NCBI RefSeq assembly: GCF_030373245.1
Contig: NZ_JAUCZF010000004.1
Span: 1 to 64,000 of the forward strand
DNA from: Hydrogenophaga sp.
Lineage (GTDB): Bacteria; Pseudomonadota; Gammaproteobacteria; Burkholderiales; Burkholderiaceae_C
Length of the DNA stretch: 64,000 nt
Direction of reading: 5' to 3'
Positions 1 through 64,000 of the stretch are shown piece by piece. A program made the translations under genes and the position numbers. The notes under the pieces are model-generated. The model did not search any database, was not told the origin of the DNA, and saw only the letters and a list, made by a program, of their open reading frames with translations. Each line of letters begins with the position of its first letter. Position 1 is the first letter of the stretch.

Positions 1-181
1 CAAGTTCAGCGCGGTATCTGGATCACGGCCAAAACCGAGTTTTTCAACGGAATAGCTGCAAAACGGTCCTTGAAGAGTGCATTTCGTACGCCCTCACAGA
101 GTCAAATTCAGGCGGCAGTCAACTCCAGAAACCGGCCAGCAGAAAGCACTTCGGAAGGGATGCCCGCTGACCACACTGCGT
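1..181. other. left edge, no gene assigned
   Basis: Frame 1 on the plus strand is open from the window edge through about base 372, but its translation shows no recognisable motif. From base 182 on it lies opposite the lipoprotein gene. The stretch could be the end of a gene that starts outside the window or simply intergenic DNA. I see no promoter or terminator that I would defend. Confidence 0.4.
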
Positions 182-733
182 TCAGCGCTTGCCCATGCCT
201 TCATGGTGTGCATGCCCACTCCGTGCATCCGGACCGTGGTCGGCCAGCTGGGCGTCGAACCACTGGTGCAGGGCGGCGACCAGATGGGCTTGGTCGCTGG
301 TGTAGCTCAGTTCGGCGCCAGCTGGGATGTCGCGGTAGTCAATCGCGAGCTGGCCAGGCCGCGCGGCTTTGAGTTGGCCCAGACCGGGCATGTCGGCGCC
401 ATGGATGTGGCTGGGGCCGGAGAAGTCGCCTTTCAAGAACTGCTCGCGAATCTCGCGCAGGTGCTGGCGCACCAGGGTGATCTGTTCGGCATCGGCCGGG
501 TTGCGGGCCACCACTTGCTGCATGCCGCCGCCGGCGGTTTTGGCGAACACATGCTGGGTAGCGGTCAGGCTGAAGGGCATCACGTGGCCGCCGCGTGAGG
601 ATACGTCGGCTTGCCGGTCGGCGCTGGCCTGCTGGTGGGTGGCGTGGCGCATGCCCGCGTGATGGCCCATGGGGCTTTGCGCGCAACCTGCGAAAAAGGT
701 GGTGGCGAGGGCCAAAGCAGTGAGCGTTTTCAT
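182..733 (-). CDS. small secreted lipoprotein, unknown function
   Basis: About 183 residues. The chosen ATG gives a clear lipoprotein signal (MKTLTALALATTFFAGC), with the lipobox Cys near residue 17, and has a GGAAG ribosome site about 7 bases upstream; the longer ORF-track start would place about 50 unlikely residues before the signal. The mature part is His-rich at first, then carries a conserved-looking region with TATQHVFAKTAGGGMQQVV and HIHGADMPGL, and ends His/Gly-rich. I recall proteins of this appearance mislabelled as aspartate carbamoyltransferase; no catalytic carbamoyltransferase motif is present, so no enzymatic function is claimed. The multiple His residues could suggest metal contact, which is inference. 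Confidence 0.75.
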   Translation of the reverse strand: MKTLTALALATTFFAGCAQSPMGHHAGMRHATHQQASADRQADVSSRGGHVMPFSLTATQHVFAKTAGGGMQQVVARNPADAEQITLVRQHLREIREQFLKGDFSGPSHIHGADMPGLGQLKAARPGQLAIDYRDIPAGAELSYTSDQAHLVAALHQWFDAQLADHGPDARSGHAHHEGMGKR

Positions 734-809
734 GGTGTCTTCCGAATGGTGAACGACACCCATGCTAGTCCCAGACATGGTCTGGGCCGTTGACCCAGTT
801 CGGCAGACC

Positions 810-1139
810 TCAGGCCTTGATGTCGAGGAGCGCGCCCAGCATGTCGTCTTGCGTTTGCACGGTCTTGAGGCTGGCGGCAAAGCTGTAGAGGCTCACGCGC
901 TGACCCACCAGGTCTTCGGCCAGCTGGGTACCAAATTCAGAGCCGCCCGCCGGCTCTCGGCGAACCGATGCGATGACGCCGCCTGCGCCAGGCTGCGCGG
1001 TCTGCACCACGGTCTGCCGCTGGAAACCGGGGGTGGCCACGTTGGCGATGTTGTGTGCGTGTGTGTCCAGCCGCTGCTGGGCGGCGCGCATGCCGCTCAG
1101 ACCAATGGCGCTGGCGCTGGAGACTGCAGAGATGGGCAT
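810..1139 (-). CDS. flagellar basal-body rod-domain protein (FlgB/FlgC/FlgG N-terminal type)
   Basis: A 109-residue protein. Its N-terminal half has the rod/hook family signature: an amphipathic helix followed by SGMRAAQQRLDTHAHNIANVATPGFQRQ-like sequence, in which the N-I-A-N-xx-TPGF core is diagnostic of Flg_bb_rod domains. The C-terminal helix resembles the family's closing helix. At this length it has only the two terminal helices and little between, shorter than FlgB or FlgC (about 130 residues). No flagellar genes lie nearby, so it may be an orphan paralogue rather than part of the main rod. The start was chosen because the family motif begins about 14 residues in, whereas the longer ORF adds low-quality sequence. 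Confidence 0.7.
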   Translation of the reverse strand: MPISAVSSASAIGLSGMRAAQQRLDTHAHNIANVATPGFQRQTVVQTAQPGAGGVIASVRREPAGGSEFGTQLAEDLVGQRVSLYSFAASLKTVQTQDDMLGALLDIKA

Positions 1140-1299
1140 GGCGGGCGGTGGACGAACGGGAAAAAGTCGGGCTGTCTGGGAGTTATCGGCCAGTTCGCGG
1201 TGAACTGAAGCTGGTTGATTCGGCCATCCACGCTGAGCCCTGGCCAGGGCTTCAAATTGCTCAGCCCTTCCTGGGTGCTGGGGAGTGAGGGGCGCGCGA

Positions 1300-2181
1300 T
1301 CAGCTTTGCAGCAAGGGCCCGCTGTCAGACGACAAAGCCTCGTTGCAGTGGTGCGGCAGCTCGAAGCCGCGCGCCGCGTCTTCCACCGCCCAGGTACGGA
1401 TGACGGGGGCCTGCGTCTGCACATTGCCGAAGATGGTGGCGAAGGCCACGTCGGCGGCGTCGCGCCCGGTGCCGAAGCGCACAAAGGCCATGGGGATGGC
1501 GGTGCCCGATGGATCGAAGATGTACCAGCGGCCACCCAGGTAGGCCTCGACGTAGGCGTGGTAGTCGGGTGGGCCGAGCGCGGGGTCGGCGCCGTAATCG
1601 GTGCCGGTGGCGAAGCGCGCCGGGATGTTGCAGGCGCGGCACAGCGCGATCATCAAATGGGCAAAGTCGCGGCACACGCCGACCCGCTCGATCAGCGTGT
1701 CCACCGCCGAGGTGTTGCCGTTGGTGGTGTTGGAGGTGAAGGCGACCTGGCGCGTGACCCAGTCGCGGATCGCGAGCACGCGGTAGTAGCCCTGGGGCAG
1801 GTTGCCGAATTCGTTGTAAGCCAGGCGCAGCAGGCGGTCACTCTGGCAGTAACGGCTGGGGTAGATGTAGCCCACAGTCTCTGGCGGCAAGCGGTGCACC
1901 GGTACTTCGCCGATGGTGGCTGGGTCGGCGCGGTGGTGGTGGATGTCCACCGTGGCTGAGTAGCGCAGCTGAAGCGGGCCGCCGAGCGCATGCAGTCGCA
2001 GGTAGCGGTTACCGCTGGCCGCATCGGTGTGCACCCTGGCGTCAACGGGCTGGCTGATGAACAGCCGTTCCTCGGAGACGCGCTGCTGAGCGGTGTGAGC
2101 GGCGTGGATATTGAACATGAAGTCGGCCCCCTGGGGGTCGACCACATAGTCCAGCTCGATGTTCATTTCAATTCTGATCAT
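1300..2181 (-). CDS. transglutaminase-like cysteine protease family protein
   Basis: About 293 residues from the ATG giving MIRIEMNIELDYVV; an in-frame ATG at 2166 is an equally possible start, because the ribosome site is weak. An N-terminal beta-rich region is followed by a transglutaminase core: VGVCRDFAHLM carries the catalytic Cys, PDYHAYVEAYL the His, and WYIFDPSG the Asp. This Cys-His-Asp order is typical of the bacterial transglutaminase/protease superfamily (COG1305 type). No signal peptide is visible, so it is probably cytoplasmic. It lies just downstream of xdhB on the same strand (42 bases) and could be co-transcribed, but nothing in the sequence links it to purine metabolism. Confidence 0.85.
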   Translation of the reverse strand: MIRIEMNIELDYVVDPQGADFMFNIHAAHTAQQRVSEERLFISQPVDARVHTDAASGNRYLRLHALGGPLQLRYSATVDIHHHRADPATIGEVPVHRLPPETVGYIYPSRYCQSDRLLRLAYNEFGNLPQGYYRVLAIRDWVTRQVAFTSNTTNGNTSAVDTLIERVGVCRDFAHLMIALCRACNIPARFATGTDYGADPALGPPDYHAYVEAYLGGRWYIFDPSGTAIPMAFVRFGTGRDAADVAFATIFGNVQTQAPVIRTWAVEDAARGFELPHHCNEALSSDSGPLLQS

Positions 2182-2222
2182 CGGCCATTGGAACCTCTTT
2201 TCGCGAGGCGTGCCGAGCAAGC

Positions 2223-4550
2223 TCAGTCGAAGGCGCGCAAGACCTCTTCTGCCGTGCCCGGTGCATTCATGCCCTCCGGCTTCCCGCCCGCCTGTGCAAC
2301 CGCATCGCGCAGCGCTTCAAACACGCTGATGGCCAACATGAAAGGCGGCTCGCCCACGGCCTTGCTGCCGTGCACGTTATCTTCCCGGTTGGCTTCGGGC
2401 CAGAGATCGACTTTGAAATGCGCCGGTATGTCGCCGGTGGCGGGGATCTTGTAGGTGCTGGGCGCGTGGGTAGACAGCACGCCCTTGCCGTTCCACACGA
2501 GCTGCTCCGTGGTGAGCCAGCCCATGCCTTGCACAAAGCCACCCTCGATCTGGCCGATATCCAGGGCCGGGTTGATGCTGTGGCCCACGTCGTGCAGGAT
2601 GTCCACCTTGAGCACGCGGCTCTCGCCGGTGAGCGTATCGATGCCGACCTCGCTGACCGCCGCACCATAGGCGAAGTAATAGAATGGACGACCGGTGAGG
2701 GTGGTCTTGTCGTAGTGGATCTTGGGGGTGCGGTAGAAGCCGTCGCTCCAGAGCTGGATGCGGTTGGCGTAGGCGGCGGCCACCACTTCGTCGAAGCTGC
2801 GGCTGCGCTTTTCCGTGATCACCTGTCCGCCTTCAAAACGAACAGCGCCGGCGCCCACGCCATCGAGCCCCGCCACGAATGCGGCGAGGTTGTCGCGCAC
2901 GTTGCGCGCCGCGAACTGGGCTGCCCGGCCGTTGAGGTCGGTGCCGGCGGAGGCGGCGGTGGCGCTGGCGTTTGGCACCTTGCTGGTGTCGGCCGCGGTG
3001 GACAGCACACGATCAAACGGAACGCCCAGCTCGTCGGCCACGATCTGTGCGACCTTGGTGTTCAGGCCCTGGCCCATTTCGGTGCCGCCGTGGTTCACCT
3101 GCACGCTGCCATCGGTGTACACGTGCACCAGCGCACCGGCCTGGTTGAACAGTGTGGCGGTGAAGCTGATGCCGAACTTCACCGGTGTGAGTGCAAGGCC
3201 TTTTTTGATCACGGGGCTGTTCGCGTTCCAGGCCGCGATCTGCTCGCGGCGTTCGCGGTAGCCGCTGGTGAGCGCCAGCTGGCTGATCAGGGGCTCCAGG
3301 ATGTTGTCTTCCACCTTCATCTGATAGTGGGTGACGTTTCTCTCCTGAATGCCATACAGGTTGCGCAACCGCACATCGAGCGGGTCCAACCCGAGCGCGC
3401 GTGCGATGTCGCTCAGGATGCGCTCGATCACGATCACGCCCTGCGGGCCGCCGAAGCCGCGAAAGGCGGTGTGACTCTGGGTGTTGGTGCGGCAGCGGTA
3501 GGAGCTGATGGCCACGTCTTCCAGGAAGTAGGCGTTGTCGGCGTGGAAGATGGCGCGGTCGGCCACCGGGCCCGACAGGTCGGCGCTGAAACCGCAGTTG
3601 GCCAGCATCTCCAGATCGAGTCCGCACAACAGGCCGGTGTCGTCAAAGCCGACGCGATAGTGGTATGCGAAGGGGTGACGCTTGCCGGTGATCATGAAGT
3701 CGTCATCGCGGTCCAGCCGCAGCTTGACCGGGCATCGCAGCTTGTTGGCGGCCACGGCGGCCCAGACCGCGAGGTGACCGGCCTGGGTTTCCTTGCCGCC
3801 AAAGCCGCCGCCCATGCGGCGGCATTCGACCGTGACCGCGTGGTTCGACAGCCCCAAGGCGTGCGACACCCAGTGCTGCACCTCGCCAGGATGCTGTGTG
3901 CTGGTGTAGACCCACCACTGGTTTTGCTCCAGCGGCAGCACGTAAGCAATCTGGCCTTCGAGATAGAAGTGCTCCTGTCCTCCGACTTCAAAGCGGCCTT
4001 CGAGCTGGTGAGGGGCGCGTCGCAGCGCGGCCTGGGCATCGCCTCGCTTCACATGCACCGCTGGCAATACGTAGTGCTCCAGCGCGTGGGCCTCGTGCAC
4101 GCTGAGCACGGCGTCGAGCGGCTCGATGTCGAGCAAAACCTGCCGCGCGGCGCGGCGCGCGGTCATCGCGTCGTCGGCCACCACCAGGGCAATCACCTGG
4201 CCCACGAACTGCACCGTGTCCAGGGCGAACACGGGCTCGTCGTGGGCGAACGCGGCCAGCATGGGGTCGCCCGGGATGTCGCCGGCATCGATCACGGCGC
4301 GCACGCCAGGCATGGCCAGCGTGGCGGACACGTCTACGCCGCGCAAGATGCCGTGGGCCACTGGCGAGCAGACCGGCGCGGCGTGCAGCGTGCCGCGCAC
4401 CTCGGGGATGTCGTCGATGTAGGTGGCAGCACCTTCCACCTGGGCGCGGGCGCTTTCGTGAGGCTGGGACTGGCCGGCGGCGCGCAAGGCTGGACGCCCA
4501 CGCTGCGCCGTTGCAGCGCTCGGGACCTGGATTTTTTGGGGTGAGTTCAT
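2223..4550 (-). CDS. xdhB: xanthine dehydrogenase, molybdopterin-binding subunit
   Basis: 775 residues, the usual length for bacterial XdhB. It oxidises hypoxanthine to xanthine and xanthine to urate at a molybdenum cofactor and passes electrons to the Fe-S/FAD subunit. Visible motifs are the N-terminal aldehyde-oxidase/xanthine-dehydrogenase hammerhead (GAATYIDDIPEVRGTLHAA), the Moco-contacting GGFGGKETQ, FRGFGGPQG, the MGQGLNTKVAQI segment, and C-terminal GSKAVGEPP with the catalytic Glu. The start overlaps the xdhA stop as ATGA, so the two are translationally coupled. No xdhC-like maturation gene follows; the next gene is a transglutaminase-like protein. The large ORF on the opposite strand (2370-4544) is a shadow. 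Confidence 0.95.
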   Translation of the reverse strand: MNSPQKIQVPSAATAQRGRPALRAAGQSQPHESARAQVEGAATYIDDIPEVRGTLHAAPVCSPVAHGILRGVDVSATLAMPGVRAVIDAGDIPGDPMLAAFAHDEPVFALDTVQFVGQVIALVVADDAMTARRAARQVLLDIEPLDAVLSVHEAHALEHYVLPAVHVKRGDAQAALRRAPHQLEGRFEVGGQEHFYLEGQIAYVLPLEQNQWWVYTSTQHPGEVQHWVSHALGLSNHAVTVECRRMGGGFGGKETQAGHLAVWAAVAANKLRCPVKLRLDRDDDFMITGKRHPFAYHYRVGFDDTGLLCGLDLEMLANCGFSADLSGPVADRAIFHADNAYFLEDVAISSYRCRTNTQSHTAFRGFGGPQGVIVIERILSDIARALGLDPLDVRLRNLYGIQERNVTHYQMKVEDNILEPLISQLALTSGYRERREQIAAWNANSPVIKKGLALTPVKFGISFTATLFNQAGALVHVYTDGSVQVNHGGTEMGQGLNTKVAQIVADELGVPFDRVLSTAADTSKVPNASATAASAGTDLNGRAAQFAARNVRDNLAAFVAGLDGVGAGAVRFEGGQVITEKRSRSFDEVVAAAYANRIQLWSDGFYRTPKIHYDKTTLTGRPFYYFAYGAAVSEVGIDTLTGESRVLKVDILHDVGHSINPALDIGQIEGGFVQGMGWLTTEQLVWNGKGVLSTHAPSTYKIPATGDIPAHFKVDLWPEANREDNVHGSKAVGEPPFMLAISVFEALRDAVAQAGGKPEGMNAPGTAEEVLRAFD

Positions 4551-6181
4551 GCCAGGGCCTCCAGGGTGGCCGGGCTTTCCAGGTTGATGGCGGTGAGGCC
4601 CTGGCTTTCCAGCCAGAAGCGCTGCAGCAGGTTGCCCAGCACAGTCTGGCGGTAGTGGGCACTGGCGCGCATGTCGGAAATGGGCTGGAACTCGGCACGC
4701 AGGGTGGCCATGGCGGCCATCACGGTGTCGGCTGTCCAGGGTTGCCCGAGCAGTGCCGCTTCGGTCTGCCTCGCCCGCACCGGCGTGGCCGCGACGCCAC
4801 CGGCGCCGATGGACGCGGCCTTCACGTCGCCGTCCTTCACCGTCATCTGGATGGCCAGACACACGGCCGAGATGTCGTCGTCGAACCGTTTGCTGATCTT
4901 GTAGACCTTCATGAACCGTCCGGCCCCCACGCTCTCCACTGTGTTGGGTTCGCTGCCCCTCAAGGGGGCGCTCGCTGGCTTGGGGCGGCCCGGCGCGGCG
5001 CTCGGCGGATGTCCGGTGGGTCGCGGCACCTTGATCCAGGCCAGCAGTTCGTCTGCCTTCATCACGTTGGTTCGGTAGCCGGTGTACAGGTCTTCCAGCC
5101 GCAGCTCGCGGTGGGCGACCTGTTGTCGCCTCGCATCCCAGCGCATGAGCACCACGCTGGCGCCCAGGGCGATCAGCAAGGGCATGGAATCGCCAATGGG
5201 TGAGCCGTTGGCCACGTTGCCGCCCAGCGTGCCCGAGTTGCGCACCGGCAGGCCGGCAAATCGCTGGGCGAATGTTTGCAGCTGCGGACGCTCTTTCACC
5301 AGGGCGGCGAAGGCCTGCTGCAGGCTCACGGCCGCGCCGATGGCGATGTGGTGCGGGTAGGTCTCCACGCGCCTCAGCTCGCGGGCTGCGGTCACGTCCA
5401 GCACGCGGCTGAACTGGCGGTGCTGCTTGGTCACCCAGAGCCCCACATCGGTGCAACCGGCGACCACCTGGGCCTGGGGGTGGCGGGCTCTGGCCTGCAG
5501 CAATGCTTCCAGGGTTCGGGGGCGAAGGTAGGCCGCATCGTCTGTCTGACGCGTGGCGATGGACTTGAGCGCGGCCAGGGTGGCCCTCTCGTCCACCGTG
5601 CAGCCGGCGGGCAGGGGCAGGTTGCCCATGGCGACGGCGGCGTCGAGGATGGGCCGGTAGCCGGTGCAGCGGCACAGGTTGCCGGAGAGATCGGCCTGGG
5701 CCTGGGCTCGGGTGATACCCCGGCCGCCATCCGTGTTCTGGTACATCGCAAACAGGCTCATCACGAAGCCCGGCGTGCAAAAGCCGCACTGGCTGCCGTG
5801 GCACTGCACCATGGCTTCCTGGGCGGGATGCAGGCCAGAGGCGAGATCAGCCCCCGCGGGGGGCAGCGACCCGCGCAAGCGGTGCGGCGTGGGGGCTTCT
5901 CCAATGTCCTCTGCCGTCCACACCGCCATGCCTTCCACCGAATGCGCCAGCCGGATGCAGCTGTTGATGGCCTGGTAGCTCAGCTGGCCGCCGGTGGGCT
6001 CGCCGATCACCACGGTGCAGGCGCCGCAATCGCCTTCGCCGCAGCCCTCCTTGGCGGCTGTCAGGTGGAGGTCTTCGCGCAGCACCTGGAGCAAGGTGCG
6101 GTCGGCCGGCACGTTGTGCACCGTGACCGGCTCGCCACGGCGCACGAATCTCAGGGTTTGTACGGACATCTTGGGGTTCAT
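4547..6181 (-). CDS. xdhA: xanthine dehydrogenase, Fe-S and FAD subunit
   Basis: About 544 residues. An N-terminal plant-type [2Fe-2S] domain (CGEGDCGAC) is followed by the second [2Fe-2S] domain (HGSQCGFCTPGF and NLCRCTGYRPI), then a CO-dehydrogenase-type FAD domain (AGCTDVGLWV, RNSGTLGGNVANGSPIGD). It takes electrons from XdhB and reduces NAD+. Two stretches do not look like the family. About 19 residues after WTAEDI (TPHRLRGSLPPAG) and about 28 residues after IKVPRP (APGRPKPASAPLRG) are encoded by GC-rich palindromic DNA resembling the intergenic repeats elsewhere in the window; both keep the frame. The start is ATG 6181 or ATG 6169; neither has a good ribosome site. It is transcribed divergently from a LysR gene 95 bases away. 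Confidence 0.93.
   Translation of the reverse strand: MNPKMSVQTLRFVRRGEPVTVHNVPADRTLLQVLREDLHLTAAKEGCGEGDCGACTVVIGEPTGGQLSYQAINSCIRLAHSVEGMAVWTAEDIGEAPTPHRLRGSLPPAGADLASGLHPAQEAMVQCHGSQCGFCTPGFVMSLFAMYQNTDGGRGITRAQAQADLSGNLCRCTGYRPILDAAVAMGNLPLPAGCTVDERATLAALKSIATRQTDDAAYLRPRTLEALLQARARHPQAQVVAGCTDVGLWVTKQHRQFSRVLDVTAARELRRVETYPHHIAIGAAVSLQQAFAALVKERPQLQTFAQRFAGLPVRNSGTLGGNVANGSPIGDSMPLLIALGASVVLMRWDARRQQVAHRELRLEDLYTGYRTNVMKADELLAWIKVPRPTGHPPSAAPGRPKPASAPLRGSEPNTVESVGAGRFMKVYKISKRFDDDISAVCLAIQMTVKDGDVKAASIGAGGVAATPVRARQTEAALLGQPWTADTVMAAMATLRAEFQPISDMRASAHYRQTVLGNLLQRFWLESQGLTAINLESPATLEALA
4930..5012 (-). repeat. palindromic repeat-like insertion inside xdhA (FAD domain)
   Basis: On the plus strand the segment carries CCCCTCAAGGGGGCG followed by GGGGCGGCCCGGCGCGG, matching the style of the GC-rich palindromes between cbb genes. 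In the xdhA frame it encodes Pro/Ala/Gly/Arg-rich sequence between the conserved IKVPRP and GRFMKVYKISKRFDDDIS blocks, which I expect to be nearly adjacent in homologues. Boundaries are approximate. Confidence 0.6.
5846..5902 (-). repeat. second palindromic repeat-like insertion inside xdhA (before the second [2Fe-2S] domain)
   Basis: Plus-strand AGCCCCCGCGGGGGGCAG is a near-perfect palindrome, followed by further GC-rich sequence ending GTGGGGGCT. It encodes residues rich in Pro, Arg and Gly between WTAEDIG and LHPAQEAMVQCHGSQCG, where family members usually have only a few residues. The reading frame is kept. Confidence 0.5.
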
Positions 6182-6214
6182 GCGCGCCAGCATAGCGCGC
6201 AGCCGCTGGCACAA

Positions 6215-6232
6215 CATATGCTCAGGCATATG
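6215..6232. promoter_or_regulatory. palindrome in the xdhA/LysR divergent intergenic region
   Basis: CATATGC-TCAG-GCATATG is a perfect inverted repeat with 7-base arms and a 4-base centre, lying between the divergent starts of xdhA and the LysR gene. Its position and symmetry suit an operator for the adjacent LysR-type regulator. The assignment to that protein is inference. Confidence 0.55.
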
Positions 6233-6275
6233 GCCAAAATGTCTGGCGCCCTCCCAACCAATAATGTCGACCGGT

Positions 6276-7232
6276 ATGAAATACGTGTCCATGTTCGACA
6301 AGATTGACCTGCACCTGATACGCGTGCTGCACACGGTGCTCACCGAGCGCAGCGTGTCGCGCGCGGCGCTGCGGCTGGGCATGTACCAGCCGGCAGTGAG
6401 CGCCTCGCTCAAGCGGCTGCGCGAGCTGGCGGGCGATCCGCTGCTGGTGCGCTCGGGCGCGGGCATGGTGCCCACGGTGGCAGGCCTGCGCATGATCGAG
6501 CCGGCGGCGCACATCTTGCGCTCGGCCGAGATGCTGTTTTCCGATGCGCGCAGCTTTGACCCGGCCACTGCCAGCCAGACCTTCAGCCTGGCCGCCAGCG
6601 ATTACATGGACCCGCAGTTTCTGCCCCAGCTGGTGTGCCAGCTGAAGGCGCACGCGCCCAGCTGCCCGATCGATATCCACCCCTTGTCGGCCGACGCCGA
6701 CTACCGCCACCAGCTCGCGCAGGGCCAGGTGGACGTGGTGATCGGCAACTGGCCCAAGCCTCCAGACGATTTGCACCTGGGCCGCCTGTTCGGCGACGAG
6801 GTGGTGTGCCTGGTGTCCAGCCAGCATCCGGCGGTCAAGCGCGGCTGGGATGCAGAGGCCTGGCTGGCGGCCGACCACATCGCGCCCATGCCCACCCACC
6901 CCGGTGCGCGCGGCGTGATCGACGACCACCTGGCCAGCCTGGGGCTGCTGCGCAAGATTGCCGCGCGCTGCCCGCACTTCGGTCTGATCCCGGCCATGGT
7001 GGCGGGCAGCCTGCTGGTGCTCACCACCGGGCGCCAGTATTGCGAACGCTTTGTGGACACGCTGCCAGTGCAGATCTTGCCGAGTCCCATCGTTTTCCCC
7101 CGCATGATGTACTACCAGCTCTGGCACGAGCGCACCCACGCCTCGGTGGCCGGGCGCTGGCTGCGCGACCAGATCAAAACCGCAGCCAGCTCGCTGCGCC
7201 GCATCGAGCACGATGTGCCCAACGCTGTCTGA
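6276..7232 (+). CDS. LysR-family transcriptional regulator of the purine cluster
   Basis: About 318 residues from ATG 6276 (ATGs at 6264 and 6291 are alternatives; no clear ribosome site). The N-terminal winged helix-turn-helix reads IRVLHTVLTERSVSRAALRLGMYQPAVSASLKRLR, followed by the LysR substrate-binding domain with the SLAASDYMDPQFLPQLV start typical of NodD/NahR-like members. It is divergent from xdhA across 95 bases that contain a perfect palindrome. Its end overlaps the possible upstream start of the transporter ATPase gene, so it may be co-transcribed with the ABC genes. It probably senses a purine or purine breakdown product; this is inferred from position only. Confidence 0.88.
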   Translation: MKYVSMFDKIDLHLIRVLHTVLTERSVSRAALRLGMYQPAVSASLKRLRELAGDPLLVRSGAGMVPTVAGLRMIEPAAHILRSAEMLFSDARSFDPATASQTFSLAASDYMDPQFLPQLVCQLKAHAPSCPIDIHPLSADADYRHQLAQGQVDVVIGNWPKPPDDLHLGRLFGDEVVCLVSSQHPAVKRGWDAEAWLAADHIAPMPTHPGARGVIDDHLASLGLLRKIAARCPHFGLIPAMVAGSLLVLTTGRQYCERFVDTLPVQILPSPIVFPRMMYYQLWHERTHASVAGRWLRDQIKTAASSLRRIEHDVPNAV

Positions 7233-7269
7233 GCCCTTTCGTCCCCGCCCTCCACCCCAGAAAGCCCAC

Positions 7270-8805
7270 GTGACCACCGCCCGATTGCAGCTCACCGGCA
7301 TCACCAAACGCTACCCCGGTGTGGTGGCCAACCAGGACGTTTCGCTCAAGGTCTTGCCGGGTGAGGTCCACGCCGTGCTGGGCGAAAACGGCGCCGGCAA
7401 GTCCACGCTGATGAAGATCATCTACGGCTCGGTCAAGCCCGACGAGGGCGCAGTGATGTTCAACGGTCACCCGGTGCACGTGCGCAACCCGCAAGAGGCG
7501 CGCACGCTGGGCATCAGCATGGTGTTCCAGCATTTCAGCCTGTTCGAGACGCTGACCGTGGCGGAAAACGTGTGGCTGGGGCTGGACAAGTCGCTCACGC
7601 TGCCTGAGGTCAGCGCCAGCATCACCGCCAAGGCAGCCGAGTACGGGCTGGACATCGACCCGGCGCGACCAGTGCACACCCTGTCGGTCGGCGAGATGCA
7701 GCGGGTGGAGATCATCCGCGCGCTGCTGACCAGTCCGCAGTTGCTGATCCTGGATGAGCCCACTTCAGTGCTCACGCCGCAGGCGGTCGAAAAGCTGTTT
7801 GTGGTCCTCAAGAAACTGGCGTCCGAGGGCTGCAGCATCCTCTACATCAGCCACAAGCTCAACGAGATCCGCGAGCTGTGCACCGCCTGTACCGTGCTGC
7901 GTGGCGGCAAGGTAACTGGCGTGTGTGACCCGCGCGAGGAGAGCAACGCCTCGCTCTCGCGCCTCATGATCGGCGCCGAACCGCCCGCGCTCACGGTGCG
8001 CGAGCAACACCTGGGCGACACTGTGCTCAGCGTGACCGGACTGACGCTTGCCAGCGCCGAGCCCTTTGGCACCGATCTGGCCGACATCGCGCTGCAGGTG
8101 CGCGCGGGTGAGGTGGTGGGGATCGCCGGGGTCTCTGGCAATGGCCAGGGCGAGCTGCTTCAGTCGCTGTCGGGCGAGGACATGCGCGCACCGCCAGGCA
8201 GCATCCAGGTGAGCGGGCGTGACGCTTCTCGGCTTTCGCCCGGGCAGCGGCGCGCCATGGGCCAGCACTTCGTGCCCGAGGAACGGCTGGGTCGAGGTGC
8301 CGTGCCCACGCTCTCGCTGGCGCACAACCTGCTGCTTTCGCGCCGCGACTCGCTGGGCGCTGGCGGCTGGATCCGGGTGGGCGCGCTCAAGGCGCAGGCG
8401 GCCGACATCATCCGCCGCTACAACGTCAAGGCCAACGGGCCGACTGCCGCGGCCAAGTCGCTCTCGGGCGGCAATCTGCAGAAGTTCATCGTCGGGCGCG
8501 AGATCGAAGCCAAGCCGAAGCTGCTGATCGTGAGCCAGCCGACCTGGGGCGTGGACGTGGGCGCATCGGCCCAGATCCGCGGCGAAATCCTGGCCCTGCG
8601 CGACGCCGGATGCGCGGTGTTGGTGGTGAGCGAAGAACTGGATGAGCTGTTTGAAATCTGCGACCGGCTGCATGTGATCGCCCGCGGCCGGCTTTCGCCG
8701 AGTGTGGACCGCGCCGCGGCCAGCATCGAGCAGGTGGGTGAATGGATGTCGGGCCTGTGGGATCAGCAGGCCAGCGCGCAGGAGGACCACCATGCTGAGG
8801 CTTGA
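7270..8805 (+). CDS. BMP-type (nucleoside/purine) ABC transporter ATP-binding protein
   Basis: About 511 residues with two ABC domains in tandem, as in sugar/nucleoside importers of the YufO/NupA type. The first domain has Walker A GENGAGKST, signature LSVGEMQRVEI and Walker B LLILDEPTSVLTP. The second has a degenerate Walker A (GVSGNGQGE), signature SLSGGNLQKFIVGREI and a Walker B changed to LLIVSQPTWGVDVG, so it is probably catalytically weak, as is common in this family. I chose GTG 7270 because the conserved domain starts at TTARLQLTGITKRYPG; ATG 7213 would overlap the LysR gene. Its end overlaps the next gene by 14 bases. Confidence 0.93.
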   Translation: MTTARLQLTGITKRYPGVVANQDVSLKVLPGEVHAVLGENGAGKSTLMKIIYGSVKPDEGAVMFNGHPVHVRNPQEARTLGISMVFQHFSLFETLTVAENVWLGLDKSLTLPEVSASITAKAAEYGLDIDPARPVHTLSVGEMQRVEIIRALLTSPQLLILDEPTSVLTPQAVEKLFVVLKKLASEGCSILYISHKLNEIRELCTACTVLRGGKVTGVCDPREESNASLSRLMIGAEPPALTVREQHLGDTVLSVTGLTLASAEPFGTDLADIALQVRAGEVVGIAGVSGNGQGELLQSLSGEDMRAPPGSIQVSGRDASRLSPGQRRAMGQHFVPEERLGRGAVPTLSLAHNLLLSRRDSLGAGGWIRVGALKAQAADIIRRYNVKANGPTAAAKSLSGGNLQKFIVGREIEAKPKLLIVSQPTWGVDVGASAQIRGEILALRDAGCAVLVVSEELDELFEICDRLHVIARGRLSPSVDRAAASIEQVGEWMSGLWDQQASAQEDHHAEA

Positions 8806-9850
8806 AGCCCGACCCCAGCCTTCGGCGGGCTGGAGCTATGCCTCCCCGCTGCTGGCGCTGGCGATCACGGTGGTGATTGGCGTCCTGTTGTTCGTGTTGC
8901 TCGGCAAGGACCCGGTGCGCGGCCTGCAGATTTTTTTCTGGGAACCGATCAAGAGCCCGTACGCCTTGTCCGAGCTCATGGTCAAGGCCACGCCGTTGCT
9001 CATCATCGCACTCGGGCTGGCGGTGTGTTTCCGCTCCAACGTGTGGAACATCGGCGCTGAAGGCCAGTACCTGATCGGCGCCATCTTTGCCTCGGGCGTG
9101 GCGCTCAGCGCGGGTCCGTCCACCAGCGGCTGGATCGTGGTACCGGTGTTGCTGGCCGGCGTGCTCGGCGGCATGCTGTGGGGCGGCATCACCGCGCTGC
9201 TGCGCGACCGCTTCAACGCCAACGAAATACTGGTCAGTCTGATGCTGGTGTACGTGGCCATCCAGGTGCTCAATTACCTGGTCTACGGCCCCTGGAAAGA
9301 CCCGCAGGGCTTCAACTTCCCGCAGACCAAGACCTTCGAGTCGGCGGCGCAGATCCCGCGGCTGATGGAAGGCTCCCGGGTCAATATTGGGCTGTTGCTG
9401 GCTTTGGTGGGCGTGGGCCTGGTCTGGGTGTTTCTGTTTCGCACCTACTCGGGCTTTGCCCAGCAGGTGGGTGGCCTGGCTCCAGCGGCGGCGCGGTACG
9501 CCGGCTTTTCTTCGCGCAAGGCGCTTTGGGTGGCGCTGCTGACGTCGGGCGGTGCCGCCGGCCTGGCGGGCGCTCTGGAGGTGGCCGGGCCGATTGGCCA
9601 GCTCACGCCGCATGTGCCGGTGGGTTACGGCTTTGCCGCGATCATCGTGGCGTTTGTGGGCCGCCTGCACCCGGTGGGCATCGTGTTCTCGGCCATTCTG
9701 ATGAGCATGTTTTACATCGGCGGCGAGTTGGCGCAGTCGCGCTTGGGCCTGCCCCGGTCGATCACAGGTGTGTTTCAGGGTCTACTGCTGTTTGCGCTGC
9801 TGGCTTGCGATACCTTGATCGCCTACCGCATTGTTTGGAAGAGGAGTTAG
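8792..9850 (+). CDS. BMP-type ABC transporter permease (YufP/NupB-like)
   Basis: 352 residues, strongly hydrophobic with roughly eight to ten membrane segments. It has the BPD_transp_2 family hallmarks (FRSNVWNIGAEGQYLIGAIFASGVAL; RDRFNANEILVSLMLVYVA; then GLAGALEVAGPIGQLTP). The start has a GGAGG ribosome site and lies inside the end of the ATPase gene, so translation is coupled. It forms the membrane channel with the following permease for uptake of a nucleoside or purine base. Confidence 0.94.
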   Translation: MLRLEARPQPSAGWSYASPLLALAITVVIGVLLFVLLGKDPVRGLQIFFWEPIKSPYALSELMVKATPLLIIALGLAVCFRSNVWNIGAEGQYLIGAIFASGVALSAGPSTSGWIVVPVLLAGVLGGMLWGGITALLRDRFNANEILVSLMLVYVAIQVLNYLVYGPWKDPQGFNFPQTKTFESAAQIPRLMEGSRVNIGLLLALVGVGLVWVFLFRTYSGFAQQVGGLAPAAARYAGFSSRKALWVALLTSGGAAGLAGALEVAGPIGQLTPHVPVGYGFAAIIVAFVGRLHPVGIVFSAILMSMFYIGGELAQSRLGLPRSITGVFQGLLLFALLACDTLIAYRIVWKRS

Positions 9851-9853
9851 GAC

Positions 9854-10774
9854 ATGGAACCGATTGCCCTGCTCATCGCTGCCTCGCTCAACGCCGGCAC
9901 CGTGCTGGCCATCGCCGCGCTCGGTTTGCTGATCAACGAAAAAGCCGGCATCGTCAACCTGGGGGCCGAGGGCATGATGCTGTGCTCGGCGCTGGCTGGG
10001 TTCGCGGCGGTGGTGCACACCGGCAGCGGACTGGCTGGTTTTGTCGCTGGCATGGCGGCTGGCGCCATCCTTGCGGCGGTGTTCGGTGTGCTGGTGATAT
10101 GGCTCAACACCAACCAGTACGCTACCGGGCTGGCGCTCTCCTTGTTCGGAGGTGGGCTGTCCGCCTTTGCTGGTGCGAGCTACGTCAAGGCTTCGTTGCC
10201 CGAGCAGCCCAGCTTTGCGATTCCGCTGCTGTCGGACATTCCGTTCCTGGGCTCAGCCTTCTTCCGTCACCACCCCATGGTCTACGTGTGCATCTTTTTG
10301 GTGCTCGGCCTGATCTGGTTTTTGTATCGCACGCGCGCCGGATTGGTGCTGCGCAGCGTGGGCGAGAGCCCGGAGTCGGCGCATGCCCTGGGCTATCCGG
10401 TGCGCCGGATTCGCCTGCTGGCCGTGGTGGCTGGCGGCGCGCTGTGTGGCCTGTCGGGCGCTTACGTGTCCACGGTCTACACGCCGCTGTGGGTAGAGGG
10501 CATGATCGCCGGCAAAGGCTGGATCGCGCTCGCTCTCACCACCTTCGCTACCTGGCGACCGGCACGGGTCTTGCTGGGAGCCTACCTGTTCGGTGGCGTG
10601 ACCATGTTGCAGTTTCACTTGCAGGCGATCGGCGTCAACGTGGCCAGCCAGTTTCTGACCATGATGCCGTACCTGGCGACCATCGTCGTGCTGGTCCTGA
10701 TCTCGCGCAACCCGACTTGGATTCGCGTCAACATGCCCAGCTCGATCGGGAAGCCGTTTTATCCGGGTTCCTAG
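9854..10774 (+). CDS. BMP-type ABC transporter permease (YufQ/NupC-like)
   Basis: 306 residues, hydrophobic throughout. It has the EKAGIVNLGAEGMMLCSALAGF block and the RSVGESPESAHALGYPV cytoplasmic loop typical of the second permease of this transporter class. It starts 3 bases after the previous stop with GAGGAGTTAGGAC as ribosome site. It pairs with the preceding permease. A gap of 116 bases precedes the substrate-binding gene, so the two may be expressed at different levels. Confidence 0.94.
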   Translation: MEPIALLIAASLNAGTVLAIAALGLLINEKAGIVNLGAEGMMLCSALAGFAAVVHTGSGLAGFVAGMAAGAILAAVFGVLVIWLNTNQYATGLALSLFGGGLSAFAGASYVKASLPEQPSFAIPLLSDIPFLGSAFFRHHPMVYVCIFLVLGLIWFLYRTRAGLVLRSVGESPESAHALGYPVRRIRLLAVVAGGALCGLSGAYVSTVYTPLWVEGMIAGKGWIALALTTFATWRPARVLLGAYLFGGVTMLQFHLQAIGVNVASQFLTMMPYLATIVVLVLISRNPTWIRVNMPSSIGKPFYPGS

Positions 10775-10890
10775 TGGCAGGGCTACGCTGCACAATTTCA
10801 ATGCCTCACAAGCGCCAACATGGTGCGTTTTGCCGCCGATAATGCTGTCCTGATTTCTTCTGGTTTTTTTCACCCAACCCCGAGGTTCCC

Positions 10891-12042
10891 ATGACCGACC
10901 TGAGAAAACGTTCCCTGATCAAAGCCGCCGCCGCCAGCGCGCTGGCCGGCAGCCTGCTGATGGCCTGCGGCAAGAAAGAAGAAGCCGCACCGGCCCCTGC
11001 GCCGGCCCCCGCAGCCGCCGAAGCGCCCAAGCCCGAGCCGATCAAGGCGGCCTGGGTCTATGTCGGCCCGGTCGGCAATGCCGGCTGGTCGTTCGCCCAC
11101 GACCTCGGCCGCAAGGCGGTTGAGGAGAAGTTTGGTGCCGAGGTGGTGACCACGTTCGTGGAAAGCGTGCCTGAAGGAGCCGACGCCGAGCGCGTGATCC
11201 GCGATCTGGCCCAGCAAGGCAACCAGATCATCTTCGCCACCTCGTTCGGCTTCATGGAGCCCATGCTCAAAGTGGCCGCCGACTTCCCGAACGTGAAGTT
11301 CGAGCACGCCACCGGCTACAAGACCGCACCCAACATGCGCATCTACGACGCCAGCTTTTACCAGGACACCTACCTGGCTGGCGTGATCGCGGGCACCATG
11401 ACCAAGAGCAACACGCTGGGCTATGTGGGCTCGTTCCCGATCCCCGAAGTGCTGCGCAACCTGAACGCCTACACGCTGGGTGCGCAGAGCGTGAATCCGA
11501 AGATCACGGTCAAGACGGTGTGGGTCAACACCTGGTTCGATCCACCGAAGGAAACCGAAGCCGCCCAGAGCCTGATTAACCAGGGTGCTGACGTGCTGCT
11601 GCAGAACACTGACTCCACCGCGGTGCTGGAAACCGCCGAGCGCAACGGCAAGTTTGCCTTCGGCTGGGACAGCGACATGAGCGCCTTCGCGCCGAACGCA
11701 CACCTGGCCTCGGCCGTCGTCTACTGGGGTCCGTACTACATCCAGGCGATCGAAGAGCTCAAGGCCGGCACCTGGGCGTCCAAGCGCACCGTCTGGGGTG
11801 TCAAGGAAGGGCTGAACGACCTGATCAAGGTGTCTGACAAGGTACCTGCCGAGACGGTGGCCAAGCTGGACGAGATCAAGGCCGGCATGAAGGCGGGCAC
11901 TTTTGAGGTGTTCAACGGCCCGATCATGGACAACACCGGCAAAGAGGTGCTGGCTGCTGGCGCCGTGGGCGACCAGGACTGGCGCGACAAGGTGAACTTC
12001 TTTGTCAAGGGCATCGAAGGCAAGGTGCCCGCCGGCAACTGA
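10891..12042 (+). CDS. BMP-family substrate-binding lipoprotein (purine/nucleoside)
   Basis: 383 residues. A lipoprotein signal (SALAGSLLMAC, Cys near residue 26) is followed by an Ala/Pro-rich linker and the BMP/PnrA-type periplasmic binding fold: VYVGPVGNAGWSFAHDLGRKAVE, VPEGADAERVIRDLAQQGNQIIFATSFGFMEPM, GWDSDMSAFAPNAHL. BMP proteins bind nucleosides or purine bases, so a role in purine uptake fits the surrounding catabolic genes. The start has GAGG upstream. A strong terminator follows the stop. Confidence 0.94.
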   Translation: MTDLRKRSLIKAAAASALAGSLLMACGKKEEAAPAPAPAPAAAEAPKPEPIKAAWVYVGPVGNAGWSFAHDLGRKAVEEKFGAEVVTTFVESVPEGADAERVIRDLAQQGNQIIFATSFGFMEPMLKVAADFPNVKFEHATGYKTAPNMRIYDASFYQDTYLAGVIAGTMTKSNTLGYVGSFPIPEVLRNLNAYTLGAQSVNPKITVKTVWVNTWFDPPKETEAAQSLINQGADVLLQNTDSTAVLETAERNGKFAFGWDSDMSAFAPNAHLASAVVYWGPYYIQAIEELKAGTWASKRTVWGVKEGLNDLIKVSDKVPAETVAKLDEIKAGMKAGTFEVFNGPIMDNTGKEVLAAGAVGDQDWRDKVNFFVKGIEGKVPAGN

Positions 12043-12115
12043 GGCCAATTGCACCCGCCCGGTCCTCCGGGCTTTGGGCTCACAGGGCCGCATCCGCCAG
12101 CCGGATGTCGGCACG

Positions 12116-12156
12116 GCCACCCCGCTGGCGCGATGCGCTGGCCGGGTGGCTTTTTT
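12116..12156 (+). terminator. Rho-independent terminator after the BMP lipoprotein gene
   Basis: GCCACCC and GGGTGGC form the outer stem, with further pairing CGCTGGC/GCGCTGGCC-like inside, followed directly by TTTTTT. It sits between the binding-protein gene and the Rieske gene, just before the latter's ribosome site (GGAG). It probably ends most of the transporter transcript, with some read-through possible. Confidence 0.85.
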
Positions 12157-12170
12157 CATAGGAGATACGC

Positions 12171-13142
12171 ATGACAGACAAGCCCCTCGCAACCGAACAA
12201 GGCTGGTGGTGGCCCGTGGCGCTGGATACCGATCTGGGCGCCGAGCCCCTGGCAGTGCAGCTGATGGGCCAGGCGCTGGTGCTGTGGCGCGATGGCCAGG
12301 GTGCCCCGGTGCTGATGACCGACCGCTGCCCGCACCGGGGCGCCCAGCTCTCGCTCGGACAGGTGCACGACGGCGTGTTGCAGTGCCCTTACCACGGCTG
12401 GCGTTTCAACGCCGAAGGTCGCTGCGTCGGGATTCCCGCGCAGCCCAGCTTCGTGCCACCCGCGACTCACACCGCTTGCCGCCACGGCGCGCGCAGCAAG
12501 CACGGCCTGATCTGGGCCAGCCTGGGCGACGCGGTGCACGAGCCGCCAGCGCTCAGGGGCCTGCCTTCGCGCCGACTGATCTACGGCCCCTTTGACGTTC
12601 ACACCAGCGCTCCGCGCGCGGTAGAGAACTTCCTCGACACAGCGCACTTCGCCTACGTGCACCGCGGCTGGCTGGGCGAGGCGTCCCACCCAGAGGTACC
12701 CCCCTACGACGTCACGACCACCGCCGACGGCCGGCCGGTGATCGAACAGTACAAAGCCTGGCAGCCGCGCGCCAGTGCCAGCTCGCCTGGCGGCGACTGG
12801 GTGGACTATCGCTACGAGGTGCTCAGCCCTTACAGTGCGCTGCTGACCAAGCGTGCCGAGGGCGGTGGACCTCAGGACAGCTACGTGGCCTGGGCCTGCC
12901 CCACCACCGAGGAGAGCTGTCGGCTCTGGTTTGCGCAGTACACCAGCGACGACCAGTCATCCGACGATGAGCTGCGCGATTTTCAGGTCACGATTTTTTC
13001 CCAGGATCAGCCCATTCTGGAATCGCAGCAGCCTCGGCGCCTGCCGATCAGTGGGGGAGAGCTCATGGGCTCGGCCGACCGACTGAGCGTGGCCTACCGG
13101 CGTTACCTGCAGCGTTGTGGCATTGCCTACGGCGTCTGCTGA
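12171..13142 (+). CDS. Rieske-type ring-hydroxylating oxygenase, purine-cluster member
   Basis: 323 residues. The N-terminal Rieske [2Fe-2S] domain has CPHRGAQLSLG and CPYHGWRF. The C-terminal catalytic domain has NFLDTAHFAYVH, giving the mononuclear-iron His residues and the bridging Asp. It would need a separate reductase, and none is adjacent. The setting between a purine transporter and adenosine deaminase suggests oxidation of a purine or related N-heterocycle. Klebsiella HpxD, a Rieske oxygenase of hypoxanthine use, is the nearest functional precedent I know, but equivalence is not shown. The ribosome site GGAG is well placed. Confidence 0.85.
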   Translation: MTDKPLATEQGWWWPVALDTDLGAEPLAVQLMGQALVLWRDGQGAPVLMTDRCPHRGAQLSLGQVHDGVLQCPYHGWRFNAEGRCVGIPAQPSFVPPATHTACRHGARSKHGLIWASLGDAVHEPPALRGLPSRRLIYGPFDVHTSAPRAVENFLDTAHFAYVHRGWLGEASHPEVPPYDVTTTADGRPVIEQYKAWQPRASASSPGGDWVDYRYEVLSPYSALLTKRAEGGGPQDSYVAWACPTTEESCRLWFAQYTSDDQSSDDELRDFQVTIFSQDQPILESQQPRRLPISGGELMGSADRLSVAYRRYLQRCGIAYGVC

Positions 13143-13153
13143 AAGGAGTCCAC

Positions 13154-14179
13154 ATGACCCAGCCTCTGTCGCCTGCCGAGCTCGCCCGCCGCATTCCCAA
13201 GGCCGAGCTGCACCTGCACATCGAAGGCTCGCTGGAGCCCGAGCTGATCTTCTCGCTGGCCCAGCGCAATGGCGTGAGCCTGCCGTACGCCAGCGTGGAG
13301 GCGCTGCGTGCGGCCTATGCCTTCACCGACCTGCAGAGCTTTCTGGACATCTACTACGCTGGCGCCAGCGTGCTGCTGAGGGAGGCCGACTTTTACGACA
13401 TGGCCTGGGCGTACTTCGAGCGTGCCCATGCGGATCGGGTCATCCACGCCGAGCTGTTCTTCGACCCGCAGACACACACCGAGCGCGGCGTGTCGATGGC
13501 GGCCGTGATCGGCGGCCTGTCGCGCGCCTGTGCCGATGCGCAGCAGAAGCTGGGCATCAGCGCTGCGCTGATCCTGTGCTTTCTGCGTCACCTGAGCGAA
13601 GACGACGCCTTCGCCACGCTGGAGGCCGCGCTGCCGCACCGCGCGCATTTCATCGGTGTGGGCCTGGATTCCAGCGAGCTCGGGCATCCGCCGAGCAAGT
13701 TTGAGCGCGTGTTTGCGCGCTGCCGCGAGCTCGGCCTGCACGTGGTGGCCCACGCCGGCGAAGAAGGACCGCCCGAGTACATGTGGCAGGCCATTGACCT
13801 GCTCAAGGTTGAGCGCATCGACCACGGAGTGGCCTGCCTGCAAGACCCGCTGCTGGTCGCCGAGCTGGCGCACACCCGGCTGCCGCTCACCGTGTGCCCG
13901 CTCTCCAACCTCAAGCTCAGCGTGGTGAACGACTTGAGTGCACACCCGCTCAAGCGGATGCTGGATGCGGGTCTGTGCGTGACCATCAATTCCGACGACC
14001 CGGCTTATTTTGGTGGCTACATGAACGCCAACTTTGTGCAGACCGTCGAGGCGCTGGGACTCACGCGCGACGAGGTGATCACGCTGGCCAGAAACAGTTT
14101 CGAGGCGAGTTTTGTGGATGCGGACCGGCGCAGTGCCTGCCTGCAGCAAGTGAGTTCGTTGGCAAGGGTGCAGGCCTGA
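13154..14179 (+). CDS. add: adenosine deaminase family protein (adenosine or adenine deaminase)
   Basis: 341 residues. It hydrolytically removes the 6-amino group from adenosine or adenine, giving inosine or hypoxanthine. Metal and catalytic motifs are all present: AELHLHIEGSLEP (HxH), HVVAHAGEEGPP (His plus Glu), RIDHGVAC, and TINSDDPAYF (Asp-Asp). The CPLSNLKLSVV segment resembles the adenine-deaminase subgroup as much as classical adenosine deaminases, so the substrate is uncertain. The start was chosen at the ATG with AAGGAG, 11 bases after the Rieske gene, so the two form an operon. Hypoxanthine produced here would feed XdhAB. Confidence 0.9.
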   Translation: MTQPLSPAELARRIPKAELHLHIEGSLEPELIFSLAQRNGVSLPYASVEALRAAYAFTDLQSFLDIYYAGASVLLREADFYDMAWAYFERAHADRVIHAELFFDPQTHTERGVSMAAVIGGLSRACADAQQKLGISAALILCFLRHLSEDDAFATLEAALPHRAHFIGVGLDSSELGHPPSKFERVFARCRELGLHVVAHAGEEGPPEYMWQAIDLLKVERIDHGVACLQDPLLVAELAHTRLPLTVCPLSNLKLSVVNDLSAHPLKRMLDAGLCVTINSDDPAYFGGYMNANFVQTVEALGLTRDEVITLARNSFEASFVDADRRSACLQQVSSLARVQA

Positions 14180-14190
14180 GTGCGAAGGCC

Positions 14191-14532
14191 TCAGAGCACC
14201 GTCGATGGGGCCTGCAAGGCAATCGTGACCAGCGCACAGGCATCCGTGATGGCCAGCACACTGTGCATTGCATCGCCGGTCAGGTAGAGCAATTGCCCTG
14301 GCGCCAGTTGTGCACTTTCGCCATCCAGTCCGATCTCGATCTGTCCTGATACGCATTGAACCGTGATTTCTCCCGGCACCCGGTGCGGCGGCAAGCCTTT
14401 GCCGGCTGGGATCAGCAGGCGGATCACCTCCAGATCGCGCGATTTGAACAAGGCGGTCGCACTGAGCGCCCCGGCCGCAACGGCTGCAGCGATGTCGACC
14501 GGCTGCCCAGGATGGGTGTGTGGGATGGCCAT
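14191..14532 (-). CDS. cupin-domain protein
   Basis: 113 residues, one cupin barrel: PPHRVPGEITVQCVSGQIEIGLDGE is the first motif (weak, with one His and one Glu) and YLTGDAMHSVLAI the second. Metal ligands appear partly kept. It runs leftward between two rightward purine genes, convergent with add. Small cupins of this kind are often sensors or small-molecule isomerases; no function is assigned. The ribosome site is poor. Confidence 0.75.
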   Translation of the reverse strand: MAIPHTHPGQPVDIAAAVAAGALSATALFKSRDLEVIRLLIPAGKGLPPHRVPGEITVQCVSGQIEIGLDGESAQLAPGQLLYLTGDAMHSVLAITDACALVTIALQAPSTVL

Positions 14533-14595
14533 GGGATGACCATACGCTGTCTGCAGTGCGTTGTCACCCCGGACGACACTACAATCCTCGACAGC

Positions 14596-14624
14596 GAACC
14601 GGTGCTTCCCCGGTTCGTTTTTTT
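14596..14624 (+). terminator. terminator-like hairpin in the leader of the second BMP gene
   Basis: GAACCGG pairs with CCGGTTC across a 7-base loop and is followed by G and seven T residues. It lies about 30 bases upstream of the BMP start and just after a TACAAT hexamer (14580-14585). It could terminate transcription arriving from upstream, or act as an early attenuator on the gene that follows. Confidence 0.65.
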
Positions 14625-14652
14625 GTTTGCGGAAGCCATGTCGAGGAACACC

Positions 14653-15762
14653 ATGTACAAAAACCTCGTGGCCCGGCGCGCCTGCGCCCTGGCGGTCACC
14701 TGTTTGCCTTTTTTCTTCTCCCCTGTGGTCTCAGCCCAAACGGCCCCGGCCGTGGCGCCGCCATTGAAGGTGGCGTTTGTCTACGTGGCGCCGCTGACCG
14801 AGGCCGGCTGGGTACGCCAGCACGAGCAGGGCCGCCTGGCGGTCGAGGCCGCGCTCGGCAACCAGGTGCAGACCCGCTACGTGGAAAACGTGGCCGAGGG
14901 CGCGGATGCCGAGCGGGTGATCCGCGACCTGGCGCGCCAGGGGCAACAGCTCATCTTCACCCCCAGCTTTGGCTACATGGAGCCCACGCTCAAGGTGGCG
15001 CGCGAGTTTCCGGATGTGAAGTTCGAGTCGATCACCGGCTACAAGACCGCGCCCAACGTGGCCACGGCCAACGCGCGCTACTACCAGGGACGTTACCTGG
15101 CGGGTATCGCGGCCGGACGTCTTGCCACGCAAGCTGGCTACGTGGCGGGCTTCCCGATCCCCGAGGTGGTGCAGGGCATCAACGCCTTCGCGTTGGGCAT
15201 GCGCTCGGTCAACCCGACAGCCACGGTGCGGGTGGTGTTCCTGGGTGAGTGGTTCAACCCGCCGCGCGAGCGCGACGCGGCGATGACGCTGATGAACCAG
15301 GGCGCCGAAGTGCTCGCTTTCCACACCGGCTCCACCGCGGTGATGACGGCCGCGCAAGAGCGTGGGCGTCTCGCGGTGGCCTATCACTCCGACATGAGCC
15401 GCTTTGCGCCCGATGCGCAGATCGCTGCAGTGACCCACCGCTGGGGGGATTACTACACGCAGCGGGTGAAGGCGGTGCTGGAGGGCCGCTGGGCCAGCGG
15501 CACGGTGTGGGGTGGCGTCAAGGAGGGGATGATTGCGATCGAAGGCTTTGGTCCCAAGACGCCGGCTGCGGTGCGCAGCGAGGTGCTGGCTCGGCAAACC
15601 GATCTGGCGGCGGGTCGCCTCAAGGTCTTTGCGGGCGGCCAGGCTGGCGTGAAGGACAACGCCGGTCGCCAGGTCATCGCGCCAGGGCAGAGTCTCTCGG
15701 ACGCCGATATCCAGGCCATGGACTGGGCGGTCGAGGGCGTGGTGGGCTCGTTCAGACCCTGA
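14653..15762 (+). CDS. second BMP-family substrate-binding protein
   Basis: About 369 residues from the ATG with GAGGA 6 bases upstream; ATG 14638 is a less likely alternative. A cleavable signal peptide ends VVSAQ. The BMP core follows: VAPLTEAGWVRQHEQGRLAVE, VAEGADAERVIRDLARQGQQLIFTPSFGYMEP, AYHSDMSRFAPDAQIAAV. It resembles the first BMP protein closely but lacks the lipobox and Pro/Ala linker, so it is soluble and periplasmic. It probably shares the one set of permeases with a different ligand range. Confidence 0.92.
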   Translation: MYKNLVARRACALAVTCLPFFFSPVVSAQTAPAVAPPLKVAFVYVAPLTEAGWVRQHEQGRLAVEAALGNQVQTRYVENVAEGADAERVIRDLARQGQQLIFTPSFGYMEPTLKVAREFPDVKFESITGYKTAPNVATANARYYQGRYLAGIAAGRLATQAGYVAGFPIPEVVQGINAFALGMRSVNPTATVRVVFLGEWFNPPRERDAAMTLMNQGAEVLAFHTGSTAVMTAAQERGRLAVAYHSDMSRFAPDAQIAAVTHRWGDYYTQRVKAVLEGRWASGTVWGGVKEGMIAIEGFGPKTPAAVRSEVLARQTDLAAGRLKVFAGGQAGVKDNAGRQVIAPGQSLSDADIQAMDWAVEGVVGSFRP

Positions 15763-15870
15763 GGCAAGTGCCGGGGTGCGCTGCGTGCCATGTGCGGTTT
15801 CTCACGTGGCGTATCGACGCCATGCCCGGGGCGGTATGAACGGGTGCAGCGCCTTGGGTACAGTGTGCGG

Positions 15871-17154
15871 ATGATGCAAGCCTACCGCGCCGCCCTGCTG
15901 CGCTTTGACGACCAGCACCGGCCGGTGTACGACACCGACGGACTGTTGGTGACTGCGCCCGATCGGCGGGGTGTGCACACCGTGCGCGCGGCGGGGTCCC
16001 ACAGCGCCTTGATCGGGCAGTTCGCGGACCTGGAGGTGCATGACTGGCGCGACCACCTGATCGCGCCGGGCTTTGTCGACATGCATGTGCATTACCCGCA
16101 GACCGACGTGATCGGCTCGCCGGCCGATGGTCTGCTGCCCTGGCTGGAGCACTACACCTTTCCGCACGAAGCGCGCTTTGCGGATCCGGACTATGCACGC
16201 GGCGTGGCAGAGTTCTTTTTTGACGAACTGCAGCGCCACGGCGTCACCACCGCACTGACCTTTGCCACCTCGCACCCGGCCTCAGTGACGGCTGCGTTCG
16301 AGGCTGCGCAAGCGCGTGGCCTGCGATTCATCACCGGCAAGGTGCTGCAGGATCGCCACAGCCCGGACGGCGTGCGCGACGAAACCGAACAGAGCCTGAT
16401 CGACAGCGAAAACCTGTTGCAGAGCTGGCACGGCGTGGACCGGCTGGGCTATGCGATCACGCCGCGCTTTGCGCCGTCCTGCACGCCCGCGCAACTTCGA
16501 GGCGCAGGCGAACTCGCGGCGCGCCACCCCGATGTCTGGATCCAGTCGCATGTGGCGGAAAACCACGACGAGGTGCGCTGGGCGCACGAGCTGTTTCCTG
16601 AGGCGGGCAGCTACCTGGGCGTTTATGGCGACTTTGGTTTGTTGCGCGAGCGAGCCGTTTACGCGCACTGCATTCATTTGAGTCAGGGCGATCGCGCGCT
16701 CATGCAGCGCTCGGGCGCCGTGGCCGCGGTTTGCCCCACCAGCAACCTGTTTCTGGGCAGCGGTTTCTTCGACTACCTTGCGGCGGACTCTGCGGGCATG
16801 GCGTATGGTCTGGCCAGCGATGTCGGCGGCGGCACCAGCTTCTCGCCTTTCAAGACCATGCTCGCGGCCTACTTCGTGGGGCGCGAAGGCCAGAGCAAGC
16901 CAGGCCTGAGCCTGAAGCCCTCGCAGCTCTGGTGGCAGCACACGGCGGGCGCGGCGCAGGCACTGGGGCTGAAGGAGGTGGTCGGCAATCTGCAACCGGG
17001 CCACGAAGCCGACTTCGTCGTGCTCAACCCGCAGGCCTCGCCGCTGCTGGCGCGCCGCACGCAGCAGGCCAGTGACCTGGAAGAGCTGCTGTTTGCGCTG
17101 ATCGTGCTGGGCGACGAGCGCGTGGTCACGCGCACCGTCATCGCCAGTCGCTGA
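15871..17154 (+). CDS. guaD: guanine deaminase
   Basis: About 427 residues. It converts guanine to xanthine, feeding xanthine dehydrogenase. Amidohydrolase motifs: GFVDMHVHYPQTDVIGSPADGLLPWLEHYTFP contains HxH and the guanine-deaminase-specific PQTD and LLPWL strings, followed by IQSHVAENHDE (His), YAHCIHLS (His), and GLASDVGGGTS (Asp). The start is one of two adjacent ATGs at 15871/15874; the ribosome site is weak. It closes the purine island and is convergent with cydB only 3 bases away. Confidence 0.95.
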   Translation: MMQAYRAALLRFDDQHRPVYDTDGLLVTAPDRRGVHTVRAAGSHSALIGQFADLEVHDWRDHLIAPGFVDMHVHYPQTDVIGSPADGLLPWLEHYTFPHEARFADPDYARGVAEFFFDELQRHGVTTALTFATSHPASVTAAFEAAQARGLRFITGKVLQDRHSPDGVRDETEQSLIDSENLLQSWHGVDRLGYAITPRFAPSCTPAQLRGAGELAARHPDVWIQSHVAENHDEVRWAHELFPEAGSYLGVYGDFGLLRERAVYAHCIHLSQGDRALMQRSGAVAAVCPTSNLFLGSGFFDYLAADSAGMAYGLASDVGGGTSFSPFKTMLAAYFVGREGQSKPGLSLKPSQLWWQHTAGAAQALGLKEVVGNLQPGHEADFVVLNPQASPLLARRTQQASDLEELLFALIVLGDERVVTRTVIASR

Positions 17155-17157
17155 GCG

Positions 17158-18156
17158 TCAGCCGTATTTCAGCTCGGTCGCCTTGCCCCAGAACACCCGG
17201 TACATGAACACCGTGTAGCCGATGATCACGGGCAACGTGATCGCCACTCCCACAAAAATGACATTCAACGAGGCGGTGCTGATCGCGGCCTCCCACACGG
17301 TCATGCGGCCGATCACGATGTCAGGAAAGATGCTGTAGGCCAGACCGAAGAAGGCCAGCACAAAGATCAGCACCGTGTTGGCAAATACCAGCCAGCCGTA
17401 GCCAGCCACCACCAGGGCTGGCCGGGTCACGACCCAGCGCATGGCAAAGAACGCCAGCGCGCACATCAGCGGTACCGGCAGCAACGCAAAGACCTGGGGC
17501 ACGCCAAACCACTTGTCCAGCACACCGGTCTTCACCAGCGGGGTGGCGGCTGAAATCGCAAGCAGAGCCAACGCCATGGGCCAAATCGCGCGCCGTGCCC
17601 AGCGCACCGCGCGAAGCTGCAGCTCACCTTCGGTCTTCATGATCAACCAGCCCGCCCCGAGAAGCACGTAGGCCGCTGGCAGCGTGAGCGCAATCCCCAG
17701 GCTGAAGGCCCAACCCAGTGCGCCCGGTGCAAAGCCCGTGATGTAGCTGCCCAGCATCCAGCCCTGTGCTGCGCTGGCCATGAGCGAGCCAGCAAAAAAC
17801 GCGCGGTTCCAGAACGGCTTGTAGCGCGTGGGCGCCTTGACGCGAAAGTCAAACGCCACGCCGCGCAGGATGAGCCCGATCAGCATCACCGTCACCGGCA
17901 AGTAAAGCACTTGCAACACCACGCCGTGCGCAAAGGGAAAGGCGATCAGCAGCACGCCCACACCCAGCACCAGCCAGGTTTCATTGGCGTCCCAGAACGG
18001 ACCGATGCTGGCGACCAGGGTGTCCTTGTCGGCGTCGCTGGCCAGCGGCAGCAGCAGGCCTACCCCCAGGTCGTAGCCGTCCAGGATCACATACGCCAGC
18101 AGCGACAGGCCCATCACCGCCAGGAAAAACAGTGGCAGGAATTCAGCCCAGCTCAT
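17158..18156 (-). CDS. cydB: cytochrome bd-type quinol oxidase subunit II
   Basis: 332 residues with eight or nine membrane segments. The start SWAEFLPLFFLAVMGLSLLAYVILDGYDLGVG and the downstream FWDANETWLVLG block are CydB/CioB signatures. Together with subunit I it reduces O2 with quinol. The ATG overlaps the cydA stop (ATGA). It belongs to the operon GbsR-type regulator, cydA, cydB. The paired CydA is of the short Q-loop kind, so a cyanide-insensitive oxidase is likely. Confidence 0.94.
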   Translation of the reverse strand: MSWAEFLPLFFLAVMGLSLLAYVILDGYDLGVGLLLPLASDADKDTLVASIGPFWDANETWLVLGVGVLLIAFPFAHGVVLQVLYLPVTVMLIGLILRGVAFDFRVKAPTRYKPFWNRAFFAGSLMASAAQGWMLGSYITGFAPGALGWAFSLGIALTLPAAYVLLGAGWLIMKTEGELQLRAVRWARRAIWPMALALLAISAATPLVKTGVLDKWFGVPQVFALLPVPLMCALAFFAMRWVVTRPALVVAGYGWLVFANTVLIFVLAFFGLAYSIFPDIVIGRMTVWEAAISTASLNVIFVGVAITLPVIIGYTVFMYRVFWGKATELKYG

Positions 18157-19517
18157 ACCCCGGCCTTTCCAAGCAGCGCACCCGTCGGCGCTTCTGGCGC
18201 GTGTTGCTTCGGATGCTCGGCCATGTACTTGAGCACCCCCACATACGTCACGAGCAGCAAGCCGTAGACGACGAGGTAGGCGGTGAGCGTGAGGGCGATG
18301 TAGGGCGGTGGCACGGTGGTGGCGGCTTCGGCGGTGCGCATCAGCCCGTACACCAGGTAGGGCTGACGCCCGATCTCGGTCACGTACCAGCCCGCCAGCG
18401 TGGCGACCCAGCCGGAAAACGCCATGCCCGAGAGCACCCACAGCAGGGGTCGCGGCAAAGTCACCTCGGCTTCGCGACGCTGCTTCCACAGGCGCCAGGC
18501 CGTGAAGCTGGCGATCAGCAGCATCAGCGTGCCCACGCCCACCATCACGCGGAAAGCGTAGAACACCGGGGCCACCGGCGGGTGCGAGCCTTCGAACTCG
18601 TTCAAGCCCTGAATTTCGCCGTCCAGCTCATGCGTCAGGATCAGGCTGGCGAGCTTGGGAATTTCAATCGCGAAGTGCGTGGTGCGTTCTTGTTCGTCGG
18701 GGATGCCGAACAGCGTGAGCGGCGCGCCGCGTTGCGTGTCCCAGATGCCTTCCATGGCAGCCACCTTGGCGGGCTGGTGTTCCAGCGTGTTCAGTCCGTG
18801 CAGGTCGCCGGCCACAAATTGCAGCGGCATCACGGCAGCGGCGGTGAAAACGGCGGCGCGCAAGGCCTTGTGGGTGCCGCGTGTGGCACTGCCCTTGAGC
18901 AACTGCCAAGCGCAGAGACCTGCGATCAGAAAGGACGCGGTCAGCGCTGAGGCCAGCAGCTTGTGGGCTAGGCGGTAGGGGAACGAGGGATTGAAGATCA
19001 CCGCCAGCCAGTCGGTGGGAATGAACCGCCCGTTGATGATTTCATACCCCGCTGGCGTATGCATCCAGGAATTCAGGCTCAGGATCCAGAAGGCCGACAT
19101 GGTGGTACCGACGGCCACCAGGAACGTGGCGATCAGGTGCACCCGCTCGCTCACCCGGCCACGACCGAACAGCATGATGCCGAGGAAGCTGGCTTCCAGG
19201 AAAAACGCCGTCAGAACCTCGTAGCCCAGCAGCGGGCCAGAGATGTTGCCGGTGCGCTCCATGAAGCCGGGCCAGTTGGTGCCGAACTGAAAGCTCATCA
19301 CGATGCCCGAGACCACGCCCAGCGCAAAGGTGAGGGCGAACACCTTGGTCCAGAAGTAATAGGCCTCTTCCCAGGCCCCGTCGCGCGTCTGCACGAATCG
19401 AAGTCGAAAGAACAGCAGGAACCAGCACAGCGCGATCGTGATCGTCGGGAACAGGATGTGGAAACTGATGTTCGCGGCGAACTGGATGCGCGAAAGGATG
19501 AGGGCGTCGAATTCCAT
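18153..19517 (-). CDS. cydA: cytochrome bd-type quinol oxidase subunit I (short Q-loop, CioA-like)
   Basis: 454 residues. The N-terminal RIQFAANISFHILFPTITIALCWFL has the heme-ligand His seen in CydA; EASFLGIMLFG, FWILSLNSWMHTPAGYE and the GDLHGLNTLEHQPAKVAAMEG loop are family blocks. It is about 70 residues shorter than E. coli CydA because the quinol loop lacks the long insertion, as in CioA enzymes. Sulfide and cyanide tolerance of such oxidases would suit a sulfur oxidiser; that is inference. No good ribosome site precedes the ATG. Confidence 0.94.
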   Translation of the reverse strand: MEFDALILSRIQFAANISFHILFPTITIALCWFLLFFRLRFVQTRDGAWEEAYYFWTKVFALTFALGVVSGIVMSFQFGTNWPGFMERTGNISGPLLGYEVLTAFFLEASFLGIMLFGRGRVSERVHLIATFLVAVGTTMSAFWILSLNSWMHTPAGYEIINGRFIPTDWLAVIFNPSFPYRLAHKLLASALTASFLIAGLCAWQLLKGSATRGTHKALRAAVFTAAAVMPLQFVAGDLHGLNTLEHQPAKVAAMEGIWDTQRGAPLTLFGIPDEQERTTHFAIEIPKLASLILTHELDGEIQGLNEFEGSHPPVAPVFYAFRVMVGVGTLMLLIASFTAWRLWKQRREAEVTLPRPLLWVLSGMAFSGWVATLAGWYVTEIGRQPYLVYGLMRTAEAATTVPPPYIALTLTAYLVVYGLLLVTYVGVLKYMAEHPKQHAPEAPTGALLGKAGV

Positions 19518-19535
19518 GGTGGTGTGTTGGTGGTG

Positions 19536-20120
19536 TCAGGCGGCGTCGCTGGATGGCGACTTGCTGCTGCGTCCGGTGATGCGGTCCTTGATGCCCAGCA
19601 CCTTGGTCACGGTGCTGCCCATGCCCATGAGTTGCAGGGCGGTCTCCGGCGCGAGCTTCTGCACGTCGTCAAACCAGCTCATCAGGCGGTCGATCAGGTC
19701 GTGCATTTCGCGCATGCGCGCCTGGGCGTGTCTTTCGGCGTCACTGCGCGGGGTTTCCAGCAGCGCTGTACGCAGCATCGAGAGCGTTGGCTCGATCTCG
19801 CGCCGGCGGCGTTCTTCGGCCAGCACGCGGAAGATCTCCCACACGTCGTCTGGCGCTTCGAAGTACTCGCGCCGATCACCCGGCTGATGGCGCAGCCGTA
19901 CCAGGCGCCAGGCCTGCAACTCTTTCAGGCCCATGCTCACGTTGGAGCGGGAAAACGCGAGCGTGTCGGCGATCTCGTCGGCGTTGAGCGCCTGTGGCGA
20001 GATGTAGAGCAGGGCGTAAATCTGCCCCACGGTGCGGTTGATGCCCCATTTGCTGCCCATTTCGCCAAAGTGCGCAACGAACTCGCGGTTGAGATGAGGG
20101 AGCTGGTCTTGCAGTGTCAT
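19536..20120 (-). CDS. GbsR/MarR-family transcriptional regulator of the bd oxidase
   Basis: 194 residues. The winged-helix region is GINRTVGQIYALLYISPQALNADEIADTLAFSRSNVSMGLKELQAWRLVR, as in GbsR-type MarR relatives, followed by a helical C-terminal part likely to dimerise. It is first in the operon, 18 bases before cydA. A palindrome lies 24 bases upstream of its start, which suggests autoregulation of the oxidase operon. The ligand is unknown. Confidence 0.85.
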   Translation of the reverse strand: MTLQDQLPHLNREFVAHFGEMGSKWGINRTVGQIYALLYISPQALNADEIADTLAFSRSNVSMGLKELQAWRLVRLRHQPGDRREYFEAPDDVWEIFRVLAEERRRREIEPTLSMLRTALLETPRSDAERHAQARMREMHDLIDRLMSWFDDVQKLAPETALQLMGMGSTVTKVLGIKDRITGRSSKSPSSDAA

Positions 20121-20144
20121 GGCCAGGAGCTTATCCAGAACCTT

Positions 20145-20156
20145 CTGAATTTTCAG
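20145..20156. promoter_or_regulatory. palindrome upstream of the bd-oxidase operon
   Basis: CTGAA-TT-TTCAG is an inverted repeat just upstream of the GbsR-type gene; a further ACTGAAAT half-site follows on the plus strand. The region is AT-rich compared with its surroundings. It is a plausible operator for the adjacent regulator. Confidence 0.4.
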
Positions 20157-20256
20157 AGATTACTGAAATAACAGGATTTTGAGCAAGGCCTTCCCGGTTT
20201 TCCTGAGGACGGCGATCGGGCTGCTCCGGCGCTGGACATCCCTACAATGGCGCTCC

Positions 20257-20832
20257 ATGAGCATCAAGAGCGACAAATGGATCCGGCGCATGGCCGAGCA
20301 GCACGGCATGATCGAGCCCTTCGAGCCTGGGCAGGTGCGGCAAAACGCGGCGGGCGAGCGGATCGTGAGCTACGGCACCAGCAGCTACGGCTACGACATC
20401 CGCTGCGCACCCGAGTTCAAGGTCTTCACCAACATCCACAGCACGGTGGTCGACCCCAAGAACTTCGACGAAAACAGCTTTGTCGACATCAACAAGGACG
20501 TCTGCGTTATCCCGCCCAACAGCTTTGCGTTGGCGCGCACGCTGGAATATTTCCGCATCCCCCGCAACGTGCTCACCATCTGCCTGGGCAAGAGCACCTA
20601 CGCGCGCTGCGGGATCATCGTCAACGTGACCCCGTTTGAGCCCGAGTGGGAGGGCTATGTGACGCTGGAGTTTTCCAACACCACGCCGCTGCCCGCCAAG
20701 ATCTACGCGGGTGAGGGCTGCGCGCAGGTGCTGTTCTTCGAGAGCGACAAGGACGACGTCTGCGAGACCAGCTACAAGGACCGCGGCGGCAAGTACCAGG
20801 GTCAGGTTGGCGTCACCTTGCCCAAGACCTGA
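20257..20832 (+). CDS. dcd: dCTP deaminase
   Basis: 191 residues, close to the usual length. It deaminates dCTP to dUTP for thymidylate synthesis. Motifs: [18 protein letters not shown], the catalytic region [23 protein letters not shown], then [26 protein letters not shown]. The start ATG is 8 bases after a TACAAT hexamer, so the transcript leader would be very short. No Shine-Dalgarno sequence is visible. Divergent from the bd-oxidase operon. Confidence 0.95.
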
Positions 20833-20850
20833 GAGCTTGGGCCCCGAGCC

Positions 20851-21546
20851 TCACTGCTTGGGCAGTTCGAACCGAAGCCGGCGCACTTGGCCGTTGGCAC
20901 CCGGAAAATCCTGGAACACGCCCTGCATGAGGTAGGGCATGACCTCGGCCAAGTCATCGTTGGGGCTCTCCTGCATCGCTGTGGCCTCGAACACGGTGCG
21001 CAATTCGCCACCTGTGCCCCGTTCACGGATGAGCAGGCGAAGCTCGCTGGCCTGCAGCGTGCGCGTCACCTCGCGGTCGCCTACATAGCGGCTGCCGAAT
21101 CGCTCTTGCACCCAGTAGCCTCCGTAGTACCGCGTGGGGTCGCGCCAGGCAGGCACGTAAACCCAGTCATCCACATAGACCGGCACCTGCTGGGTGCGTT
21201 GCCGCTCGGCCTGGCTGGCCTGCACTTCGACCACAAATCGGCCAGCACGGCCCTCGGGTGCCGGCACCAGGCCTCGCGCCTGGAGCTCGCGAGCCGCGAG
21301 AGCCTGGTAAGCACGCAGCTCCAGCTCACGTCCGGCCGCGGGAGTGGTGAAGCTGAAAGTCTGGCCGGCGGCATCGGCGGGCCACTGGTTGAAGCGCGTC
21401 ACCTTGGCGTCGATGGTGCTGGCGCAGCCGGCCAGGGCCAGCACCAGCACCGCAAAAACCACAGCGACGGTGATGCGGCACGCTGCGACCGCTCCCCAAC
21501 GGCGCTTGGAGGTGTTCAGGCAGACAGGTGAGGGCAGGGTTTGCAT
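20851..21546 (-). CDS. DUF4136-type lipoprotein
   Basis: 231 residues. A signal sequence ends VLVLALAGC, so it is a lipoprotein. The mature protein follows the DUF4136 pattern: FNQWPADAAGQTFSF, a central beta-rich part, and a C-terminal VMPYLMQGVFQDFPG. Function unknown; probably outer-membrane attached. Convergent with dcd. Confidence 0.8.
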   Translation of the reverse strand: MQTLPSPVCLNTSKRRWGAVAACRITVAVVFAVLVLALAGCASTIDAKVTRFNQWPADAAGQTFSFTTPAAGRELELRAYQALAARELQARGLVPAPEGRAGRFVVEVQASQAERQRTQQVPVYVDDWVYVPAWRDPTRYYGGYWVQERFGSRYVGDREVTRTLQASELRLLIRERGTGGELRTVFEATAMQESPNDDLAEVMPYLMQGVFQDFPGANGQVRRLRFELPKQ

Positions 21547-21632
21547 AATGGCGGCTTGTCAGTCATTGGCGCTACACACCTTGGGACTGCATGGTGCAGA
21601 ACCGAGTTCCCCGCCGATCAGGAGAGCGTCAG

Positions 21633-22529
21633 ATGAAATGGGAAAACAACCGCCAGTCGGATCAGGTCGAAGATCGACGTTCGTCGCCCGGCGCAGGCGG
21701 GATGTTGGGCGGCGGACGGCGCACCGGCGGGCGCAGCCTTGGCCTGGGCACCATTGTCATCGCACTGGTGGCGGGCTGGATCTTTGGCATCAACCCGATG
21801 ACGATTCTGGGCGTGCTGGGCGGCGCGGGCGACATCGCGCCGAGCGCCCAGGTGCAGACGGTGCCCGCCTCCGGCGAAAAGCCGACCGATGAAATGGGCC
21901 AGTTCACCGCCGCAGTGCTGGGCGGGACCGAAGACGTGTGGAGCCAGCTGTTCCAGCAGGGTGGCGCCCAGTACCAGAAGCCCCGACTGGTTCTGTTTCG
22001 CGGCGCCACGCCCACGGCCTGCGGTACCGGTCAGTCGGCCATGGGCCCGTTTTACTGCCCGGGTGATCAAAAGGTCTATATCGATCTGAGCTTTTACGAC
22101 ACCTTGCGCCGCCAGCTCGGCGCGCCAGGTGACTTCGCCCAGGCCTATGTGATCGCGCACGAAGTCGGTCACCATGTGCAGAACCTGCTCGGCATCACGA
22201 CCAAGATGGAGCAGGCCCGCGGGCGGGTCAGTGAGCGCGAGTACAACGCACTGTCGGTGCGACTGGAGCTGCAGGCCGACTGTTTTGCTGGCATCTGGGC
22301 TCATCACAACGACAAAAGCAAAGGCATCATCGAGCCGGGTGATGTGGAAGAGGCGATGAACGCGGCCGCCGCCATCGGTGACGATGCGCTTCAGCGCAAG
22401 AGCCAGGGCATGGTGGTTCCCGACAGCTTCACCCACGGCAGCAGTGAGCAGCGCCAGCGCTGGTTCAATACCGGCCTCAGGACCGGCCAGGTGCAGGCCT
22501 GCGATACCTTCAACGCACGCACCCTTTGA
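21633..22529 (+). CDS. neutral zinc metallopeptidase family protein (YpfJ-like)
   Basis: 298 residues. One membrane anchor near residues 38-55 (LGTIVIALVAGWIFGINPM) is followed by the conserved YpfJ domain with FYCPGDQKVYIDLSFYDTL, the zinc site VIAHEVGHHVQN (HExxH variant), and ELQADCFAGIWAH. AGGAGA precedes the start. Substrate unknown; the domain would face the periplasm. Confidence 0.9.
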   Translation: MKWENNRQSDQVEDRRSSPGAGGMLGGGRRTGGRSLGLGTIVIALVAGWIFGINPMTILGVLGGAGDIAPSAQVQTVPASGEKPTDEMGQFTAAVLGGTEDVWSQLFQQGGAQYQKPRLVLFRGATPTACGTGQSAMGPFYCPGDQKVYIDLSFYDTLRRQLGAPGDFAQAYVIAHEVGHHVQNLLGITTKMEQARGRVSEREYNALSVRLELQADCFAGIWAHHNDKSKGIIEPGDVEEAMNAAAAIGDDALQRKSQGMVVPDSFTHGSSEQRQRWFNTGLRTGQVQACDTFNARTL

Positions 22530-22638
22530 GGTGGATCAGGCCCCGAAAGAGGGTCAAAATGGGCAAAAAAAGCCTGAAGTGCGACAATAGGAGGCTAACG
22601 CCCAGCCAGGGCACCGCCTTTCGCGCCACGCATTTCTA

Positions 22639-24111
<1,473 letters not shown>

Positions 24112-24127
24112 TCCGCAGCGCTCGCGC

Positions 24128-24967
24128 TCAGCTTCTCTTGCCCGGGCGCTGAGCCTGCGCGCAGCGCACGTCGATGCGCTCCACGCCCCCCCGATCGTCG
24201 AGCAGGCGCGCAGCCGTGAGGCAGCCCCCCCAGACGCAGCCCGTGTCCAGCGGCAGCACATCAGCCCGTTGCACCCGACCCAAGGTCGACCAGTGGCCAA
24301 ACGCGACTGGTGTGCCGGCGGTGTGCCGACCGGGCGCCTCGAACCACGGCATGAATCCCGGTGGCGCGGCGCTGGCGCTGTCTTTGGTTTCGAACTCCAT
24401 CACGCCGTCGGCGGTGCAAAAGCGCAGCCGCGTCAATGCGTTGACGATCACGCGCAGCCGGTCGAAGCCGGCGAGATCGTCGCGCCAGCGGTCAGGCTGG
24501 TTGCCGTACAGGTGGTGCATGAAGTGCAGCCAGTCCGGGCCGCGCAACACTGCCTGCAGTTCGCCCGCCAGGGTCAGCGTCTGCGCCACGTCCCAGGCGG
24601 GCAGTACGCCGGCATGCACCATCAACCAGCCCTGCGCCTGCAAGGCCATGGGTCGGTGGCGAAGCCAGGTCAGCAGCGCATCGCGGTCGGGTGCATCCAG
24701 GATGTCGTCCACCGTGTCGTTGCGGTGTGGCTTGCGCACGCCGCTGGCGGTCGCGAGCAAATGCAGGTCGTGGTTGCCGAGCAGGGCCTGTGCGGCACCA
24801 TCCAGCGCAATCACGCGCCGCAACACCCCCAGCGAATCGGGGCCGCGATTGACCAGGTCACCGAGCAGAAAAACGGTGTCTCGGCTGGGTGAAAACGCCA
24901 GCTTGTCGAGCAACTGCCCCAAGGCAGCATTGCAGCCTTGTACATCCCCAATCAGGTAAAGTGCCAT
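24128..24967 (-). CDS. apaH: bis(5'-nucleosyl)-tetraphosphatase (symmetrical)
   Basis: 279 residues. It cleaves Ap4A to two ADP and also removes Np4 RNA caps in other bacteria. Phosphoesterase motifs: LIGDVQGC (GDxxG), FLLGDLVNRGPDS, LLGNHDLHLL, VHAG. Its ATG is only 9 bases from the divergent start of the CBS-domain gene, so each promoter must lie inside the other gene or the transcripts are nearly leaderless. Confidence 0.95.
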   Translation of the reverse strand: MALYLIGDVQGCNAALGQLLDKLAFSPSRDTVFLLGDLVNRGPDSLGVLRRVIALDGAAQALLGNHDLHLLATASGVRKPHRNDTVDDILDAPDRDALLTWLRHRPMALQAQGWLMVHAGVLPAWDVAQTLTLAGELQAVLRGPDWLHFMHHLYGNQPDRWRDDLAGFDRLRVIVNALTRLRFCTADGVMEFETKDSASAAPPGFMPWFEAPGRHTAGTPVAFGHWSTLGRVQRADVLPLDTGCVWGGCLTAARLLDDRGGVERIDVRCAQAQRPGKRS

Positions 24968-24976
24968 ACACAAATT

Positions 24977-26287
24977 ATGGACATACTGCTGATTGCCTTT
25001 CTCACCTTGCTCAACGGTGCGTTCGCCATGTCCGAGCTGGCTCTGGCCTCCAGCCGCAAGGCGCGGCTGTCGGCCCTGAGCGAATCGGGCGACAAAGGCG
25101 CCAAGACGGCGCTAAAACTGCTCGAGAATCCGACCCAGTTCCTGTCCTCGGTGCAGGTGGGCATCACCTCCATCGGCATGCTCAACGGCATCGTGGGGGA
25201 AGCCGCCTTCAGCGACGACCTGGCGCTCGTGCTGCAATCCTGGGGGCTGGAGGACACCACCGCCAGTGTGAGTGCCACCGCGGTCGTGGTGGTGGTCATC
25301 ACCTTCATCACCATCGTATTCGGGGAGCTGGTCCCCAAGCGCATCGGTCAGCTCTACCCCGAGACCGTCTCGCGCTGGGTTTCTCGGCCCATGACCTTCG
25401 TGGCCCAGGCGGCCAAGCCGTTTGTCTGGCTGCTCTCGCACACCACGCACTGGATGTTGCGCCTGCTGCGCGTGGACGCCAATGCGGTGCAGCACGTGAC
25501 CGAAGAAGAGATCAACGCCAGCCTGGAGGAGGGCGTGGACGCGGGCCTGATCGAGGAACACGAACACCAGATGGTGCGCAACGTTTTCCTGCTTGACGAC
25601 AGGCAGCTCACGTCCATCATGGTGCCTCGCAGCGACATCGAGTGGCTGGACGCACAGGACCCCCTGGACGAAGCGATCCAGAAAGCCTGGACCACCGGGC
25701 ACTCGTGGTATCCGGTGTGCCGTGGCAACCTTGATGATGTGGTGGGCGTGATCCACCTGCCGCACATGCTCTCGCTGCAGTCGCAGCGCGTGACGGATGC
25801 CATTGGCCAGCATGTGAAGCCTGCGGTCTTCGTGCCCGAGACCCTGACGGGCATGGAGCTGCTGGAGCAGTTCCGCATCCGCTCCACGCGCATGGTGTTC
25901 GTGGTCGACGAGTACGGCGTGGTTCAAGGTTTGCTCACGCCGCTGGACATGCTGGAGGCCATCACCGGCGAGCTCTCACCCGAGCAACCGGTGGACGCGT
26001 GGGCGATTCCCAAAGAGAACGGTGCCTGGCTGATCGATGGCGCGATGCCGGTGGCCGAACTCAAGTCGCGCTTCGACATCGACGAACTACCCGACGAGGA
26101 CAAAGGCCGCTACAACACCGTCGCTGGCCTCATGCAGGCGGAGGCTGGGCAACTCATGGTCTTGTCGCAGTCGGTCGAGTGCGCAGGCTGGCGTTTCGAG
26201 GTGCTCGCGCTCGAAGGTCGGCGGATAGACCAGGTGCTGATCACGCCACTGGCGCCGCCTCCGGCGCCCGAGCCCGATCAGGACTGA
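24977..26287 (+). CDS. CNNM/HlyC-CorC-type membrane protein with CBS domains
   Basis: 436 residues. An N-terminal CNNM transmembrane domain (four hydrophobic segments, including FGELVPKRIGQLYPE) is followed by two CBS motifs (MVPRSDIEWLDAQDPLDEAI and STRMVFVVDEYGVVQGLLTPLDMLEAI) and a C-terminal CorC_HlyC domain (GRYNTVAGLMQAEAG). Such proteins are usually linked to magnesium/cobalt efflux or membrane homeostasis; old haemolysin labels are doubtful. Its 3' end overlaps the convergent cbbR by 10 bases. Confidence 0.9.
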   Translation: MDILLIAFLTLLNGAFAMSELALASSRKARLSALSESGDKGAKTALKLLENPTQFLSSVQVGITSIGMLNGIVGEAAFSDDLALVLQSWGLEDTTASVSATAVVVVVITFITIVFGELVPKRIGQLYPETVSRWVSRPMTFVAQAAKPFVWLLSHTTHWMLRLLRVDANAVQHVTEEEINASLEEGVDAGLIEEHEHQMVRNVFLLDDRQLTSIMVPRSDIEWLDAQDPLDEAIQKAWTTGHSWYPVCRGNLDDVVGVIHLPHMLSLQSQRVTDAIGQHVKPAVFVPETLTGMELLEQFRIRSTRMVFVVDEYGVVQGLLTPLDMLEAITGELSPEQPVDAWAIPKENGAWLIDGAMPVAELKSRFDIDELPDEDKGRYNTVAGLMQAEAGQLMVLSQSVECAGWRFEVLALEGRRIDQVLITPLAPPPAPEPDQD

Positions 26288-27207
26288 AGCGCCGAGCGCC
26301 GCACCGGGCCGACCGGGCGGTGTTCGAACAGCCAGTCCTTGAAGGCGCGTGTGGCGGCCGACAGCCGCTTGCCGCGCGGGTAGACTACGTGCCAGCGACG
26401 GATCAAGGGGAACCCCTGTACGTCGAGCTGCACCAGCTCCCCCAACGCCAGCTCGGCGACCACGGTGGTGGCCGACAGCACAGCCAGGCCAAGACCGCCA
26501 GCCACCGTCTGCTTGATGGCCTCGTTGCTGCCCACTTCCAGGCGGTTCTTCAGGGCAATGCCGCGGTCGGTAAAGAACTTTTCAGCGGTCAGGCGGGTGC
26601 CCGATCCGGGTTCGCGCAGGATGAACGGCTCCTGCGCCAGGCGCTTGGGTGCGATGCGCCTGCGTCCCACCAGCGGGTGGTCGGGCGGGGCCACCACCAC
26701 CAGCGGGTTGTCGGCGAAACCCTCGCAAACCACATCCATGTTCTCGGGCGGCTGACCCATGATGTAGAGATCGTCCTGGTTGTTGGCCAGGCGCTGCAGC
26801 AGCATCTCGCGGTTGCCCACCAGCATGGCGACCTCAATGCCTGGGTGAGCGGCGCAAAAACCCCCGAGCAGCTTGGGCACGGTGTACTTCACCGTGGTGA
26901 GGATGGCGAGCTTCAGGCTGCCGCGCTCCACGCCCTGCAGCGCAGCGAGGTCCTGCGACAGGCGCTCCATTCGCGTCTCGATGTCGGTGCAGGCCTCGGC
27001 CAGGGTTTCGCCAGCGGCCGTGAGGAAAATTTTCTTGCCCACCTGCTCGAACAGTGGCTGCCCCACCGTCTCCGACAGCTGCTTGACCTGCAGCGAGAGC
27101 GTCGGTGGCGAAAGGTGCAGCGCCTCTGCGGCACGTGCAAAGCTGTTGTGCTGAGCCACGGCGTGGAAGATGCGCAGCTGGTGCAGGGTGGCATGGCGCA
27201 GGTTCAT
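26278..27207 (-). CDS. cbbR: LysR-type regulator CbbR (first copy)
   Basis: 309 residues. HTH: HQLRIFHAVAQHNSFARAAEALHLSPPTLSLQVKQLSE; effector domain with NREMLLQRLANNQDDLYIMGQPPE and GSGTRLTAEKFF, typical of CbbR. It is divergent from cbbL, the standard arrangement, and would activate RuBisCO transcription in response to metabolites such as NADPH or PEP in other species. It differs from the second CbbR at 47.3 kb by enough residues to be a distinct paralogue. Confidence 0.93.
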   Translation of the reverse strand: MNLRHATLHQLRIFHAVAQHNSFARAAEALHLSPPTLSLQVKQLSETVGQPLFEQVGKKIFLTAAGETLAEACTDIETRMERLSQDLAALQGVERGSLKLAILTTVKYTVPKLLGGFCAAHPGIEVAMLVGNREMLLQRLANNQDDLYIMGQPPENMDVVCEGFADNPLVVVAPPDHPLVGRRRIAPKRLAQEPFILREPGSGTRLTAEKFFTDRGIALKNRLEVGSNEAIKQTVAGGLGLAVLSATTVVAELALGELVQLDVQGFPLIRRWHVVYPRGKRLSAATRAFKDWLFEHRPVGPVRRSALQS

Positions 27208-27391
27208 TCTTGGGTTCCTAATAAATAGATAAAAATCTACCGTTATGGTCTAAACAATTTACTTTTACTAATTCTATAAGCGATCAACAATTTGTTCCAG
27301 TTCAGCGCAACTGCGTCTCGCCAAGGGCTCACCACCGATGCCCTGGGCCTCGACGGAGACCACCGACCACCACGAACAGGAGCAAGACCGA
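27208..27391 (+). promoter_or_regulatory. cbbR-cbbL control region with CbbR-type sites
   Basis: The AT-rich 184-base region contains TTACTTTTACTAA (27259-27271), an exact TTA-N7-TAA as described for CbbR binding, and TAGAT-AAAA-ATCTA (27226-27239), a 5-base-arm palindrome. TATAAG at 27275-27280 is a candidate -10 for cbbL without a good -35, which suits an activator-dependent promoter. AGGAG precedes the cbbL start. Confidence 0.65.
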
Positions 27392-28813
27392 ATGGCCACC
27401 AAAACCTACAACGCCGGCGTCAAGGAGTACCGCAGCACCTACTGGGAGCCGCACTACACCGTGAAAGACACCGACATCCTCGCCTGCTTCAAGATCACGC
27501 CGCAGCCCGGTGTGGACCGAGAAGAAGTGGCCGCTGCTGTTGCCGCCGAGTCGTCCACCGGCACCTGGACCACGGTCTGGACCGACTTGCTGACCGATCT
27601 CGACTTCTACAAAGGCCGCGCCTACAAGATCGAAGACGTGCCCGGTGACGACACCTGCTTCTACGCCTTCGTGGCTTACCCGATCGACCTGTTCGAAGAA
27701 GGCTCCATCGTCAACGTGCTGACCTCGCTGGTGGGCAACGTGTTCGGCTTCAAGGCCTTGCGCGCCCTGCGTCTTGAGGATGTTCGTTTCCCCATTGCTT
27801 ATGTGAAGACCTGCGGCGGTCCGCCGGCTGGTATCCAGGTCGAGCGCGACCGTTTCAACAAATACGGCCGCCCGCTGCTGGGCTGCACCATCAAGCCCAA
27901 GCTGGGGCTGTCGGCCAAGAACTACGGTCGCGCGGTCTATGAGTGCCTGCGCGGTGGACTGGACCTGACCAAGGACGACGAGAACGTCAACAGCCAGCCG
28001 TTCATGCGCTGGCGTGACCGGTTCGAATTCGTGGTGGAAGGCTGCCAGAAGGCAGAACGCGAGACCGGCGAGCGCAAGGGCCACTACCTGAACGTGACCG
28101 CACCCACGGTGGAAGAAATGTTCAAGCGGGCCGAGTTCGCCAAGGAACTGGGCGCTCCAATCATCATGCACGACTTCCTCACCGGCGGCTTCACCGCCAA
28201 CACCAGCCTGGCTAACTGGTGCCGTAACAACGGCATGCTGCTGCACATCCACCGCGCCATGCACGCCGTGCTCGACCGCAACCCGCACCACGGCATCCAT
28301 TTCCGCGTGCTGACCAAATGCCTGCGCCTCTCGGGTGGCGATCATCTGCACTCGGGCACGGTAGTGGGCAAGCTCGAAGGCGACCGCGAAGCCACCCTGG
28401 GCTGGATCGACCTGATGCGCGAACGCTTCATCAAGGAAGACCGCTCGCGCGGCATCTTCTTCGACCAGGACTTCGGCTCCATGCCGGGCGTCTTCCCCGT
28501 CGCTTCGGGCGGCATCCACGTGTGGCACATGCCGGCACTGGTCAACATTTTCGGCGATGACTCCTGCCTGCAGTTCGGCGGCGGCACGCTCGGCCACCCC
28601 TGGGGCAACGCGGCCGGCGCATGCGCCAACCGCGTGGCGGTGGAAGCCTGCGTGAAGGCGCGCAATGAAGGCGTGGCGGTCGAGAAAGAAGGCAAGACCG
28701 TGCTGATGGATGCAGCCAAGCATTCGCCCGAGCTCCAGATCGCCATGGAGACCTGGAAGGAAATCAAATTCGAATTTGACACGGTGGACAAGCTCGACGT
28801 AGCGCACAAGTGA
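27392..28813 (+). CDS. cbbL: RuBisCO large subunit, form IA
   Basis: 473 residues. It carboxylates RuBP. Motifs: the conserved [37 protein letters not shown] contains the proton-transfer Lys (TIKPKLG) and the carbamylated Lys-Asp-Glu (TKDDE); loop 6 is [23 protein letters not shown] follows. The N-terminus [18 protein letters not shown] is green-type form I. With cbbS followed by cbbQ and cbbO and no carboxysome genes, it fits form IAq. Strong AGGAG ribosome site. Confidence 0.98.
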
Positions 28814-28842
28814 ACCGGCCGATTTCGATCTATGACTTTGTC

Positions 28843-28883
28843 GCAAAGCCTTGCCGTGCCTTCAGCACCGTCTGCGGCTTTGC
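28843..28883 (+). other. stem-loop between cbbL and cbbS
   Basis: GCAAAGCC and GGCTTTGC are perfect 8-base arms separated by 25 bases in the 132-base cbbL-cbbS gap. A wider GAACCGG/CCGGTTC pair (28811/28908) could enclose it. No T-run follows, so it looks like an RNA-processing or stability element rather than a terminator. Confidence 0.5.
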
Positions 28884-28945
28884 TTCGCGTCCTGAATCGA
28901 ACTTGACCGGTTCGGACGCAGCGTCACTTTTTTAAGGAACCCATC

Positions 28946-29299
28946 ATGAGCATGCAAGACTACACATCCCGTCTCTCCGACCCTGCCAGCCGCAAGTTCG
29001 AAACCTTTTCCTACCTGCCGCCCATGACCGATGCGGAGATCCGAAAGCAGGTTGAGTACCTGGTGAACAAGGGCTGGAACCCCGCCATCGAGCACACCGA
29101 ACCGCGCTACCTGGGTGACTCGTACTGGTACATGTGGAAGCTGCCCATGTTTGGCGAAACCGATGTGGACCGCGTGCTGGCCGAAGCGGCGGCATGCCGC
29201 AAGGCCAACCCTGACAACCATGTTCGCCTGATTGGCTACAACAACTTCAACCAGTCGCAGGGTACTTCGATGGTCATCTATCGCGGGAAAACTGTTTAA
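28946..29299 (+). CDS. cbbS: RuBisCO small subunit, form IA
   Basis: 117 residues. [32 protein letters not shown] and [14 protein letters not shown] are small-subunit signatures. It assembles with CbbL as L8S8. AAGGA ribosome site; the gap to cbbL is 132 bases and contains a stem-loop that may set the L:S expression ratio. Confidence 0.97.
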
Positions 29300-29300
29300 C

Positions 29301-29379
29301 CCCCCGCGCCGCCTGCGGCGTCACCCTCCAGGGGGGCGATGCCTGTGGCCCGGCGAAGCCGGTTCCACGGCATCTCTGG
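29301..29379 (+). repeat. GC-rich palindromic repeat between cbbS and cbbQ
   Basis: CGCGCCGCCTGCGGCGTCAC, then CCTCCAGGGGGG and GGCCCGGCGAAGCCGG, forming three nested palindromes. The unit matches, with small changes and in the same orientation, the copy at 52005-52084; the copy at 51033-51111 is inverted. The rest of the 280-base cbbS-cbbQ gap (29380-29579) shows GCCGGCCGTAGGCCGGC, another palindrome, and no convincing gene. Confidence 0.75.
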
Positions 29380-29579
29380 TCACCTTAAGCGCGCCGGACG
29401 TACCGAGGGTTTTCTACTTGGTGTGCTCGTGAGCGTGGTGCGGAGTGGCCGACGCAGTGAGGTCAAGGGGGAGCCGGCCGTAGGCCGGCGGAAGACACGA
29501 ATGGAGTTGGCCGCGTCGCACCGCGCGGTGCAGGCCAACGCCGATGGACAACGAGTGCAAGGGCAGTGGAGACGAAAAC

Positions 29580-30383
29580 ATGAGTGAGCAACTCGACGCC
29601 TACCGCGTCGCCGCACAACCCTACTACCGCCCCGTCACTGACGAGGTCGAGCTGTACGAGGCCGCGTACTCGGTGCGCATGCCGATGATGCTCAAGGGGC
29701 CCACCGGCTGCGGCAAGACGCGCTTTGTCGAGTACATGGCGTGGAAGCTGAACAAGCCGCTGATCACCGTGGCCTGCAACGAAGACATGACAGCGTCCGA
29801 TCTGGTGGGGCGATTCCTGCTCGATGCGCAGGGCACTCGGTGGCAGGACGGCCCGCTGGCCATGGCTGCGCGGCACGGCGCCATCTGCTACCTCGACGAA
29901 GTGGTCGAGGCGCGGCAGGACACCACTGTGGTCATCCACCCGCTGACCGACAACCGCCGCGTGTTGCCGCTGGAGAAGAAAGGCGAACTCCTGAACGCGC
30001 ACCCGGACTTCCAGATCGTCATTTCCTACAACCCGGGCTACCAGAGCCTGATGAAGGACTTGAAGCAGTCGACCAAGCAGCGCTTCGGCGCGCTGGATTT
30101 CAATTACCCCGAACACGCCATCGAAACCGAGATCGTGGCGCACGAAACCGGCGTGAGTCCGGACGTGGCGGGCAAGCTGGTCGGCATCGCCGAGCGCGCG
30201 CGCAACCTCAAGGGCCACGGCCTTGACGAAGGCATCTCCACCCGCATGCTGATCTACGCGGGCAGCCTGATCGCCAAAGGCGTGTCCGCACAGGCCGCCT
30301 GCCGCGTGGCGCTCGTGCGCCCGATCACGGACGACCCGGACATGCGCGACGCTTTGGACGCCGCAGTTTTGACATTCTTCTGA
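29580..30383 (+). CDS. cbbQ: CbbQ, AAA+ RuBisCO activase subunit
   Basis: 267 residues, MoxR-type AAA+ ATPase. Walker [11 protein letters not shown], Walker [12 protein letters not shown], then [16 protein letters not shown] and VISYNPGYQ (sensor 1 region). With CbbO it remodels inhibited RuBisCO. Start chosen at the ATG giving [18 protein letters not shown], with GGAG upstream; the ORF-track start adds 12 unlikely residues. Confidence 0.96.
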
Positions 30384-30390
30384 TCTCGCC

Positions 30391-32748
30391 ATGAGCGTCC
30401 ACCTCCACGACCACGCCGAGTGGACCGAGCAACTGGATGCGGCCTCGCGCGAACTGCTGGCGCACCGCTGGCCTGACGCGACCAAGGTGTTTTCCGCGCG
30501 CGGGCTGGACAACTACGTCAAGGGCGCCGCCGCGCTGCGTGGCCTCGGCCGGGGTCACGAACTGGTCAACGCCTGGATCGATGGCGCGCCGCAGGTGGCG
30601 CAGGAAATCGGCGAAGACGTGGTCGGCGAACTGGCGACCACTGCGCTCACGCTCGCGTCCAAGACCTCGGGCGCGGTAGTCGAGCTGGTGCTGGCCACGG
30701 CGCCCACCGCCGCGCGCCGCCTCGCCGACGGCGCGCTGTTCCTGCAGTACCTGCAGTTCCTCAATACGCTGGTGGCGCAGGCGCCGCGCGGCCTGCGTCC
30801 CATGCTGGGCCAGCTCGACGCGCTCCTCAGTCAGCTCACGCTGGGTGGCCTGCGGCGCTGGGCCACCTGGGGCGCGCAGGCGCACCGCACGAACTACGAA
30901 GAGCAGATCGCCTACTTCGGCCTGCAGTCCAAAGAGTCCCTGGCCATGCTGCAGAAGGAGCGCAAGGGTACGCTGCTGGTGGACGTGCAGCGGCGCATCA
31001 ACATGTATTTGCGAGCGCTCTGGGGCCGCGACTTTTTCATGCGCCCCACGGCCGGTGACTATGAATCGCGCGAGGGCTACCGCCCCTTCATCGAGGACTA
31101 CTTCATCCACCTGCCCGACGCCTACGACGCGGTCGACGGCAACGCCGGTGCGGTGGACGCCACGCAGCTCTACCGCGCCGCCGCTGCGCACGCCGCGGCG
31201 CACGTGGTGTACACCCGCCAGCCGATCTCGACCGAGTCGCTGAACCCCTGGCAGATGGCGCTGATCGGCTTGATGGAAGACGCGCGGGTCGAAGCCCTCA
31301 CGCTGGCGCGCTTTCCGGGCCTGCGACCGCTCTGGGCACAGTTGCACACCGTGCAGGTCACGCAACAAGCGACGGCCGGTGACTGGCTCAATCGTCTCGC
31401 GCGTGCGTTGCTCGATCCCGCGTACGAGGACAACCACCCCTGGATCGCCCAGGGCCGCGCGCTGCTGGTCGAGGCGCTGCCGCGCATGCAGGCCGATCCG
31501 CACGACAACACCGTGTCGTGGGAACTGGGCGTGCAGCTGGCGCACAGCTACCGCGAGCTCACAAAGGGGCCAGCCTTCCAGCCGCGCACGGACCTGCAGA
31601 CGGTCGCCTACCGCGACGACAACCGCTACTTCTGGGCCTTCGACGGTTTCGACTTCGAGCGCAGCATCGCCGCCGGGTACGAGCCGCCGCAGCAAGTGCG
31701 CAAGCAGGCCAACCTGATGGAGTTCGTCAACGAGCTCGAGGTGGAGGGCGCGGGCGACGACGCGCAGGAAATCTGGGTGCTGGGCACCGAGCTGTTTCCC
31801 TACGAAGACCTGGGCGTGTCGTTCAATGAAAGCGAAGGCCGCGAGCCGGTGCTGCCGCCGGCACACTACGGCGAGTGGGACCACATGATCCAGCTCGAAC
31901 GCCCGGCCTGGGCCACGGTGCAGGAGAGACGCCCCAAGGCCGGGGACGCGGCGGTGATCGACGGCATCCTGGCCGAGCACCGTCGCCTGATCGGCCGCAT
32001 GAAATACATCCTGGACGCGATGCAGCCGCAGGGCGTGCAGCGCATCCGCAAGCTCGAAGACGGCGACGAGATCGACTTGAATGCCGCGCTTTCGTCGTTG
32101 ATCGAGATGCGCATGGGCCGCCAGCCCGACCCGCGCATCATGATGCGCAGCGTGCGCAAGTTGCGCGACATCTCGGTCCTCGTCCTGCTGGATCTCTCGC
32201 AGTCAACAAATGACAAGGTGGCGGGTCAGGAACACACCGTGCTCGAACTCACGCGCTCTGCCTGCACGCTGCTGGCCGACGCAATCCACAAGGTGGGCGA
32301 TCCGTTCGCCATTCACGGCTTCTGCTCCGATGGCCGGCACGATGTGAACTACTGGCGCTTCAAGGACTTTGACCAGCCCTACGACGACACCGCCAAGGCG
32401 CGCCTGGCCGGCATGGAAGGGCAGCTCTCCACCCGCATGGGCGCGGCCATCCGCCACGCCACCACCGCCCTCAAGGCGCAGCGCAGCAGCAAGAAGCTGT
32501 TGTTCGTCATCACCGACGGCGAGCCGGCCGATGTGGATGTGCGCGACCCGCAGTATCTGCGCCACGACGCCAAGAAGGCGGTGGAAGAAGCCGGGCGCAA
32601 CGGTGTGATCACCTACTGCATGAGCCTGGACCCGCGCGCCGACCAGTACGTGAGCCGCATCTTCGGCGCGCGCAACTACCTGGTGGTCGACCAGGTGGAG
32701 CGCTTGCCTGAGAAACTGCCATTGCTGTACGCTGGGCTGACCCGCTAG
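30391..32748 (+). CDS. cbbO: CbbO, VWA-domain RuBisCO activase adaptor
   Basis: 785 residues, the normal CbbO size. The long N-terminal helical part is followed by a C-terminal von Willebrand A domain from about residue 590, with the MIDAS pattern LLDLSQSTND (DxSxS), the Thr region and VITDGEPADVD. It bridges CbbQ hexamers to RuBisCO. It starts 7 bases after cbbQ, in the same operon. Confidence 0.95.
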   Translation: MSVHLHDHAEWTEQLDAASRELLAHRWPDATKVFSARGLDNYVKGAAALRGLGRGHELVNAWIDGAPQVAQEIGEDVVGELATTALTLASKTSGAVVELVLATAPTAARRLADGALFLQYLQFLNTLVAQAPRGLRPMLGQLDALLSQLTLGGLRRWATWGAQAHRTNYEEQIAYFGLQSKESLAMLQKERKGTLLVDVQRRINMYLRALWGRDFFMRPTAGDYESREGYRPFIEDYFIHLPDAYDAVDGNAGAVDATQLYRAAAAHAAAHVVYTRQPISTESLNPWQMALIGLMEDARVEALTLARFPGLRPLWAQLHTVQVTQQATAGDWLNRLARALLDPAYEDNHPWIAQGRALLVEALPRMQADPHDNTVSWELGVQLAHSYRELTKGPAFQPRTDLQTVAYRDDNRYFWAFDGFDFERSIAAGYEPPQQVRKQANLMEFVNELEVEGAGDDAQEIWVLGTELFPYEDLGVSFNESEGREPVLPPAHYGEWDHMIQLERPAWATVQERRPKAGDAAVIDGILAEHRRLIGRMKYILDAMQPQGVQRIRKLEDGDEIDLNAALSSLIEMRMGRQPDPRIMMRSVRKLRDISVLVLLDLSQSTNDKVAGQEHTVLELTRSACTLLADAIHKVGDPFAIHGFCSDGRHDVNYWRFKDFDQPYDDTAKARLAGMEGQLSTRMGAAIRHATTALKAQRSSKKLLFVITDGEPADVDVRDPQYLRHDAKKAVEEAGRNGVITYCMSLDPRADQYVSRIFGARNYLVVDQVERLPEKLPLLYAGLTR

Positions 32749-32776
32749 GCCCATTCCGAAGCACTCAGCTCACACC

Positions 32777-33088
32777 ATGATCCAAACCCGCACCCAAACC
32801 TACGCTGGCGTCGACCAGGAAGACAACCACGGAATGACCCTCACCGGGCGCATCATCCGCGACGCCTGGGTGTTCGACATCGTGCCCGAGGGCAACACCT
32901 TTGCCGGTAAGACGGCGGGTGATCTGCAGAACCTGTTTGAACAAGTTCACCAGGCCTGGGAGCCTTACGGCCAGCTGCCCAGCCGCCTGCCACCCGAGCT
33001 GGCAGAGCGCCACGCGCGCATCCATGCGCAGGCGGTTGCGTTGGCCAAGGCCGCAGGCTGGAGCGCAGAACTCGGAGACGATGACTGA
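32777..33088 (+). CDS. small acidic protein of the cbb operon, unknown function
   Basis: 103 residues, no signal peptide or membrane segment. The N-terminal half looks beta-rich (TLTGRIIRDAWVFDIVPEG), the second half helical (AERHARIHAQAVALAKAAGW), ending in an acidic tail (ELGDDD). It is 28 bases after cbbO on the same strand, so probably co-transcribed. I do not recognise the family; a role linked to RuBisCO activation or Calvin-cycle control is inferred only from position. Confidence 0.75.
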   Translation: MIQTRTQTYAGVDQEDNHGMTLTGRIIRDAWVFDIVPEGNTFAGKTAGDLQNLFEQVHQAWEPYGQLPSRLPPELAERHARIHAQAVALAKAAGWSAELGDDD

Positions 33089-33281
33089 GCCTTCAGCCGG
33101 CGGCGGGCGTTCATCACGCGGCCTAGTTCAGTGTCCCCGGCGGTGTTGTTGCCCGTGCCGGCGCAAGCAGCGAGGCAAACAGGTAAGCGGGATTGTCGAA
33201 CCGCGGGATCGACTTGATGCGCTCGCTCAGGCCGAGGCCCTCGCGGCGTCCCGCGCGACCCTCTTGCCCTGAGTGCCGGCA

Positions 33282-33941
33282 TCAGCGGCGGCTGACCCGA
33301 CCGTCGCTGTCGTCTGGTGCATCGTTCGTGTCATCTGCGCCTCGCCCGCGGCGCCCCACGCGGCCATCGCTGTCGTCTGGTGCGTCCACGCCGCTGTCTT
33401 CCACGCCACGCGGGCGATTGCGACCACTGACATGGCCATCGGCGTGGTGGTTGGCTCCGTCATCGGCACCTCGACCACGGCGGCCCACCCGACCGTCGCT
33501 GTCGTCCGGTGCGTCCACACCACTGTCTTCCACGCCACGCGGGCGATTGCGGCCGCTGACGTGACCGTCGGCGTGGTGGTTCGGGCCGTCATCTGCCCCG
33601 CGGCCACGGCGCCCACCGTCCGAGCTGCTGCTGGAAGAAGACGATGACGATGACGAAGAAGAACTGCTGCTGGAACCACCGTCATCGCCACCGCGGCCGC
33701 GACCACGGCCACCGCTGTCACCGCCGGACGAAGACGAGGAGCCAGCGCCGTCGCCGCCTCGGCCGCGACCACGGCCTTGGCCGCCGCTGCCGCCGCCGCT
33801 GGACGAAGAGGAAGAGCCCGCGCTGTCGCCGCCGCGGCCCTTGCCGGAACTGCCGTCCTTGGCCAGGGCTGCGCCCGATGCCAGTGCCAGCGTGAGAGCT
33901 GCCACCAGGGCGGCTATGCGGGTTGTGTTGTGTGTGACCAT
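33282..33941 (-). CDS. secreted Ser/Gly-rich tandem-repeat protein
   Basis: 219 residues. A Sec signal peptide (LVAALTLALASGAALA, cut before KDG) is followed by low-complexity sequence: GRG/GGD-rich blocks alternating with Ser tracts, including one run of about 18 Ser, then two 43-residue repeats and a third, shortened repeat rich in Asp, Arg, His and Gly (GRRGRGADDG, HHADGHVSGR). It has no Cys. It could be a surface or matrix protein binding metal or polysaccharide through Asp/His clusters; that is inference. AGGAG precedes the start. It shares three palindromes with the divergent DUF6502 gene, and its SGGQGRGRGRGGD block recurs at the end of the nearby DUF5666 protein. Confidence 0.85.
   Translation of the reverse strand: MVTHNTTRIAALVAALTLALASGAALAKDGSSGKGRGGDSAGSSSSSSGGGSGGQGRGRGRGGDGAGSSSSSGGDSGGRGRGRGGDDGGSSSSSSSSSSSSSSSSSSDGGRRGRGADDGPNHHADGHVSGRNRPRGVEDSGVDAPDDSDGRVGRRGRGADDGANHHADGHVSGRNRPRGVEDSGVDAPDDSDGRVGRRGRGADDTNDAPDDSDGRVSRR
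33294..33614 (-). repeat. 129-base tandem coding repeats
   Basis: Two full units (33486-33614 and 33357-33485) encode 43-residue copies that differ at one residue (ADDGP versus ADDGA). A third unit (33294-33356) is cut to 21 residues by loss of the NHHADGHVSGR part. The DNA copies differ at several silent positions, so the duplication is not brand new. Confidence 0.85.
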
Positions 33942-33973
33942 GGTTTTCTCCTGAAAGGTTGGGGTTCTGGGTT

Positions 33974-34058
33974 TGTGCGTGGGAAAAAATCCCACGCACA
34001 GCCGCAGTATGTGTGGGTAAATTTCCCACGTCAAGTGATTTGTGTGAAAATATCCCAC
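33974..34058. promoter_or_regulatory. three copies of a 17-base palindromic operator
   Basis: GTGGGAAAAAATCCCAC (33979-33995), GTGGGTAAATTTCCCAC (34013-34029) and GTGTGAAAATATCCCAC (34042-34058) share GTGgG-N7-CCCAC. The first extends to perfect 11-base arms (33974-34000). Centre-to-centre spacings are 34 and 29 bases, near three helical turns. They fill the gap between the divergent secreted-repeat gene and the DUF6502 gene, so one regulator probably controls both directions. Confidence 0.8.
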
Positions 34059-34099
34059 GAATTGGTTAAACTTTGTTCGCACACTTCTCCCGCTTCGCC

Positions 34100-35008
34100 A
34101 TGCCCCGCCCAGACAACACCCCCCAGCCCACCACCGACGGCAGCCAGCCTGGCGGGCCGTCGCCCGCGCTGGTGCGCGCCCTGCGTCAGTTGTTGCGTCC
34201 GCTCGTGCGGCTGATGCTGGCCCAGGGCATCACGTACCCGTACCTGGCGGACCTGCTCAAGGGCTTGTTTGTGGAAGTGGCCGAGAAGGAATTTCGACTC
34301 GATGCCCGACCGCCCACCGACAGCCGGGTCAGCCTGGTCAGCGGCGTGCACCGCAAGGACGTGAGCCGCCTGCGCCAGCTGCTGCAGACACCCGAGGCGC
34401 TGGAGCCATCGGTGGTGCCGCGCGGCGCGCAACTGGTCGCGCACTGGATGGGCGATGCCCGCTACGTTCAGGAGGATGGCAAGCCCCGACCGCTGGCCCG
34501 CCTGGCCAGCGAAGGCGGCGAGCAATCGTTCGAGGCGCTGGTGAGCGGCGTCAACAGCGACATCCGTTCGCGCGTCGTGCTCGACGAATGGCTGCGCCTG
34601 GGCGTGGTCCATCTCGACGACGAAGGCCGCGTGTGTCTCAACACCGGCGCCTTCGTGCCGACCCGTGGCGCCGACGAAAAAGCCTTCTACCTGGGCCACA
34701 ACCTGCACGACCATGCCGCCGCCGCGGTGCACAACGTGCTGGGCGGCCAGCCGCCTTTCATGGAGCGCAGCGTGCACTACAACGCGCTGGCGCCAGCTTC
34801 GGTGGATCGCCTGGCCAAGCTGACTGAGCAGGTGGGCATGAAAGCCCTGCTGGCGGTGAACAAGGCGGCCATGGAGGCCGAAGCGAAGGACAGCGCGGAG
34901 CGCCAGCCTGGCGAAAGCCCCCAGCGCATCACCATGGGCGTTTACTTCTACGCCGAACCTGCAGAGCTCGCCGAACCCGCGGGGCAAGGTGAAGGGATGT
35001 CGTCGTGA
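34100..35008 (+). CDS. DUF6502-family protein, possible DNA-binding regulator
   Basis: 302 residues, soluble. The N-terminal part LRQLLRPLVRLMLAQGITYPYLADLLKGLFVEVAEKEF reads like a helix-turn-helix, followed by SRVSLVSGVHRKDVSRLRQLL and a C-terminal helical domain. I recognise the pattern of DUF6502, for which I know no settled function. Its position next to three palindromes and overlapping a DUF5666 gene suggests it is the regulator of both; this is inference. The ATG is used; the track's earlier start is a TTG inside the promoter region. Confidence 0.8.
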   Translation: MPRPDNTPQPTTDGSQPGGPSPALVRALRQLLRPLVRLMLAQGITYPYLADLLKGLFVEVAEKEFRLDARPPTDSRVSLVSGVHRKDVSRLRQLLQTPEALEPSVVPRGAQLVAHWMGDARYVQEDGKPRPLARLASEGGEQSFEALVSGVNSDIRSRVVLDEWLRLGVVHLDDEGRVCLNTGAFVPTRGADEKAFYLGHNLHDHAAAAVHNVLGGQPPFMERSVHYNALAPASVDRLAKLTEQVGMKALLAVNKAAMEAEAKDSAERQPGESPQRITMGVYFYAEPAELAEPAGQGEGMSS

Positions 35009-36363
35009 GCGCCGCGCCACGCAGTTCCCGGGCCAGTCTTCGCCAGCATGTACCAAGCAGGGCTGCGCCTGTGGGGTGGTGGGCACTGAGGCGTCCGGTG
35101 CGCTGGGCTTTTCCCCTGCTGGCAGTCCTTGTCCTCAGCGCCTGCAGCAGCATGGCCAGTCTGGCGGACCGCGTCGTGCTGCAACCGCTGGGCCAGGTGG
35201 TGCGCGCCGTGGGCGTGGGATCCGGCCATGCCGGCGATGCCTGCACCCGCATGGCTTCGCAGGTGAACCCCGCCCCATTGGCTCCGGGGCTGGGGGGCAC
35301 CGGCGCGCCAGCGTCCTCGGTGGCGGCCAACCCGGGCGGCCTCGGCGGCACCGGGCAGGTCGCGCAGCGTCCGGGGCTGGGTGGTACCGGGCAGGTGGCC
35401 GAGGGTGGCCTGGGTGGCACCGGCATCGTGGGCGTGGTGACCGGGTTCGGCAGCATCTGTGTCAACGGCGTGAAGGTGGATTTCGATGGCGATACGCCGG
35501 TGCAGCGCGATGGTCGACCGTCGTCTCTCAACGAACTCGCCGTGGGCCAGGTGGTGGCGCTGCGCGCTCAGGGTGAGGGCGAACGGTTCCAGGCTGAGCG
35601 CATCGCGGTGCTCGATGCTGTGGTGGGACCGCTGGGCATGCTTGACCGCAGCACCGGTCAGTTGGAGGTCATGGGGCAACGCGTGACCGCGCTCGAACTG
35701 CAGGATCTGGCGGGTATTGCTGTGGGCGACTGGGTGCGGGTGAGTGGGCAGCGGCGCGCCGACGGCGAGATCCGCGCCACCCGTGTGCAGGCGGTACCGC
35801 CGGGCGAGGCCTTGCTGGTCGGGTCCGCGTCGCGCGATCCCGCTGGCTGGCGCATCGGCGATGCGCGCCTTGAGCTGGGCAGCTATCTGTCAACCGTCAG
35901 CTGGCGTGAGGGCGGTGAGCTGCGCGTGAAGGGTCGGTGGACGGGCGAGCGCCTGCAGGTGCGAGACGCCCAGACTGACCCCACCCGAAAAGCCATTGGT
36001 CCGGTCAGCGAGGTGGTCCTGCAAGGCTACGTGCACGAACTGCGTGGGCGTGAACTCAGCCTGGGCTTCGAGTCCCTGTCGCTGGCCAATGTGCTGAAAG
36101 TGCTGGGCGGCCAGGTGGAGGCGCTGCGTGCGGGGCAGCCGGTGTGGGTGCGCGGGCGCGTGGACGCCGAGCAGCGGGTGGTGGTCGACCGACTGGAATT
36201 TCGCAACGAAGGACGCCGTGGCGGGGGCCGCAGCGGGCGGAGCTCCAGCGACGATCGCGACTCGGACGACAGCTCCAACAGCGGTTCTGGTAGCAGTGGC
36301 TCGGGCGGCGGAGATTCGGGCGGGCAGGGTCGCGGTCGAGGGCGCGGCCGCGGTGGCGACTGA
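35005..36363 (+). CDS. DUF5666-domain lipoprotein
   Basis: 452 residues from GTG, overlapping the previous stop (GTGA), so coupled. A lipoprotein signal (LLAVLVLSACSS) is followed by four LGGTG motifs in a Gly-rich linker, then repeated OB-like DUF5666 beta domains (VVTGFGSICVNGVKVDFD; VGDWVRVSGQRRADGEIRATRV; VYVHELRGR-like and VWVRGRVDAEQRVVVDRLEF). The tail is Ser/Asp/Gly/Arg-rich and ends GGQGRGRGRGRGGD, very like blocks in the secreted repeat protein across the operator. Probably exported and membrane anchored; role unknown. Confidence 0.85.
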   Translation: MSAAPRSSRASLRQHVPSRAAPVGWWALRRPVRWAFPLLAVLVLSACSSMASLADRVVLQPLGQVVRAVGVGSGHAGDACTRMASQVNPAPLAPGLGGTGAPASSVAANPGGLGGTGQVAQRPGLGGTGQVAEGGLGGTGIVGVVTGFGSICVNGVKVDFDGDTPVQRDGRPSSLNELAVGQVVALRAQGEGERFQAERIAVLDAVVGPLGMLDRSTGQLEVMGQRVTALELQDLAGIAVGDWVRVSGQRRADGEIRATRVQAVPPGEALLVGSASRDPAGWRIGDARLELGSYLSTVSWREGGELRVKGRWTGERLQVRDAQTDPTRKAIGPVSEVVLQGYVHELRGRELSLGFESLSLANVLKVLGGQVEALRAGQPVWVRGRVDAEQRVVVDRLEFRNEGRRGGGRSGRSSSDDRDSDDSSNSGSGSSGSGGGDSGGQGRGRGRGRGGD

Positions 36364-36396
36364 GCAAGGCTGCCGCGGGGAGTGACGTCGACCCGG

Positions 36397-38754
36397 CTAG
36401 GGGCCGCGACCTTGAAACCATGCCCCCGGCAGCTGCGCGCGGACCTCGGCGCGTGCGTAGCGGTCGTCGAGCAGCCAGACCGTGCCTCGGTCTGATTCGC
36501 TGCGGATCACGCGACCCGCGGCCTGCACCACTTTTTGCAGACCGGGAAACAGGTAGGCGTAGTCGTATCCCTGGCCAAACCGCGCCTGCAGCCGTGCGCG
36601 CATCTGCTCATTCACCGGGTTGATCTGGGGCAGCCCCAGCGTGGCGATGAAGGCGCCGATCAGGCGCTGGCCAGGCAGGTCGATGCCTTCGCCAAACGCG
36701 CCGCCCAGCACCGCAAAGCCGATACCCTCGCTGGTGTCGGTGAAGCGGTCGATGAAGGCTTCGCGCTCGGGCTCGCTCATGCCGCGCGACTGTGCCCAGG
36801 TGGGCACGCTGCCGTGCCTTTCCTTCAGCCGGTCCAGCGCCTGCAGCAGGTAGTCGAAGCTGCTGAAGAAGGCGAGGTAGTTGCCTGGTTGGCGCTTGAA
36901 CTGCTGCGCCATCACGTCGGCCATGGGCGTGAGCGAGGCCAGACGATCACGCCAACGGGTGGAGATGTGGGGCGCCAGCTGCACCTGCAGCTGCTCGGGC
37001 GCGAATGGCGACGAGACTTCCAGGCGCGTGCTCTCCTCGGGCAGGCCGAGCATGTTGGCCACGTAGTCCATGGGCGCGAGCGTGGCGGAAAACAGCGTGG
37101 CGCTGTGGGCGCTGGTCCAGCGGTCCTTCAGCAGCGGTGCGGGGACGAGATTGCGCAGGCTCACCGCTGGGTGCTCGGGCTTGCCCGAAGCCCGACCATT
37201 GGCCCGACCATCACGCGCCAGGTCGCACAGGCTGTGGTCGCCAAAGCTCTCTGCCACGCGCAGAAAGTGCAGGGCGTCGAACCACCACTGCTGCAGCGCG
37301 CCGGTGGCGTGCGCCGGGTGCTGGGCGAAGTGTTCGCCGATGGCGTGGCAGGCCTCCTGCAGCGACTGCACCCAGTCGGTCGGCGGCTCGGCCAGTGCGG
37401 TGTAGGGCGCGTCGTGCTCACGCGCCAGCTTTCCCCAGCGGCGGTTCAGCGCATCCAGCGGTTTTTTCAGCGCCGGTGGCGCGCTCTGGCGCAACGCCTG
37501 GAAGGCACTGGGCGCCAGGCTTGCGCTGTGCATGAGGCGCGCGCGTTCGATCAGGTTGTGGGCCTCGTCCACCAGCAGGCTCACGCGCCAGCCGTTGGCT
37601 TCGGTGAGTGAGTGCCAGGCGGCACCGTGGTCGAAGTAGTGGTTGAAATCGCCCACCAGCACATCGCTCCAGCGCACCATTTCCTGCCCCAGGTAGTAGG
37701 GACACACGGTGTGGGCCAGCGCGGTCTCGCGCAACGTGGCCTTGTCCATCCACTGCACGGTGGCGGCCGCCGAGCGGGCCTCGGGCAGCCGGTCGTAAAA
37801 GCCTTGTGCCAGCGGGCAGGATGCACCGTGACAGGCCTTGTCGGGGTGTTCACAGGCCTTGTCGCGCGCCACGCGTTCGAGCACGCGCAGCTGCCCTGCG
37901 GTGTTCAGGCGCTGCAAGGCATCGAGTGCGAGCTGGCGCCCAGGCGTCTTGGCGGTCAGGTACAGGATCTTGTCCAGACCCTGCGCGGGCGCCGCCTTGA
38001 GCGCGCCAAACAGCGTGGCCATGGTCTTGCCGATGCCGGTCGGAGCTTGCGCCATCAGCACGCGCTCGTCGGCTTTCTCGCGCCCCTGGGCGCGGTACAC
38101 GTTTTGGCTCAGCTGGCGCTGGCCCGGCCGGAAGTCGGCAAAGGGAAAGGCCAGTGCGCGCAAGGCGGTGTCGCGCGCGCTTCGGTGCATGGCCTGCGCA
38201 CGCGCCCAGCCGAGGTAGCGCCGGCAGAGGGCGTTGAACTGCGTTTGCAGATCGCTGGCGCTCTGCGTTTCGGTGAGCTGTGTTTCTTCGCCGGTGTCGA
38301 TGTTGAAGTAAACGAGGGCCACCTCGATGCGCTCCAGGCCCAGCTGCTGGCACAGCATCCAGCCGTACACCCGCGCCTGCGCCCAGTGCAGCGCGCGCTG
38401 GTTGGGCGGGATCAGCGCCGCGTCGCCGCGGTGGGTCTTGATCTCTTCCACCCGAAGCGCTTGCGGGTCGAAGCCATCGGCGCGGCCGCTCACCGTCAGG
38501 GCCTCGAAACGCGCGCTCAGGCTCAGCTCGCGCTGGTAGCCCGTTGCGCGGCGCGCGGTCACGGTGCCGTGACCGGCCACGCCTTCGCTGCCGCTGGGCG
38601 ACGGGGTGAAGCGCAGGTCCAGATCACCCGCCCGCGCCGCGAAATCACACAGCGCGCGCACCGCCACCGCGAGCTCACCGGTCAGCGCATCGTCTGCCGA
38701 GATCAGCGAAGGCTTGGCGGTGGCAGAGTCGATGCGGGAAGCGGCGGCGTTCAC
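36397..38754 (-). CDS. XPD/DinG-like Fe-S helicase with N-terminal PD-(D/E)XK nuclease-like domain
   Basis: About 785 residues from GTG 38754; no ATG is usable upstream. The first about 170 residues look like a RecB/Cas4-type nuclease: SGRADGFDPQ (Asp), RVEEIKTHRG (E-x-K) and WAQARVYGWML (Q-xxx-Y). The helicase follows: Walker A MAQAPTGIGKT, a four-Cys Fe-S region (ACEHPDKACHGASCPL and CPYYLG), DEAH box LLVDEAHNLIERA, GAFGEGIDLPG, and QAAGRVIRSESDRG. Such proteins unwind forked DNA 5' to 3' in repair. A possible LexA box lies between this gene and the divergent nuclease-like gene. Confidence 0.88.
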   Translation of the reverse strand: MNAAASRIDSATAKPSLISADDALTGELAVAVRALCDFAARAGDLDLRFTPSPSGSEGVAGHGTVTARRATGYQRELSLSARFEALTVSGRADGFDPQALRVEEIKTHRGDAALIPPNQRALHWAQARVYGWMLCQQLGLERIEVALVYFNIDTGEETQLTETQSASDLQTQFNALCRRYLGWARAQAMHRSARDTALRALAFPFADFRPGQRQLSQNVYRAQGREKADERVLMAQAPTGIGKTMATLFGALKAAPAQGLDKILYLTAKTPGRQLALDALQRLNTAGQLRVLERVARDKACEHPDKACHGASCPLAQGFYDRLPEARSAAATVQWMDKATLRETALAHTVCPYYLGQEMVRWSDVLVGDFNHYFDHGAAWHSLTEANGWRVSLLVDEAHNLIERARLMHSASLAPSAFQALRQSAPPALKKPLDALNRRWGKLAREHDAPYTALAEPPTDWVQSLQEACHAIGEHFAQHPAHATGALQQWWFDALHFLRVAESFGDHSLCDLARDGRANGRASGKPEHPAVSLRNLVPAPLLKDRWTSAHSATLFSATLAPMDYVANMLGLPEESTRLEVSSPFAPEQLQVQLAPHISTRWRDRLASLTPMADVMAQQFKRQPGNYLAFFSSFDYLLQALDRLKERHGSVPTWAQSRGMSEPEREAFIDRFTDTSEGIGFAVLGGAFGEGIDLPGQRLIGAFIATLGLPQINPVNEQMRARLQARFGQGYDYAYLFPGLQKVVQAAGRVIRSESDRGTVWLLDDRYARAEVRAQLPGAWFQGRGP

Positions 38755-38786
38755 GAGAGCGGGGCAGAGATTGAAAAGGCATGGTA

Positions 38787-38802
38787 CTGGATATACAGTC
38801 AG
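38787..38802. promoter_or_regulatory. possible LexA (SOS) box
   Basis: CTGGATATACAGTCAG fits CTG-N10-CAG with an AT-rich centre, close to the proteobacterial SOS box CTGTATATATATACAG. It lies 3 bases before the start of the MmcB-like gene and about 33 bases upstream of the helicase GTG. The match is incomplete. Confidence 0.4.
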
Positions 38803-38805
38803 TCC

Positions 38806-39642
38806 ATGCCTTTGCCCGACACCGCTGACCCGCCTGCGTTGCCCGCCATCACGCGCCGCCACCATCAGCGCCTGCGCGAGGTGTACCGCTCGGCCGGCTG
38901 GCCCTGCGCCGACATGCTGGAGGTGGAACTGCTGGCGGCGGGTCTGCTGGAGCGGCGCTGCTCGCCCGAAGGCTTCGAGACCTTGCGGCTCACCGGCGCT
39001 GGCATCCAGGCACTGGCCAAGGCCCATGCCGGCAACCGGGCATCGCGCTCGCCGCACGAAGCGCTGGTGGCGCAGGTCGCCGAAGAACTGGGCCGCGCTG
39101 GCCGGCTGGCCTGGCGCGGGCTGAGCTTGCGCGTGGCGCTGCCGCGCGACCTGCTGGAGGGCGAGCCGGCGATTGACGCTGCACCAGTCGCCAGCGAGCC
39201 GCACCCGCTATGGCCGGTCGAGCCGACAGTTGAAGCAGCCGGCCGCGCACCCGATCGCGCCTGGTGCATGGCCATGCCCGACGTGTTTTCCATCCGCCGC
39301 AGCTCGGTCGAGGCCTACCTGGAGCCGGTGGTGCACGAGATCAAGGTCAGCCGCGCCGATTTGCTGGGTGACCTCAAGCGCCCAGCCAAACGCGCCGCCT
39401 ACCTCGCCATGGCCGGCGCCTGCTGGTACGTGCTCGGGCGTGACGCCAAAGGCCGTCCAATCGCCGAGGCCGACGAGGTGCCAGCCGAATGCGGCGTGAT
39501 GATCGCCACCGGCAGCCAGCTGGAAGTGGCGCGGCCCGCACCGCGCCGCGCGGTCGAGCGTCTGCCGCTGCAGGTCTGGATGTCGCTGGCGCAAGCCGCG
39601 CCGGCGGCGCGGCCAGAGGAAGATGCCCAAGGCTGGCTCTGA
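38806..39642 (+). CDS. MmcB-like PD-(D/E)XK nuclease-family protein
   Basis: 278 residues. The N-terminal half is a helical, winged-helix-like region (LREVYRSAGWPCADMLEVELLAAGLLERR). The C-terminal half contains VVHEIKVSRADLLGDLKRPAKRAAYLAMAGACWYVLGRD, which matches the E-x-K core of MmcB-type DNA-repair proteins (EIKxSRADFL...). It faces the helicase-nuclease gene across a possible LexA box. A DNA-repair role is likely but unproven. Confidence 0.7.
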   Translation: MPLPDTADPPALPAITRRHHQRLREVYRSAGWPCADMLEVELLAAGLLERRCSPEGFETLRLTGAGIQALAKAHAGNRASRSPHEALVAQVAEELGRAGRLAWRGLSLRVALPRDLLEGEPAIDAAPVASEPHPLWPVEPTVEAAGRAPDRAWCMAMPDVFSIRRSSVEAYLEPVVHEIKVSRADLLGDLKRPAKRAAYLAMAGACWYVLGRDAKGRPIAEADEVPAECGVMIATGSQLEVARPAPRRAVERLPLQVWMSLAQAAPAARPEEDAQGWL

Positions 39643-39735
39643 GGGCTTGCTGGGTTGCGTCCCTCGGGCGAGGGGTGCACGCGAGCGTGTTCTGGTTTAC
39701 GCTGCACCGCAGCAAAACCACCCCGGAGGTTCGCC

Positions 39736-40167
39736 ATGTTTCCCTGGTTCTGGACTTGGGCGCCCCAGTTGCACCTGCCGCTCAGCGGCGATGTGGCCCA
39801 GCGCATCGACCCGAGTGCCTGGTTCGCGGCCATCCCGCCGGAGGCGGGCAATGGCCACATTGAGCAGCAGGCCTGTGCGGTGGCGTCATACGGCAAACAG
39901 CTCGGCCTGATCACCGAGCTGCTGCTCGATGTGGCGCAACAGACGGCGCCACGGTCTGCTCAGGGGCAACAAGCGTTGCGCCAGTTGCAGGCCATTCGTG
40001 ACGAGATCGAAGGGTTGAAACTCAGCAGCTACGCCCAGCAGGCCGACGCGCTGGTGCGCCAAGCCCAGGCGCTGCAGGCGCGCCGGCCCGAGCTCGCGCA
40101 GCGCATGGTCGCTGGCCTGCAAGGCGATGCGGCGCCGGTACCGCGCCGCCGCCCTCGCGCTCAGTAG
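39736..40167 (+). CDS. hypothetical protein with helical C-terminus
   Basis: 143 residues, CGGAGG ribosome site. An aromatic start (MFPWFWTWAPQL) is followed by long helices rich in Gln, Ala and Leu (LRQLQAIRDEIEGLKLSSYAQQADALVRQAQALQARRP), likely coiled coil, and a basic tail. This resembles phasin-like helical proteins in composition only; no family is assigned. The 3' end overlaps slyX by 7 bases, convergent. Confidence 0.7.
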   Translation: MFPWFWTWAPQLHLPLSGDVAQRIDPSAWFAAIPPEAGNGHIEQQACAVASYGKQLGLITELLLDVAQQTAPRSAQGQQALRQLQAIRDEIEGLKLSSYAQQADALVRQAQALQARRPELAQRMVAGLQGDAAPVPRRRPRAQ

Positions 40168-40394
40168 TGCGGCGGCAGCTCGTCGCGCGGGCTGCGCGGC
40201 GAGCTCATGCCAGCCTCGTCGCCCCCTTGCTGCCGCAAGCGGCTCACCTCGCGCAGCAGCAGGTCGATCTGTTCCTGTTGTTGCGCCACCTGCGCATTGA
40301 GCGCATCGAGCAGGTCTTCGGCGTAGCTGGCCTTGATCTCCAGCTCGGTCAGGCGCTGGTCGGTATCGGGTGACTGGGGGTTGTGGGTGCTCAT
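40161..40394 (-). CDS. slyX: SlyX-family protein
   Basis: 77 residues. RLTELEIKASYAEDLLDALNAQVAQQQEQIDLLLREVSRLRQQ is the SlyX coiled coil, and the DELPPHY ending is the family's conserved PPHY C-terminus. Role unknown in general. The start was chosen because the coiled coil begins 15 residues in. Confidence 0.92.
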   Translation of the reverse strand: MSTHNPQSPDTDQRLTELEIKASYAEDLLDALNAQVAQQQEQIDLLLREVSRLRQQGGDEAGMSSPRSPRDELPPHY

Positions 40395-40506
40395 GCCCGT
40401 ATTGGACACGAACGGTGCCTGTCGCTGGGCAGTGCGGCGTGCCTGTAGTGGTCGGGCGAGACCCGGTGCGGGAGCTCGCCGGGTGCGGCCGCCTGCAACC
40501 GTGTCG

Positions 40507-41769
40507 TCAGCCCAGCATGGCCTTCCACATGCCGTTGCCCCAGCTGACCGCGCCGGCACCCGAGCGTTCGTTGTGCTGAGGGTCGACGGTGAATTTGAGC
40601 TTGGGCGCCTGCCCGGGTACCACGCTCGCGCTCACGTTGATGTTGATCGCTTCCTTGTGGGTCACGTTGGCCCAGCAGATACCCAGCGGCAGATCCACCG
40701 CGCCGCTGGCAGGTGCCGGCAGCTTGCCGGCCACTCGCTCCAGAATCGACTCGGCCACCTGCTGGCCGCTGCCAAAGGCCACATGCCCGCTCTTGGGCAG
40801 CGGTGTGCCCTGCGAATCGCCCACGACGTAGATGCTGTCGTCGACCTGGCTCTGAAAGCTCGGCAGCTTCACCGCGGCCCATCGCTCGCCCAGGCCCGCC
40901 TGGCGGATGAGGGCGGGCGCGCGCATCGGCAGCACCAAATTGGCGTGCGCGAAGGGTACATCGCCCGACGAGGTCGCCAGCTGGCGCTTGCCCATGTCCA
41001 CCCCGGTGATGGCTGTGTCAGGCAGGTACTCGATCTGACTTGCATACAGGCTCTTCATGCCGTTCAGGATCGGCTGCGCAATGGGCGGCGGCATCGGGTT
41101 CGGGTTGGCGTCGATCAGGATGATCTTGCCCTTGGTGCCACGCTGCTTCATCTGCTCGGCGATCAGGAAGGCGCGCTCGTAGGGCGCCGGCGGACAACGG
41201 TAGGGCGGCTTGGGCGCACTGATCACGAAGTTGCCGCCCTTGACGAGGAACTCGTCCACCTGCTGGCGCACCGCCAATTGCTCAAACGCGCGAAAACCCA
41301 CTGGCAACTGCGCGCGCGCCGCCGCATAACCCTGGATGCCTTCCTCCATGTAGTCCACACCCAGTGAGAGCACCAGAAAGTCGTAGGGCAGTCGCTGTGT
41401 GGCCGTCACCACTTCGCGCTTGACCCGGTCGATCTCGGTCACGCGTTCGCGCACGCGCCGCGCACCGAGCTGGTCGATGCGGGCATAGCTGCGCTGGAAG
41501 TCGCTGGCTGGCTGGTGACCGGCGATGTAGTGCGCGCTCAGCGGGCAAGACATGAAGGCTTCGTTCGGCTCAATCAGCGTCACGTCCACGCCACCGCCCG
41601 CCAGCAGGCCACGCACGGCGCCGAGCCCGCCCCAGCCGCCACCAACCACCACCGCGCGTGGTCGGGCGCCGGTGGACACCGCACACCCCGTGACCAGCAG
41701 CGTTGCACTGGCCGCGACCGCCTTCAGAAGGTGGCGCCGGCGGTTGGTGGAAAGGTCTTCTGGTTGCAC
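40507..41769 (-). CDS. FCSD/SoxF-type flavoprotein (sulfide dehydrogenase family), orphan copy
   Basis: About 420 residues from GTG with GGAGG 8 bases upstream; the track start at 41823 would span the promoter palindrome. A Tat-like signal (NRRRHLLKAVAASATLLVTGC) with a Cys that could be lipidated is followed by the FAD fold (AVVVGGGWGGLGAVRGLL), IEPNEAFMSCPLSAHYIAGH, the active-site Cys region PKPPYRCPPAPYERAF, and VVGDSQGTPLPKSGHVAFGSGQQVAE. It resembles SoxF at 56.8 kb but lacks a cytochrome partner. It probably oxidises sulfide or polysulfide. Confidence 0.88.
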   Translation of the reverse strand: MQPEDLSTNRRRHLLKAVAASATLLVTGCAVSTGARPRAVVVGGGWGGLGAVRGLLAGGGVDVTLIEPNEAFMSCPLSAHYIAGHQPASDFQRSYARIDQLGARRVRERVTEIDRVKREVVTATQRLPYDFLVLSLGVDYMEEGIQGYAAARAQLPVGFRAFEQLAVRQQVDEFLVKGGNFVISAPKPPYRCPPAPYERAFLIAEQMKQRGTKGKIILIDANPNPMPPPIAQPILNGMKSLYASQIEYLPDTAITGVDMGKRQLATSSGDVPFAHANLVLPMRAPALIRQAGLGERWAAVKLPSFQSQVDDSIYVVGDSQGTPLPKSGHVAFGSGQQVAESILERVAGKLPAPASGAVDLPLGICWANVTHKEAININVSASVVPGQAPKLKFTVDPQHNERSGAGAVSWGNGMWKAMLG

Positions 41770-41800
41770 GGCAGTCTCCTCCAAAGTTGGGAATGCAAAA

Positions 41801-41830
41801 TACCCTACTGGGTACAGGGTCATAGTAGGG
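41801..41830. promoter_or_regulatory. nested palindromes upstream of the orphan flavoprotein gene
   Basis: TACCC-TACT-GGGTA (41801-41814) sits inside a larger pair CCCTACT (41803-41809) and AGTAGGG (41824-41830). The TACCC/GGGTA core recalls operators of the CsoR/CstR family, which in some bacteria respond to copper or persulfide. No such regulator gene is adjacent. Confidence 0.5.
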
Positions 41831-41966
41831 TCGTCTGAGCGTTTCGAGTCCGAGGGAAAACCCCAGCGTGCAGCGCATCGCCGGGCCCTTCCAGCTCTTT
41901 ACAGCATCGCGCCATCGCGCTGCCGTACTGCGGTGCTAACCTGCGGTGCCATCTGCTGCCGCTGCC

Positions 41967-43169
41967 ATGCACCACCGGTTTTCTGTGCGTTCACTGTTCC
42001 TTGGGTTCCGCTGTGCCTGCGTCGCATCGCTGTGCTGCGCTGCCTGGTGGGTAAGCGCCCAGGTACCCGCCATGAGCACAGCGCCGGCAACGGTCGCCGC
42101 GCCAGCGCCCGAGCGTGTCACTTCCCTGCGCTGGATCGGCAGTTTTGAAATCTCCACCGGCACCCTGTTTGAAGGCGTGGAGTTTGGCGGCATCTCGGGC
42201 CTGGACCGCGCGCCGGATGGCACCTATTGGGCCATTTCGGACGACCGGGGCGGCGAACGCGGCCCGCCGCGGTTTTATGCGCTGCGCCTCGATGTGGATC
42301 AGACCGGCTTTCACGGCGTCGCCATCAAGCGCATGGTGTTGCTGCAAGGGCCAGACGGGCAGCCGCTGCCCACCAGCGGGCCCAGCTTGGACCCCGAGGC
42401 CTTGCGCGTGGCGCCCAATGGCAACCTCTACATCGCCAGCGAAGGCCACTGGAGCCGCAACGCCAGCGCGCGGCACCAGCCCTTTGTGCGCGAGTTCCAG
42501 ACCGATGGCCGCTGGGTGCGCTCGTTCGAGCCGCCCCAAGCCTTTGACTACCTGGACAACGTCACCGCTGGCGCGCGCAGCAACAAGGTGTGGGAGTCGC
42601 TCGCCATCGCACCCAGCGGCGCGGTGTTCGTGGCCAATGAAGAAGCACTGATCGACGACGGCCCGGTGGCCACGCCGTCCCACGGCAGCTGGCTGCGTGT
42701 GCTCAAGCTCGACTCAGCGAGCGGCCAACCAGGCGCGCAGTACGCCTATGCGCTGCCGCCCATTCCATTGCGCCGCCCATCCAGCGAGGGTGCACCGGCG
42801 GTCAGCCGGGCTGACAACGGCCTCACCGATCTGCTGGCGGTGGACGAGACCAGTTTCATCGCCGTGGAGCGCGCCTATGTGCCGGGCCAGGGCGTCACCG
42901 TGCGGCTGGTGTTGATCCGCATCGAACCGAATACGACCGATGTGAGCGCGTTCAAAAGCCTCGTGGGTGCGGCGTTTCAGCCGCTGTCGCGTGAGGTGTT
43001 GCTGGAACTGCCCATTCCGCTTCAAGGCCTGCTGCTCGACAACATCGAAGCCATCGCCTGGGGCCCGGTGCTGGCCAACGGCAACCGCAGCCTGATCCTG
43101 GCGTCGGACAACAACTTTTCGCGATTGCAGACAACGCAGTTTCTGGCGTTGGAGGTGGTGTCGAGGTGA
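41967..43169 (+). CDS. secreted phytase-like esterase family protein
   Basis: About 400 residues. The signal peptide ends CCAAWWVSAQ. The mature domain has the esterase/phytase-like pattern: GGISGLDRAPDGTYWAISDDRG, DPEALRVAPNGNLYIASEG, NKVWESLAIAPSG, and LLLDNIEAIAWGP, suggesting a beta-propeller with Asp/Glu metal sites. It probably hydrolyses phosphate esters in the periplasm or outside. The start is the ATG giving a signal peptide; GTG 41946 is an alternative. Confidence 0.8.
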   Translation: MHHRFSVRSLFLGFRCACVASLCCAAWWVSAQVPAMSTAPATVAAPAPERVTSLRWIGSFEISTGTLFEGVEFGGISGLDRAPDGTYWAISDDRGGERGPPRFYALRLDVDQTGFHGVAIKRMVLLQGPDGQPLPTSGPSLDPEALRVAPNGNLYIASEGHWSRNASARHQPFVREFQTDGRWVRSFEPPQAFDYLDNVTAGARSNKVWESLAIAPSGAVFVANEEALIDDGPVATPSHGSWLRVLKLDSASGQPGAQYAYALPPIPLRRPSSEGAPAVSRADNGLTDLLAVDETSFIAVERAYVPGQGVTVRLVLIRIEPNTTDVSAFKSLVGAAFQPLSREVLLELPIPLQGLLLDNIEAIAWGPVLANGNRSLILASDNNFSRLQTTQFLALEVVSR

Positions 43170-43253
43170 GTGACCTGCATGAGACGGCGTTGGTGGGGGT
43201 CTTCGCGCCTCTCTGCCTGTCGGCTCAGCGACCGAGTGATATCAGTAAACGCT

Positions 43254-43267
43254 TGCAAATGATTGCA
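43254..43267. promoter_or_regulatory. hicAB operator candidate
   Basis: TGCAA-ATGA-TTGCA is an inverted repeat 20 bases upstream of hicA, overlapping a possible -35 (TTGCAA). Autoregulation by the antitoxin through such palindromes is usual for HicB. Confidence 0.5.
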
Positions 43268-43287
43268 TTTACCGATAGCATTCCGCC

Positions 43288-43542
43288 ATGAAAACGAAGC
43301 ACAGCAAGACCCTGCGCGCGATTTTTGCCAGGCCCACGCTGCCGTCCATCGTTTTCGCGGACATCGAAGCCCCGATCGTGGCGTTGGGTGGCGAAGTGCA
43401 TGAGCGCGAAGGCTCACGCGTCAAGCTGGAGTTGCGTGGTGAGCAGTGGCGCTGCCATCGCCCGCACCCAGGCAAAGAAGCCAAGCGCTACCAGGTGGAA
43501 GAGGTCAGAGAACTGCTAGAACGAATCGGAGCGCAACCATGA
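43288..43542 (+). CDS. hicA: HicA-family toxin
   Basis: 84 residues. The double-stranded-RNA-binding-like fold is suggested by DIEAPIVALGGEVHEREGSRVKLELRGEQWRCHRPHPGKEAKRYQVEEVRELLERIG. The conserved catalytic His lies in the RCHRPHPGK segment. HicA toxins are mRNA interferases. Its stop overlaps the hicB start by 4 bases, the usual toxin-first order. Confidence 0.9.
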   Translation: MKTKHSKTLRAIFARPTLPSIVFADIEAPIVALGGEVHEREGSRVKLELRGEQWRCHRPHPGKEAKRYQVEEVRELLERIGAQP

Positions 43543-43871
43543 ACACCATGCAATACCAAGGCTACACCGCACGCATCGAGTTTGACGAGCGCGACAGCAT
43601 TTTTGTGGGCCGCGTGCTTGGCCTGCGCAGCATCATCAGTTTCCACGGCGACACCGTGGCACAGCTGCGCAGCGAGTTTGAAGCGGCTGTGGACGACTTC
43701 CTGCAAGACTGCAAGGCGCAAGGCATCAAACCCGAGAAGCCCGCGTCCGGCAAGCTGATGCTGCGCGTGCCGCCCGAGGTGCACGGCGCTGCCATCGTGG
43801 CCGCCCAGGCGTCGGGCAAGAGCCTGAATCAATGGGCGACTGAGGTGTTGCAGGATGCGGCGCAGGTCTGA
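43539..43871 (+). CDS. hicB: HicB-family antitoxin
   Basis: 110 residues. The N-terminal HicB fold MQYQGYTARIEFDERDSIFVGRVLG binds the toxin; the C-terminal SGKLMLRVPPEVHGAAIVAAQASGKSLNQWATEVLQ is a ribbon-helix-helix DNA-binding domain, which should bind the operator upstream. Start at ATG overlapping hicA. Confidence 0.92.
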   Translation: MNTMQYQGYTARIEFDERDSIFVGRVLGLRSIISFHGDTVAQLRSEFEAAVDDFLQDCKAQGIKPEKPASGKLMLRVPPEVHGAAIVAAQASGKSLNQWATEVLQDAAQV

Positions 43872-43891
43872 ACCTCTGATCTTGCAGGGTC

Positions 43892-43914
43892 AAATTGGAA
43901 TCTGACCCCAATTT
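43892..43914. repeat. 23-base repeat, left end of AT-rich islet
   Basis: The complementary strand contains AATTGGGGTCAGATTCCAAT. Its inverted near-copy is at 44601-44623 (one mismatch over 23 bases), and a third copy is at 44900-44921. The repeat is itself partly palindromic (AAATTGG at one end, CCAATTT at the other). Similar sequences often accompany REP-associated tyrosine transposases; that is recollection, not a search. Confidence 0.75.
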
Positions 43915-43923
43915 CTCCCTAGT

Positions 43924-44124
43924 ATGGATAGGAAGCTGAGCACCGAGTTTGGTACGTGGCTCAAGAGCAACCCTAATGCACAAAATAACTACCTTACAGT
44001 CAATCAAGTCACCTCTGCCCTAAATCATTTCGCCAACACAGCACCAGGATTCACTGAGACATATGGGTCTACTCAGCAAATCCTAAATAATGTCAAAAGC
44101 CGAAGATTGGATGTGACAAAATAG
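43924..44124 (+). CDS. small hypothetical protein in AT-rich islet
   Basis: 66 residues, soluble, Asn/Thr/Gln-rich (MDRKLSTEFGTWLKSNPNAQNNYL). Codon use is AT-rich, unlike the neighbourhood. No Shine-Dalgarno sequence is clear. It lies just inside the left repeat and 6 bases before the membrane protein gene. The residues LKSNPNAQNNYLTVNQVTSALNHF could be a helical DNA- or protein-binding module. Unknown family. Confidence 0.5.
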   Translation: MDRKLSTEFGTWLKSNPNAQNNYLTVNQVTSALNHFANTAPGFTETYGSTQQILNNVKSRRLDVTK

Positions 44125-44130
44125 CAATCT

Positions 44131-44556
44131 ATGGCCAAACCCCTGCCCCCAATGAACCCTCTGAAAGCAGCCATAGTCCGGACAGGGATAATTGTATTAA
44201 TTTTTTTAATGTTATTATTAGGACCCCAAACCGATATGTCAGTTTCGGGCCGTGAACTGGTATTCTTTTCTGGGTTCAGTCTGATTGTGGTTTTGGTAAT
44301 AATGCTTATCTATGAGGGCATATCAGCAGCTATCTCTTCGCTAAAAACTCTTGCAGCTTCAATTATCTTGTTTATGCTTTCGTTAGCACTGACGGCTGTA
44401 GCTTACATCGGATTCTATTTTCTTCTATCGAAAGTTCCTGACGTATTTCTTCGAGGAACCTCCATTCCCTCAGTAGTAATCACCCAATTTGCTGCTACTC
44501 TACAGCTTTGTTTGACTTTTTTTTCTATTTCGAGATATGCGCCGCAAGAGGCCTAA
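44131..44556 (+). CDS. small membrane protein in AT-rich islet
   Basis: 141 residues with about four membrane segments (RTGIIVLIFLMLLLG, LVFFSGFSLIVVLVIMLIYEG, LAASIILFMLSLALTAVAYIGFYFLL, and a final one near VVITQFAATLQLCLTFF). It is markedly AT-rich compared with the surrounding DNA. Together with the preceding small gene it fills the islet between inverted repeats, so it was probably acquired. Function unknown. Confidence 0.6.
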   Translation: MAKPLPPMNPLKAAIVRTGIIVLIFLMLLLGPQTDMSVSGRELVFFSGFSLIVVLVIMLIYEGISAAISSLKTLAASIILFMLSLALTAVAYIGFYFLLSKVPDVFLRGTSIPSVVITQFAATLQLCLTFFSISRYAPQEA

Positions 44557-44600
44557 GAGCTAGATGCCGTTTTGAAGAGGGCTTCAGCTGCTTCACGGGG

Positions 44601-44623
44601 AAATTGGGGTCGGATTCCAATTT
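44601..44623. repeat. 23-base repeat, right end of AT-rich islet
   Basis: Inverted near-copy of the repeat at 43892-43914 (one mismatch). The two enclose 686 bases holding two AT-rich genes. Confidence 0.75.
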
Positions 44624-44716
44624 GGTAATTTCACTATCAACACCTCAGTAAGATCATTTTTTGCCCATCCCTCGAACCGCTGACTCACGCCTCTCGGTCA
44701 CCTCACCGCCAACTTC

Positions 44717-45049
44717 ATGCCCCGCCCACCCTTCACGCATTGGCGCCCCGCCGCACACGCCAGCCTCGCGTTAGCTGCATGCCTTGTCGCTGGTTGGCTG
44801 GCCCAAACAGCAATGAGCCATCAACGCCAAGGCGAGCGACAACTGCAACAGGCGCTTTCCCAGTCGCTGCAGCCGCGCGGCGAAATCAGGAAATTGAGGA
44901 AATTGGGGTCAGATTCCAATTCGGCGAATGGGGTCAGACTCCGATCAATCGCTCAAGCCGCTTCCGCGTGCAACCTCACCCCCAGCGCCTTCGCCACCTT
45001 GAGCACCGTGGCCAGGCTGGGGTTGCCGTTTTCGCTCAGCGCTTTGTAG
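44717..45049 (+). pseudogene. possible gene remnant with N-terminal membrane helix
   Basis: The first about 53 residues look genuine (signal-anchor SLALAACLVAGWLAQTA, then a Gln/Arg-rich helix). After that the frame enters the 44900 repeat and then the antisense of the antitoxin gene. I read it as the 5' end of a gene cut by the repeat. The rest of 44557-44952 holds only the repeats. Confidence 0.3.
44900..44945. repeat. third copy plus partial copy of the islet repeat
   Basis: AAATTGGGGTCAGATTCC and following bases (44900-44921) repeat the islet ends; AATGGGGTCAGACTCCGAT (44927-44945) is a degenerate extra copy. They abut the 3' end of the antitoxin gene. Confidence 0.65.
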
Positions 45050-45261
45050 AGGCTTTCGCGGCTCAGGCCGCTGTCCCGGGCGACCTGGGTCATGCCTTTG
45101 GCTCGGGCAATGTCGCCCAGTGCGCGGGCGATGCCGGCGGCGTCGTCGGGTGCGTCGCTGAGCCAGGCGTCGAGGTAGGCGGCCATTTCTTCCGGTGTGC
45201 GCAGCTGTTCGGCGACATCGTAGGCCATGGTCTGGGTCTTCTGGGCAGGGTTCTGGGTCAT
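44953..45261 (-). CDS. HigA/XRE-type antitoxin of a toxin-antitoxin pair
   Basis: 102 residues. An N-terminal part likely contacts the toxin (EEMAAYLDAWLSDAPDD); the C-terminal HTH is ARAKGMTQVARDSGLSRESLYKALSENGNPSLATVLKVAKALGVRL, as in addiction-module antidote proteins. It follows the toxin gene by 18 bases in one operon. Confidence 0.9.
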   Translation of the reverse strand: MTQNPAQKTQTMAYDVAEQLRTPEEMAAYLDAWLSDAPDDAAGIARALGDIARAKGMTQVARDSGLSRESLYKALSENGNPSLATVLKVAKALGVRLHAEAA

Positions 45262-45279
45262 GGCTGGCTCCTGTGTTTC

Positions 45280-45567
45280 CTAAAGGTGGCGGGCGAGTTC
45301 AAGCGCCGCCTCGATGTCTTGGCGCTGGCTGGACTTGTCGCCGCCAGCCAGCAGAATGATCAGCTCCCCGTTGCGTTCTGTGTAGTAAACACGATAGCCA
45401 GGACCCACATCGATCTTGAGTTCAGAGACGCCCTCGGTCAGGCGCCGGACTTGCCCTGGGTTGCCGTGCACCAGCCTGTCAACGCGTACCTGAATCCGCG
45501 CACGCGTGGTTCGGTCTCGCAATGCGTTGATCCAGTCCCGATAGGTTTCAGTCAGCTGCACACGCAT
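45280..45567 (-). CDS. RelE/HigB-like toxin
   Basis: 95 residues. RDRTTRARIQVRVDRLVHGNPGQVRRLTEGVSELKIDVGPGYRVYYTERNGELIILLAGGDKSSQRQDI is the RelE/ParE-superfamily killer-protein fold, with the typical GYRVYYT strand and the GGDKSSQ loop. It is first in a toxin-then-antitoxin operon with a palindrome right upstream. Confidence 0.92.
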   Translation of the reverse strand: MRVQLTETYRDWINALRDRTTRARIQVRVDRLVHGNPGQVRRLTEGVSELKIDVGPGYRVYYTERNGELIILLAGGDKSSQRQDIEAALELARHL

Positions 45568-45576
45568 GGGTGAAGT

Positions 45577-45592
45577 GTATCCTATGGGATAC
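45577..45592. promoter_or_regulatory. operator palindrome of the HigBA-like pair
   Basis: GTATCC-TATG-GGATAC is a perfect inverted repeat 9 bases upstream of the toxin ATG, where the antitoxin would repress its own operon. Confidence 0.65.
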
Positions 45593-45642
45593 GATAGTTC
45601 AAGCGAATGAATGGCCTTCGATGGGTCATTGAAGGCGCTGCT

Positions 45643-47139
45643 TCACCGCACCCCCACCACCTTCACCAACTGCCCCACCCGGGGCTCAGAACCCCCGTCG
45701 TACAGGCCGTTGAGCAGCCGCAGCTGCCGCTCGGTGGACACACCCGGCGTCTGCAGCGCCGCAAACCCGCCGCGCGGGAAGGGCACGAGGTTCACTGCCC
45801 AAGGGCGGGCGTTGCGGGCGTCGGCGGCGCTCAGGGGGCGGAAGGTCTTTTCGGTGGCGTTCATGGCGGCCATGGCGCGGTTCCTGGCGGCGTCGTTGGC
45901 AGCCAGGTAGAGCAGGGCGTAGTTCGCGTTGTTGGGGCCGGTGACGATGGTGGCTTCCAGTGGCTGGGTCTGGCCGTTGTTCACCAGACGCGTGCCCGCG
46001 AAGTGGGTGGCCGCCAAGCCGTTGATGGTGCCGCGCGTGACTCGGCCCTGGTTGGCCTTGAGGCCGTCTTTCAGGATGGCGTCGTGCGTGGTGCCGGTCT
46101 TGGGTGGCACGGCCAGCATGCGCAGCGCGGCGTCGCCCTGTGGGCTGACGAAGCTGAGGGCGCTGGGGCTGTTCTGGATTCGCCAGCCGGGCTGGGCGGT
46201 GAGCCCAATGCCGAGCTCGGGGTGGTAGAAGTTCTGGCCGCGCACCAGGCCTTGCTCGGGGCTGTCGCCAAAGGTCATGCCGCGGATGGCCTGCAGGAAT
46301 CGCTCGCGCCCGTCATCGCCGTACTGCCCCTTGTGGGCGGCGGCGTTCTGGCGGATGGACTGCAGGCGCTGCACGTTGCTGGGGTGCGAGGCCAGCCAGT
46401 CGTCGCCCTCGCGCACCGGGCGGCCTTCGGCACGCGCCTGGTCGGCGGCGTAGACCTCTTGCGATTTCAGCACCTGGATCACGTCGACCATGTTGCTGGG
46501 GTTGTAGCGGTTGCGCGCCAGGTACTCGGCGCCCAGGGTGTCGGCCTGCAGTTCCTGCTCGCGGCTGTACTTGGCGATGTAGCCGGCGGCCACGCCCTGC
46601 GCCACCTGGCTGCTGAGGTCGGCCGCGCCGCTCACGCCCTGGCTCTCCAGCACCGCGCCGAGCACGCTGGCCGCGAGCACGCCCAGCCCGGCGTTCTGCT
46701 GGCGGGTGGCGCGCTGGGCGCCGTGGCGCGCAGTCACGTGGCCGATCTCGTGGCCGATCACACCGGCCATGTCGGCCTCGCTTTCCATGTAGGCCAGGAT
46801 GCCGCGCGTGACGTACACATAGCCGCCGGGCAGCGCAAACGCGTTGATCTCCGGGCTGTCGAGCACGGTGAAGGTCCAGGGCAGGGCGGGGCGGTGTGAC
46901 TGCGCGGCCAGGCGCTGGCCGACCTGGTTCACATAGGCCTGCAGCCGCGCGTCTTTCACCACGCCATATTCGGCCAGGATCAGCTCATGCCCCTTCTTGC
47001 CTTCGGCGATCTCGGTGCGCTCATCCATGGCCGAGAGCTCGGTCTTGCCGGTGACCGGGTTGACCACCTGGGTGCCGCAGCCGGCGAGCAGCGCAGCGGT
47101 GAGGGCGATGGCAAGGGAGAGGCGGCGGTTCGGTTGCAT
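45643..47139 (-). CDS. M48-family zinc metalloprotease lipoprotein (BepA/LoiP-like)
   Basis: 498 residues. A lipoprotein signal (LTAALLAGCG) is followed by the M48 domain: SPEINAFALPGGYVYVTRGIL, the zinc site AGVIGHEIGHVTARHG, and EQELQADTLGAEYLA with the third ligand. The C-terminal half is a separate beta-rich domain (GQNFYHPELGIGLTAQPGWRIQNS). Likely a periplasmic quality-control protease. The opposite-strand 430-residue ORF is a shadow. Confidence 0.92.
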   Translation of the reverse strand: MQPNRRLSLAIALTAALLAGCGTQVVNPVTGKTELSAMDERTEIAEGKKGHELILAEYGVVKDARLQAYVNQVGQRLAAQSHRPALPWTFTVLDSPEINAFALPGGYVYVTRGILAYMESEADMAGVIGHEIGHVTARHGAQRATRQQNAGLGVLAASVLGAVLESQGVSGAADLSSQVAQGVAAGYIAKYSREQELQADTLGAEYLARNRYNPSNMVDVIQVLKSQEVYAADQARAEGRPVREGDDWLASHPSNVQRLQSIRQNAAAHKGQYGDDGRERFLQAIRGMTFGDSPEQGLVRGQNFYHPELGIGLTAQPGWRIQNSPSALSFVSPQGDAALRMLAVPPKTGTTHDAILKDGLKANQGRVTRGTINGLAATHFAGTRLVNNGQTQPLEATIVTGPNNANYALLYLAANDAARNRAMAAMNATEKTFRPLSAADARNARPWAVNLVPFPRGGFAALQTPGVSTERQLRLLNGLYDGGSEPRVGQLVKVVGVR

Positions 47140-47299
47140 ATGGTGTCTCCTGAGCGCGGTGGAGGTGGCGCCGATCAGCATGAAAAGTCAGTCAAAAGCA
47201 TGATACGGAGCCTGGGTGGTCGTGGGGATGCCATCTGCGGCGAAAGCGACAAAGTTCACGCACCGGCATCGCGGTGTGGCCGCAGGATCAAGGTGGTGC

Positions 47300-48274
47300 T
47301 CAGCTCAGCGTGGGGCTCACCGGCGGGCTCGGTGTACCGGCGGGGGCGAGCTGGGCGAACTGGCCGAACTTGGCGGCCAGGTGGGCTTCGCCGCGCTCCA
47401 GCATGTAGTAGCGAAAGGCCTCGGCTGGCGGCGAAAGCAGTTTGGACAGCGTGTGCACCACATTCCAGGCGCGCACGATGGGTGTGCCTTCCACATCCAG
47501 CACCGCGATGAGCCGGTTCTCCAGTTCCAGACCGATGGTGTGCAGCGAGAGAAAGCTGATGCCCATGCCCGCCATGACCGCCTGCTTGATGGTCTCGTTG
47601 CTGTTCATCTCCATCACCACGCGCGGCTCCAGCTGCGTTCGCTCAAAGAACTTTTCCATGGCGGCGCGGGTGCCCGACCCCCGCTCGCGCAGGATGAAGC
47701 CATAGGGCTGCAGCGCTTCGGCGGTGGGGTGGCCGATCTTGAGCAGTGGGTGATCGACCGGGGCCACGAACACATGCGGATGGGCGGCGAAGGGCTCGGC
47801 GCGCGTGGCCAGCTCAGTGGGCGGGCGACCCATGACCGCAATGTCCACGTCATTTCCGTGGAGCATCTTGACCAGTTGTTCGCGGTTGCCCACCGCCAGC
47901 CGAATCTCGATGCCCGCGTGTTCGCGCTGGAACTCCGCCAGCAATCGCGGTAGAAAGTACTTGGCGGTGCTGACCATGCCGATGGTGAGCGTGCCCACCT
48001 CCAGGCGCTGCAGGCGGGCGGCGGCGTCTTCGGCGTCTTTCAGCGTGGCGAGCATCTTGCGCGCGTAGACCAGCATGTACTCGCCAGCCGTGGTGAGCGC
48101 GACCTGGCGGCCTTTGCGGTCAAACAGCGGCAGGCCGACATGGCCTTCCAGCTCCTTGACCTGCATGGTCACGGCAGGCGGCGTAAGGTGCAGGACTTCG
48201 GCGGCGCGGGCAAAACTCAGGTGCCGCGCCACCTCCGTGAAAACCCTGAGCTGGCGGAAGGTGGTGTTTTTCAT
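47300..48274 (-). CDS. cbbR: LysR-type regulator CbbR (second copy)
   Basis: 324 residues. HTH: RQLRVFTEVARHLSFARAAEVLHLTPPAVTMQVKELEGHVG; the effector domain has AVGNREQLVKMLHGNDVDIAVMGRPPTE and RERGSGTRAAMEKFFE. Divergent from cbbY, it should control the second cbb operon. Its start codon lies inside a TTAAG/CTTAA palindrome, so binding there could block its own translation start region or transcription. Confidence 0.92.
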   Translation of the reverse strand: MKNTTFRQLRVFTEVARHLSFARAAEVLHLTPPAVTMQVKELEGHVGLPLFDRKGRQVALTTAGEYMLVYARKMLATLKDAEDAAARLQRLEVGTLTIGMVSTAKYFLPRLLAEFQREHAGIEIRLAVGNREQLVKMLHGNDVDIAVMGRPPTELATRAEPFAAHPHVFVAPVDHPLLKIGHPTAEALQPYGFILRERGSGTRAAMEKFFERTQLEPRVVMEMNSNETIKQAVMAGMGISFLSLHTIGLELENRLIAVLDVEGTPIVRAWNVVHTLSKLLSPPAEAFRYYMLERGEAHLAAKFGQFAQLAPAGTPSPPVSPTLS

Positions 48275-48340
48275 TAAGTAATTGCTTAACTTAAATGTGA
48301 TCTATCGTGAATTTACCTTATTTAAGTGACTGCCTATAGT
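48274..48340 (+). promoter_or_regulatory. cbbR2-cbbY control region
   Basis: TTAAG-TAATTG-CTTAA (48274-48289) is a palindrome at the cbbR start. TTACCTTATTTAA (48313-48325) is an exact TTA-N7-TAA CbbR-type site. TTTACC (48312-48317), a 17-base spacer and TATAGT (48335-48340) make a plausible promoter for cbbY. Confidence 0.65.
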
Positions 48341-48388
48341 TAACCCACGACCCCGCTGACCACGGGGTCTCTTGAACAGGTGACCCCT

Positions 48389-49123
48389 ATGCTGAAAGCC
48401 CTTATCTTCGACGTCGACGGCACGCTGGCCGACACGGAAGCCGTGCACCTGGAGGCCTTCAACCACGCGTTTGACCAGGTTGGCCTGGACTGGCACTGGA
48501 CCCGCGAGGATTACACCCGCCTGCTGGAAATTTCCGGGGGCAAAGAGCGCCTGCGCCACCACTGGAACGTGGTGAATCCCGGCATGACCTCGCTGGAAGG
48601 TGGTGCGCTCACCGACACCATCAACCGGCTGCACGAGTTCAAGACCGCGTACTACGAGAACGCGGTCAACGAGGGCGCGGTGCAGCTGCGCCCCGGGGTG
48701 CTGGCGCTGATGAACGAAGCCCATGCCCAGGGCCTGAAGCTGGCCATCGCCACCACCACTTCACCAGTCAACATCGCCGCGCTGCTGCGCAAGGCCGTGG
48801 GCCCAGACTGGCGCCAGATGTTCCTCGCGGTGGGCGATGGCTCTTCTTCGCCGGTCAAGAAGCCGCATCCGCAGGTGTACCTGCAGGTGCTGGGCGACAT
48901 GGCCATGCAGCCCGCGGACTGCCTGGCCTTTGAGGATTCGGCCAACGGGCTGCGCGCAGCCATGGCAGCCGGGTTGCAAACCGTGATCACGCCCAGCGAC
49001 TTCACCGCCCACCAGGACTTCACCGGCGCGCTGCGCGTCTTGCCTGATCTCTCGGGCGTGTCGGTGGCGCAGCTGCGCGAATGGCTGGCCGCGGCACCGC
49101 ATTTGCCTGCCGCCACCCACTGA
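48389..49123 (+). CDS. cbbY: CbbY, xylulose-1,5-bisphosphate phosphatase (HAD family)
   Basis: 244 residues. HAD motifs: [14 protein letters not shown] (nucleophile Asp), [13 protein letters not shown] (Thr), KKPHPQVYL (Lys), [11 protein letters not shown] (Asp). CbbY removes the RuBisCO inhibitor XuBP. First gene of the second cbb operon. ATG is used; a GTG three codons earlier is possible. Confidence 0.94.
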
Positions 49124-49137
49124 GCACCCGACCCGGA

Positions 49138-49833
49138 ATGACCAACGACATGATTCGCCTCGCCCCCTCCATCCTGTCCGCCGATTTCGCCCGTCTGGGC
49201 GAAGAGGTTCGCGCCATCGAAGCTGCCGGGGCCGATCTGGTGCACTTCGACGTGATGGACAACCACTACGTGCCCAACCTCACCATCGGGCCACTGGTGT
49301 GTGAAGCGATCCGGCCGCACGTGAAGATTGGAATTGACGTGCACCTGATGGTCGAGCCGGTGGATGCGCTGATCCCGCTGTTCGCGAAGGCCGGCGCCAA
49401 CCTCATCACGTTTCATCCCGAAGCCAGCCGCCATGTGGACCGCACGCTGCAGCTGATCCGCGACCACGGCTGCAAGGCCGGCCTGGTGTTCAACCCGGCC
49501 ACGGCGCTGGCGCTCATGGACCATGTGATGGACCGCCTCGACATCGTGCTGCTCATGAGCGTGAATCCCGGTTTTGGCGGACAGAAGTTCATCCCGTCCA
49601 CGCTGGACAAGCTGCGTGCCGCGCGCCAACGCATCACCGCCCACACCGAGGCCGGTGGACAGCCGATCTGGCTGGAAGTGGACGGTGGCGTGAAGGTGGA
49701 CAACATCGCGCAGATCGTGGCCGCAGGGGCCGACACACTGGTGGCCGGCAGCGCGGTGTTCGGCGCGCCCGATGAAGGCGGTGGCTACCGCACCGTGATG
49801 CAGCAACTCAGAACCAACGCTGTCCAGCGCTGA
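49138..49833 (+). CDS. cbbE: ribulose-phosphate 3-epimerase
   Basis: 231 residues. It interconverts ribulose-5-P and xylulose-5-P. Motifs: [44 protein letters not shown]-type [30 protein letters not shown]. The start is ATG 49138 or 49150. It begins 14 bases after cbbY. Confidence 0.96.
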
Positions 49834-49876
49834 CTCGATCGCGCACCGAATCATCCCTTCGAAAAAAGAGTTCACC

Positions 49877-50971
49877 ATGCCCACCCGCCGCCGCTTCACG
49901 CTCACGCAGTACCTCATCGAACAGCGCCGCCGCTTTCCCACCGCCAGCGGCGACTTCAACGCGCTGGTGCTCGACGTGGCACTGGCCTGCAAGGCCATCG
50001 CGCGCACCGTGGCCTTTGGCGACCTGGGCGGCATGATCGGCAGCCCCGAGGCGGTGACCACCACGGTGAACGTGCAGGGCGAAGAGCAGAAGCGGCTGGA
50101 CGTGATCAGCAACGACTACTTCATGCAGATGACGGAGTGGGGCGGTCACCTGGCGGGCATGGCCTCGGAAGAGATGGACCACCCGTACCAGATCCCGGCC
50201 ACCATCCCGCGCGGCAAGTACCTGCTGGTGTTTGATCCGCTGGACGGCTCGAGCAACATCGATGTGAACGTGACGGTCGGCAGCATCTTCAGCATCCTGC
50301 GCGCGCCACAGGACGTGATCGACAGCGGGCGCGATGTGGTCGAAGCCGACTTCTTGCAGCCCGGTACGCAGCAGATGGCTGCCGGCTACGCGCTCTACGG
50401 CCCGACCACCATGCTGGTGCTCACCGTGGGGCAGGGCGTGGCCGGCTTCACGCTCGACCCCAATCTGGGCCAGTTCATGCTCACGCACCCCAACCTCAGG
50501 GTGCCCGAAGACACGCAGGAATTTGCCATCAACGCGTCCAACAGCCGTTTCTGGGAAGCGCCCATCAAGCGCTACGTGGACGAGTGCCTGGCCGGCAAGA
50601 CCGGCCCGCGCGGCAAGGACTTCAACATGCGCTGGATCGCCAGCATGGTGGCCGAGGCGCACCGCATTCTCATGCGCGGCGGCGTCTTCATGTACCCGCG
50701 CGACACCAAGGACCTGAGCAAGAACGGCCGTCTGCGCCTGCTGTACGAAGCCAACCCGGTCGGCATGATCCTGGAGCAGGCCGGTGGCCGCGCCAGCACC
50801 GGTCGCGATCCCATGCTGAACGTCAAACCGACATCGCTGCACCAGCGTATCGGCCTGGTGTTTGGCTCCAAGAACGAGGTCGAGCGCATCGAGCGCTACC
50901 ACCGAGAACCCAGCGCCTACAAGGACGACGCCAACCCGCTGTTTGTAGAACGCTCACTTTTCCGAGACTGA
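49877..50971 (+). CDS. cbbF: fructose-1,6-bisphosphatase class 1
   Basis: 364 residues. Motifs: [25 protein letters not shown] (metal site), [14 protein letters not shown], and [16 protein letters not shown] regions. It releases phosphate from FBP in the regeneration phase; a dual SBPase role is common in this class. Its ribosome site is weak (GAAAAAAGAG). Confidence 0.96.
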
Positions 50972-51032
50972 ACTTTCAACACCATTCGATCAACCGCAGA
51001 CACCCATCCGCATCGCCTGCCGGGCTTTGTTC

Positions 51033-51111
51033 AAAACACCGCCGGGCCGGCTTTGCCGGACGGCTGGTGTTGCCCCCTTGAGGGGGTGACGCCGCAGGCG
51101 GCGCGGGGGTG
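51033..51111 (-). repeat. GC-rich palindromic repeat between cbbF and cbbP (inverted copy)
   Basis: Contains GCCGGGCCGGCTTTGCCGG, TGCCCCCTTGAGGGGGTGAC and GCCGCAGGCGGCGCGGGGG. It is the reverse complement, with some changes, of the copy at 52005-52084, so cbbP lies between inverted copies. Confidence 0.75.
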
Positions 51112-51123
51112 ATAGGAGCACAC

Positions 51124-52002
51124 ATGTCAGAACGCCACCCCATCATCGCCATCACCGGTTCCAGCGGTGCGGGCACGTCCACCGTCACGCGCACCTTCCA
51201 GAACATCTTCCGGCGAGAGGATGTCACGGCAGCCATCATCGAGGGCGACAGCTACCACCGCTACGACCGCAAGTCGATGAAGCTGCAGGCCGCCGAGCAA
51301 GAGAAGGCAGGCAATGTCAACTTCAGCCACTTCGGTGCCGAGGCCAACCTGTTCGGTGAAATCGAAACGCTGTTCAAGACCTACAGCGAGACCGGCACCG
51401 GCAAGAGCCGCAAGTACCTGCACAACGCCGAAGAGGCCGCACCCTACCAGCAGGAGCCGGGCACCTTCACGCCCTGGGAGCCGCTGCCCGATGGCACCAA
51501 CATGCTGTTCTACGAAGGCCTGCATGGCGCGGTGGTCACGCCCGAGCACAACGTGGCGCAGTACCCGGACCTGCTGGTGGGCGTGGTGCCGGTGATCAAC
51601 CTGGAGTGGATCCAGAAGCTCTACCGCGACAAGAACATGCGCGGCTACAGCGCCGACGCGGTGACCGACACCATCCTGCGCCGCATGCCCGACTACGTGA
51701 ACTACATCACTCCGCAGTTCCAGTACACGCACGTGAACTTCCAGCGCGTGCCCATCGTGGACACGTCCAACCCTTTTGTCGCGCGCGACGTGCCCACGGC
51801 CGACGAGAGCATGGTGGTGATCCGTTTCGCCAAGCCCAAGGGCATCGATTTCCCCTACCTGCTGAGCATGATCAACGGCTCGATGATGAGCCGCGCCAAC
51901 ACCATCGTGGTCCCCGGCGGCAAGATGGAGCTCGCCATGCAGCTGATCTTCACGCCCTTCATCTGGCGGATGGTGGAGCGACGTAAACGCGCTCTGGCTT
52001 GA
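51124..52002 (+). CDS. cbbP: phosphoribulokinase
   Basis: 292 residues, the bacterial class I size. It makes RuBP from Ru5P and ATP. Motifs: [17 protein letters not shown] (P-loop), [25 protein letters not shown], and [12 protein letters not shown]. Start at the ATG with AGGAG 8 bases upstream. It is bracketed by inverted palindromic repeats. Confidence 0.97.
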
Positions 52003-52004
52003 CC

Positions 52005-52084
52005 CACCCCCGCGCCGCCTGCGGCGTCGCCCCCTCCAGGGGGCAACACCTGCGGCCCGGCATAGCCGGTTCCGCGGTGTTCTG
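52005..52084 (+). repeat. GC-rich palindromic repeat between cbbP and cbbT
   Basis: CGCGCCGCCTGCGGCGTCGC, CCCCCTCCAGGGGGC and GGCCCGGCATAGCCGG; same orientation as the cbbS-cbbQ copy and nearly identical in layout. Confidence 0.75.
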
Positions 52085-52145
52085 GAACCCATCCCCTCGC
52101 TCCCTGTTGGCCCGCTTACGGTCGCCATCATTTCCAGGAAATGAC

Positions 52146-54170
52146 ATGAACAACCCCTCTCCCGAACTCGCGAAGCAGATGGCCAATGCCATTCGCATGC
52201 TGTCCGTCGATGCGGTGGAAAAGGCCAAGAGCGGCCACCCGGGTGCACCCATGGGCATGGCGGACATCGCCGAGGTGCTGTGGAACCGGCACCTGAAGCA
52301 CAACCCGGCCAACCCACACTGGCCAGACCGCGACCGCTTCGTGCTCTCCAACGGCCACGGCTCGATGCTGATCTATGCGCTGCTGCATCTCACCGGCTAT
52401 GACCTGCCCATCGATGAGCTGAAAAACTTCCGCCAGCTGCACAGCAAGACTGCCGGCCACCCCGAGGTCGGTATCACGCCCGGTGTGGAGACCACCACCG
52501 GGCCGTTGGGCCAGGGCTTCACGAATGCGGTGGGCATGGCGCTGGCCGAAAAGCTGCTGGCGGCCGAGTTCAACCGCGAGGACGAAACGGTGAGCCACCA
52601 CATCGTCGATCACTTCACCCATGTGTTTCTGGGCGATGGCTGCCTCATGGAAGGCATCAGCCACGAAGCCGGCTCACTGGCGGGCACGCTTCGCCTGTCC
52701 AAACTGATTGCCTTCTACGACGACAACGGTATTTCCATCGACGGCCATGTGGAAGGCTGGTTCACCGACGACACGCCCAAGCGCTTTGAAGCCTATGGCT
52801 GGCACGTGATCCCGGGTGTGGATGGGCACGACCCGGTCGCGGTCGAGGCCGCTCTGGTGGCGGCGAAAAAACAGGCCATGCAACCGCACGGCAAGCCCAC
52901 GCTGATCTGCTGCAAGACCGTGATCGGCATGGGTTCACCCAACAAGGCCGGCACGCACGATGTGCATGGCGCTGCGCTCGGTGCCGCTGAGGTGCAGGCC
53001 ACGCGCGACGCGCTGGGCTGGACGGCCGCGCCCTTCGAGGTGCCTGCCGAAATCGGCCTGGCCTGGAACGCCGTGGAGCGTGGCGAGACGGCCGAGCGCG
53101 CGTGGCGCCAGCGTTTCGAGGCTTATCGCGTGCAATACCCGCTGGAAGCCGCCGAGTTCGAGCGCCGCATGGCGGGCGACCTGTTGCCCGCGTTCGAAAA
53201 ACAGCTGCCGGAGCTGTTCGCGGCTGTCGCGGCCAAGGCCGACGCCATCGCCACCCGCAAGGCGAGCCAGAATGCGCTGGATCTGCTGGCGCCGCTGGTC
53301 CCCGAGTTCTTCGGTGGCAGTGCCGACCTCACCGGCTCCAACCTCACCAACTTCAAGGGCTGCGTGAAGGCCGGCCGCGATGCCTGGGGCAACCACCTGA
53401 GCTACGGCGTGCGCGAATTCGGCATGGCCGCCATCATGAACGGCATCGCGCTGCACGGCGGCTACCTCCCGTACGGTGGAACCTTTCTGACCTTCAGCGA
53501 CTACAGCCGCAACGCCATCCGCATGGCCGCGCTGATGAAGCAGCGCGTGATCCACGTGTTCACCCACGACTCCATCGGCCTGGGCGAAGACGGCCCGACC
53601 CACCAGTCGGTCGAGCATGTGCCCAGCCTGCGCATCATCCCGGGGCTGGACGTGTGGCGCCCGGCGGATGGCCTGGAGACGGCGGTGGCCTGGGTCTGTT
53701 CTGTCGAGCGCCGCGATGGGCCGAGCGCCTTGTGTCTGTCGCGCCAGAATCTGCCGCGCGTGTCCGAGCACATCACGGCGGGTCAGATCCGCAGCGGCGG
53801 TTACTCACTGTCGGACATGGAGCGTCCGCAAGCGGTGATCGTGGCCACCGGATCGGAGGTCGAGATGGCGCTGGCTGCCCAGAAGGCCCTCGCTGGCGAG
53901 GGCATTGCCACCCGCGTCGTGTCCATGCCCTGCAGCAATGTGTTCGACCGCCAGCCGCGCACCTACCAGGACCAGGTGCTGCCAATCGACTTGCCCGCGG
54001 TGGCGGTGGAAGCCGCGCACCCGGACTTCTGGCGCAAGTACGTCGGGCGCACCGGTGCCGTGGTCGGCATCGCGACCTTTGGCGAATCCGCGCCAGCCAA
54101 GGACTTGTACGCGCACTTCGGCATCACCTCAGCCAAGGTCGTCGAGGCGGTGAAGGGGCTGCTGCCATGA
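52146..54170 (+). CDS. cbbT: transketolase
   Basis: 674 residues. TPP-binding region [32 protein letters not shown]; start region [32 protein letters not shown]; catalytic loops [17 protein letters not shown] and [16 protein letters not shown]. It moves two-carbon units in RuBP regeneration. The start was chosen at the ATG with AGGA; the track start runs through the upstream repeat. Confidence 0.97.
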
Positions 54171-54856
54171 GCCATGCCTACGACCTCATCCTGTTCGATC
54201 TCGACGGCACGCTGATCGAGACGGCGCCTGAAATCGCCGATGCGGTGAACGACACGCTCGACGAGTTCGAATTGCCGCTGGTGACCCAGCAGCAGGTGAA
54301 CGACTGGATCGGCCACGGTACGCGCGAGCTGCTGATCCAGGCGCTGGCGTTTGTGGGCCACGAATCGGCCGATGTGGTGCGCAGCTCAGCACGCTTTCAG
54401 ACCATCGAGGCCGCCTTCAGTGGCCACTACCAGCGCCGCTGCGGCACGCGCAGCCATCTTTATCCCCAGGTGAGAGAGACGCTGCATACCTTGCGAGAAG
54501 CACGCGTGAAGCTGGTGGTGATGACGAACAAGGAAGGCCGATACACGCAGACCGTGCTCGATGCGCATCAGCTGGCTCCGCTGTTCGATCATGTGATTTC
54601 TGGCGACACGCTGCCAGTGAAGAAGCCCAACCCGGCAGGTGTAGAACACTGCATGGCCCGTTTCGGCGTGGCGCGCGCGCGCACCCTGTTCGTGGGCGAC
54701 TCATCCATCGACGTCGCGACCGCGCGCAATGCCGGCATCACCGTCTGGGCGCTGCCTTATGGCTACAACATGGGCGAGCCCATCGAAGCCTGCCAGCCCG
54801 ATCGTGTGATCGCTGATCTGTCGGCGCTGCGCGAGCCCCAGGGTACGGCGCGCTGA
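54167..54856 (+). CDS. cbbZ: phosphoglycolate phosphatase
   Basis: 229 residues. HAD motifs [45 protein letters not shown], and [16 protein letters not shown]. It clears 2-phosphoglycolate from RuBisCO oxygenation. Its ATG overlaps the cbbT stop (ATGA), so it is translationally coupled. Confidence 0.95.
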
Positions 54857-54917
54857 CACTGCGCCACTTCCGCGCGCTCGCATTCCACCCCATCGATTTT
54901 TTCAAGGACACCGCACC

Positions 54918-55985
54918 ATGGCACTCATCACCCTGCGCCAACTGCTGGATCACGCGGCCGAACATGGCTACGGCCTGCCGGCTTTCAACGTCAACAACAT
55001 GGAGCAGGTGCAGGCCATCATGCAGGCAGCTGATGCAGTCAACAGCCCGGTCATCCTGCAAGGTTCGGCCGGTGCGCGCTCCTACGCGGGTGAGCCCTTT
55101 TTGCGTCACCTGATCGCCGCCGCCATCGAGATGTACCCCCACATCCCCGTCTGCATGCACCAGGACCACGGCGCTGCACCGGCCATCTGTGCGCGCTCCA
55201 TCCAGTCGGGGTTCAGCTCGGTGATGATGGACGGCAGCCTGCTGGCCGACGGCAAGACGCCCGCGAGCTACGACTACAACGTGGCCACCACCCGCGAGGT
55301 GGTGGATCTGGCGCACGCCTGCGGTGTCTCGGTGGAAGGTGAACTCGGTTGCCTGGGTTCACTGGAAACCGGTAAGGCCGGCGAAGAAGATGGCCACGGC
55401 GCCGAAGGCGAGCTCGATCACTCCATGCTGCTGACCGACCCGGACGAAGCGGCCGACTTCGTGAGCAAGACGCAAGTGGATGCGCTGGCCATCGCCATCG
55501 GCACCAGCCACGGCGCCTACAAATTCAGCAGCAAGCCCAGCGGCAAGGTGCTGCGCATCGACCGCGTGAAGGAGATCCATCAGCGCATCCCCAGCGTGCA
55601 CCTGGTCATGCACGGCAGCTCCAGCGTGCCGGAAGACTGGCTGGCCATCATCAACCAGTACGGCGGCGACATGGGCCAGACCTACGGCGTGCCGGTGGAA
55701 GAAATTGTTGAAGGCATCAAGAACGGCGTGCGCAAGGTCAACATCGACACCGACCTGCGCATGGCCAGCACTGGAGCGATCCGCAAGCACCTGGCCGAAG
55801 ACCGCAAGAACTTCGACCCGCGCAAGTTCTACAAGGAAGCCACCAAGGCGATGCAGGCGATCTGCGCCGCGCGCTACGAGGCGTTTGGTGCGGCCGGCAT
55901 GGCATCGAAGATCACGAAGGTGCACAGCCTGGAGGCGATGCAGAAGCGCTACGACAAGGGGGAGTTGGCGGCGAAAGTGGCGTGA
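54918..55985 (+). CDS. cbbA: fructose-bisphosphate aldolase class II
   Basis: 355 residues. Motifs: [50 protein letters not shown] (zinc ligand His), [13 protein letters not shown], and [15 protein letters not shown]. It joins DHAP with GAP or E4P. Last gene of the second cbb operon. AAGGA ribosome site. No phosphoglycerate kinase or GAPDH gene is in either cluster. Confidence 0.96.
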
Positions 55986-56010
55986 CCACTTGCGGGGAGG
56001 GGAGTATCAA

Positions 56011-56117
56011 GCCCCTCTGCCATCGAGGGGAAGCCAGCCCAGCACACGCCGAAGATCCGGCTTCGCCGGTCCGAGGGCGTGGTCCCCCTGGGGAAGCCGC
56101 GCGGCGGCGCAGGGGGG
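56011..56117 (-). repeat. GC-rich palindromic repeat after cbbA
   Basis: CCCCTCTGCCATCGAGGGG, CCGGCTTCGCCGG and TCCCCCTGGGGAAG, then GCCGCGCGGCGGC. Oriented like the inverted copy near cbbP but more diverged. It fills most of the gap between cbbA and cytochrome c4, convergent genes, and may also act as a terminator. Confidence 0.6.
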
Positions 56118-56121
56118 AGCT

Positions 56122-56730
56122 CTACTTGCTGCTCACGTACTCGGCGACAGCGGCCATTTCCAGTTCGGTCATTTTCTCGGCCACCACGTGCATCACCGCG
56201 TTGTCGTTGGTGCGTTCGCGCTTGTTGAACGATTTGAGCTGGGTGTGGATGTAGCCCGAGAACTGGGTGGCCAGGCGGGGTAGGCTGGCCGTGCCTTCGG
56301 CCGCTGTGCCGTGGCAGCTCGCACAAGAGGGCACGCCGCTGAACTTGTTGCCGTTGTGGTAGACGTAGCGACCCATGGCGGCAAGCTGCGGGTCTTTGGC
56401 CTCTTCGCGGGGCAGACTCATTTTCTCGTAGTACTTGCCCAGGGCCAGCATTTCGTCGGGCGTGAGCTTGGCCACCATTTCGGCCATGGCGGTGCTCTTG
56501 CGCTGCCCGTTCTTGAAGGCTGCGAGCTGCTTGGCCACGTATTCGGCGTGTTGTCCGGCCAGGCGGGGAAAGATTTCACTGGTGGACTCGCCTTGTGCGC
56601 CATGGCACAGAAAGCAGGAGCCTCCAGCAATTTTCTTGGCGCGAGCTTCATCGGCCTGCGCCCAGGCAACCGAGCTGCCGAGCAGTGCCACGACGAGGCC
56701 AGCGAGTGCGGTGAATCGGACGGGTGTCAT
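56122..56730 (-). CDS. di-heme cytochrome c4
   Basis: 202 residues. The signal peptide ends SSVAWAQ. Two heme sites, CFLCHG and CASCHG, each lie in a class I cytochrome half with LPRLA-type axial Met regions. It is periplasmic and likely carries electrons from SoxF/SoxE or Sox proteins to a terminal oxidase. It follows soxF after a terminator, so it probably has its own promoter. Confidence 0.92.
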   Translation of the reverse strand: MTPVRFTALAGLVVALLGSSVAWAQADEARAKKIAGGSCFLCHGAQGESTSEIFPRLAGQHAEYVAKQLAAFKNGQRKSTAMAEMVAKLTPDEMLALGKYYEKMSLPREEAKDPQLAAMGRYVYHNGNKFSGVPSCASCHGTAAEGTASLPRLATQFSGYIHTQLKSFNKRERTNDNAVMHVVAEKMTELEMAAVAEYVSSK

Positions 56731-56760
56731 TGCATCACTTTTGACTGATATTTGAGAACG

Positions 56761-56792
56761 AAAAAAAAGCGCTCCGGTGAGACACCGGGGCG
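56761..56792 (-). terminator. Rho-independent terminator after soxF
   Basis: Read on the minus strand: CGC-C-CCGGTG-TCT-CACCGG-A-GCG followed by a run of eight T. It lies 13 bases past the soxF stop and before cytochrome c4. Confidence 0.88.
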
Positions 56793-56805
56793 ATTCTGAA
56801 GTTCG

Positions 56806-58089
56806 TCAGGCCAGGGTATCGGCCCAGATGTTGCGAGCCCAGCCCATGGCGTATTTGCCTTCGAGCTCGCTGGCGGCGGTGGACACACCGCCGGAGCCAG
56901 GTACCGTGAGCATGGTCTTTTTCTCTGCGTCGTACCGGTGCACGCTGGCCACGTGTACCGCCTCCTCGGCGGTGACGAAGCTGTAGCAGGTGTTGGCGTA
57001 GATCGGCAGTGCCTGCAGCTCCTGGCCGGCCAGCAGGGCGACCACGGCAGCCGCACAGTTCTTGCCGTGCTGGTTCGCCATGTGGCCCGACTTGGGCATG
57101 CCAGGCGCGGTCTGGATCGCGTCGCCGAGCACGTGCACATTCTTGACGGCTTTGGACTCGAAAGTCAGAAAGTCGACCTCGCACCAGCGCTTGTTGGCCG
57201 TGTCCAGCCCAGTCTTGCGGGCGATCTCGCCAGCGCGCATGTTGGGCACCACGTTGAGCACGGCGGCCTTGAAATCTTCGTTGAAGTCGAACTTCAAGGT
57301 GTTGGTGGCGGCGTCCACGTCGACCACGCGGTGCTTGGGCCGGTAGTCGATCATGCCGTCGTAGTGGTCTTTCCAGGCTTTCAGGAACAGGCCCTTCTTG
57401 GACTGGATGTCGTCGTTGGCGTCGAACACCACGACCTTGCTCTTGGGCTTGGCGGTCTTGAAGTAGCTCGCCACCATGCAGGCGCGCTCGTAGGGGCCGG
57501 GCGGGCAGCGGTAAGGAGCCAGCGGAATGGTGAGCGCGTAAACGCCGCCATCGGGCATGGCTTCGAGCTGCTTGCGCAGTGCCACCGTCTGCGGGCCGGC
57601 CTTCCAGGCGTGCAGCACCTTGTCTTGCGCGCCGGGCTTGGCCATGCCAGGCAGGCTTTCCCACATGAAGTCGATGCCGGGGGAGACGATCAGGCGGTCG
57701 TAAGGCAGTTCGCCGCCGCTGGCCAGCTTGACCATGCGCTTGTCCGGATCGATGCTGGCCACCATGTCGCGCACAAGTTTGATGCCGTGGCGTTTCTCCA
57801 GGTTGGAGTAGGGCGTGGTGATGTCGGCCATGGTCTTGTGGCCACCCAGCACCAGATTGGAGATGGGGCAGGAGATGAAGTCGGCGTTGGGCTCGATCAG
57901 GGTGACCTGGATGCGGTTGTCCGAGAACATGCGCAGGTACTTTGCAGCGGTGGCGCCGGCGTAACCGCCACCGACCACCACCACCTTGGCGCCGCTGCCA
58001 CCACCCGAGGTGGCGCAGCCGCTCATGAGGCCCAGACCGGCGACGGCAGAACCGGCGCCCAGCGTTTGTACAAATTGACGGCGTTGCAT
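56806..58089 (-). CDS. soxF: SoxF, flavocytochrome c sulfide dehydrogenase flavoprotein subunit
   Basis: 427 residues. A Tat-like signal (MQRRQFVQTLGAGSAVAGLGLMSGC) is followed by FAD-binding VVVVGGGYAGATAAKYL, IEPNADFISCPISNLVLGG, the redox Cys region LAPYRCPPGPYERACM, and VHVLGDAIQTAPGMPKSGHMANQ. It pairs with the preceding SoxE cytochrome to oxidise sulfide or reactivate SoxYZ. Starts 11 bases after the soxE stop. Confidence 0.94.
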   Translation of the reverse strand: MQRRQFVQTLGAGSAVAGLGLMSGCATSGGGSGAKVVVVGGGYAGATAAKYLRMFSDNRIQVTLIEPNADFISCPISNLVLGGHKTMADITTPYSNLEKRHGIKLVRDMVASIDPDKRMVKLASGGELPYDRLIVSPGIDFMWESLPGMAKPGAQDKVLHAWKAGPQTVALRKQLEAMPDGGVYALTIPLAPYRCPPGPYERACMVASYFKTAKPKSKVVVFDANDDIQSKKGLFLKAWKDHYDGMIDYRPKHRVVDVDAATNTLKFDFNEDFKAAVLNVVPNMRAGEIARKTGLDTANKRWCEVDFLTFESKAVKNVHVLGDAIQTAPGMPKSGHMANQHGKNCAAAVVALLAGQELQALPIYANTCYSFVTAEEAVHVASVHRYDAEKKTMLTVPGSGGVSTAASELEGKYAMGWARNIWADTLA

Positions 58090-58100
58090 GGTATGGCTCC

Positions 58101-58403
58101 TCACTTCTTCTGGGCGGCGAAATAGGCGGAGATCTGCTGGAGCTGTTCGTCGCTGTAGCCCTTGGAGATCTGGTGCATGATGGTCGCGGGCTTGCGACCC
58201 GACTTGAAGTCCATCAGCTTCTGGTACATGTCGTCCTTGTCCTTGCCTGCCAGGGATTCATTGCCTTCGAGCGCGCGGCCCTCGGTGCCGTGGCAGTTGG
58301 CGCAGGCTGTAGCCCAGATGCGCACTTGGCTGACCTGGGCTTGCGCGCCCACGGTCGCGGCGCACAGCACGCTTGCTGCCAGCCATTTCATGCTTGTCTT
58401 CAT
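58101..58403 (-). CDS. soxE: SoxE-type cytochrome c, partner of SoxF
   Basis: 100 residues. The signal peptide ends VGAQAQ. One heme site (CANCHGTEG) and a downstream Met in KPATIMHQISKGYSDEQ. Small c553-type subunit; gene order cytochrome then flavoprotein is as in soxEF/fccAB. Transcribed divergently from the sox regulator. Confidence 0.9.
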   Translation of the reverse strand: MKTSMKWLAASVLCAATVGAQAQVSQVRIWATACANCHGTEGRALEGNESLAGKDKDDMYQKLMDFKSGRKPATIMHQISKGYSDEQLQQISAYFAAQKK

Positions 58404-58754
58404 TGTTGTCTCCGCTTGAAGGGTTGAACCGGGGAATCCAGATCTGAAGAAGCTTGGCCAACGTGCGCCAGAGGCGCCTTCTATTGGTGCTTCCGCATAT
58501 TTAGATGGTTGATGCTAGCACTGGCATCTTGGCAGAACGAGCCGGTTAAACCCTAGCGCAAATGGAGTGCCTGAGCAAGGATTTGTCAGGCTGTCGTCAG
58601 AGGGTTCACTGCCGCGCGAAGCGAGTGCAGGCAGGCGCAGCTTGTCAGCCTCTGTTGGAATTGGGGTTTACACTAATCTGTATATAGGCATTCAATCATA
58701 TAGTGAATACATCGGCGCCCTCGACCGCGCCACCACCCCGACGGAGACAGTCTC
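58404..58754. promoter_or_regulatory. soxE-soxR divergent control region
   Basis: 351 bases without a gene. ATTCA-N9-TGAAT (58690-58708), within ATTCAATCATATAGTGAAT, is an ArsR-type palindrome next to the regulator. ATATTTAGATGG (58497-58508) on the soxE side resembles AATATTCGGATTTA before the cytochrome gene at 61.7 kb. A GGAG ribosome site is at 58743-58746. Confidence 0.55.
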
Positions 58755-59174
58755 TTGGATGACATGCACGAGGTATTCGAGTCTGTGGCGCGCTACTTCA
58801 GCGTGCTCGGCGAACCGACGCGCCTGCGCATCCTGCACGCGCTGTGCCAGGAAGAGCGCTGCGTGAACGACATCATCAGGGCCACCGGCCTGGCGCAGGC
58901 CAATGGGTCGCGCCACCTGGGTCTCATGTACCAGGCCGGCCTGCTGTCGCGCCGCCGCGAGGGCACGCAGGTCTTCTACAAGGTGGCCGATCCCATGTAT
59001 GTCGAGCTGTGTCGCAGCGTCACCTCACAGATCCAGAGCCGCGCCGAAGGCGCGGTTCGCCCGGTCAGCGCGGGCGCCAGCTCTGCCGCCAAAACCCTTT
59101 TCGCGCGCCAGGAAGCCCGTGGCTCGACGCGCCGTGTTCCCTCTGCCAACCACAAGGAAGAAGCCAGTGTCTAA
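58755..59174 (+). CDS. soxR: ArsR-family regulator of sox genes (SoxR-type)
   Basis: 139 residues from TTG, which has GGAG 8 bases upstream; ATG 58764 is the alternative. Winged helix: VARYFSVLGEPTRLRILHALCQEERCVNDIIRATGLAQANGSRHLGLMYQAGLLSRRREGTQVFYK. A Cys lies in the recognition region (EERCVNDI), with another further on (VELCRSV), suitable for a persulfide or thiol switch as in SqrR/BigR; this is inference. Its end overlaps soxC. Confidence 0.9.
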   Translation: MDDMHEVFESVARYFSVLGEPTRLRILHALCQEERCVNDIIRATGLAQANGSRHLGLMYQAGLLSRRREGTQVFYKVADPMYVELCRSVTSQIQSRAEGAVRPVSAGASSAAKTLFARQEARGSTRRVPSANHKEEASV

Positions 59175-60510
59175 AGATCTGAGCGACGTGATCGGGCGCG
59201 TGCTGCCCGCACCTGAGAATTTTCTGAGTCCCGAACAAATTGAAGACGCTCGCAAGGCGCGCCGCCGCTTCATGGGCAAGGCCCTGGCCATGGGCGCCGG
59301 TGTGGCCGCCTCGGTCGGTGCTGCCTCGCGCGCGGTGGCTGCCGAGGGCGAAGACGCCATCCTCAAGTTGCCTGAGCACACCACGGGCCTGGGCATGCCG
59401 GTGGTCACCGACGGGTACGGCAAGCCCAGCAAGTGGGAGGCCAACCTGCAGCGCCGCCAGAGTCCGGGCCTGACGCGGGTCAACCAGGCCTCGGTGAGCT
59501 TCACGCCGTTGCAGGGTCTGTTTGGCATCATCACGCCCAGCGGCCTGCATTTTGAGCGCCACCATCAGGGCTGGTGGGACATCGATCCGTCCAAGCACCG
59601 CCTGATGGTCAACGGCCTGGTCAAGCGCCAGCGCGTGTTCACCATGGACGACCTGATGCGCTTGCCCAGCGTCTCGCGCATCCATTTCATCGAGTGCGGT
59701 GCGAATGGCGCCACCGAGTGGGGCAATGTGGCGGTGCCGACGGTGCAGTACACCCACGGCATGGTGAGCTGCTCAGAGTTCACTGGCGTGCTGCTTTCCA
59801 CCCTGCTGGAAATGTGCGGTGTGGACAAGAAGAACGGCAAGTACGTGCTGGCTGAAGGTGCGGACGGTTCGTCGATGACCCGCACCATCGCCATCGATCA
59901 GGCGATGGACGACTGCATCGTCGCCTGGGCCATGAATGGCGAAATGCTGCGCCCGGAAAACGGCTACCCGCTGCGCCTGGTGGTGCCGGGTGTGCAGGGC
60001 GTGAGCTGGGTCAAGTACCTGCGCCGCATCGAGGTTGGCGATCAGAAGTACGCCACCAAAGACGAGGCGGTGCACTACATCGATCTGATGCCCGATGGCA
60101 TGCACCGCCAGTACACCGGTATCCAGGAGTGCAAGTCCGTCATCACCACGCCATCGGCGGGCCAGACGCTGCTCGACAAGGGTTACTACAACGTGACCGG
60201 TCTGGCCTGGTCAGGGCGCGGTTCAATCAAGCGCGTGGATGTGAGCACAGACGGTGGGCGCAACTGGCGCACCGCCCGTCTGGAAGGACCGATCCTGAAC
60301 AAGGCCTTGACCCGCTTCAACATCGACTGGGTCTGGGACGGCAAGCCTGCCATCCTGCAGGCACGCGCCATCGACAGCACAGGCTATGTGCAGCCCAAGA
60401 TCAACCAGCTGCGTGCCGTGCGCGGTTCGCGCTCTGTGTACCACCAGAACGCCATCCAGAGCTGGCTGGTGTCCGAAAACGGTGAAGTCTCCAACGTGCA
60501 GGTGTACTGA
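59167..60510 (+). CDS. soxC: SoxC, sulfane dehydrogenase molybdenum subunit
   Basis: 447 residues from GTG, overlapping the regulator stop; AGGAAG upstream. Tat signal (KARRRFMGKALAMGAGVAAS). Sulfite-oxidase fold with the Moco Cys in HFIECGANGATEW, then SGSEFTGV-type SCSEFTGVLLSTLLEM and a C-terminal dimer domain (SGRGSIKRVDVSTDGGRNW). With SoxD it oxidises the sulfane sulfur on SoxY. Confidence 0.96.
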   Translation: MSKDLSDVIGRVLPAPENFLSPEQIEDARKARRRFMGKALAMGAGVAASVGAASRAVAAEGEDAILKLPEHTTGLGMPVVTDGYGKPSKWEANLQRRQSPGLTRVNQASVSFTPLQGLFGIITPSGLHFERHHQGWWDIDPSKHRLMVNGLVKRQRVFTMDDLMRLPSVSRIHFIECGANGATEWGNVAVPTVQYTHGMVSCSEFTGVLLSTLLEMCGVDKKNGKYVLAEGADGSSMTRTIAIDQAMDDCIVAWAMNGEMLRPENGYPLRLVVPGVQGVSWVKYLRRIEVGDQKYATKDEAVHYIDLMPDGMHRQYTGIQECKSVITTPSAGQTLLDKGYYNVTGLAWSGRGSIKRVDVSTDGGRNWRTARLEGPILNKALTRFNIDWVWDGKPAILQARAIDSTGYVQPKINQLRAVRGSRSVYHQNAIQSWLVSENGEVSNVQVY

Positions 60511-60511
60511 C

Positions 60512-61609
60512 ATGAACATCCTCGACAAGAACCTGATCAGCCCCGTCCGGGGTCTCGTTGCACTTGCCCTGGCTTGCGCTTCCTGGGGCGCTATCGCGCA
60601 AGACAAGCCCTGGCAAAACATGGGTCGCGATGCCACCCCCGCCGAAGTCAAGGCGTGGGACATCGATGTGCGTCCCGACTTCAAGGGTCTGCCCAAGGGC
60701 GCGGGCTCGGTTGACCTCGGCACCAAGGTGTGGGAAGACAAGTGCGCTTCCTGCCATGGCATTTTTGGTGAGTCCAACGAGGTGTTCACCCCCATCGTCG
60801 GCGGCACCACCCAGGAAGACATCAAGAACGGCCGGGTGGCTGCTCTGGTCGAAGGCGCCGCGGTCACCGTGCCGCAGCGCACGACCATGATGAAAGTCGC
60901 GACGCTCTCGACGCTGTGGGATTACATCAACCGGGCCATGCCCTGGAACAACCCCAAGACCCTCACACCCGATGAGGTGTTCGGCGTCACGGCCTACATC
61001 CTGAACCTGGCCAACGTCGTTCCGGCCGACTTCATCCTCTCGGACAAGAACATCGCCGAGGTGCAGCAGCGCATGCCCAACCGCAACGGCATGTTGTTCC
61101 ATGAGCCGCTGTGGAAGGTGACTGGCAAGGGCGATGTGAAGAACGTGGCCTGCATGAAGAACTGCGAGGTCGATCCCAAGGTGCGCTCGTTCCTGCCCGA
61201 CTTTGCGCGCGACGCCCACGGCAACATCGCCGAGCAGAACCGCGTGGTGGGTCCGGTGCGCGGTGCTGACACCACCCAGCCTGCGCCCAAGGGTCCGGTC
61301 GGCTCAGTGCCACCGCCCAAGGCGGTGGTGGTGGCCGCAGCCAGCGGCGGCGCAGCCGATGTGAAAGCGCTGCTGGGTGCCAACGCCTGCCTGGCGTGTC
61401 ACGGCATCAACAGCAAGATCGTCGGACCCGGCTTCAACGAAGTGGTGGCCAAGCACAAGGGCCGTGCTGACTTGGAGGCCTACCTCACTGGCAAGGTCAA
61501 GAACGGCGGCGTGGGCGTATTCGGCTCGATCCCGATGCCGGCCCAGCCCCAGCTGAGTGATGCCGACGCCAAGGCCATCGCCCAGTGGATCGCCGCGGGC
61601 GCGAAGTGA
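60512..61609 (+). CDS. soxD: SoxD, sulfane dehydrogenase di-heme cytochrome subunit
   Basis: 365 residues. The signal peptide ends SWGAIAQ. First heme CASCHGIFGES, second CLACHGINSK with axial Met in GSIPMPAQPQ; a Pro/Ala linker joins the domains. Starts 1 base after soxC. Presence of SoxCD predicts full oxidation of thiosulfate to sulfate without sulfur globules. Confidence 0.95.
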   Translation: MNILDKNLISPVRGLVALALACASWGAIAQDKPWQNMGRDATPAEVKAWDIDVRPDFKGLPKGAGSVDLGTKVWEDKCASCHGIFGESNEVFTPIVGGTTQEDIKNGRVAALVEGAAVTVPQRTTMMKVATLSTLWDYINRAMPWNNPKTLTPDEVFGVTAYILNLANVVPADFILSDKNIAEVQQRMPNRNGMLFHEPLWKVTGKGDVKNVACMKNCEVDPKVRSFLPDFARDAHGNIAEQNRVVGPVRGADTTQPAPKGPVGSVPPPKAVVVAAASGGAADVKALLGANACLACHGINSKIVGPGFNEVVAKHKGRADLEAYLTGKVKNGGVGVFGSIPMPAQPQLSDADAKAIAQWIAAGAK

Positions 61610-61696
61610 GTGTCTGATCGCCCAACCAGTACCGAGCTTAAATATTCGGATTTACTCGTTAACCCCAACCGGCTTTTTCCAAGGAGACCGTAAGCT

Positions 61697-62035
61697 ATGA
61701 AAATGTTGTTGAAATCGATCGCGTTGGCCACGTCGGCGCTGCTGATGTCGGTCAGTGCGCACGCGTTGGATGCCGCGGCTGCCAAGGCCCTGGCCACCAA
61801 GAGCGCCTGTCTGGCTTGCCATGCGGTTGACAAGAAGCTGGTGGGACCGTCTTACAAAGACGTGGTCGCCAAGCACAAAGGTCAGGCCGATGCGCTGGAG
61901 AAAGTGGCCGCGCGCATCAAGTCCGGCGGCTCTGGCATCTACGGCCCCGTGCCGATGCCGGCGCAGCCGAATCTGAAAGACGACGAGTTGAAACTGCTCG
62001 CTGCCTGGGTGCTCGCCGGCGCCCCCGACAAGTAA
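61697..62035 (+). CDS. class I cytochrome c of the sox cluster
   Basis: 112 residues. The signal peptide ends SVSAHA. Heme site CLACHAVDKK and axial Met in GPVPMPAQPN. It is very like the second domain of SoxD (shared GGSG/GVG..IPMPAQPxL and VVAKHKG), so it may be a duplicate of that domain. Probable electron acceptor for Sox enzymes. AATATTCGGATTTA and AAGGAG lie upstream, so it may start a transcript of its own. Confidence 0.9.
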   Translation: MKMLLKSIALATSALLMSVSAHALDAAAAKALATKSACLACHAVDKKLVGPSYKDVVAKHKGQADALEKVAARIKSGGSGIYGPVPMPAQPNLKDDELKLLAAWVLAGAPDK

Positions 62036-62066
62036 ACTGTATCCATCCCATTCAAAGGAGTTCGAC

Positions 62067-62522
62067 ATGAACAATTCCCGCCGCACCGCCATCAAGACCA
62101 CGGGTGCTTTCGCCACCCTCGTCTCCCTCGGCATCGTGACCCAAAGCCAGGCCCAGGCCGCTGTTGACCGCGCCAGCTTCGCCGTCAAGACCCTGGACGA
62201 TGCCCTCAAGGCGATCGGTGGCACCCCAGCCACCAGCGACCAGGTGACCGTGGTGTCGCCCGATATCGCCGAAAACGGCGCCGTGGTGCCCGTGGGCGTG
62301 GTGTCCAAGCTGCCCAACACCACCGACCTGTATCTCATCATCGAGAAAAACCCGACGCCATTGGCCGCTGCTTTCATGATCGCGGCCGGGACCGCTGCCG
62401 ATGTGCAGACGCGCGTCAAGATGGGTCAGAGCACCAACGTGGTGGCCGTGGTCAAGGCCGATGGCAAGCTGTTCTCGGCCACCAAAGAAACCAAGGTCAC
62501 CCTCGGCGGATGCGGCGGCTGA
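62067..62522 (+). CDS. soxY: SoxY, thiosulfate-carrying protein
   Basis: 151 residues. Tat-like signal (RRTAIKTTGAFATLVSLGIVTQSQAQA). Ends in KVTLGGCGG, where the Cys carries the substrate. The LPNTTDLYLIIEKNPTPLAAAF block is SoxY-typical. Pairs with SoxZ, encoded 61 bases on. Confidence 0.97.
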   Translation: MNNSRRTAIKTTGAFATLVSLGIVTQSQAQAAVDRASFAVKTLDDALKAIGGTPATSDQVTVVSPDIAENGAVVPVGVVSKLPNTTDLYLIIEKNPTPLAAAFMIAAGTAADVQTRVKMGQSTNVVAVVKADGKLFSATKETKVTLGGCGG

Positions 62523-62583
62523 TTGCCCCGTCTTCACCCGACTTACCCCATTCCATTCATTCATTTCGATTCAGGAGTCCATC

Positions 62584-62895
62584 ATGGCTGATCCGATGCG
62601 CATCCGTGCCGCCCTCGCAGGCGACGAAACCACTGTCCGTGTGCTGATGTCCCACGTCATGGAGCCCGGCACCCGCAAAGACGCGTCCGGCGCTCTCATC
62701 CCCGCCCATTTCATTCAGGATGTCGAGGCCACTCACAACGGCAAGTCGGTGCTCAAGGCCATGTGGTCCGGCGCCGTGTCGCAAAACCCTTTCCTGTCGT
62801 TCAAGTTCAAGGGCGCTGCCAAGGGCGACAAGGTCACCGTCAAATGGTCCGACAACAAGGGCGAATCCCGTTCCGACGAAGCGACCATCGCCTGA
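62584..62895 (+). CDS. soxZ: SoxZ
   Basis: 103 residues. Ig-like fold: IRAALAGDETTVRVLMSHVMEPGTRKDASGALIPAHFI and VSQNPFLSFKFKGAAKGDKVTVKWSDNKG. No signal peptide; carried out with SoxY by the Tat system. AGGAG ribosome site. Confidence 0.97.
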   Translation: MADPMRIRAALAGDETTVRVLMSHVMEPGTRKDASGALIPAHFIQDVEATHNGKSVLKAMWSGAVSQNPFLSFKFKGAAKGDKVTVKWSDNKGESRSDEATIA

Positions 62896-62974
62896 CCTGG
62901 GCGGTGATCGATACGGCCAGCCACACACGTTGCTGGCCGTTTGTTTTTTAGGTGAAAAAAGAGGAGACTTCCAG

Positions 62975-63793
62975 ATGAAAAAACCAATGTCCTACCGCCC
63001 GCTCCTGCTGGCTATTGCGATGTCCGCCGGACTGAGCGCTGCGCATGCACAGAGCTCTGCTGCCGATGGCATCGCCAAGTACCGTGAGATGCTTCAGGAT
63101 GGAAACCCGGCCGAGCTTTTCGAAGCCAAGGGAGAAGACCTCTGGAAGCAAAAACGGGGTCCCAAGAACGCGTCGCTGGAGCAATGCGATCTGGGCAAGG
63201 GCCCTGGAGTGCTCAAGGGCGCATTCACAGAGCTGCCACGGTATTTCAAGGACACCGGCAAAGTCATGGATCTGGAAACCCGACTGATCCATTGCATGGT
63301 GACGCTGCAGGGCTTCACCGAAGCCGATTTGTACAAAGCAGCTCCCACCATTGGAAGAGGCGAGGGCGCCAATCTGGTCGCGATCACAACCTTCGTGGCC
63401 ACGCAGTCCAAGGGCATGCGCTTCAATCTCTCTCAATCCCATGAGAAGGAAAAAGTCATGTACGAAGTGGGCAAGCGCGCATTCTTCGCGCGCGGCGGCT
63501 CACACGATTTTTCATGCTCCTCCTGCCACGGTGTGGACGGTGGCCGTATCCGCCTGCAGGATCTGCCCAACCTGACCAAGAACCCGGGAGACGGCGTGGG
63601 CTTTGCCGCCTGGCCGGCTTACCGCGTGTCCAACGCACAGATGTGGACCATGCAGAAACGCCTCAACGACTGCTACCGCCAGCAGCGCTTTCCCGAACCC
63701 AAATTCGGCAGCGACGTCACGATTGCACTGGGTGTGTACATGGGCGTGAACGCTCAGGGTGCCGAATCCATCGTGCCCGCCATCAAGCGCTGA
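62975..63793 (+). CDS. soxA: SoxA, L-cysteine S-thiosulfotransferase subunit (single-heme type)
   Basis: 272 residues. The signal peptide ends GLSAAHAQ. Only one CxxCH is present (CSSCHGVDG, C-terminal domain); the N-terminal domain has lone Cys in LEQCDLGKG and LIHCMVTLQG instead of a heme site. The active-site Cys ligand is in RLNDCYRQQRFPEP. With SoxX it links thiosulfate to SoxY. Strong GAGGAG ribosome site. Confidence 0.95.
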   Translation: MKKPMSYRPLLLAIAMSAGLSAAHAQSSAADGIAKYREMLQDGNPAELFEAKGEDLWKQKRGPKNASLEQCDLGKGPGVLKGAFTELPRYFKDTGKVMDLETRLIHCMVTLQGFTEADLYKAAPTIGRGEGANLVAITTFVATQSKGMRFNLSQSHEKEKVMYEVGKRAFFARGGSHDFSCSSCHGVDGGRIRLQDLPNLTKNPGDGVGFAAWPAYRVSNAQMWTMQKRLNDCYRQQRFPEPKFGSDVTIALGVYMGVNAQGAESIVPAIKR

Positions 63794-63808
63794 TCAGGAG
63801 ACCCCAAG

Positions 63809-64000
63809 ATGAACAAGACCATGAAGATTGCGCTGATTCCCGCTGCTGCATTGTTGCTGGCCGCCTGCTCTTCGTCGCCCTCGGGGGCCGACTACGACAA
63901 GATTGCCCTGCAGGTGAAACAGAACTCGTTCCAGGCCAAAGGCATTGCCACCATGGACCGTCTGCAACCGGACGAAGCCAACAGCCTGTGCAGCGCTGCC
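63809..64000 (+). CDS. soxX: SoxX, cytochrome subunit (partial, cut by window end)
   Basis: First 64 codons only. Lipoprotein-like signal (AAALLLAACSSSPSG), then DKIALQVKQNSFQAKGIATMDRLQPDEANSLCSAA, which fits the N-terminal part of SoxX. CAGGAG precedes the ATG, 15 bases after soxA. The heme site would lie beyond the edge. Confidence 0.88.
   Translation, partial: MNKTMKIALIPAAALLLAACSSSPSGADYDKIALQVKQNSFQAKGIATMDRLQPDEANSLCSAA

Follow-up and report, generated by a model that had tools for sequence, protein, structure and literature searches.

In the cbb operon of Hydrogenophaga sp., the CO2-fixation gene cbbP lies between two inverted copies of a palindromic repeat. This arrangement raises the question whether recombination between the copies can flip the gene within its operon, or whether the repeats act in another way, for instance on the cbb mRNA. 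We addressed this question in the window (the whole stretch of 64,000 nucleotides analyzed, positions 1–64,000 of contig NZ_JAUCZF010000004.1), in the remainder of the genome and in related genomes.

An inverted repeat pair encloses cbbP

The gene order in this region is a CbbR-like LysR regulator (minus strand), a HAD hydrolase, rpe, fbp, cbbP, tkt, a phosphoglycolate-phosphatase-like gene and a class II aldolase. Within it we identified fbp, encoding a class 1 fructose-bisphosphatase (49877–50971, plus strand; NCBIfam NF006779), cbbP, encoding a phosphoribulokinase of 292 aa (51124–52002, plus strand; NCBIfam NF011997, 504 bits with a cut-off of 362), and tkt, encoding a transketolase (52146–54170, plus strand; TIGR00232, 924 bits). 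The closest named cbbP is that of Hydrogenophaga aromaticivorans (91% identical). A putative Shine-Dalgarno sequence of cbbP, AGGAG, can be read directly at 51114–51118 on the plus strand.

A repeat search of the window returned an inverted repeat with arms at 51032–51111 and 52005–52084, which are 80 nt long, 88% complementary and spaced by 893 nt. The sole gene between them is cbbP (51124–52002), as the first-pass annotation had recognized. By direct reading, the arms are identical without interruption over at most 24 nt. The core palindrome CGCCGCAGGCGGCG, allowing at most one mismatch, occurs five times in the window, where 0.54 occurrences are expected. The arms are also the top two genome-wide matches to a covariance model of the repeat family described below (98.2 and 95.6 bits), a model built from a set that included both of them. 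The inverted repeat pair around cbbP is real and far beyond chance.

The downstream copy (52005–52084, plus strand) is canonical and sense to the operon, and starts 3 nt past the cbbP stop codon TGA (52000–52002). It comprises hairpins A (52012–52027), B (52030–52043) and C (52045–52081), all on the plus strand, and has a computed folding energy of -47.7 kcal/mol (z -3.35). The upstream copy (51032–51111) is antisense to the operon, with its element sense on the minus strand, where hairpins C (51035–51071), B (51073–51086) and A (about 51089–51104) are found. Its C-rich 5′ end thus points toward cbbP and hairpin C toward fbp. This copy is located just ahead of the cbbP start codon and adjoins the putative Shine-Dalgarno sequence, with 2 nt to the start of AGGAG. 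The computed probability that the Shine-Dalgarno sequence is unpaired gave ambiguous values: 0.56 with the upstream copy, 0.29 without it and 0.67 with the copy flipped.

The arms belong to a dispersed family of three-hairpin repeats

Beyond the single window considered by the first-pass annotation, the repeat proved to be a genome-wide family. A covariance model made from the genome's own copies found at least 150 dispersed copies of approximately 80 nt with three hairpins, and a BLAST search of the same genome with the repeat gave 46 matches. The family consensus in the sense orientation is CCCCCCCGCGCCGCCTGCGGCGTCACCCCCTCCAGGGGGCGACACTGGCGGCCCGGCAAAGCCGGTTCCGCGGTGTCCTG; hairpin A is CGCCGCCTGCGGCG, hairpin B has the form CCCCC..GGGGG, and hairpin C is long and the largest of the three. 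A further full copy is present in the window at 29296–29377. In addition, a degenerate copy at 56046–56118 lies just past the stop codon of a minus-strand cytochrome-c-like gene (56122–56730), in agreement with the positional rule described below; as this copy is outside the 150 matches listed, the true copy number exceeds 150. No match was found for the region 50900–52200 among 4227 Rfam models at E-values up to 1, and our literature search on this repeat in Hydrogenophaga found none.

The alignment of the copies indicates that the pairing of hairpin C is conserved through compensatory changes. Changes on both sides were seen in 11 of its 15 pairs, and 98.9% of the cells are paired. For the whole structure, we counted 102 double-change cells versus 24 after shuffling, and the pairing was lost when the partner was shifted by 1–3 columns. 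In this alignment, double changes were absent from hairpins A and B. Wobble pairs were distributed asymmetrically on the sense strand, with 86 G-U and 10 A-C cells, 67 of the 86 G-U cells stemming from two fixed pairs; at the pair 58–84, U-G, C-G, G-C and A-U all occur and C-A does not. This asymmetry, which comes from the alignment, is suggestive but short of conclusive. The conserved pairing could instead reflect a transposase that reads the hairpin in single-stranded DNA.

Most copies follow stop codons in the sense orientation

The gene calls came from a codon-usage script in place of a curated annotation and allowed 144 of the 150 listed copies to be placed. Among these matches, 139 of the 144 are intergenic, and 127 of the 139 intergenic copies follow the stop codon of a gene on the same strand, at a median distance of 3 nt. 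No more than 15 nt separates the copy from the stop codon for 116 of these 127 sense copies (91%), where random placement in the same gaps predicts 31.9; none of 20,000 random-placement simulations reached 116. Between codirectional genes, 93 listed copies are in the sense and 9 in the antisense orientation (binomial p about 1e-18), and for 44 of the 93 sense copies the next start codon is found within 60 nt, placing them inside apparent operons. Where genes converge, each often has its own copy, with 14 such adjacent pairs within 300 nt among the listed matches.

The 12 exceptions to this rule among the listed matches, one of which is the copy upstream of cbbP, are antisense and have the C-rich end toward a start codon. 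The genes for GMP reductase and release factor 3 show the same bracketing, with an antisense copy before the start codon and a sense copy past the stop codon (G000:C4:188785–189935 and G000:C1:450111–451903). The genome-wide positional rule is more interesting than the bracket around cbbP, which is itself ordinary.

Distribution and relation to known repeat elements

Besides our own genome, 34 of 35 genomes of the genus contain the repeat family, as do 56 of the 80 further genera sampled from the family; in Achromobacter ruhlandii we counted 15 matches. One genome from a different family of the order (G253) has the repeat in tandem, with four head-to-tail units of about 86 nt each where an acyl-CoA-ligase-like reading frame ends (L264, 870–1220). 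The repeat was absent from the remaining sampled families of the order. No close tandem array was seen among the 150 listed copies of our genome, in which tandem neighbors are 300–1500 nt apart.

These features probably identify the repeat as the Beta-proteobacterial repeat element (BRE), on the basis of length, GC-richness, range and tandem arrays, all compared with the published description of BRE. That description gives BRE as a GC-rich, mostly intergenic element of about 75–91 bp, dispersed through the chromosomes of Bordetella and Comamonadaceae, sometimes in tandem arrays and with no known function (Hot et al., 2011; PMC3110155). Our repeat agrees with this in its length of about 80 nt and in the intergenic location of 139 of the 144 placed copies. 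Its range is similar as well, with matches in Hydrogenophaga, Curvibacter, Variovorax and Polaromonas, and in Achromobacter ruhlandii on the side of Bordetella and the Alcaligenaceae, and the array in G253, which belongs to a different family of the order, provides the tandem arrangement. It differs in copy number, since the counts given for BRE reach at most 29 per genome, versus at least 150 here; the text consulted mentions for BRE neither a stop-codon rule nor a hairpin model nor covariation (PMC3110155).

We also considered the repetitive extragenic palindromes (REPs). GTAG- and CGTC-tagged REPs are high-copy palindromes, many of them no more than 20 bp from gene 3′ ends, in unidirectional and convergent gaps; they are single palindromes of 20–40 bp with an unpaired tag, and the GTAG repeats flank a RAYT gene (PMC3733652). 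Our repeat resembles these in copy number and in its position at gene 3′ ends, but differs in having three hairpins and no flanked RAYT gene. An identity with the RAYT-associated REPs was rejected, as no copies flank the transposase gene, the repeat has three hairpins in place of a single palindrome and its consensus lacks a GTAG end. An identity with the CGTC-tagged class was rejected as well, as the CGTC of our repeat is inside hairpin A and not at an unpaired end. The only Y1_Tnp (RAYT-type) transposase gene of the genome (L031, about 1410–2260; G000:C2 near 131472) has no convincing copy of the repeat within 1.5 kb on either side. An inverted sequence with no relation to the repeat, GGGGTCAGATTCCAATTA, flanks this gene.

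A closer functional parallel is found in E. coli, where REPs located up to 15 nt from a stop codon make ribosomes stall and lower translation (Liang et al., 2015, cited in PMC12306157), and where REPs in the 3′-UTR lengthen the mRNA half-life, according to the review in PMC12306157. The same review gives the stop-proximal share of E. coli REPs as 260 of 496 or as 11%, depending on the set. As described there, these REPs share with our repeat that they are hairpin repeats just past a stop codon on the coding strand; at cbbP this holds for the downstream copy (3 nt past the stop codon) and not for the upstream copy. Our repeat differs from the E. coli REPs in being unrelated in sequence, about 80 nt long and composed of three hairpins, and in having 91% of 127 sense copies within 15 nt.

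cbbP loci in related genomes

The comparison set comprised 112 cbbP loci, drawn from two collections with one genome per species per collection, so that some species are perhaps represented twice. Copies of the repeat flank cbbP in several arrangements: sense copies on both sides (four loci), an upstream sense copy only (three loci), a downstream sense copy only (three loci), an antisense copy upstream together with a sense copy downstream (three loci; our genome, G025 and G171) and an upstream antisense copy only (two loci; G015 and G152). The antisense copy before cbbP is hence common to five species. In several relatives a sense copy is present at the fbp stop codon. Congeners such as G014 have short gaps without the element at cbbP, indicating that copies have been gained or lost. 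For a possible in-place inversion of the upstream copy, comparison by eye showed no resemblance between the spacer after fbp and the reversed spacer of the relatives.

In G015 and G023, the cbbP-tkt gap lacks the downstream copy and contains another GC-rich repeat of palindromic form, CCTTCCCCCAGAGGGGGAAGG and CCCTCCCCCGCTGGGGGAGGG (L116, about 2380–2580, and L114, about 2380–2560). Several repeat families may use this same gap. At three other loci (L115, L121 and L122) the element appears to overlap the 3′ end of cbbP, and in these congeners its sequence may supply the last cbbP codons and the stop codon.

Proposed function

From the observed position, orientation and conserved pairing, we infer that the repeat is a transcribed 3′ element. 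With moderate confidence, we favor the reading that it is a stop-proximal array of RNA hairpins that tunes mRNA 3′-end stability and/or translation, that the copies at cbbP are members of this family, and that the bracket around cbbP is not invertible. Located just past the stop codon on the coding strand, the repeat would be transcribed as a three-hairpin RNA. In the message of the gene that precedes it, the hairpins would block 3′ exonucleases and/or slow ribosomes that reach the stop codon, which could give the genes within an operon different expression levels. The precedent of the E. coli stop-proximal and 3′-UTR REPs, as described in the review (PMC12306157), is one reason for preferring an effect on the 3′ end or on translation termination. 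The copy after cbbP would be a standard member, and the copy before cbbP a separate antisense one that a few species of the genus have inherited; that the latter breaks the stop-codon rule counts against our reading. The proposal of the first-pass annotation that the hairpins may protect or divide the cbb mRNA is, in its general form, compatible with these data, in that the copies are sense-oriented, abut stop codons and are conserved in their pairing.

The main rivals to an effect on the 3′ end or on termination of translation are partial transcription termination and a selfish origin. A terminator acting fully or partially where genes end, such as a Rho-dependent one, would divide the cbb transcript, and could account for the location past stop codons, for the strong GC-rich hairpins, and for the 14 adjacent convergent pairs within 300 nt with one copy per gene end. 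A scan found no stem followed by a T-run at either cbbP copy, however, and the family consensus lacks a U-tract; an intrinsic terminator was therefore rejected. The absence of such a site from the scan and the location of 44 of the 93 codirectional copies inside apparent operons, with the next start codon within 60 nt, make intrinsic termination unlikely, and we consider a terminator role of any type improbable.

A selfish or passively spread element, to which we also assign a low probability, would have insertions that survive only past stop codons because they are harmful elsewhere, or a mobilizing enzyme that targets such sites, while a transposase acting on single-stranded DNA would maintain the pairing. 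Strand-specific hairpins are a feature of TnpA-REP systems, and those of our repeat fit this explanation, as do the high copy number, the presence or absence at the same gap between congeners and the tandem arrays in another family. On the other hand, copies of the repeat do not flank the sole Y1_Tnp gene of the genome, and if purifying selection were the only force, copies should be scattered over the downstream gap and not have a median distance of 3 nt.

Two explanations concern the inverted pair itself. If both cbbP copies paired within one mRNA, the resulting long double strand could be cut by RNase III and release a cbbP messenger, and the computed duplex is indeed more stable than the two local folds (-165 vs. 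-98 kcal/mol); yet local hairpins form first during transcription, the arms are 893 nt apart across a translated gene, and four species have direct copies while the inverted arrangement occurs in only three of the species examined, for which last reason we give this very little weight. Equally remote is an invertible cassette, in which homologous recombination between the arms would switch CO2 fixation off and on by flipping cbbP: the repeats around the gene are inverted, as they are in such cassettes, with 88% similarity between the arms and 24 nt of uninterrupted identity, but no inverted isomer was seen, with cbbP codirectional with fbp at 108 of 108 loci and with tkt at 76 of 76 (loci where the neighbor was found), the inverted arrangement limited to three of the loci examined, against four with direct copies and five with an antisense upstream copy in all, and a run of 24 nt being close to the shortest that supports RecA-dependent recombination in E. 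coli. The flipping of cbbP suggested by the first-pass annotation is not supported by these data, including the direct orientation of the copies in four genomes that have one on each side. The inverted bracket is incidental, the result of two separate placements, and no invertible cassette.

Returning to the stop-proximal hairpin array that we favor, a more far-reaching version would be a family-wide, stop-codon-linked RNA device, with RNA structure under selection, that sets relative gene output within operons including cbb without a REP transposase, rather than a merely tolerated repeat; this we put forward only tentatively and regard as rather doubtful. In this genome, a repeat that is probably BRE, whose function has been unassigned since 2011, follows a strict rule: it is in the sense orientation, a few nucleotides from a stop codon, and compensatory changes maintain its pairing. 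With this rule, one can directly test whether the repeat acts in mRNA stability or in translation termination, and the congeners offer natural presence and absence of the element at the same operon.
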